The notes beneath the pieces were generated by a model. The model made no database searches. It was given only the letters and a program-made list of their open reading frames with translations, and was not told the origin of the DNA. A DNA stretch of 25,888 nt from a virus: positions 1-25,888 of IMG/VR virus record IMGVR_UViG_3300042731_000290; one strand, written 5' to 3'. The position numbers and the translations under genes are program-made. Positions 1 to 25,888 of the stretch are shown piece by piece. How positions within the stretch are numbered: position 1 is the first letter of the stretch; every line of letters begins with the position of its first letter.

Positions 1-400
1 TCTTAACGATCTCCATAAACTCACCACCCTCTGCAGAGATACCGACGGCAGCGGTTAACAGACGCTCAATAGCACAACCATTCGCTTTCAGTGCAGCAAC
101 ACGAGCGATGAACTGTGCATTATCCTTAGAGGGGGCACTAGTAACCTGATCAACGAACTCAATATAACGGTCGCCACGGGGAGCAGTGCTAGGAGTTACG
201 ACGACATTGGGAGCAACGGGTTCTGGTTGTTGAGGAACAGCACCCTGTTGACTAGTAGGATCTTCAGGATTGTCCCGCCATGCGTTCACAACCTCAGCAT
301 CACCAGGTTCTGCTTCCCAAAACTCTTTAGGACGGTTAGGACGACGAGGGGGAATAGGTTGAGGCACCTCATTATTGAGGGCATTCGTATTCATTGGCAT
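1..400 (-). CDS. Hypothetical protein, partial (N-terminal 133 residues; runs off the left edge)
   Basis: An open frame begins with ATG at 400, two bases after the TAG stop of the upstream gene, and is still open at base 1. A second in-frame ATG at 394 is an equally possible start. The first 60 or so residues are rich in proline and glutamine (runs such as PQPIPPRRPNRPKEFW and VPQQPEPVAPNV) and look disordered. The part from about residue 75, beginning RGDRYIEFVDQVTSAP, looks folded and helical and is cut by the window edge. I do not recognise the family. It is the last visible gene of the gp43-uvsX-gp41 group, so it is probably co-transcribed with replication genes. Coding is supported by tight packing and by a long open frame without stops. 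Confidence 0.75.
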   Translation of the reverse strand, partial: MPMNTNALNNEVPQPIPPRRPNRPKEFWEAEPGDAEVVNAWRDNPEDPTSQQGAVPQQPEPVAPNVVVTPSTAPRGDRYIEFVDQVTSAPSKDNAQFIARVAALKANGCAIERLLTAAVGISAEGGEFMEIVK

Positions 401-402
401 GA

Positions 403-1269
403 CTAATCACAAATAATTTTTGTTTTCTTTGGATGGAAGTTGTGGATTTTGTCTAGTTGGAAAAACTCCCAAGCGTATGACACATCTTCCAAATGGTTGT
501 CTTCAAAATCTAGATCTTCTGGATATGCACCGAGGAACCCAGCAATGGTTACTCTATCATGTCCAGTGAACCAATGAGGTTCCATGTATGGATTGTGAAG
601 ATAGTGAGTTGGATATGCTACAAGACTATTATAGTCTATGTTGACGATTTCTTCAAGCTTATACTGCTCAAAATCTTTGATCTGGAACCAAGTATTACCA
701 CGAGCATCCTTGGTGCCGAGGATATAATCGTTAAGTTTTTCGACCGCAGAGTCGTCATTAAAACTAAAATCTAATTTAGATTTTTTACCATCGAAAGACC
801 AAAACCCAGTTTGTACCAGATGCTGTCTCTCCTTTGTAAGACCGATATTGAATGCAATCTGAGGAGCTTTTACAAAATCTCCACCAGGAACATCTGTATG
901 AGGAAATGCAGAGAGAAGATTATCTAATGGCATGTCACCATTAAAACAATTACCATTAATAGAGTGAAGTTTTAATGCCTTCACACCAAGAAGAGACTGG
1001 AACGGTGCCAAGATTGGTGCAGCAAACCAATCCATTACCTCCTCGTGAAAATATAATGACTTACCTGGTCTAATAAGTTCTTCAGCCATTACTTCATTTG
1101 TACCATTCTCCCACCAATGACCCTTACTAAAGAACTCAGTAATTGCATCAGGATTAGTAAAGAAGTCTCTAGCAATTAATACAGGGATATCCCCAAGGTA
1201 TTTAAACTCTACCTTGAGAGGATTTATCTCACAGATATCCTGCCAGTCGTTGTTACTGTTTCGTATCAT
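403..1269 (-). CDS. DUF6445-like / putative 2-oxoglutarate-Fe(II) oxygenase-fold protein
   Basis: This 288-residue protein has the residue layout of a 2OG-Fe(II) dioxygenase. An HxD pair (H124-T-D126, in PHTDVPGGD) is followed about 100 residues later by histidines in YPTHYLHNPY (H222, H225) and an arginine in DRVTIAGFLG (R239) that could bind the 2-oxoglutarate carboxylate. The overall sequence resembles the DUF6445 family as I recall it; this is recognition, not a search. The substrate is unknown. Its ATG shares one base with the gp41 stop (TAATG), so it is probably translated by coupling to the helicase gene. Cyanomyoviruses often carry several such oxygenases, and a second, unrelated-looking one lies at 11803-12324. 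Iron binding is inference; the coding call is firm. Confidence 0.85.
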   Translation of the reverse strand: MIRNSNNDWQDICEINPLKVEFKYLGDIPVLIARDFFTNPDAITEFFSKGHWWENGTNEVMAEELIRPGKSLYFHEEVMDWFAAPILAPFQSLLGVKALKLHSINGNCFNGDMPLDNLLSAFPHTDVPGGDFVKAPQIAFNIGLTKERQHLVQTGFWSFDGKKSKLDFSFNDDSAVEKLNDYILGTKDARGNTWFQIKDFEQYKLEEIVNIDYNSLVAYPTHYLHNPYMEPHWFTGHDRVTIAGFLGAYPEDLDFEDNHLEDVSYAWEFFQLDKIHNFHPKKTKIICD

Positions 1270-2648
1270 TAGAAATTCAACTTTGCAAACTTGTTCTTCA
1301 TACCATTAGTAGAAGGAGGTTCATACTCTTCTTCCTGCCCACTGTCTAGAAGATCTCCACCCTGGGACTGCTCACAATCATACAGTCTCATTTTAGAACG
1401 GTCAATTCCAACTACAAATCTCTTATTAACTGATAGATCGTTGTAACGATTCTTCAGTTGCTTCACCATAATTTGTCCCAGTTCTTCGAGCTCTTCAGTA
1501 GAAATAAGGGCAAACATAAGATCAGCAGTAGCAGGGAGACCAAAGGACTCAGAGGTATCAGTAAGCTCAACATCAGAGCTACCATAACCAGAACGAGTGG
1601 TCTGCGTGGCAGAAACGATAGGGACTCCTGCTTCAACAGCCAACCCTCTAAGCTCCTCAGCAATAGCTTTGATATAGCTATATGAATTGACATTACCGTT
1701 GCCGCGATATCGTGAGGAAGCGCATATATTAAGGTAATCAATGAAAATAATATCAGGTCTAAATGACTTCTTAAGTGCAAGCTCATTAAGAAGTGCTTTA
1801 AAATGTCCACTGTGGGCACTCGCAGTAGGATACTCTTTAATAATTAGCTGACCTTGAGTCTTTTGTGAGAGTTTCGTAACCTTATTCTCGAACATTACCT
1901 TAGGCAGTTCAGCAATGTCTTTGATATTTACATTGAGGAGGTTCGCGTCAATCCGTTCAGCAATTCTGACCTCCGCCATCTCAAGAGTGATGTAGAGAAC
2001 ATTCTTCCCCTGCAAGAGGACGGAGCTAGCCATGTGGCACATGAATAGAGACTTGCCGACACCTGTACCAGCAAGAGCGACATTGAGAGTCTTATTAGGG
2101 AGACCACCCTTTGTGATCTTGTTAAAGAATTCAAGGTCGAATGGGATCTTATCTTCTTGCTTGTGATAGGACTCATAGCGTTGTTCGTAGTCTTCTAGGT
2201 AGTCGTGCCCAACATGGTTGTCAAAGCAAACCGACAGAGCATCGCTGAGGATACTCGGGATTGCATCTCTGCCCTTCTTCTCATCCTTGCCGTCGGCAAT
2301 ACGAATGGATTCCATGAGCGCAAGATATATAGCACGATCCCTGCACCACTTTTCTGTAGCATCGAATAACCAATCGTTGTTGATGTCATCATCGATCAAC
2401 AGCGGGAGGATTGCTCTAATGTCTTTAAACTCTTGTTCAGTAAGATCTTCTCTATTTGAAATCTCAATCTGTAGAATCTCAGGAGTGGGAAGTTTATCGT
2501 ACTGGGAGATAAAGTCAATAATCTCTTCGCAGATAACCTTCTCCGTTCTCAGTTCAAAGTATTCAAGGTTAATGAATGGGACAACTTTTCTAGCGTAGTC
2601 TTCATTATAAACAAGATTCTTGAGGACTGTGATCTCAATTTTTTCCAT
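1269..2648 (-). CDS. 41: Replicative DNA helicase gp41 (DnaB-like)
   Basis: At 459 residues it is close to T4 gp41 (475). It is the hexameric 5'-3' helicase that unwinds the replication fork and works with the primase. The C-terminal RecA-fold domain carries Walker A AGTGVGKS (193-200), a Walker B strand ending IFIDY (301-305) and a Q-rich SATQTTRSG stretch typical of DnaB-type motor loops. The N-terminal 150 residues are the helical domain. The ATG lies 14 bases inside the 3' end of uvsX, so the two genes are translated in series. The order gp43, uvsX, gp41 is the usual one in T4-like cyanophages. No primase gp61 or loader gp59 gene is in the window. Confidence 0.96.
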   Translation of the reverse strand: MEKIEITVLKNLVYNEDYARKVVPFINLEYFELRTEKVICEEIIDFISQYDKLPTPEILQIEISNREDLTEQEFKDIRAILPLLIDDDINNDWLFDATEKWCRDRAIYLALMESIRIADGKDEKKGRDAIPSILSDALSVCFDNHVGHDYLEDYEQRYESYHKQEDKIPFDLEFFNKITKGGLPNKTLNVALAGTGVGKSLFMCHMASSVLLQGKNVLYITLEMAEVRIAERIDANLLNVNIKDIAELPKVMFENKVTKLSQKTQGQLIIKEYPTASAHSGHFKALLNELALKKSFRPDIIFIDYLNICASSRYRGNGNVNSYSYIKAIAEELRGLAVEAGVPIVSATQTTRSGYGSSDVELTDTSESFGLPATADLMFALISTEELEELGQIMVKQLKNRYNDLSVNKRFVVGIDRSKMRLYDCEQSQGGDLLDSGQEEEYEPPSTNGMKNKFAKLNF

Positions 2649-3642
2649 AACTAAATTCTTTCACGGCAATTTTATCAAGTTCAATCATCACATCATCCGT
2701 GAAGTATTTCTCAGGATTCTTATAGATCTCTTTAGCGTAAACTTTCTTGCCGTTAATCTCGTAGCGACCTGCTACATTCTTCCAAAGTCCACCGATCTCA
2801 CCGAGTTCAAGAAGACCAAAATATCTATCAAGACCACGCTCATCGTAATAAAGACGCACTGTAACTTCATTATTCTCTTTACTCAGACGCGACTTAGCAG
2901 TCTTAGCTTTGATAAGATTGCCGACCACTTCTGTTCCATCCTTCTCTTTTTTCTTGCTGAGATAGATGATTGTAGACGCTGCATACTTGAGGCCACTGCC
3001 TCCTCCCATTTCTTTGGTAGGTACATAAGATCCGATGACATCGTAGGTGTGGTTGGTAACAATCATTGGAATGTTTGCCTGCCCCAGTTTCAGGGTGAGC
3101 ATACGGAACGCACCTTTTACAAGTTGGGATTTAGTCATATCCCGAACCTGCTTGTCGTTGAGAGCGTCGGTAATCTCTTTCTCAGTCGAAAGCATCCCCA
3201 GTGAGTCTAGCACAAACATACAAGGTCTGCGCTCCTCTTCAGGTTTTTTTAAGTATATATCGACTGCCTTCAGTGCTTTGCTACGAAAGTCTTCAATTGT
3301 TACAACATTCAGAACAACTACCCGATCAAGATCGATGTCCCGATCTGCGAGGAGAGTCTTTGTAACAGCGGCTTCAGTGTCAAAATATAGACAATAACCA
3401 TCGGGATTAGTATCCAAGAAATTTTTGACGACAGCGAGGCTGAAGAAAGTTTTGCCAGTAGAAGACTCGCCAGCAATGGCAGTAATCTTATTCCCAGATA
3501 CACCACCAAAAATACTACCTGAACACAGTCCGTTAAAAATGTACGAACCTGTGTCAACATATGTCTCAGTCTCGTCAATATCCCGTGCGAGTTGTGTGTA
3601 CTCATCGCCAATCTCTTTTACGATGTCTTTTAGAAAGTCCAT
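2635..3642 (-). CDS. uvsX: UvsX RecA-like recombinase
   Basis: This 335-residue strand-exchange protein forms filaments on single-stranded DNA and starts recombination-dependent replication and repair. Walker A is GESSTGKT (58-65), followed by the strand YCLYFDTEAAV with the catalytic glutamate region, a Walker B strand CMFVLDSLGML, and the loop region around VTNHTYDVIGSY and KEMGGGSGLKYAAS that matches the DNA-binding L2 part of UvsX. It is shorter than T4 UvsX (391), as in other cyanophage versions. Partners in this window are UvsY (mediator), UvsW and gp41. A TATAAT box at 3664-3669 lies 21 bases before its ATG, so it can be transcribed separately from gp43. Confidence 0.96.
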   Translation of the reverse strand: MDFLKDIVKEIGDEYTQLARDIDETETYVDTGSYIFNGLCSGSIFGGVSGNKITAIAGESSTGKTFFSLAVVKNFLDTNPDGYCLYFDTEAAVTKTLLADRDIDLDRVVVLNVVTIEDFRSKALKAVDIYLKKPEEERRPCMFVLDSLGMLSTEKEITDALNDKQVRDMTKSQLVKGAFRMLTLKLGQANIPMIVTNHTYDVIGSYVPTKEMGGGSGLKYAASTIIYLSKKKEKDGTEVVGNLIKAKTAKSRLSKENNEVTVRLYYDERGLDRYFGLLELGEIGGLWKNVAGRYEINGKKVYAKEIYKNPEKYFTDDVMIELDKIAVKEFSYGKN

Positions 3643-3663
3643 GAAGTTACCAGTAGTGACAAT

Positions 3664-3669
3664 ATTATA
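3664..3669 (-). promoter_or_regulatory. Candidate promoter -10 box (TATAAT) for uvsX
   Basis: A perfect TATAAT on the minus strand lies just after the gp43 stop and 21 bases upstream of the uvsX ATG. No TTGACA-like -35 is found at 16-18 bases upstream (the sequence there is GGAGAA). The same spacing between TATAAT and ATG is seen before other genes in the window (6792, 15395, 17578, 21595), which supports a real promoter, perhaps of the middle class. Cyanophage activators that would replace T4 MotA are not known to me. Confidence 0.55.
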
Positions 3670-3672
3670 GCA

Positions 3673-6168
3673 TCACACGAAGAAATTCTCCAGTGTATTT
3701 GCCTTTTCGATACTCCATCCAACCGATTCAATGATGATCTTCATCGGTTCTAGGAATGCCTTTTCAAACTGCAGATCATAGTCCACATATTTAGTTATAC
3801 CAAGTTCTTTTGGGAAGTCTTGTATGAAGGATATTACATTCTCATGGAACTTATTAGGTTTCTTGAGATAGCAGAACTTGATCTTCTCTCCGTTCTGAAT
3901 AAGAGAATACTTATTCATAAGACCATACTCTTTGATGTAGTGATTAAAGAGTAATGCACCACGACAATGAATCGGTGTGCCCTTTACATAGATGTCTGCA
4001 TGTGATTTGTACTTAACAACATCACTTACTGACCGTGGGAAAGAGATCTGCTCTGGTGGCAGAGTTTTAAACTTCTTACGAGAGTCTTCAATAAAGTCGA
4101 TGAGGTCATCCTCTGTCTGACTCATCATGATCTTGAGGGCAGACTTAATCATCTCCCTACAAGGGGCAGGTGTTGACGACTTTACTGCCTCAATACCCAT
4201 CATTTTCAGTTTGGGTTCATTATATTGAACACCCTCACTGTTCCATACATTTAGAATATATCTCTTCTTAGCAGTCCAGATACCGCGCTCGGCGATATTC
4301 TCCCGCTTCATTTGCATCTTTTGATCATACGCCGAAACATACGCTGCCAGATCTTGATATGATGATTCGATAAAAGGTTCCAGTTTCTCCTGGCAGATCT
4401 TGTCAAGTACGCCCACAATTGCTGTTTTATCATTAGACTTATTACTAAAAAATTTAGTAACAAGAGGTCCAAGATTAAGATAGATTGAGTCGGTATCGCT
4501 AGCGATGACATAATCTTCGCCTTCCGTCTGCAAAAGTCTATTTAGATATTCGTTCATTTTGTTCTCGATCCAGCGAATCGAGACCTGACCAGACAAAGTG
4601 ATCGCTTCAGCGTTTGCTAGTTTGTAATACCTGAAGTATTGATTACCAATAGCACCATAAGCAGAGTTAAGAGAAATCTTTTTCGCCATTTGAATGTTGT
4701 TACATCTGGCGATCTCTTTTTCAAGTGCAACAGTAGGAGTCTTCTCGTACTCCTGCTTTGCGGCAAGCATCTTTTTCTTAAAGATAACACGGTCGCCATA
4801 CATCTTCTCCATCAATTCTGGCAAAAACCCACGCTTGTCCTTACGATACATTGCACCGTTAGCACAGACAGCGTAGTCCTTGTACATCTCAAAACTTATT
4901 TGCTCACCAAGTATCTTATCAACGCTGGCTGTGGGATGCCTCTCATCGAGAATTGTCTCTGGTGAGATATTGTACTGCATAATAAGGTGAGGGTACAGGC
5001 TATTAAGGTCAAAGCTGACCACCCAATCATATACCCCAGGAACTGGTTCCTTAACATACGCGCCCGCATACTTTTCATCCTTATCAGACTTTTCCTTAGG
5101 AGGAATAACAATGTTTTTCTTTTTCAGGTAGTTGTAGATGATGGCATCCCACATCCGTACCTGATAGAAAACATCATTATAGTTCACCTTGGCTTCATAT
5201 GCCATAGTCAGAGCGAGCTCGATCAACTTCATCTTACCTTCAAGACGGTCTACGAGCTCCACATCGATGATGTTGTATTCTACGAACTTCTTCCACCCAT
5301 TTGTGTAGAAATCTTGGAAGGTGTCAAACTCAGAGTGATCAAGTTTCTGCTGACCCAGTTCTACACTGGCGATATGGTCTAGACGATAAGATTCTTGGTT
5401 TGTATAAGTAAATTTCTTGTACAGATCAAGGTAATCTAGTTGTGTAACACCACCAATATCATAGAAAACTTGCTTACGACCCTTAATAAAGACCTCTTTT
5501 TGAGTCACAAGACCCCATGGAGACAGTCTCTTGGCAAGTTTTTCTCCTAGAACACGGTCCAAACGCTTGGCGATGAACGGCATGTCGAACAGTTGGATGT
5601 TCCATCCAGTAATGATGTCTGGAGTATGGTCGATCCACCAGGTAATGAATGCATTCAGCAGATCACGCTCATTATTGAACTGGAGATACCTTAGGTTGTC
5701 TTTGTGGACCTTGAAAGGACCCTGACCCCAGGTAATAATCTCCTTCGTAGCACTATCTTGGATAGTAATGAGCAGGATTTCCTGGTCAGCAGACTCGACA
5801 TCGGGAAATCCATTCTCAGAACGAGTCTCGATGTCGATTGTATACAGGCGAATCTTACCAATATCAAACTTAATCTCGTCCTGAGGGTACTTATCAGAAA
5901 TATACTGATAGATAAACCGCTCATTGCCGTAGATCTTGAAGTTCTCTACGCTTTCATACTTTTTGATGAACTCTCTAGACTCTCGAACAGATCCAGGGCG
6001 AATTGCTTCAACATACTCGCCTTCCAAAGTCCTATAGTTAGTAGGTTTGCCCGAAGGAACGAACAAAGTGGGCGAATATTTCTCACGGAACTGAAAATAC
6101 TCACCACGATCATAGCCACGAACGAGGAAACTATCCCCGATCATTTGCACATTAGTATAGAACTTCAT
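3673..6168 (-). CDS. 43: DNA polymerase gp43 (family B, with 3'-5' exonuclease)
   Basis: At 831 residues it is a little shorter than T4 gp43 (898), and all catalytic motifs are visible. The proofreading domain has Exo I TIDIE (D112, E114), Exo II NIQLFD (190-195) and Exo III YNIID (Y298, D302). The polymerase domain has motif A DLNSLYP (387-393), motif B KKISLNSAYG (497-505) and motif C DTDS (558-561), followed by KKRYILNVW. The extreme C-terminus, ANTLENFFV, looks like a clamp-binding tail that would contact gp45. The polymerase appears complete, with no intein, intron or split. The gene starts 6 bases after the stop of the upstream small gene and ends just before the uvsX promoter. Confidence 0.98.
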   Translation of the reverse strand: MKFYTNVQMIGDSFLVRGYDRGEYFQFREKYSPTLFVPSGKPTNYRTLEGEYVEAIRPGSVRESREFIKKYESVENFKIYGNERFIYQYISDKYPQDEIKFDIGKIRLYTIDIETRSENGFPDVESADQEILLITIQDSATKEIITWGQGPFKVHKDNLRYLQFNNERDLLNAFITWWIDHTPDIITGWNIQLFDMPFIAKRLDRVLGEKLAKRLSPWGLVTQKEVFIKGRKQVFYDIGGVTQLDYLDLYKKFTYTNQESYRLDHIASVELGQQKLDHSEFDTFQDFYTNGWKKFVEYNIIDVELVDRLEGKMKLIELALTMAYEAKVNYNDVFYQVRMWDAIIYNYLKKKNIVIPPKEKSDKDEKYAGAYVKEPVPGVYDWVVSFDLNSLYPHLIMQYNISPETILDERHPTASVDKILGEQISFEMYKDYAVCANGAMYRKDKRGFLPELMEKMYGDRVIFKKKMLAAKQEYEKTPTVALEKEIARCNNIQMAKKISLNSAYGAIGNQYFRYYKLANAEAITLSGQVSIRWIENKMNEYLNRLLQTEGEDYVIASDTDSIYLNLGPLVTKFFSNKSNDKTAIVGVLDKICQEKLEPFIESSYQDLAAYVSAYDQKMQMKRENIAERGIWTAKKRYILNVWNSEGVQYNEPKLKMMGIEAVKSSTPAPCREMIKSALKIMMSQTEDDLIDFIEDSRKKFKTLPPEQISFPRSVSDVVKYKSHADIYVKGTPIHCRGALLFNHYIKEYGLMNKYSLIQNGEKIKFCYLKKPNKFHENVISFIQDFPKELGITKYVDYDLQFEKAFLEPMKIIIESVGWSIEKANTLENFFV

Positions 6169-6174
6169 TAAGAA

Positions 6175-6468
6175 TCAGTTTTTGGCAATCAATTCATTGT
6201 ATGCTTCCAGGATTTCAATCTCTGGATCGACCAATGTCAGTATAGCATCAGAAGAGATACGACACTGGTTCTGAGAGGTCAGATGTTTACCTGGCCACCT
6301 GCGAACACGCTTTGTCCAATCCTTAGTATCGTCTTCTGGATGGAAAAACTCAACAGGATCAGTCAATTCGCAATCAGGTTCACCAAGTTCTGCATTAACT
6401 TCTCTAATTTTGGTGATTAAAACCTTGTAATCGTTCTTAAATACAAGGATTTTGACTACTGAACTCAT
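6175..6468 (-). CDS. Small conserved phage protein, possible Sm-like (LSm) fold, copy 1
   Basis: This 97-residue protein begins SSVVKILVFKNDYKVLITKI and ends CRISSDAILTLVDPEIEILEAYNEL. The second part lines up by eye with the ends of the proteins at 6465-6770 (YLINPATVVTIADPIPDLKSMY) and 21696-22124 (FIIKPDKVITMTELPENHEMVEAY), which suggests three diverged relatives. An Sm-like protein of cyanophage origin has been described structurally, and the strand pattern with an Sm2-like end would fit, but I infer this from pattern alone. Here the G of the usual first-motif GxxxxxxI is missing (KNDYKVLI). Its ATG overlaps the stop of the upstream relative as ATGA, so the two are translationally coupled and sit directly before the polymerase gene. 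Confidence 0.8.
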   Translation of the reverse strand: MSSVVKILVFKNDYKVLITKIREVNAELGEPDCELTDPVEFFHPEDDTKDWTKRVRRWPGKHLTSQNQCRISSDAILTLVDPEIEILEAYNELIAKN

Positions 6469-6770
6469 TTGTCAAGGTCTCCGTACATGGATTTTAGGTC
6501 AGGAATCGGGTCTGCAATGGTTACAACAGTCGCAGGATTGATCAGATAGTCTGACTCAGCAACAACATCGATCCAGGTTTGCAAACCAACCTTCTTGACT
6601 GTGGAATTTTGATTACCTGCCTCTTCAGTCAGGGTCATCTCTGGAGTATAGATGACCTCATAAGGTTTTTTGAACAAATATTGATAGTTTTTAGTCTCGG
6701 GATCATGAATCTCTTTGATGTCAGCGATCAACTGAGTGCCATCACTTAGAATTGCAATCTTAATTGACAT
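6465..6770 (-). CDS. Small conserved phage protein, possible Sm-like (LSm) fold, copy 2
   Basis: This 101-residue protein begins MSIKIAILSDGTQLIADIKE, the pattern of an Sm1 motif (hydrophobic strand, then DGT, then strand), and ends with an Sm2-like strand INPATVVTIADP. It is probably a diverged relative of the 97-residue protein just downstream and of the 142-residue protein at 21696-22124. If it is a true Sm/Hfq-like ring protein it would bind RNA, but no RNA-binding residues can be assigned from sequence alone. A TATAAT lies 21 bases before the ATG, and the leader contains AGAAGG, a reasonable ribosome binding site. It is the first gene after the hsp20 terminator, so it heads the transcript leading to gp43. 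Confidence 0.82.
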   Translation of the reverse strand: MSIKIAILSDGTQLIADIKEIHDPETKNYQYLFKKPYEVIYTPEMTLTEEAGNQNSTVKKVGLQTWIDVVAESDYLINPATVVTIADPIPDLKSMYGDLDK

Positions 6771-6791
6771 GATTAGAACTTACCTTCTAGC

Positions 6792-6797
6792 ATTATA
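6792..6797 (-). promoter_or_regulatory. Candidate promoter -10 box (TATAAT) directly after the hsp20 terminator
   Basis: TATAAT on the minus strand, 21 bases upstream of the ATG at 6770 and only 5 bases beyond the T-run of the hsp20 terminator. The region where a -35 box would sit is the terminator stem itself, so no TTGACA is possible. It likely starts the transcript carrying the two Sm-like genes and gp43. Confidence 0.55.
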
Positions 6798-6802
6798 GCA
6801 TG

Positions 6803-6822
6803 AAAAAAGGGCGTTGCCGCCC
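6803..6822 (-). terminator. Rho-independent terminator after hsp20
   Basis: On the minus strand GGGCG-GCAA-CGCCC is followed by TTTTTT: a 5-bp GC-only stem with a GNRA-type tetraloop and a six-base T-run. It begins a few bases after the hsp20 stop. Confidence 0.85.
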
Positions 6823-6829
6823 TCGCTAT

Positions 6830-7270
6830 TTAGAACCAGTCCTTACGCTTGTGCGCTTCTGGAACAATTTTTCCTAGGATCACTGTCAAGAGACCATCCT
6901 CAAAGGTCACATCCCTAACCTCTGTATCATCCGAGAGAGTCCACACCCGCGTAAAGGATCTCTGAGCTAATCCTTTATGCATGTACTCTGTTCCACTCTC
7001 TTTGTCCTCTTTCTGACCCTCCACGAAGAGTTTGCCATCTTGAGTATAGACAAATACTTCTTTCTTCTTAAATCCAGCCAGGGCGACTTCTAGTCTACTC
7101 TCCACGCTGCTGACTTGGATCAGGTTGTAAGGTGGATAATTTGTGGTAGTCTCATGCAACCGATCAAAGATACGGTCAAAATAACCATCCATACCAATAC
7201 TGTTGCGATTTAGTTTCTCCAACAGCTGGTTCATGTTCGCGACATTGTACCGCTCTAGTGCGCTTGTCAT
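6830..7270 (-). CDS. hsp20: Small heat shock protein, Hsp20/alpha-crystallin family
   Basis: This 146-residue protein has the layout of an Hsp20 chaperone: a variable N-terminus (to about 45), then the alpha-crystallin domain from SSVESRLEVALAGFKKKEVFVYT through GKLFVEGQKEDK and AQRSFTRVWTLSDDTEVRDVTFEDGLLTVIL, and a short C-terminal tail ending KRKDWF. The conserved A-x-x-x-n-G-x-L signature is represented by FEDGLLTV. The C-terminal I-x-I assembly motif is not clearly present. Hsp20 genes are a common feature of cyanophage T4-like genomes, where help in capsid assembly or protection of host proteins has been proposed. The leader carries a strong site, AAGGAGA, at good spacing. The gene is a single unit between two terminators. 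Confidence 0.93.
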   Translation of the reverse strand: MTSALERYNVANMNQLLEKLNRNSIGMDGYFDRIFDRLHETTTNYPPYNLIQVSSVESRLEVALAGFKKKEVFVYTQDGKLFVEGQKEDKESGTEYMHKGLAQRSFTRVWTLSDDTEVRDVTFEDGLLTVILGKIVPEAHKRKDWF

Positions 7271-7328
7271 CTGTACTTCTCCTTTTAAAGCGAGATATGA
7301 TTGTGTGGATCCTTACGGCATCCACTAC

Positions 7329-7335
7329 TATTTAA
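7329..7335 (-). promoter_or_regulatory. Weak late-promoter-like element (TTAAATA) before hsp20
   Basis: The minus strand reads TTAAATAG between the regA terminator and the hsp20 start. The T4 late promoter core is TATAAATA, and cyanophage versions tolerate a changed first base, so this is a partial match only. It is the only promoter-like element seen between the terminator and hsp20. Confidence 0.3.
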
Positions 7336-7348
7336 CCATATTAGCATT

Positions 7349-7373
7349 AAAAAGGGGGGTCGGTAAACCCCCC
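7349..7373 (-). terminator. Rho-independent terminator after regA
   Basis: On the minus strand GGGGGG-TTTACCGA-CCCCCC is followed by TTTTT: a 6-bp all-GC stem with an 8-base loop. It lies about 58 bases after the regA stop and separates the clamp-loader/regA transcript from hsp20. Confidence 0.9.
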
Positions 7374-7427
7374 TAACGGTAGCGTGTTTTCCGTATGTAG
7401 CGTGTCGCGCACGAAAAGGCGACGAAC

Positions 7428-7435
7428 TATTTATG
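7428..7435 (-). promoter_or_regulatory. Late-promoter-like element (CATAAATA) at the regA stop codon
   Basis: The minus strand reads CATAAATA, a 7/8 match to the T4 late promoter TATAAATA and a full match to the relaxed NATAAATA form reported for cyanophages. It contains the TAA stop of regA. A transcript started here would run directly into the terminator at 7349-7373 and be about 70 bases long, unless it reads through into hsp20. Confidence 0.4.
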
Positions 7436-7868
7436 CACTTTCTCCTTCAGTTTTCTTACGGCCAATATTATACTTAGTCTCAAGAATCCAATCCCCCTTA
7501 TCTTTATAAGACAGGACTTTGATTTGGTTCAGAGGAGCGATATCAAGAATCTGATCAACATCAATGATCTTAATCAGTCCCCAATCAGCAAGCAACTGAG
7601 CGATTCTGTTACGGCGCTGGACATCATTGACTGTCAGGTTTGCTCTCTTACCATCCAGAGCAAAGAGTTCTTTAAAGTGTACGATAAAATATCTACCTTG
7701 CTTATGCAGGATGTGGCAAGACTGATACAGTTTCTTTTCCTTACGGGATGCGACTCCGATCCTCGTAAGTGTTTCTCGGACTTTCAGAAAATCATCTGGT
7801 TCACTCAGTGCAACTTCTACCATTTGATCGGCAGACCAGTTCACCGTGGGTTCAACAACGACGCTCAT
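7431..7868 (-). CDS. regA: RegA translational repressor
   Basis: This 145-residue protein is clearly T4 RegA (122 residues) with an extra N-terminal stretch. The matching core runs from VEVALSEPDDFLKVRETLTR through KKLYQSCHILHKQGRYFIVH and RRNRIAQLLADWGLIKI, and the C-terminus ends in a TKYNIG motif like the T4 end PKYTIG plus eight more residues. RegA binds the ribosome-binding region of many early phage mRNAs and blocks their translation, including its own and those of clamp and clamp-loader genes. Its placement after gp62 follows T4. Its own start has no strong Shine-Dalgarno sequence; the AT-rich leader (AAATAATAAAAAC upstream) is the kind of target RegA binds. The terminator at 7349 ends its transcript. 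Confidence 0.96.
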   Translation of the reverse strand: MSVVVEPTVNWSADQMVEVALSEPDDFLKVRETLTRIGVASRKEKKLYQSCHILHKQGRYFIVHFKELFALDGKRANLTVNDVQRRNRIAQLLADWGLIKIIDVDQILDIAPLNQIKVLSYKDKGDWILETKYNIGRKKTEGESA

Positions 7869-7891
7869 CTCAATTACGCAAAATGTTTTTA

Positions 7892-7899
7892 TTATTTAG
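7892..7899 (-). promoter_or_regulatory. Late-promoter-like element (CTAAATAA) before regA
   Basis: The minus strand reads CTAAATAA about 25 bases before the regA ATG, overlapping the TAA stop of the upstream gene. It matches six of the eight bases of the T4 late core TATAAATA. The match is partial and the region is AT-rich, so chance is possible. Confidence 0.3.
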
Positions 7900-8678
7900 T
7901 AAATAATTCTTGGAGCGGACTTCCCTTTACTGATCTGGGTTCCTTTGGTCACAAAATCAGTAACACCCTTATAGTAATAATTCATTTCATATTTCCTATG
8001 CAAGAGATCTGTATTTACTTTTTTGCCAGTGATCTCTTCATACAGAACCATGAAGGTTGAAAAGAAGTGCCAGTGCAGTGGTGGAATATATTGTGGTGAC
8101 AGACAGATAAAGATCTGGTCAAACTCATAATTATCTTTCCAGTCCCATTTTTCTCTGGTGGAATATGTGTAATTGGGTAAGAACTTTGGAACATATTCAT
8201 TCCTAGAAATATTATCACTCAGATCGTCACCAATCCAGGTATATGAATTAAGTCTACCATGTTGATGTAACCATAGTGCCCAGTTACCTTCCATAACTCT
8301 ATCCATATGTTTTAGGATATCAGCTTCGTAATCTGGACTGGGTTCAAATATTCCAGCAAACACATCGTCATGATGATCGATGTTAATGATATCAAGATTA
8401 CTATGACCTTCTAAACCATATAGAATATTGTCATGATCATATCCAAAATGCACATCCTGACATGTCCTAAGAGCTCTGAGAAAAACTCGCAAACAATAAT
8501 CATAGTGACCTAGATTAATTCTATGAGAGATTTCTGAAGGATAATCCTCAAAGAGTTGTTGCCAATGGACAACCGCCCACATATCATACTCCTGTGGGTT
8601 CTCCTCATCCTCCAACCTTTTGTTATCATTGATAGCTGGTTCAGAAATATAATCTAGATCAATACTAAGAACTCTCAT
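7896..8678 (-). CDS. Uncharacterised protein resembling the arginase/UPF0489-type fold
   Basis: This 260-residue protein has two acidic clusters on predicted strands that recall the arginase/deacetylase metal site: VLSIDLDYISEP near the N-terminus (D7, D9) and IINIDHHDDVFAG (D101, H102, H103, D104, D105). This layout is also seen in UPF0489 proteins, which have no firmly known reaction. The middle and C-terminal parts (WALWLHQHGRLNSYTWIGDD, QIFICLSPQYIPPLHWHF) look well folded. Metal binding and any hydrolase role are inference. It sits between gp62 and regA, its ATG overlapping the gp62 stop as ATGA. T4 has no gene in this place, so it is an insertion in the clamp-loader/regA transcript. Confidence 0.82.
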   Translation of the reverse strand: MRVLSIDLDYISEPAINDNKRLEDEENPQEYDMWAVVHWQQLFEDYPSEISHRINLGHYDYCLRVFLRALRTCQDVHFGYDHDNILYGLEGHSNLDIINIDHHDDVFAGIFEPSPDYEADILKHMDRVMEGNWALWLHQHGRLNSYTWIGDDLSDNISRNEYVPKFLPNYTYSTREKWDWKDNYEFDQIFICLSPQYIPPLHWHFFSTFMVLYEEITGKKVNTDLLHRKYEMNYYYKGVTDFVTKGTQISKGKSAPRIIY

Positions 8679-9055
8679 TTCATGCCACCAGTGTCCATTT
8701 TCTTTTTGATGTAAGCAATCTGATCCTTGGTCAGAATCCGAAGAGTTTGCTGTGCTTTTTCATCACTGTATCTATAATATTTTTTGACGGCATCTAGATC
8801 AGAGATCTTCTCTTTCTTTAACCAGGGAGAGAACCTACGCTTCTTGCGAAGAGAATTCAACAAGAAATCATATTGCATATCCTTGTCTAAGAAATGACTC
8901 TTGTTCATTTCATTAGCGAACAGAACAGAATCCAGATGCCCAGACAGACACTTATTGACAATGAATGGAGGATACTTCTTAGCAATAGAAGGGTCCTCCT
9001 TAATAAGGTTATCCTTATTAAAATTGATAGAGTTCAACCAGTCTTTTAGTTCCAT
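8675..9055 (-). CDS. 62: Clamp loader small subunit gp62
   Basis: This 126-residue protein is the short cyanophage form of gp62 (T4: 187). With four gp44 subunits it forms the loader that opens gp45 and closes it on primed DNA. Recognition rests on the segment KYPPFIVNKCLSGHLDSVLF and the following HFLDKDMQYDFLLNSLRKK and RFSPWLKK, which match the T4 pattern of a helical core around MVENALSQFP and RGKRYGKWAK. There are no ATPase motifs, as expected. Its ATG shares a base with the stop of the Dam-type methylase (TGATG). It is separated from gp44 by three genes, unlike T4 where 44 and 62 are adjacent and coupled. Confidence 0.85.
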   Translation of the reverse strand: MELKDWLNSINFNKDNLIKEDPSIAKKYPPFIVNKCLSGHLDSVLFANEMNKSHFLDKDMQYDFLLNSLRKKRRFSPWLKKEKISDLDAVKKYYRYSDEKAQQTLRILTKDQIAYIKKKMDTGGMK

Positions 9056-9888
9056 CAGAGTTCGTAATTCATAAGGAGAAGTTCTTTACGATCCTGCTGG
9101 TTCTTCATGTAATCACCAACAGAACGCATGGTGTATGTGAGATCATACTCTTGGGCATTCCATCCTTCAAAACGATCTCTAATCAACTGAGTGGAGTTAT
9201 ACGAGACCATCTGATGACCAATAAAACGATCACAGTCTAGAGCAAACTTATCGTGATCGAACTTCTTATGCATGTTACCCTTTCTACCATACAGATTATC
9301 TTTGATATCGTATGGGGGATCGTGATAGGTGAAGACAGACTTATCATCTGTCAGCAGTTCTTCATACGAAAGATTGGTAATCTTCCAATCCTTTACAATC
9401 TGCTGATATCCTGGCAGTTTATCTATTCCACGCATCGAGAAGTTGGACTCACTTGCTTGGGCAGAAAAGGATGAGGACTCTGTGAGACCAGAAAAAGAGC
9501 ACTTGTTAACAATGTAATAACTAACGGCACGATGAAAGGGTTCACTTTTGCGTCCTTCATAAGTGAGATACTCCTTTGCTTCTAAGAACAATTGCTTTGC
9601 TGATGCAGGTTCTGGATGACGATACTTAAGTTGAATCAATTCATCTCTCATCTTTTGTCCGTTGTCACGAACCTCGCACCAGAAATTGTACAGTGGTTCA
9701 TACAGATCATTGACCCAGATATTCATGAATGGATACCGTTGAGTCATCCAGATAGCAAAAGATCCACCACCTAGAAAGGGTTCACGATACTCCGTGTAAT
9801 CCTCTAGAGATGGCAGAAACTGCAGCATCTTAGTCACTGCCCTAGATTTGCCTCCTGGGTATCTAAGCGGCGTCTTGAGAGATGTCAT
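9055..9888 (-). CDS. dam: DNA N6-adenine methyltransferase, D12/Dam class
   Basis: This 277-residue enzyme would transfer a methyl group from AdoMet to N6 of adenine in a short target. The AdoMet site is PLRYPGGKSRAVTKML (7-22) with EPFLGGGSF (36-44), and the catalytic motif IV is DPPY (190-193). The segment NKCSFSGLTESSSFSA (128-143) is the conserved part before the target-recognition region in Dam/DpnM enzymes. Length is typical for the family. The likely target is GATC by similarity to Dam, but the sequence does not prove it. Its start lies 26 bases inside the preceding small gene. No partner endonuclease gene is seen, so it is an orphan, probably protecting phage DNA or tuning replication. 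Confidence 0.95.
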   Translation of the reverse strand: MTSLKTPLRYPGGKSRAVTKMLQFLPSLEDYTEYREPFLGGGSFAIWMTQRYPFMNIWVNDLYEPLYNFWCEVRDNGQKMRDELIQLKYRHPEPASAKQLFLEAKEYLTYEGRKSEPFHRAVSYYIVNKCSFSGLTESSSFSAQASESNFSMRGIDKLPGYQQIVKDWKITNLSYEELLTDDKSVFTYHDPPYDIKDNLYGRKGNMHKKFDHDKFALDCDRFIGHQMVSYNSTQLIRDRFEGWNAQEYDLTYTMRSVGDYMKNQQDRKELLLMNYEL

Positions 9889-10045
9889 AATCAGGTTCGT
9901 TATACTTCAGGTATTCGCGGAAGGTCATTTTCATTTCCTTCTGCGTCATTCCACAGTGCTCAGCAGCAGCAGGTAGGTTCATTGTAGCATGAAATAGTGC
10001 TTCGTTGGACTCTTGCACATTCTCTGGAGTGGTCTTCTTTTTCAT
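9863..10045 (-). CDS. Small hypothetical protein, possibly helix-turn-helix
   Basis: This 60-residue protein starts at the ATG at 10045, whose ATGA overlaps the stop of the upstream gene; the open frame extends further to 10084 but that start would overlap the neighbour by 43 bases. After a basic N-terminus (KKKTTPENVQ) come two or three predicted helices, with NLPAAAEHCGMTQKEMKMTF resembling the two-helix core of an HTH (a short helix, a glycine turn, then a recognition helix). DNA binding is inference. It lies directly before the Dam-type methylase and could serve it as a regulator, but nothing in the sequence proves this. Confidence 0.65.
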   Translation of the reverse strand: MKKKTTPENVQESNEALFHATMNLPAAAEHCGMTQKEMKMTFREYLKYNEPDYDISQDAA

Positions 10046-10329
10046 TGGTTGCAGTTTTCTATGTACTGATATATTAGATTCCATCCAAACTCATAAGTCT
10101 TTCCAGTCTCATCTTGAAGGTAGAATGGGATATTTGGGTGACGAGTCTTAGCCCTATAGAAGTGGCTGATTACATTGTGATCGTCATCGATATGCCTTTC
10201 AAATTCTTTCTCCTCCTCACTCATCACCCTAGGTGGAATAACAATCTTTGCATTGCACTCCTTACAGATACCTTTGATAAAATCTTTGGAATCTTTTACG
10301 GTCTTACACTCAGGGCAAAGTTTCTTCAT
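10042..10329 (-). CDS. Small zinc-ribbon protein of unknown function
   Basis: This 95-residue protein opens with a four-cysteine zinc ribbon, CPEC (C5, C8) and CKEC (C22, C25), followed by an acidic and histidine-rich region (EFERHIDDDHNVISHFYR) and a C-terminal part with aromatic residues. The N-terminal motif resembles the small zinc ribbons seen in many phage and HNH-associated proteins. No HNH catalytic pattern is seen, so a nuclease call is not supported. Its ATG at 10329 overlaps the gp44 stop as ATGA, and it is the first of three genes inserted between gp44 and gp62. Confidence 0.75.
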   Translation of the reverse strand: MKKLCPECKTVKDSKDFIKGICKECNAKIVIPPRVMSEEEKEFERHIDDDHNVISHFYRAKTRHPNIPFYLQDETGKTYEFGWNLIYQYIENCNQ

Positions 10330-11270
10330 TTAAACTCACACTCCACCATAATCTCAGTGAGTGCTGCCAAGAGGTTGATCTCCTGGTCTGCAACGAACGC
10401 AATCTGGTACTGATACTTTGCAATGATCAGAACGGCAGCAGCAATGCTAGGACCCTGTAGGACCCCATACAGGGCATCGTAGACCCTCCTGAGGACCGTT
10501 GTGGGGTCATTGTCCAGATTGTTGACCACCCACTTCCTGACGGCAAGAAAGTCCTTTGCCTTCAGACTCCTGAGAAGATCCTCAACCTTTACATCAGAGA
10601 ACTCTGCCAGGATGGCACTGTCAATATGACCGCTGACAGAATAACGCTGACACTCATTCAGTGTCCGACGCCAGTCAGGGAAGTGCTTATTGATCAGTTC
10701 TGCAATGACCTTTTGATCATACCCAATACTCTCCTGATCCAGGATTTCTTGGAGACGCTTGAAGAATCCTCCAGCGATGACTGCTTTTTCTTTGCCTTTG
10801 ATACTGAACTCAACGACTGAACACCTGCTGTGGAGGGGTTCAATGATTTTGTTCTTGTAGTTGCAGGTGAAGATGAAGCGGCAGTTGCGATGAAATGCCT
10901 CAATATTACTCCGTAAGAGGAGTTGTACATCGTGGGTTGTGTTATCAGCTTCATCAATGATGATGACTTTGTGTCTAGCATCTGACGAAAGTGAAACGGT
11001 CGAAGCAAAATTCTTTGCCTGGTTCCGTACTGTGTCCAGAAATCTTCCCTCATCGGATCCGTTAATAAGAATATAATCGCACCCGAGTTGCTCACACAGA
11101 GCGCGGGCGACTGTTGTTTTACCACATCCAGCTGGACCAGTCAGCAGGAGATTAGGAATCTCACCTTGCTGCAACATCTCATTGAATGTCTTCTTTGTAC
11201 TCTCAGGGAGAATACAATCATCAATCTTCTTAGGGCGATACTTTTCGACCCAGAGAAACTCATTACGCAT
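10326..11270 (-). CDS. 44: Clamp loader ATPase subunit gp44 (AAA+)
   Basis: This 314-residue AAA+ ATPase (T4: 319) loads the gp45 clamp together with gp62. It shows the family N-terminus WVEKYRPKKIDDCILP, Walker A GPAGCGKT (45-52), Walker B IIIDEAD (103-109), sensor 1 FTCN, and the SRC arginine-finger motif (148-150). The open frame begins with TTG at 11276 but the ATG at 11270, right after the upstream TGA, gives the expected N-terminus MRNEFLWVEKYRP and is chosen. The gene follows an unknown conserved gene and is coupled to a zinc-ribbon gene downstream. Confidence 0.96.
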   Translation of the reverse strand: MRNEFLWVEKYRPKKIDDCILPESTKKTFNEMLQQGEIPNLLLTGPAGCGKTTVARALCEQLGCDYILINGSDEGRFLDTVRNQAKNFASTVSLSSDARHKVIIIDEADNTTHDVQLLLRSNIEAFHRNCRFIFTCNYKNKIIEPLHSRCSVVEFSIKGKEKAVIAGGFFKRLQEILDQESIGYDQKVIAELINKHFPDWRRTLNECQRYSVSGHIDSAILAEFSDVKVEDLLRSLKAKDFLAVRKWVVNNLDNDPTTVLRRVYDALYGVLQGPSIAAAVLIIAKYQYQIAFVADQEINLLAALTEIMVECEFK

Positions 11271-11272
11271 AA

Positions 11273-11806
11273 TCAAATCCAGTCTGGTTTACGCTCAGGA
11301 ATACGACGATAGTTGTCCTTGACCCAAGGTTTAGAGGCAATGTACCGCTTGTAGGCAGTGAATGTGTCTATTGTATCATCATATTTGAACTCGTCGGGCA
11401 TAGCACGAGCAAAGTCCTTTGCATCTTTATAATCGTAGATGCTGCCATCAATGTGCTTAAGATGATCGTGATAGATGGTCATTGCTTGGCACATGGTCAG
11501 GAAGCATCCATGCTCCTTACCAAACCTTTTCTCGTACTCGAACATCAATTCAAAACCGTGAGAGAGCATCCAAGCAAAGTTTGCCTTACTAGACGCTGCC
11601 CACACGGTACAGGGATGGTTCCTGAACCCACCTGTGGTACGGTAAGGAGTGCCATCTTTCTTATTGATTGTGCCCCAGTCCCAGTGGTACTTGGAGAAGA
11701 TTACAGATGCCATCTGACATGTTTCTAGAGGCATCTTGACAATATGTTTGTCAGGGAGAACCTGAGCAGAGATCCTGGGATCAGGATCCGTCACAAAGAT
11801 GTTCAT
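11273..11806 (-). CDS. Conserved phage protein of unknown function
   Basis: This 177-residue protein belongs to a family I have seen in many tailed phages, with conserved blocks VTDPDPRISAQVLPDKHIVK, MPLETCQMAS, FRNHPCTVWAASSKANFAWM and a C-terminal KPWVKDNYRRIPERKPDW. The conserved H, C, W, K and E residues (DKHIVKM, LET, NHPCTVW) suggest an enzyme active site. A distant link to pyrimidine-dimer glycosylases has crossed my mind because of short conserved H/C/W pieces, but I cannot support it from sequence. It is coupled to the preceding oxygenase gene (ATGA) and ends just before gp44. The function stays unassigned. Confidence 0.85.
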   Translation of the reverse strand: MNIFVTDPDPRISAQVLPDKHIVKMPLETCQMASVIFSKYHWDWGTINKKDGTPYRTTGGFRNHPCTVWAASSKANFAWMLSHGFELMFEYEKRFGKEHGCFLTMCQAMTIYHDHLKHIDGSIYDYKDAKDFARAMPDEFKYDDTIDTFTAYKRYIASKPWVKDNYRRIPERKPDWI

Positions 11807-12324
11807 ATCAAATTGAACGAAATAATAATTCTTTCGTCTTCTGAGTCATGAGGCGGTGCCATATGCATTAGATGTGAGGGGAAGATGAGAAGATCGCCTT
11901 CCGTACATGGCACTGACTGATATGTTTTGATTCCTGTCTCGTCAGAGAAAGGACTGAAGAAGAGCGTACTAGGATGCTCCTCACTCATTTTAGCATAGAA
12001 GACTGCTGAGTATCCTAGCGGACCATGATCGTGAGGAACATGATAGTCTCTCTTATTATAAGCCTGACACCACAATTGTCCAACGGTATTAAACTTGAAG
12101 TTTGCAACATTCCTAAACTCTGAGAGAATAGGACCCACTAACTCTAAGAATTCTTTTCGATAAGGTTGAACATCATCGTTAAAATAATCGGTATAAGTGA
12201 TGTGTGGTTCTACCGTAGTCCATTTCTCGCAATTAAATGGAATCAGATCTAAGATTCTATCTCTATTTTTTTCCCAATCGGGAACAGTATATTTAAAAGC
12301 GTTAATACTAAACAGAGAAATCAT
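11803..12324 (-). CDS. Putative 2-oxoglutarate-Fe(II) oxygenase
   Basis: This 173-residue protein fits a compact 2OG-Fe(II) dioxygenase like the TIGR02466 group common in cyanophages. Iron ligands are probably in HVPHDHG (H98, D99, H100) and FPSHLMHMAPP (H151 or H154), and R165 in DERIIISFNL is placed to bind 2-oxoglutarate. Strands around LGYSAVFYAKM and TEGDLLIFPS fit a double-stranded beta-helix. The substrate is unknown; protein or nucleic-acid hydroxylation or demethylation are both possible. The gene is coupled to speD upstream (ATGA) and to the next gene (ATGA). It shares no visible close similarity with the oxygenase-like protein at 403-1269 beyond the ligand layout. Confidence 0.88.
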   Translation of the reverse strand: MISLFSINAFKYTVPDWEKNRDRILDLIPFNCEKWTTVEPHITYTDYFNDDVQPYRKEFLELVGPILSEFRNVANFKFNTVGQLWCQAYNKRDYHVPHDHGPLGYSAVFYAKMSEEHPSTLFFSPFSDETGIKTYQSVPCTEGDLLIFPSHLMHMAPPHDSEDERIIISFNLI

Positions 12325-12656
12325 TCTTTAGACCTCAAGAAACTTTTTTCTACAATGTCACCCGCTTGTAAGTGATCGTACATATATCGGACGGCACTCT
12401 CTGGTGAGGTATGCTCACCACATGTAAACACATCACATACAGCAGCACCAGTCTCTGGCCATGTATGTATGGAGATATGAGACTCGGCAAGCATAGCGAT
12501 TGCTGTAACACCTTGGGGTTGGAACTTGTAAGAACATAGTTCCAACATTTCACTTTGAGATAATTGTGCAGCAACAATCAACACCTGCCTGATATGAGCT
12601 TCGTCATCCAGCAAGACAGCGTTACAACCCTTTAGTGTAAAGAGTATATGCTTCAT
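12321..12656 (-). CDS. speD: S-adenosylmethionine decarboxylase proenzyme (SpeD-like)
   Basis: This 111-residue protein matches the bacterial class of AdoMet decarboxylase, which makes decarboxylated AdoMet for spermidine synthesis. The self-cleavage region is LAESHISIHTWPE: cleavage between E58 and S59 would turn S59 into the pyruvoyl cofactor, with H64 nearby and a likely catalytic cysteine in the DVFTCG segment (C79). Length is typical for the small bacterial form. The open frame begins with GTG at 12659, but the ATG at 12656 overlaps the gp45 stop as TGATG and is the better start. SpeD is a known auxiliary metabolic gene of cyanophages. A spermidine synthase gene is not in the window, so the product would feed the host's own synthase. 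Confidence 0.94.
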   Translation of the reverse strand: MKHILFTLKGCNAVLLDDEAHIRQVLIVAAQLSQSEMLELCSYKFQPQGVTAIAMLAESHISIHTWPETGAAVCDVFTCGEHTSPESAVRYMYDHLQAGDIVEKSFLRSKE

Positions 12657-13324
12657 CACTCAAAGGTAGAATCTGGTTCCAGAGCAATGAAATACTTGAG
12701 GTTGTAAGTGGAGTTGGTGAACTGAGAGAGCAGTTTCTTAGAAATAATAACCTCGTAAGATCCAGGAATCAATTTGATATTCTCGATCTTGAAGTTCAGT
12801 TCAAAGGTCTTATCAGTTTTACCAACGATCAAAGAATACTCGTTAGAGTTATCGTTCTTACGATCAGAGACTACGAGTGTAATCTCACTGCCATTACCAA
12901 CAGCAGACAAATCAGGGAGTTGGTAGACAGAGGATGCCTTCAGAAGTTTTTGCAACTGACTGCTGTCCAGTTGAAATGCAACATCGTTGCTAGGCAGTTC
13001 GATTGCCTTCTCAGGAGGACTAACAATAACCTCAGGATCAGCAAAAGCAAACTTCACACGGGTGCTACGACCTTCGCGGATGATCATGTAAGAATCATGC
13101 TTCAGGTCGATGTCAGGGTCATTCATAAGACCAACACCGTTCAGGAACTGAGGCAGATCATAGATGCCAAAGTCCTTTTCAAAGTTTTCATCAACCTCTG
13201 CTTCTGCGAGGATGTTCTTCATCACCGAGATGGTGCGAAGTTTAGAACCCTTCTTCACCAGGATGGACTGGTTAATTGAAGAGAAGTTCTCCAAAAGATC
13301 AATAGTCTTTTCAGAAAGTTTCAT
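12656..13324 (-). CDS. 45: Sliding clamp gp45 (DNA polymerase accessory protein)
   Basis: This 222-residue protein matches T4 gp45 (228). The trimeric ring holds gp43 on DNA and also acts as the mobile enhancer of late transcription with gp55. The start MKLSEKTIDLLENFSSINQS corresponds to T4 MKLSKDTTALLKNFATIN, and the end YFIALEPDSTFE corresponds to T4 YVIALEADSTHDF. The internal stretch IYDLPQFLNGVGLMNDPDI also matches. The open frame reaches 13483, but the first 53 residues are out-of-frame read-through of the upstream gene and have no homology. An alternative ATG at 13336 would add MNKD. The gene overlaps the DUF3310-like gene by 14 bases. Confidence 0.95.
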   Translation of the reverse strand: MKLSEKTIDLLENFSSINQSILVKKGSKLRTISVMKNILAEAEVDENFEKDFGIYDLPQFLNGVGLMNDPDIDLKHDSYMIIREGRSTRVKFAFADPEVIVSPPEKAIELPSNDVAFQLDSSQLQKLLKASSVYQLPDLSAVGNGSEITLVVSDRKNDNSNEYSLIVGKTDKTFELNFKIENIKLIPGSYEVIISKKLLSQFTNSTYNLKYFIALEPDSTFE

Positions 13325-13700
13325 ATCCTTGTTCATCAGTTTCAGAGTCTTTGGTGGTGAAGTGGTAGAGAAGAACGGCATAGTGGATGATCTTCTTGAG
13401 ATCCATTTTAGCACTACCTTTCTTGTCATAACGAGAGGCGTACTTAAGAATATTGCTACGGCAGAAAGCAGCAGCATCTCCACAGGAATCGATCAGATCA
13501 AGAGTCTGGATTCCGTTGCCAGAGTTGTAATGAGCACGGTATGTATCACCGATATAGTCCTTCACATCTTGAAGGATTTTGTCTTCATTGTATTTGTACA
13601 CTGTTTTTTCAGTAAGTTCTAATTCAAATGTGTAGAGATCTCTCTCCTCAGGCTCAAGATTGCCGTGCATTTCGTCATACAGAAGTGACCATGAGTTCAT
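13311..13700 (-). CDS. DUF3310-like protein
   Basis: This 129-residue protein carries in its second half the pattern of the DUF3310 (SaV-type) family: a histidine before a short gap and IQTLDLIDSCGDAAAFCRSN, then ILKYASRYDKKGSAKMDLKK and IIHYAVLLY. The conserved pattern is NxxKYxxRxxxKG followed by DLxKxxxYxxxL. The family is found in many phages; nucleotide-kinase labels in databases are not backed by any motif seen here. The N-terminal 45 residues are specific to this protein. Its ATG shares a base with the stop of the CobS-like gene (TAATG), and it runs into gp45. Confidence 0.85.
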   Translation of the reverse strand: MNSWSLLYDEMHGNLEPEERDLYTFELELTEKTVYKYNEDKILQDVKDYIGDTYRAHYNSGNGIQTLDLIDSCGDAAAFCRSNILKYASRYDKKGSAKMDLKKIIHYAVLLYHFTTKDSETDEQGYETF

Positions 13701-14782
13701 TATACTTCCTCTTCAACATTAATGTCAACATCTGCATCGACTTTATCGTACAGATCCAGGAAGGATTGTTTGGTGTCATCGTCAAAACGATTCAGACAAA
13801 CTTCGATTGCCTTGACCTTATCTGCCCAGATGGAATATGCACGGATAATGTGGACCAGACGACGAGTGCTGATAACTTCATCGATACCACCATCATAGAA
13901 AGTCTTACGGATGATATCTGCCCAGTCACACAGACGCTTGCAGAAGTCAGGAGCAACCACATTCAGATCCTTTGCCACACCTTGCAGAATCTTTTGTTCA
14001 ATTGTGGCGTTAGGATATTCCTGCTCAAAGGTAACAGGGAAACGCTCTAGGAACGCTTCATTGAGAATATTGGTGCCAATGAAACGACCGTCATCAGAAC
14101 CTTTGCCTTTGGTGTTGGCAGTAGCGATAACATTGAATCCAGTAGCAGGTTTTACAAACTTGCCGATTTTCTTCAGGAAGACACCCTTACCCTCCAAGAC
14201 AGACTGCAGACACAGGATCTTGTTAGATGCCAGGTCGATTTCGTCTAGAAGAAGTACAGCTCCCCGTTCCAGAGCTTCGATGACTGGACCATTATGCCAA
14301 ACAGTTTCGCCGTTAACAAGACGGAAACCACCAATAAGATCATCCTCGTCGGTTTCAATGGTGATATTTACACGGATCAACTCCCTATTTAGAGCAGCAC
14401 ATGCTTGCTCAACAGAGAAAGTCTTGCCGTTGCCAGAGAGACCAGTAATAAAGGCAGGATAGAAGATACGGGACTGCAGAATCTTCTTGATGTCTGCAAA
14501 ATTACCGAACTTGACGAAGGTATCGTCCTTAGTGGGAATCAGATTTTGTTTTACAACTTCAGTCTCAGTAACAGAAACCTGCTGTTCAAACTGGTTCCGT
14601 GCCTCACTGATAGTCAGATCCCACTTGCCACGACCAGTTTTGTATGGTTCCAGGTGACGAGTGACAGTGGGATAAGAGATATCGTTAGCAGCACAGTAAC
14701 CCTTGATATCAGAGGCAACGATCTTGGTGCCGAAGTTGTCGCGAAGAGAATCGAGAAGATTGGAGGTTTTCACGCGAGACAT
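13700..14782 (-). CDS. cobS: CobS-like AAA+ ATPase (MoxR family)
   Basis: This 360-residue ATPase has Walker A GLSGNGKT (114-121), Walker B VLLLDEID (176-183), sensor 1 TANT (221-224) and an arginine finger in LERFPV (245-250). The order and spacing fit the MoxR/CobS/NirQ clade. The N-terminal 60 residues look like a small helical DNA- or protein-binding part (DIKGYCAANDISYPTVTRHL). Cyanophage copies are called cobS after the aerobic cobaltochelatase subunit, but no CobN is visible here. A VWA partner lies upstream at 15420-17555, so a MoxR-VWA chaperone pair is an equal or better reading. A TATAAT at 14809 starts its transcript, which then leads into gp45. Confidence 0.93.
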   Translation of the reverse strand: MSRVKTSNLLDSLRDNFGTKIVASDIKGYCAANDISYPTVTRHLEPYKTGRGKWDLTISEARNQFEQQVSVTETEVVKQNLIPTKDDTFVKFGNFADIKKILQSRIFYPAFITGLSGNGKTFSVEQACAALNRELIRVNITIETDEDDLIGGFRLVNGETVWHNGPVIEALERGAVLLLDEIDLASNKILCLQSVLEGKGVFLKKIGKFVKPATGFNVIATANTKGKGSDDGRFIGTNILNEAFLERFPVTFEQEYPNATIEQKILQGVAKDLNVVAPDFCKRLCDWADIIRKTFYDGGIDEVISTRRLVHIIRAYSIWADKVKAIEVCLNRFDDDTKQSFLDLYDKVDADVDINVEEEV

Positions 14783-14808
14783 TGAATGGGTTTGATTGGT
14801 ATGAACCT

Positions 14809-14814
14809 ATTATA
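14809..14814 (-). promoter_or_regulatory. Candidate promoter -10 box (TATAAT) for the cobS-gp45 transcript
   Basis: TATAAT on the minus strand, 26 bases before the cobS ATG and immediately beyond the terminator of the 172-aa gene. No -35 hexamer is present because the terminator stem occupies that position. The leader has no clear Shine-Dalgarno sequence. Confidence 0.5.
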
Positions 14815-14817
14815 ATG

Positions 14818-14844
14818 GCAAAACCGCCCCCAGAAGAGGCGGTT
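14818..14844 (-). terminator. Rho-independent terminator after the 172-aa gene
   Basis: On the minus strand AACCGCC-TCTTCTGGG-GGCGGTT is followed by TTGCC: a 7-bp stem with a 9-base loop; the T-run is four bases counting the stem end. It lies about 10 bases after the stop at 14855. Confidence 0.75.
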
Positions 14845-14854
14845 AGGACAGTCT

Positions 14855-15373
14855 TCAAACTGGTTCGATGGTGATCTTCATTCCAGTTCCAGCAATGGAG
14901 TTGACCAAATCTGTGACGGTCATCTGCTTCTCCTGATACTGGGTTCCAAGTGACTGGGAGATGCTGTCTACAGCGGTTGCTGCAGCGTACACATTGATGG
15001 GGGGAGTAGCGGGAACGCTAACGGTACGCTTTGCCTTACGACGCTGCCTACGAACGGACTTACTCATGATACCAGGGAAGGAAGTAGCAAAGGTTCCTTG
15101 CCACAACCGCTCTGTCTTCTTGCAGACTTCACGACTGAGAGTCTCCCGCATAAACTCCACAACATCCTTCTTAGAACGGGTGTGGTAGGGTTTGATCAGG
15201 TCAGAGTGCTGCTCGCAGAACATGTCCAGACCGAACATCTGGGTCCACTGGGCAGGGGGCAGCAGGGTTTCGCTGATGCGAGCGTTGCGTTGGATAGCCT
15301 CAAGGTTCTGGGGCACCCACATGGCATAGGCATCGAGAGTGGAATAGATGAAGTCGGTACGGGTGTTGATCAT
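14855..15373 (-). CDS. Hypothetical protein with its own strong promoter
   Basis: I do not recognise this 172-residue protein. The N-terminal 95 residues look helical and globular (STLDAYAMWVPQNLEAIQRN, FGLDMFCEQHSDLI), with a pair of cysteines only at C53 and C84 or so. A strongly basic stretch around SKSVRRQRRKAKRTV (about 104-118) follows, then an alanine-rich and polar C-terminal part. The basic patch could bind nucleic acid; this is inference. The gene is a single unit between a perfect sigma70 promoter (15395-15423) and a terminator (14818), and it splits the VWA gene from the CobS-like gene. Such promoters are typical of early genes, so an early role on the host is possible. Confidence 0.8.
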   Translation of the reverse strand: MINTRTDFIYSTLDAYAMWVPQNLEAIQRNARISETLLPPAQWTQMFGLDMFCEQHSDLIKPYHTRSKKDVVEFMRETLSREVCKKTERLWQGTFATSFPGIMSKSVRRQRRKAKRTVSVPATPPINVYAAATAVDSISQSLGTQYQEKQMTVTDLVNSIAGTGMKITIEPV

Positions 15374-15394
15374 AAGAATTTTTTAACTGCTAGG

Positions 15395-15423
15395 ATTATA
15401 TATGGTTTGGAATTGTTTGTCAA
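15395..15423 (-). promoter_or_regulatory. Perfect sigma70-type promoter for the 172-aa gene
   Basis: The minus strand carries TTGACA (15423-15418), exactly 17 bases, then TATAAT (15400-15395), the full bacterial housekeeping consensus. The ATG follows 21 bases after the -10 box. The -35 box overlaps the last codons and stop of the upstream VWA gene. Confidence 0.9.
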
Positions 15424-17555
15424 GCAATCAACTCTACGAATTCGGAAAGAACCTTTTTATTCATCTTTTTAGTAGACAAAGATTTTTTAAATGCATTACG
15501 AATCTGAGTCTTAGTAGCAGAGTCATCAACATCAAAAGAAACTTCTTTCGAGAGGTCAGAACCAGACAGGCCAAAGTATTTCGCGTATCCAGTGTCTGTC
15601 AGAGTGAAGGAACGATTCTTACGCCACTCTCTAGTAATCCTTTCCCACTCAGTATTTTTAGCATACCGACGGATGAATCCACCAGAATCACGCGATTCAA
15701 GAACCCTGAACCCAATGAGATTAACATCAGGGAATGTCTGAGAAAGATCTTCCAGCAAGACCTTAGTAAAGGTCTTGAAGTCTTCTTCGATTGCAGCACA
15801 GACTCCAGTCTTACGATTACGCAGGAAAGATCCATAGGATACCCGACCATGACCCATGTAGGGTTCGTGTTCGGGAGACCGCTGAACAAGCCTGTTACGG
15901 CAAATAGGAGCTGCCTCACCATCAGTAAAGATGATGCACTGGACCTTCTGTGCCCCAGTCATCTTTTTAAATGCAGGGATAATCTGGTGGAGACACACGA
16001 TCGCTTCGTTCAGAGGAGTTCCTGAGAGAGTCATTCTATTAGGAACAACATACTCATTTCCAGTCCGCCAGGAGCTGAAGTAACTTCCGAGTCTGAAGAA
16101 GTTACGCATATCAGTATCCAGTTGATTAGACCTGCTGCTCAGCAGATTCATCAGACCAAAGTCGTCAGTGACATGCAGTTCATTTTCAATACGCTCACAT
16201 TTCTCAGGACGGATTCCTGCCTCTGGATCACGCACAAACCACTCATTAGTAAATGCATAGACTTCAAAAGGAATACCAACTTTCTTACAGAACCAGGCAA
16301 GATTCATGATCTGCTTCACGCTGTCCAGGAGAACACGCTCCATAGAACCAGACCAGTCTAGAACAAAGACCAGACCATGATTCTTACCATCGGGAAGAAC
16401 AGTCACCTTTTTGAACAGATCTTCATTGAATCTATAAGTGTGTAGCTTAGTTGTATCGAGAACTCCAGTCCTACTAGTAGAAGCACGAGCATAAGCGTCT
16501 GCAGATTTACGGCACTCGAATTCTTTGACAAGGTAGTTTACCTCCTTATTTGCAGATTTTTTGAACTCTCTATACTTGCTATCGACCGTCTCAAAGATAT
16601 CGATCTCTGGCAAGTTATAGGTCTTACGATCATCATTACGATAACGCTGATGAAGCTCCCAATAATCTGTCAGACATTCACGAATTTCGGAGACATCAGC
16701 GATAACTTTATCAAGTTCTACTTTAGGAACCTGAACATAAACACTCTCACCACTATACATGTCCACAAGGTCTTTCAGTTTCTCCTCCAGAGCATCCATG
16801 GTCTGAGTATCAAACTCATCTCCACCAGGTCCCTCAACGGATTCTACACGCTCCTCAGTGGTATTGGTCACCTCAGGGTCACCAGTGCCCTCCTCATCGC
16901 CCTCTGTAGTGTTGGGGACAGTGGAAATTGCTCCTCCACTTTCAGAACCACCTTCTTGCTCCTGAGCAGAAGGAGGGGGTGGCACATCTTTCACTTTCTC
17001 CTGCTGCTTTTTCTCACAGAATTCTTTCAGTTCTGTAGAAAGATCCAGGACTTCATCAAAAGTTTCTGCCTTTGAGATTTTATCAAGGATTACCTTCTCA
17101 GCAGGACTGAACTGGATGTTCAGGAAGGCACCAATCTTGAAGTACAAGTTGATACGATCAGGAAAACTGTAGGTGGACAGATCGTCTTCACCGATGCAGA
17201 AAAAATCATCCTCATTGAGATTGTTGTATCCGCGATAGAAAGTCTTAGAAAGACCTGCGTACTTACGCTTCATCAGTTTCTCAATACGAACATCCTCAAT
17301 GATGTTCACGAACTGGTGAGGAGTAGAGCGATACTTATCTTCTGCAATCCAGTTGCGATTGGGAGTATACAGAGCGTGTCCAACCTCATGGGAGACCAGA
17401 AGGTCATAGACATAGTTAGAATCAACACGCCAGCTAGGCAGCACCAGGACACGGGTATCGACATTGAAGGATGCAGTCTCTACCTTCTTGTGCTCAACGA
17501 TAAGGTTCTCGGTGGCAAGCAGTCGGGCGAGTTTGCCCTTAATGTCGTGCAGCAT
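15420..17555 (-). CDS. Large protein with zincin-like N-terminus and C-terminal VWA domain (CobT-like)
   Basis: This 711-residue protein has three parts. The N-terminus has a zinc-metalloprotease signature, SHEVGHALYTP (HEVGH at 56-60), followed by NIIEDVRIEKLMKR (E87, E92), which could supply the third zinc ligand as in gluzincins. Residues about 185-250 are a low-complexity linker rich in P, E, G, S and T. The C-terminal part is a VWA domain with the metal-binding MIDAS set D400-W-S402-G-S404, T513 in SGTPLNEA, and D545 in IFTDGEA. CobT, the VWA partner of CobS, has a similar C-terminus. With the CobS-like ATPase at 13700 it makes a MoxR/VWA-type pair. Protease activity is not proven. A TATAAT lies 22 bases before the ATG. 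Confidence 0.92.
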   Translation of the reverse strand: MLHDIKGKLARLLATENLIVEHKKVETASFNVDTRVLVLPSWRVDSNYVYDLLVSHEVGHALYTPNRNWIAEDKYRSTPHQFVNIIEDVRIEKLMKRKYAGLSKTFYRGYNNLNEDDFFCIGEDDLSTYSFPDRINLYFKIGAFLNIQFSPAEKVILDKISKAETFDEVLDLSTELKEFCEKKQQEKVKDVPPPPSAQEQEGGSESGGAISTVPNTTEGDEEGTGDPEVTNTTEERVESVEGPGGDEFDTQTMDALEEKLKDLVDMYSGESVYVQVPKVELDKVIADVSEIRECLTDYWELHQRYRNDDRKTYNLPEIDIFETVDSKYREFKKSANKEVNYLVKEFECRKSADAYARASTSRTGVLDTTKLHTYRFNEDLFKKVTVLPDGKNHGLVFVLDWSGSMERVLLDSVKQIMNLAWFCKKVGIPFEVYAFTNEWFVRDPEAGIRPEKCERIENELHVTDDFGLMNLLSSRSNQLDTDMRNFFRLGSYFSSWRTGNEYVVPNRMTLSGTPLNEAIVCLHQIIPAFKKMTGAQKVQCIIFTDGEAAPICRNRLVQRSPEHEPYMGHGRVSYGSFLRNRKTGVCAAIEEDFKTFTKVLLEDLSQTFPDVNLIGFRVLESRDSGGFIRRYAKNTEWERITREWRKNRSFTLTDTGYAKYFGLSGSDLSKEVSFDVDDSATKTQIRNAFKKSLSTKKMNKKVLSEFVELIA

Positions 17556-17724
17556 GGATCTCGTCTCGTATGCACCTATTATAAAACCCCCGACGCTGGT
17601 CGGAGGTCTGCATGTGCCGCTTTTTAAACTGTCTTAGCCGTGCCTTTGCCTGGCGAAGAGCTTGTGGTTTAAGTTTGCGTTTCTGTTCTTTTTTACTGTG
17701 GTGTTGCCAGTTTGGGGTGTTCAT
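17539..17724 (-). CDS. Small basic hypothetical protein
   Basis: This 61-residue open frame starts with an ATG that overlaps the gp46 stop as ATGA. It contains 18 lysines and arginines, with blocks KKEQKRKLKP and RLRQFKKRH, against four acidic residues, so it would be strongly positive and could bind DNA or RNA. Its last third (from about residue 39) is encoded by the terminator stem and the TATAAT promoter of the next gene, and its end overlaps the start of that gene by 17 bases. The 3' part may therefore be a by-product. I do not recognise a family. The coupling supports that the N-terminal part is translated. Confidence 0.55.
   Translation of the reverse strand: MNTPNWQHHSKKEQKRKLKPQALRQAKARLRQFKKRHMQTSDQRRGFYNRCIRDEIHAARH
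17578..17583 (-). promoter_or_regulatory. Candidate promoter -10 box (TATAAT) for the VWA gene
   Basis: TATAAT on the minus strand, 22 bases before the ATG at 17555 and sharing its first T with the T-run of the terminator at 17584-17606. There is no -35 hexamer because the terminator stem lies there. Confidence 0.5.
17584..17606 (-). terminator. Rho-independent terminator inside the 3' end of the small basic gene
   Basis: On the minus strand CCGAC-CAGC-GTCGG is followed by GGGTTTT; with the flanking CT/GGG bases the stem may be extended by one or two pairs. The T-run is short (four). It would end the gp55-gp47-gp46 transcript. Confidence 0.65.
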
Positions 17725-19451
17725 GACTCCACTCCACTCTTCTGGGATTTAAAGGAGAACCCTCCTTTCTTTGTAAATTCTATGACGGTGTTGAACTTAT
17801 CCAACATGTCTTGTTTGTGAGAGATGACAAATACATTCGCATCTTTTATAACAAAACGAATGATCTTCAAGAATTCGTCTGTACCAAACCCATCGAGAGA
17901 ACTGTCGAAGACTTCATCCATGATAAGAAGGTTCGTATTCGCTGAGTTTTTGAACCTGGCAACCTCTCTCCATGTGAAGAGAAGCGCCAGGTCGATTCTC
18001 ATTTTTTCGCCCTCCGAAAAAGATGAATAGGAGAACTTATCGTGGATTGGACTTTGTACCGTTTCGTTAAACTCTTCGTCTAGATGGAAGTTGATGTAGA
18101 AATCCATCATCTGTAAGTAACGGTTTACTTGCTGATTGATCAGAGGGAGATATTTTTTTACGATCTTGGCTTTAACTCCACCATCCTTGAGGAGTGAGTA
18201 TGCGAAGTCGTTGTAGTTTATCTCTTCTTTTTGTTTAGCAAGGTTGTCGAATACAGTCTGAAGTTCTTCCCTGTACTGTTCTAATTTCTCGTGTTCAGAA
18301 TTTCTGTTTTGTAACTGACTGGTAAGAGTTTGAATTTCATGTTGTAGATCTCTTGACTGTCTCTGTAGCCCAGAAATTCTTGTATTGTTTTGAGAAATGC
18401 CATGTGTGAGGTCAGTAATCTCCTTACTAAGGGTTTTGTAGAGACGCTCTCTTGTTTCTTCTTCTACTATCGACTCCTCCAGTTGCTTAAAACCTTCGTT
18501 GAGTTCCTTTGCTTTAGATTGAGCGTCACTAATTTTATTTAGTCTGAAGGTCTCTTCAATGGACTGTGTACAGGTTGGGCAAACCGTATTTTCTGTAAAG
18601 AACTTATGCTCCTTTGTAATAGCAGATACTTTCTGAGAAATCTTACCTTTTAAATTTCCGAGCTTTCTAAGTTTCTCAGTAGCACCAGATACTTTCTCTA
18701 AGTCGTCAGTCAATGTTTTCATTTTCACATCAAGATCATCGTTACTCTTCATTAGAGAATCAATCTCGATAGAAATGTTATCGATCTTACCTTCTTTCTC
18801 CTTAATATTATCCTTACCCCTAGTCTCAATATCTAAGATAAATTCTTCCTGCATCTTAACTTTATCCTTAGATGCAGATTTCTTATACTCAAGAGACTTT
18901 ACTGCCTCCTTATGCCTACGAATTTGCTCCTTAATGAGGTTGTTCATAGCAGAGAAGATACGAATGTCCAGAAGGTCCTCAATGACCTCTCTACGGTTCG
19001 CCTGGGTCAACTGCATGAACGGTACAAAGTTGCTGCTACCCAAGATAACAATCTGAGTAAAAGACTTGTAGTTCAACTTAAGAATATTGTCTTCTAGAAT
19101 CTTTTGATTAGCACGGTCATCTGCTTCCTTGTTTAGCACTGTACCGTTGACTTCGATGTCGAATACATTGGGTTTAATCCCACGACGAACGACACAATCT
19201 TTATGCCCGACAGAGAACTCAATCTCTACCAGGCATCCTTTCTCGTTAACAGTGTTAACTAGTTGCGGTTTATTGATCTTTCGATATGGTTTATTGAATA
19301 GTACAAAACACAGAGCATCCAGAACAGTGGATTTACCAGCTCCATTAGTACCCACAATGAGAGTAGTGCCATGAGAATTTAGATCCATTTCCGTCCAATG
19401 GTCACCAGTGGACAAGAAGTTTTTCCACTTAATCTTCTTGAATAGAATCAT
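17721..19451 (-). CDS. 46: Recombination endonuclease subunit gp46 (Rad50/SbcC-like)
   Basis: This 576-residue protein (T4: 560) is the SMC-type ATPase that works with gp47 to resect DNA ends for recombination and host DNA breakdown. Walker A is GTNGAGKST (34-42), the zinc hook is CPTC (291-294) between two long coiled-coil arms (about 170-285 and 300-410), the ABC signature is SFSEGEKMRID (477-487), and Walker B is LLIMDEVFD (508-516). All parts are in order and complete. The start overlaps the DUF3110-like gene by 23 bases. Confidence 0.97.
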   Translation of the reverse strand: MILFKKIKWKNFLSTGDHWTEMDLNSHGTTLIVGTNGAGKSTVLDALCFVLFNKPYRKINKPQLVNTVNEKGCLVEIEFSVGHKDCVVRRGIKPNVFDIEVNGTVLNKEADDRANQKILEDNILKLNYKSFTQIVILGSSNFVPFMQLTQANRREVIEDLLDIRIFSAMNNLIKEQIRRHKEAVKSLEYKKSASKDKVKMQEEFILDIETRGKDNIKEKEGKIDNISIEIDSLMKSNDDLDVKMKTLTDDLEKVSGATEKLRKLGNLKGKISQKVSAITKEHKFFTENTVCPTCTQSIEETFRLNKISDAQSKAKELNEGFKQLEESIVEEETRERLYKTLSKEITDLTHGISQNNTRISGLQRQSRDLQHEIQTLTSQLQNRNSEHEKLEQYREELQTVFDNLAKQKEEINYNDFAYSLLKDGGVKAKIVKKYLPLINQQVNRYLQMMDFYINFHLDEEFNETVQSPIHDKFSYSSFSEGEKMRIDLALLFTWREVARFKNSANTNLLIMDEVFDSSLDGFGTDEFLKIIRFVIKDANVFVISHKQDMLDKFNTVIEFTKKGGFSFKSQKSGVES

Positions 19452-19707
19452 TCTCTTGTTCAGGGGGGATCACAATGTCATTCGCAGTAATGACAGTATA
19501 CTTGTAATTATACACCTCACACGCCTTTATGGCAACATCCTCATCTACCTCAACCACTTCCATCTCTACGCCTTCATTATCTTCTAGTTGCATAGCATAA
19601 CGCTCAGCGTCATCTTCCTGCTCAAAAAGAAAGAGAACTCTATCACCAGTAAAATCTTTTACAGCGTATGCACCCTCACGCTTGCCCTCCTCTGTGAGCA
19701 AATACAT
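19429..19707 (-). CDS. DUF3110-like protein
   Basis: This 92-residue protein resembles DUF3110, a small family known mainly from cyanobacteria. The match is in GAYAVKDFTGDRVLFLFEQE, DDAERYAMQLEDNEG and EVVEVDEDVAIKACE, against the usual pattern of a GIYSL-like strand, a central FEDEDDAxRYAxxLE segment and a V-E-x-I-D-xxE-I-x-x-F/A-C segment. The family's function is not known. It starts in a TAATG overlap with gp47 and runs 23 bases into gp46, so it is fully embedded in the gp47-gp46 transcript. The cyanobacterial family link suggests it was taken from a host; this is inference. Confidence 0.85.
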   Translation of the reverse strand: MYLLTEEGKREGAYAVKDFTGDRVLFLFEQEDDAERYAMQLEDNEGVEMEVVEVDEDVAIKACEVYNYKYTVITANDIVIPPEQENDSIQED

Positions 19708-20759
19708 TATTCAACCTCACATGCCTGGCGATATAGAGTTTCCATGATACATTTAATTTTCGACTTGTCTAGTTCGACATCGGACTCCTCTATGTATCTG
19801 TGCAAGATACCAATAGTATTTTCTTCTTCCTCTGCCTCAAAATCTTCGGAGTGTACCCATCCCTGATTATAGTCAAAGTTCTCAATGACTTTTAACTCTT
19901 CTACACCAGAAGTATTAAGTTTGTCGATGAAGCGTTCAAAATCTTTTGGTTTTGATTTTTTACGAACAATAACCTTAACAATCTTTCCACAATACTCAGT
20001 AGCATCAAAAAGTTGATACGGAGTATCCTCGTAATAGATGTTGTAGAACATCCTGTAAGGATTATTAATTGGAGTAAGTTCGTAAGTATCTGTATCAAAG
20101 ATATGGAAACCTCTAGGATCTTCTACATCATTCCAATACATTTCATATGGATTACCCAGATAGAAGATCTTTCCATCATTAGATCTTGTATGATAGTGCC
20201 CAGAGAATACTCTATCAAATTTCTGGAAGACATCAGGTTCATGTCCTCTATCCTGAGTAAATCCTCTATAAGCAGCAAACCCATTGAGTTCTAGGTGACC
20301 GACAGCAACCTTTGCTTTAGATGATTTAATTTTCTTCAGGATTTTATTCTCGTTCTCTGAGTTAATCCAACCCATGAACAAGAACTTTGTCTTATCTATC
20401 GTATACTCGGCACAATCTTGGATAAGAGTAATATTACTATACTCTCGTAATAGAAGGTCAACTGTATTAATGCTATTATTGTTTTTGTAATAGGCAGTGT
20501 GATTACCCACAACGGTAAACACATTAATACCCAGATCTCTGAGATTATCGTAGTAATTCTTTTTAGCCCACTCCAAAGACCAAAGATCAATCGAGCGACG
20601 ATTGTCGAAAGTGTCGCCCATGTCGATGACCGTGGTGATGCCTTCCCTCTGTAAGGTTGGGAAAAATACTGTTTCATAGAATTTCTTAAAGTATTCGTGA
20701 AACAATTTGCTACCCTTCCGACACCCAAAGTGTTGGTCGGTAATGATCGCTACCTTCAT
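19707..20759 (-). CDS. 47: Recombination endonuclease subunit gp47 (Mre11/SbcD-like)
   Basis: This 350-residue nuclease (T4: 339) is the partner of gp46. The metal-binding phosphoesterase motifs are in order: ITDQHFG (D8, H10), DMGDTFDNR, VVGNHTAYYKN, VAVGHLELNG and FSGHYHTRS. The C-terminal 100 residues are the capping and gp46-binding part. Its ATG overlaps the TGA of a 48-residue gene as ATGA. Confidence 0.97.
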   Translation of the reverse strand: MKVAIITDQHFGCRKGSKLFHEYFKKFYETVFFPTLQREGITTVIDMGDTFDNRRSIDLWSLEWAKKNYYDNLRDLGINVFTVVGNHTAYYKNNNSINTVDLLLREYSNITLIQDCAEYTIDKTKFLFMGWINSENENKILKKIKSSKAKVAVGHLELNGFAAYRGFTQDRGHEPDVFQKFDRVFSGHYHTRSNDGKIFYLGNPYEMYWNDVEDPRGFHIFDTDTYELTPINNPYRMFYNIYYEDTPYQLFDATEYCGKIVKVIVRKKSKPKDFERFIDKLNTSGVEELKVIENFDYNQGWVHSEDFEAEEEENTIGILHRYIEESDVELDKSKIKCIMETLYRQACEVE

Positions 20760-20902
20760 TTGTTCTCTAGACTTTTATTAATGATAATAATTTTTTCACC
20801 GTCATGAGTAAATTGCAACTCATCATCTGGGTGCCACATTAACTCTTCGTACATGTCGTCGAGTTTTTGCATGTCTTCAAATAAGGCGTTAGGGTTCGGC
20901 AT
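20756..20902 (-). CDS. Small acidic hypothetical protein, 48 aa
   Basis: An open frame of 48 codons starts with ATG at 20902, 14 bases inside the preceding gene, and ends with TGA overlapping the gp47 ATG. The product begins MPNPNALFEDMQKLDDMYEE and continues with a short W-H-P-D-D-E turn and a strand EKIIIINKSLENK. It is acidic in the first 30 residues. Without it there would be a 130-base gap in a stretch where every other gene is coupled, so both overlaps argue that it is real. I do not recognise a family. It may serve to couple translation of gp47 to the genes before it. Confidence 0.75.
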   Translation of the reverse strand: MPNPNALFEDMQKLDDMYEELMWHPDDELQFTHDGEKIIIINKSLENK

Positions 20903-21101
20903 GATGCGCTTTTAGATTAGGGTCAGGGTTGCTTTCTTCTCTAGGAGTTTTCCTTTTTACGACAATAAACTTGTCCGCTGCAAAGGTTCCTGCAATTTGA
21001 ATTTCAATCTCGTCACCATCATTCCAAATTTCTTCACCATTCTTTTTCTTCATTGCTAGAGCACACTCTAGTTCTGCAATAATCTCGTCAGTAATTTTCA
21101 T
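20889..21101 (-). CDS. Small hypothetical protein, 70 aa
   Basis: This 70-residue protein has an N-terminal helix (ITDEIIAELECALAMKKKNG), then a likely pair of strands (DEIEIQIAGTFAADKFIVVK) and a polar tail. I do not recognise a family. The ATG overlaps the gp55 stop as ATGA, and the end overlaps the 48-aa gene by 14 bases, so it belongs to the gp55-gp47-gp46 transcript. Confidence 0.75.
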   Translation of the reverse strand: MKITDEIIAELECALAMKKKNGEEIWNDGDEIEIQIAGTFAADKFIVVKRKTPREESNPDPNLKAHHAEP

Positions 21102-21571
21102 CGACTAGACCTGTATTGAATGTTATCTTTAATAGAGTTGTAATCAGAAGCACTACCAGAGGCACCCTCTTCTACAACCATCACTTGATCATATCCAGTT
21201 CTCTCAATAATCTTAGTCTTAATTTCTAACTGCTTCTTCTCCTTTTGAATACGACGCAGGAAGGCATAGTAAATAATCTGAGTAAAATAAGCAAACGGGT
21301 TGTTAGATTTCTCAGGGTCAAAGTTATGTATATACTGAACGCAGTTCTCAATTCCGTCTCCGATCATATCTTCCCTGAACATGTAGTTCACGAAGTTCGG
21401 TTTATATGAAAGGTGTGTTGCAATCTTCAGAAAACACTCTCCAAGGTAATTGCCAATCGGTGGAGGTGGAAGATCTTTTTCCTTCGCAACAGCACACTTC
21501 TTCCGATAGACGACCATTGCCTCCAGAAGTTCTTTATTATTAACATAATGATCAGATCTCTTCCTAGGCAT
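21098..21571 (-). CDS. 55: Late-transcription sigma factor gp55
   Basis: This 157-residue protein corresponds to T4 gp55 (185), the divergent sigma factor that directs host RNA polymerase to late promoters. Matching blocks are YVNNKELLEAMVVYRKKC, REDMIGDGIENCVQYIHNFD and NPFAYFTQIIYYAFLRRIQKEKK, which line up with T4 YVNNKELLQAI, EMIADGIEASIKGLHNFD and [23 protein letters not shown]. The C-terminus ends KDNIQYRSSR and lacks the T4 clamp-binding tail LDFLYE. A near-consensus host-type promoter drives it, as expected for a gene needed before late transcription. A co-activator gp33 gene is not seen in the window. Confidence 0.95.
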   Translation of the reverse strand: MPRKRSDHYVNNKELLEAMVVYRKKCAVAKEKDLPPPPIGNYLGECFLKIATHLSYKPNFVNYMFREDMIGDGIENCVQYIHNFDPEKSNNPFAYFTQIIYYAFLRRIQKEKKQLEIKTKIIERTGYDQVMVVEEGASGSASDYNSIKDNIQYRSSR

Positions 21572-21594
21572 AGGTCATCTGTATAACTGTTTGT

Positions 21595-21623
21595 ATTATA
21601 ACATATTCGTAAAAATCTGTCAG
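21595..21623 (-). promoter_or_regulatory. Near-consensus sigma70-type promoter for gp55
   Basis: On the minus strand CTGACA (21623-21618), 17 bases, then TATAAT (21600-21595). The ATG follows 23 bases after the -10 box. The -35 box lies in an inverted repeat, CTGTCA-6-TGACAG (21617-21634), shared with a plus-strand promoter. Confidence 0.85.
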
Positions 21624-21627
21624 GAGC

Positions 21628-21656
21628 TTGACAGACTATCGAAATATGTGTACAAT
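21628..21656 (+). promoter_or_regulatory. Near-consensus sigma70-type promoter on the plus strand (antisense direction)
   Basis: On the plus strand TTGACA (21628-21633), 17 bases, then TACAAT (21651-21656): 11 of 12 consensus bases at ideal spacing. It points away from gp55 and toward the antisense strand of the Sm-like gene (from 21696) and uvsW. No plus-strand gene of reasonable length follows, so a product would be a noncoding or antisense RNA starting near 21663. The sequence just after the -10 box is an inverted repeat, AACCT-5-AGGTT. Confidence 0.55.
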
Positions 21657-21695
21657 AACCTTGTCGAGGTTCAAAAGAAACATAGCTTTTAAGCT

Positions 21696-22124
21696 TTAAG
21701 CATGTGTAGCGATTCCAGACACATGATCAGCTGTAGTATTATAGATCTTCTCTAGGTTCGATCTTGCGTCTTTTACGCTACCTAGAGATCCCATCTCTTT
21801 GCTTACTCTAACCTTGCGCTCTCCATCGACATAGAATGCTCTTTGGAGATTGTAGTGTTGATATGCTTCAACCATCTCATGATTTTCTGGCAGTTCGGTC
21901 ATTGTAATGACCTTATCAGGTTTAATGATAAAGATATCATCATCTGGAACTGACATCCAGGGCACTAGTTTCATATAACCAGAAGAACCTCTGGTCATGG
22001 TCTCAACTTTTAGCGGCGTTTGCATCACGATCACAGGATCTGTGTCGTTGTCATCAATCATTATTTCTGAGATGACCTCTTCGCCTGATACTAACTTTAG
22101 GCAGCAGTAGAACTCTTCATTCAT
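21696..22124 (-). CDS. Conserved phage protein, possible Sm-like (LSm) fold, copy 3
   Basis: This 142-residue protein begins EEFYCCLKLVSGEEVISEIM, an Sm1-like strand pattern with the SGE turn, and has an Sm2-like strand FIIKPDKVITMTELPENHEM near residue 80. These two parts match in order and type the small proteins at 6175-6468 and 6465-6770. It has about 40 extra residues at the C-terminus (FYVDGERKVRVSKEMG and on), which look polar and helical. RNA binding is inference. It overlaps the uvsW stop by 8 bases, so it is the last gene of the uvsY-uvsW transcript. No clear terminator follows it. Confidence 0.85.
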   Translation of the reverse strand: MNEEFYCCLKLVSGEEVISEIMIDDNDTDPVIVMQTPLKVETMTRGSSGYMKLVPWMSVPDDDIFIIKPDKVITMTELPENHEMVEAYQHYNLQRAFYVDGERKVRVSKEMGSLGSVKDARSNLEKIYNTTADHVSGIATHA

Positions 22125-23589
22125 GTTTGTTCTTTAAATTTACTTTGATGATCTCATAATTAAAGTTCTCTTCGTTATAAATTTTTATTCTCTCGATAAG
22201 ATGATTCAGAGTATAATTCTTTTTCACCTTAGATGAACAGTCATCAGCGATATCATATAGGGTTGCTTTAAATTTGTTAGCCCCTTTCCTCAAAACCCTA
22301 CCAATGCTTTGGAGGTTTCTAATTCGTGATTTTGAAGGCGATGCGAAGATTACATTATGTAGATTTTTGATATTAATTCCAGTGCTAAATGTGCCGTAAG
22401 ATGCAACAATGATTGCACTGTCTTGTGTTTCTGTTATGGAGCGAGCGAGTTCTCTATTCTCAACATCTACACCGCCGTGAATAAAGAATACTTTTCGGTG
22501 TTCATCGACCGAACTATTTATCATTTCATATAATACCTTTCCATGGTCTTCTACTCTTGAGAACAAGACTAGAGTGTTTCCTTTTAGATCAACTGCGAGG
22601 TTCCTAATAAATTTGTTTCTCTGCTCGTGTCCGATGAGGTATTGAATTTCCTCCTCATATTGCGAAAATGGTTTTTTATCGTGCATTAACAACAAAATTT
22701 TTGCATTTAATGTTGCTAAGTATCCTTTTTCCATTAATTCATCCGTTCGGATGATCTTATATGACGGTCCAAAGAGACCTTCTAGCACTAACTTATGAGT
22801 TTGCGTACCATCTAGCGTTCCAGTAAACCCATACCTATACTTGGCATGATGTAGTTTTGTCATGATTCCTACGAGAGATTTAGACTTGAACTGGTGTGCC
22901 TCGTCTCCGATTACACAGTCGAACCTCTCGAAATATTTCTTCTCTAATTTATAGATAGATTGCCAAGTTGTGATAACTACTGGTGCCTTTGCATCTCGCT
23001 CTCTACCAGCATATACCTTATGACAGTATGACTCAACATCCCATCCATAATCTGCGAAGTCCTTATACATCTGCTCTACCAGAGATGTCGTTGGAACAAC
23101 TACAAGAATACTTTTCTTATGCTCTGCAAAGTACCTCACGATTGAGTAAATCATCAAAGATTTGCCAGAGGCTGTTGGGCTTATCAATAGTCTTCTATTG
23201 TGTCTCAGAGCATCGTATACACCCTCAATCTGATAATCTCTAGGAGCATGTCTAGAAATAGATGTCATATAATCTTTGACACCCTCCATAGAGATCATGT
23301 CATTAGACTCGAATGGTAGACCATAAAACTTATTGTTCTCGAATGTATATTCGTAATTGTATCTCTTACAAAAAGAGACTACTTTATCTAAGAGACCGAC
23401 ATAGATCTCACCAGTCTGCATATTGAAAAGGCGAATTTTTCCATCCCAGTATTTTTTTCTATACTGAGGCATAAATTTCGCACCCTCAACATCGAATGTA
23501 AATTGATCTGACAACTCATGGTAAACATGAGGGTCTGCTTCAATCTTGAGAAATACTTCGTTCTTCTTAGAAATTACGATTTTACTCAT
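22117..23589 (-). CDS. uvsW: UvsW DNA/RNA helicase
   Basis: This 490-residue superfamily 2 helicase (T4: 503) removes R-loops, reverses stalled forks and helps switch from origin-dependent to recombination-dependent replication. The N-terminal 100 residues are the small DNA-binding domain. Motif I is SPTASGKS (137-144), motif II is DEAH (229-232), motif III is FTGTLDG, and motif VI is QSIGRVLRKG. The DYQIEGVYDAL segment before motif I is the Q-motif-like region. The gene is complete. It is coupled to the exported HEGWH protein before it (ATGA) and to the Sm-like gene after it. Confidence 0.97.
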   Translation of the reverse strand: MSKIVISKKNEVFLKIEADPHVYHELSDQFTFDVEGAKFMPQYRKKYWDGKIRLFNMQTGEIYVGLLDKVVSFCKRYNYEYTFENNKFYGLPFESNDMISMEGVKDYMTSISRHAPRDYQIEGVYDALRHNRRLLISPTASGKSLMIYSIVRYFAEHKKSILVVVPTTSLVEQMYKDFADYGWDVESYCHKVYAGRERDAKAPVVITTWQSIYKLEKKYFERFDCVIGDEAHQFKSKSLVGIMTKLHHAKYRYGFTGTLDGTQTHKLVLEGLFGPSYKIIRTDELMEKGYLATLNAKILLLMHDKKPFSQYEEEIQYLIGHEQRNKFIRNLAVDLKGNTLVLFSRVEDHGKVLYEMINSSVDEHRKVFFIHGGVDVENRELARSITETQDSAIIVASYGTFSTGINIKNLHNVIFASPSKSRIRNLQSIGRVLRKGANKFKATLYDIADDCSSKVKKNYTLNHLIERIKIYNEENFNYEIIKVNLKNKHE

Positions 23590-24254
23590 TCAATAAACCC
23601 TTCTTCTTCCAGATACTTACGAGTCAGGGGAGTTGGGTCAAAAACTTCCCACATAGCACCAGTTGCACATGCTTCGAGTGCTGTCTGAGTCATACCTTCA
23701 GTACGACCTGCCCATGCTGCTTCTGCCTCCCAAGGGACCGCATGTTTAGGATATGTACGCTCAGCCATCACACGCCAAATCATAGGCACATCCTCTTCAG
23801 GTTTGATGATTGCAATCAGATTATTCTTAATAGAACCTGCCATACAATCTTGTGCAGCGTGCCATCCTTCATGACGCATGACATACATGAGCGTGCTAGG
23901 TTCGCCCATATGGTCTTTGTTCAAATAAAAGTTATTGCTAACAGTATGGTATACACCACGATGTCCAATAGGGAAATAACGCTGGTCTGCAATAAAGACC
24001 TTGACACCAATTTGATTCAGTGTCATCAACATCTTATTGAACTCTAATGCATTAGAAGTAAACTCTTCAGTATTGGAATACTTGGAAGAAATATCCAACA
24101 TTGAATGGACTTCCTCCACATCCTTGGTACACTCACGCACCAGCATACAACCCATGGCATCCATGCTGTTGTATCCTTTGGTAATCTTATCTTCACCCGC
24201 TAATGCAGCGAGGGGTGACAGCGCCATCAGTGCGGCGAGAAATAATTTTTTCAT
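23586..24254 (-). CDS. Exported protein with a HEGWH zinc-protease-like motif
   Basis: This 222-residue protein starts at the ATG at 24254, two bases after the uvsY stop; the longer frame to 24287 has no support. Residues 1-19 are a clear signal peptide (KK, then LFLAALMALSPLAALA), probably cleaved before GEDK, so the mature protein would be exported or act on the periplasmic side. The mature part has HEGWH (128-132) in VMRHEGWHAAQDC, an HExxH-type zinc site, and WEAEAAWAG (E176, E178) about 45 residues later could give the third ligand. Five or more cysteines (C36, C42, C137, C198 and others by sequence) fit an oxidised compartment. I do not recognise a family. Lysis or envelope work is possible but unproven. 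Confidence 0.88.
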   Translation of the reverse strand: MKKLFLAALMALSPLAALAGEDKITKGYNSMDAMGCMLVRECTKDVEEVHSMLDISSKYSNTEEFTSNALEFNKMLMTLNQIGVKVFIADQRYFPIGHRGVYHTVSNNFYLNKDHMGEPSTLMYVMRHEGWHAAQDCMAGSIKNNLIAIIKPEEDVPMIWRVMAERTYPKHAVPWEAEAAWAGRTEGMTQTALEACATGAMWEVFDPTPLTRKYLEEEGFIE

Positions 24255-24256
24255 GA

Positions 24257-24688
24257 TTAACCTGCAACTCTTTGCCAATTGTTCCAATCAATAATATTTT
24301 TGAGCATGAAACTCCTATTATTGATCTGTTTAATAATATCTTCCAAGTAACTAAGCATTACATTGTAATACTTAATTTTGAGATCGATAGTCTGAATCCT
24401 TTCATCCGCTGCCATATGGCGTTGAATGGCATCTTTTTCTCTTACCTTATATGGGAAAGGTTCTTCTTCGTAAACTTCTGCAGATGCTTTGCCAGTATAG
24501 TAATTGTATCTGTCCAGTCTAACTTTAGATTCTTGTGCGACAGCTTTTTCTTTTAGAAGTCTTATCGAGTTGTAGATGTCGTAATACTTAGCATGTAACG
24601 ACGGAATCTTTGCAGATTCATCGTGTATATTAAATTTGTCAATCTGTGAGTCTTTCTCCCACATACTTTGTATAGTTTCTAAGTTCAT
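24257..24688 (-). CDS. uvsY: UvsY recombination mediator
   Basis: This 143-residue helical protein corresponds to T4 UvsY (137), which loads UvsX onto single-stranded DNA covered by gp32. The layout matches: an N-terminal IQSMWEKDSQIDKFNIHDES, a basic central region KVRLDRYNYYTGKAS (T4 KKVALKARLDYYSGRGD), and a C-terminal coiled-coil part YYNVMLSYLEDIIKQINNRS with FMLKNIIDW (T4 FAIKHIQDM). Its ATG overlaps the upstream structural gene as TAATG. Confidence 0.93.
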   Translation of the reverse strand: MNLETIQSMWEKDSQIDKFNIHDESAKIPSLHAKYYDIYNSIRLLKEKAVAQESKVRLDRYNYYTGKASAEVYEEEPFPYKVREKDAIQRHMAADERIQTIDLKIKYYNVMLSYLEDIIKQINNRSFMLKNIIDWNNWQRVAG

Positions 24689-25233
24689 TACAATAGGTTA
24701 AATTGAGTATCAAAGATCTCATACAGCAAATACTTAAAAGTTACTGTTGCTGTAAAGTATGTATAATCGTTTTCTGAGGCAGTAAATTCAAGAGCACTCA
24801 GTGACACTGGGAACATGTCAGTAAATCTGACATAGATTGTTGGGTTATAATTGCTGTTCAGGATAGCGAGCGTTCCGTCGCTAAACTGCTTCATGTTGTC
24901 AACATCACCTCTATCGTTCACAAAGTCTTTGAACTGCTGCACAGACTTAGGATAACCAATACCGTAGATCCAATTGTGAATCTCCATATAGTTTTCCATA
25001 TTCTCATCCACCAAGAATGATAGAGTGAGATCTTCATATTGAATGGTATCTCCTGGGATGGGAACCTCTTTCAGGTAGTTACCTACACCAATAGATCCCA
25101 GTTGAATGCCAGGAATTTTTGCACTACTGGAAAAGAAATCTACCTTTGGTGTCTTTGCTAGGTTAAACTTAAAACCAGTAGGAGACAGGTAGTTCCTATT
25201 TGAAATTTGTTTTGAGTAAAAGCTATTGGTCAT
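24688..25233 (-). CDS. Virion structural protein, tail-tube-like fold
   Basis: This 181-residue protein looks like a member of the tail-tube group (T4 gp19, gp54 and related proteins). The telling stretch is VPIPGDTIQYEDLTLSFLVD followed by ENMENYMEIHNWIYGIGYP, which is the strand-loop-helix pattern common to myovirus tube proteins. It continues with DGTLAILNSNYNPTIYVRFT and a strand-rich end (SALEFTASENDYTYFTATVTF). It has not been matched to one T4 gene number, and baseplate-tube junction proteins are a possible alternative. It lies between a small gene and uvsY, coupled at both ends, near gp23 as in other cyanophages. Confidence 0.8.
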   Translation of the reverse strand: MTNSFYSKQISNRNYLSPTGFKFNLAKTPKVDFFSSSAKIPGIQLGSIGVGNYLKEVPIPGDTIQYEDLTLSFLVDENMENYMEIHNWIYGIGYPKSVQQFKDFVNDRGDVDNMKQFSDGTLAILNSNYNPTIYVRFTDMFPVSLSALEFTASENDYTYFTATVTFKYLLYEIFDTQFNLL

Positions 25234-25376
25234 GAATTCCTCTCATCTAACCCCAGTTCTCTAAGGTAGTCTCTCCACCATTGTGGATCTTTCTGTCTTT
25301 TCCAGTTTGGAACATCTAGACCTCTTTCAGAATAATACTCCAAAAGAGCATCATCTATAGTCTGTGCGATTTCCAT
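25230..25376 (-). CDS. Small hypothetical protein (48 aa; longer starts possible)
   Basis: The frame is open to 25472, but those starts would overlap the membrane-protein gene by over 100 bases. The ATG at 25376 leaves a 26-base overlap and is preceded by GAGGAAGAGGAG, the best ribosome binding site in the area, so it is chosen. The product begins MEIAQTIDDALLEYYSERGL and continues with DVPNWKRQKDPQWWRDYLRE, an aromatic and charged helical part. I do not recognise a family. It is coupled to the structural gene (ATGA). Alternatives are ATG at 25457 or 25472 (75 or 80 aa). Confidence 0.65.
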   Translation of the reverse strand: MEIAQTIDDALLEYYSERGLDVPNWKRQKDPQWWRDYLRELGLDERNS

Positions 25377-25560
25377 ACTCCTCTTCCTCTGCATCAACAT
25401 CCTCATATGGGTTTGCCACAAAGGGTCCTCGTGTTCGTAGAGGTTCTTTTCTGACATAATCCGATTCAGCATTGACAGCTTCTATCCAAACTGCGAGTTT
25501 CATCACAATAAAGATAATAATCAGTGGTGTAAAGCAACCAACTAGGATTACTGGATTCAT
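25351..25560 (-). CDS. Small membrane protein
   Basis: This 69-residue protein starts at the ATG at 25560; the longer open frame would begin inside the gp23 terminator and lacks support. Residues 3-27 form one transmembrane helix (PVILVGCFTPLIIIFIVMKL and on), followed by a basic stretch with RKEPLRTRG and a strongly acidic end (EDVDAEEEEYG). A single-pass inner-membrane topology is likely. The function is unknown; small membrane proteins near the structural genes can be lysis or assembly helpers, but nothing shows this. A late-promoter-like element lies 25 bases before it. Confidence 0.78.
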   Translation of the reverse strand: MNPVILVGCFTPLIIIFIVMKLAVWIEAVNAESDYVRKEPLRTRGPFVANPYEDVDAEEEEYGNRTDYR

Positions 25561-25585
25561 TGTCCTAGGGACAGTGGTATAAACA

Positions 25586-25592
25586 TATTTAG
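25586..25592 (-). promoter_or_regulatory. Candidate late promoter (CTAAATA) after gp23
   Basis: On the minus strand TCTAAATATG lies just after the gp23 terminator and 25 bases before the ATG of the small membrane gene. CTAAATA matches the T4 late core TATAAATA in its last six bases. A late class fits the structural gene that follows. Confidence 0.45.
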
Positions 25593-25594
25593 AC

Positions 25595-25620
25595 AAAAAA
25601 AGAGACCCTTGCGGGTCTCT
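25595..25620 (-). terminator. Rho-independent terminator after gp23
   Basis: On the minus strand AGAGACCC-GCAA-GGGTCTCT is followed by TTTTTT: an 8-bp perfect stem with a GCAA tetraloop and a long T-run, about 24 bases after the gp23 stop. It is the strongest terminator in the window. Confidence 0.93.
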
Positions 25621-25643
25621 CTGAGAAATATGTGTCCTTTGGA

Positions 25644-25888
25644 TCACATGAGGTTTTGAACAACCGTTCTCTGGTAGTAGCGGTTGGTGTTGGGGAAGAT
25701 ACGACCCATGCCCTGGTTGGTGCCTTCTGCGAAGGGGTTGGCGATAAGACCATAGCGGGTCTTGAAGCCAATCTTGGGCTGGAAGCTGTTCTCGCCAACG
25801 GCACGAACCATTTGCAGAGGAACATAGGGGCAGTAGAAGAGACCAGCGTCATAGGGGCTGGTGCCCTTGTAACCGACAACATAGTACT
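25644..25888 (-). CDS. 23: Major capsid protein gp23, partial (C-terminal end)
   Basis: The minus-strand frame from the right edge to the TGA at 25644 encodes 80 residues that match the C-terminus of T4-like gp23: YYVVGYKGTSPYDAGLFYC, then PYVPLQMVRAVGENSFQPKI, GFKTRYGLIANPFAEGTN, and an end RTVVQNLM. The FYCPYVPLQM and GFKTRYG blocks are highly conserved in T4-like capsids. The N-terminal part, the promoter and the protease cleavage site are outside the window. The gene is more GC-rich and has stronger codon bias than most of the window (many C-ending codons), as expected for the most abundant late protein. The terminator at 25595 ends its transcript. Confidence 0.97.
   Translation of the reverse strand, partial: YYVVGYKGTSPYDAGLFYCPYVPLQMVRAVGENSFQPKIGFKTRYGLIANPFAEGTNQGMGRIFPNTNRYYQRTVVQNLM

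Follow-up and report, generated by a model that had tools for sequence, protein, structure and literature searches.

The window, by which we mean the whole stretch of 25,888 bases analysed here (an IMG/VR virus record), comes from a T4-like cyanophage of the Kyanoviridae, of whose genome it is a fragment. Its gp55 is 81% identical to that of Marine virus AG-345-L05 and 80% identical to that of P-SSM2, both members of the Kyanoviridae. The surrounding gene order, uvsY-uvsW-Sm-like-gp55-47-46, is kept in most isolates examined, small insertions aside. Two promoter-like sequences pointing in opposite directions lie upstream of gp55 (Table 1). The one on the plus strand faces the Sm-like gene, which is labelled 'methylamine utilization' in annotations, as the first gene ahead, and uvsW as the second. 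In another part of the window a DUF3310 domain (PF11753, E=2e-11) is encoded by an ORF at 13311-13700 (minus strand), which adjoins a CobS-like gene and was found in 15/15 genomes.

Table 1. Features at the gp55 locus, in window coordinates
Feature	Position	Strand	Description
gp55 gene, late-transcription sigma factor	21098..21571	-	phrog_234, E=1.5e-68; orthologues in Syn9 and P-SSM2
gp55 promoter	21595..21623	-	-35 CTGACA 21623-21618, 17 nt, -10 TATAAT 21600-21595; 11/12
Inverted repeat CTGTCA-6-TGACAG containing both -35 boxes	21617..21634	.	lineage-specific form of the CTTGTCAAG palindrome
Antisense promoter (predicted)	21628..21656	+	-35 TTGACA 21628-21633, 17-nt spacer, -10 TACAAT 21651-21656; 11/12
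Start-site element AACCTTGTCGAGGTT	21657..21671	+	imperfect inverted repeat over the predicted start; form conserved, covaries within genomes
Sm-like domain gene	21696..22124	-	PF16243, E=3.1e-10; phrog_471
uvsW helicase gene	22117..23589	-	phrog_16, E=1e-116; orthologues annotated UvsW

The promoter pair upstream of gp55

An earlier note on this DNA had proposed a minus-strand promoter, CTGACA-17-TATAAT, ahead of gp55 and a plus-strand promoter, TTGACA-17-TACAAT, with no gene ahead, and both were found exactly where it had placed them, each with 11/12 matches. The plus-strand sequence is of the sigma70 type (TTGACA/TATAAT-like boxes, 16-18 nt apart), its predicted +1 is the G at 21663, and its orientation is antisense to the Sm-like gene (PF16243, E=3e-10) and uvsW, as had been claimed. 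The -10 of the gp55 promoter is TG-extended in the window (TGTTATAAT). Six matches of at least 11/12 are present in the 25.9-kb window. Five lie on the strand of the genes; the sixth, on the plus strand, is the antisense promoter. In 300 first-order Markov shuffles of the window, the mean number of such matches was 0.8 and a divergent pair within 62 bp occurred in none (0/300), which agrees with the view that the pair is unlikely to be accidental. No late-type promoter was detected at the site, as the window does not contain TATAAATA and no late-type motif matched between 21590 and 21670.

Of at least 599 relatives found by the gp55 protein, the best 80 were taken for an analysis of conservation, and 79 of these had enough upstream sequence; these 79 IMG/VR relatives and the window make up the 80 sequences scored, in an ungapped alignment anchored at the antisense -35. 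The antisense promoter faces Sm-like/uvsW in the window, in all 79 relatives and in 16 of 17 isolates and single-cell genomes. These 16 have it with 17-nt spacing (Syn9, S-ShM2, S-RIM2, S-RIM8, ACG-2014a/d/f/i, P-SSM2, P-HM2, Syn1, S-SKS1, S-SRM01, S-8S55, AG-345-L05 and S-PM2), and the seventeenth, MC09, has a diverged site (TTAACA-18-TACACT). Single-base changes in the boxes were seen in ACG-2014f (TTGCCA/TATAAT), P-HM2 (TACACT), S-SRM01 (TAGACT) and S-ShM2 (TAAACT). In Syn9 (DQ149023) the predicted antisense start lies near 123698, on the minus strand. Among the 80 sequences, with 74 distinct elements, TTGACA and TA[C/G]AAT are almost invariant and the spacing is 17 in 79, while the central spacer positions vary freely, which is the pattern of a promoter under selection. 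Exact TTGACA-16..18-TAnAAT sequences opposite genes number 0-3 per genome, and the recurrent one is the gp55 site. The conservation of the plus-strand boxes in related phages, which the earlier note had put forward as a check, was thus seen in all relatives sampled and makes a functional antisense promoter very likely. We therefore regard the plus-strand sequence, with high confidence, as a genuine sigma70-type promoter that is under selection and predicted to be active.

Conservation of both sets of boxes was confirmed for the plus strand and for the gp55 -10, but not for the gp55 -35 and its spacing, which vary among the 80 sequences; the antisense member is therefore the better conserved of the two. 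The gp55 -10 is of the TGnTATAAT type in 80/80 sequences (TATAAT itself in 75). A single palindromic -35, CTTGTCAAG, which reads TTGTCA on the gp55 strand and TTGACA on the other, serves both promoters in 53/80 sequences, whereas separate -35 boxes are present in 27, including the window, where they lie 6 nt apart; polymerases bound at the two promoters would thus overlap in their footprints. The inverted repeat CTGTCA-6-TGACAG is located as first described, but it is not the general arrangement. In view of the single -35 in most sequences it appears as a local lineage variant, which the closest relative keeps in part (TGTCA..TGACA). One -35 common to both promoters in most relatives makes mutual hindrance more plausible than when it was first proposed, and from this layout it is a plausible prediction.

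The start-site element and its promoter class

Directly after the -10 of the antisense promoter lies an element of 15-16 bp, spanning -6 to +9, which had been missed by the earlier note, as had its copies elsewhere in relatives and its covariation within genomes. The element differs among phages and agrees within one phage. Its copies read AACACTGTCAGGGTT and AACACTGCCAGGGTT in Syn9, and AACAATGTCAGATGT and AACAATGTCAGATAT in ACG-2014d; S-SRM01 has three copies of AGGTTTGTT and a fourth, AGGTTTGTC; S-ShM2 has TAAACT-AACACTGT three times; and S-PM2 and MC09 have AACTCTGTC and TACACTTGTAGTGT, respectively, twice each. In S-PM2 the pattern of the element matches twice, at the gp55-antisense site and at one sense site. 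No second copy was found in P-SSM2, P-HM2 and the incomplete AG-345-L05.

To quantify this agreement, each antisense element was scored against every promoter with 10/12 matches or more, both in its own genome and in 13 others. The best own-genome match was 7.79/9, compared to 6.28/9 elsewhere (50,000 permutations, p<2e-5). The agreement is limited to about nine bases after the -10, positions 10-15 and 16-30 (p=0.07) not being significant. A previous covariation test with chosen copies gave a concordant result, with no significance for the spacer (p=0.09); the all-promoter test is preferred, because those copies had been picked by eye in two genomes. Covariation holds in S-PM2 and MC09, neither of which was used in its discovery. 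The inverted symmetry of the element exceeds that of a half-site shuffle, even with one example per left half, and the spacing of the half-sites is variable.

Among the 117 matches listed from an IMG/VR scan with TTGACA-N17-TASAATAACC, 81 are antisense and just upstream of gp55; a further 35 are on pieces that lack gp55, some of them belonging to unrelated viruses, and the remaining one lies elsewhere. Most genomes contain 1-3 further promoters with the element of the gp55-antisense site, mostly in sense orientation, before CpeT, CP12 or small early-region genes. Several of the other scan matches have the whole extended unit, with the bases that follow the -10, in sense orientation before a family of ~70-aa ORFs (9/9 IMG/VR members), CpeT, CP12 and others, and this placement argues that the gp55-antisense unit works as a promoter in its own direction. 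It is likely, with good confidence, that transcription from the promoter runs antisense into Sm-like/uvsW and that the promoter is one of a small phage-specific class marked by the 15-bp start-site element.

Several members of this class were observed individually. Sense copies lie right before the host-metabolism genes CP12 (ACG-2014a, 12323) and cpeT (S-RIM2, 13290). S-SRM01 (NC_070963) has two further back-to-back pairs with the element, one at ~10909-10970 ahead of a gene for a thioredoxin-domain protein, its -35 boxes forming an inverted repeat with a 4-nt gap, and one at ~179330-179370 beside a homing endonuclease gene, with a single CTTGTCAAG -35. In ACG-2014f, the -35 is TTGCCA instead of TTGACA in four promoters of the class (41025, 151367, 210337 and the gp55-antisense one at 109086), and the -35 may therefore covary within a genome as well.

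Several promoters sharing one site, as in an operator regulon, were found in most genomes, but not in P-SSM2 and P-HM2. As the sequence of the element is a property of the phage genome, it is best explained as the predicted binding site of a phage-encoded factor, and we see about an even chance that it is the operator of a phage-encoded DNA-binding regulator co-evolving with its sites. A cognate regulator was not found among the core small proteins searched. A small ORF with a Fis-like-looking helix-turn-helix pattern (window 9863-10084, minus strand) was considered as a candidate. It is present in 13 of 15 genomes of cyanophages and absent from that of P-HM2, which has a diverged element, but it gained no support: Pfam gave no match, and the groups formed by its sequences do not follow the element type. 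We read the promoters with the element as members of a small phage-specific regulon, in which the antisense promoter at gp55 would be the constant one. The conserved promoter together with a phage-specific start-site code suggests an undescribed control circuit and not chance.

Proposed antisense transcription and alternative explanations

The predicted transcript would be cis-antisense to the Sm-like gene and uvsW. The Rfam scan gave no match, and neither a conserved antisense-strand terminator within 2.6 kb of the gp55 site nor a conserved antisense ORF (median 23 aa) was found. The 3' end of the Sm-like gene showed no clear rise in synonymous-site conservation, so a sequence-specific RNA body on the antisense strand is not indicated there. 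These results also argue against a promoter that yields a defined trans-acting small RNA or small peptide, which we consider unlikely even though terminator-like hairpins lie ~65-75 nt after a few sense copies (ACG-2014f 210337, S-SRM01 44601 and S-SKS1 169894). As cyanobacteria also lack Rho (PMC13289151), what matters is more likely the process of antisense transcription itself, or plain complementarity, than a defined small RNA. Another possibility is that the transcript primes DNA replication, as at the R-loop origins of T4, which use promoter R-loops that UvsW unwinds (PMC3016281); the site adjoins uvsW. However, the start-site element is also present at ordinary promoters elsewhere, and the GC-skew extremes do not lie at gp55 in the 15 genomes examined, a weak test since the genes are co-directional. 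An origin is highly improbable.

The conserved block could instead serve the gp55 promoter as an upstream activator site or UP-type element that resembles a promoter; it lies just upstream of the gp55 promoter in every relative. Its distance to the gp55 -10, however, varies between 13 and 91 nt with no phasing, it forms a full TTGACA-17-TAnnnT promoter in the opposite direction, and it is also found in sense orientation before other genes, so that this role is very unlikely. The agreement of elements within a genome might reflect recent promoter duplication or gene conversion without any regulator, and the S-SRM01 pair with a common -35 beside a homing endonuclease is what such events could leave behind. 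The similarity is, however, confined to the nine or so bases after the -10, with the spacer and bases 16-30 not significantly above chance, and we regard this explanation as unlikely. That both promoter-like matches are meaningless has a negligible probability: weaker matches are indeed common in the region (24 at a 9/12 threshold, compared to 22.6 expected), but the absence of the pair from the shuffles speaks against chance and the family-wide conservation already refutes it.

Taken as a whole, a selected antisense promoter, a class marked by the element, an operator and an exclusion mechanism form the explanation that we somewhat favour. The proposed mechanism, promoter exclusion combined with antisense restraint of gp55, Sm-like and uvsW, is tentative. 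Early in infection, the host sigma70 polymerase would be able to bind only one promoter of the back-to-back pair at any moment. Firing of the antisense promoter would limit initiation at gp55, and collision or antisense RNA would keep the Sm-like and uvsW mRNA low. The antisense promoter would then be silenced by a regulator or by the shut-off of sigma70 transcription, and gp55 and the uvsW block would be released. An antisense promoter that acts early on uvsW and that excludes polymerase from the late-sigma gene's own promoter may thus hold back uvsW and limit the supply of gp55 for as long as it stays on.

T4 transcribes uvsW from a late promoter, and the UvsW helicase unwinds R-loops at origins (PMC3016281). 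Directly before the uvsW gene of the window no late promoter was found, and CTAAATA/ATAAATA lies ~28 nt upstream in some relatives only. CTAAATA, a possible cyanophage late-promoter core, occurs seven times on the gene strand of the window (minus-strand sites at 7899, 6833, 25592 and four other positions) and never on the other strand. One copy lies ~25 nt before a RegA-like gene (7431-7868), named from reading its sequence.

The ordering of early versus later expression in T4-like cyanophages has been described as unclear (PMC2984593). A family-wide antisense promoter at the late-sigma gene and a covarying start-site code found at a handful of promoters in each genome provide concrete sites, genes and phages for this question, with Syn9, S-PM2, P-SSM2 and P-HM2 as cultured systems. 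It is possible, though we propose it with reserve, that the Kyanoviridae encode an unrecognised sequence-specific regulator co-evolving with the 15-bp start-site operator, and that its mini-regulon comprises takeover genes (CP12, CpeT, small early-region genes) and an antisense brake on the late-sigma/uvsW region. If so, one factor would help to set the timing of host takeover as well as that of the early-to-late switch.

Comparison with known systems

No mention of an antisense promoter at gp55 was found in the literature searched. An antisense RNA in a T4-like cyanophage, as proposed here at gp55, is known from S-PM2: CfrI was reported to be the first found in any T4-like phage (Millard et al. 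2010, cited in PMC2984593 and PMC5931967). According to these sources, CfrI is ~225 nt long, lies over psbA and a homing endonuclease gene and was detected experimentally, whereas the gp55 antisense promoter is kept across the family and is known by prediction only. The early promoters of cyanomyoviruses (S-PM2, Syn9) are likewise of the TTGACA-17-TATAAT type and used by the unmodified host polymerase (PMC2984593); the gp55-antisense subclass differs from them by a TA[C/G]AAT-type -10 and a conserved, covarying element from -6 to +9. Cyanophages lack motA and asiA (PMC2984593).

Overlapping divergent sigma70 promoters with interference similarly consist of two near-consensus promoters too close for joint occupancy, one of them antisense. 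In contrast to these, the gp55 pair often has a single palindromic -35, its antisense member is the more conserved one and bears a genome-specific start-site element. The MotA-dependent middle promoters of T4 also add a phage-specific motif to a sigma70 -10. In these promoters the MotA box takes the place of the -35, whereas the gp55-antisense class keeps a perfect -35 and has its extra motif downstream.
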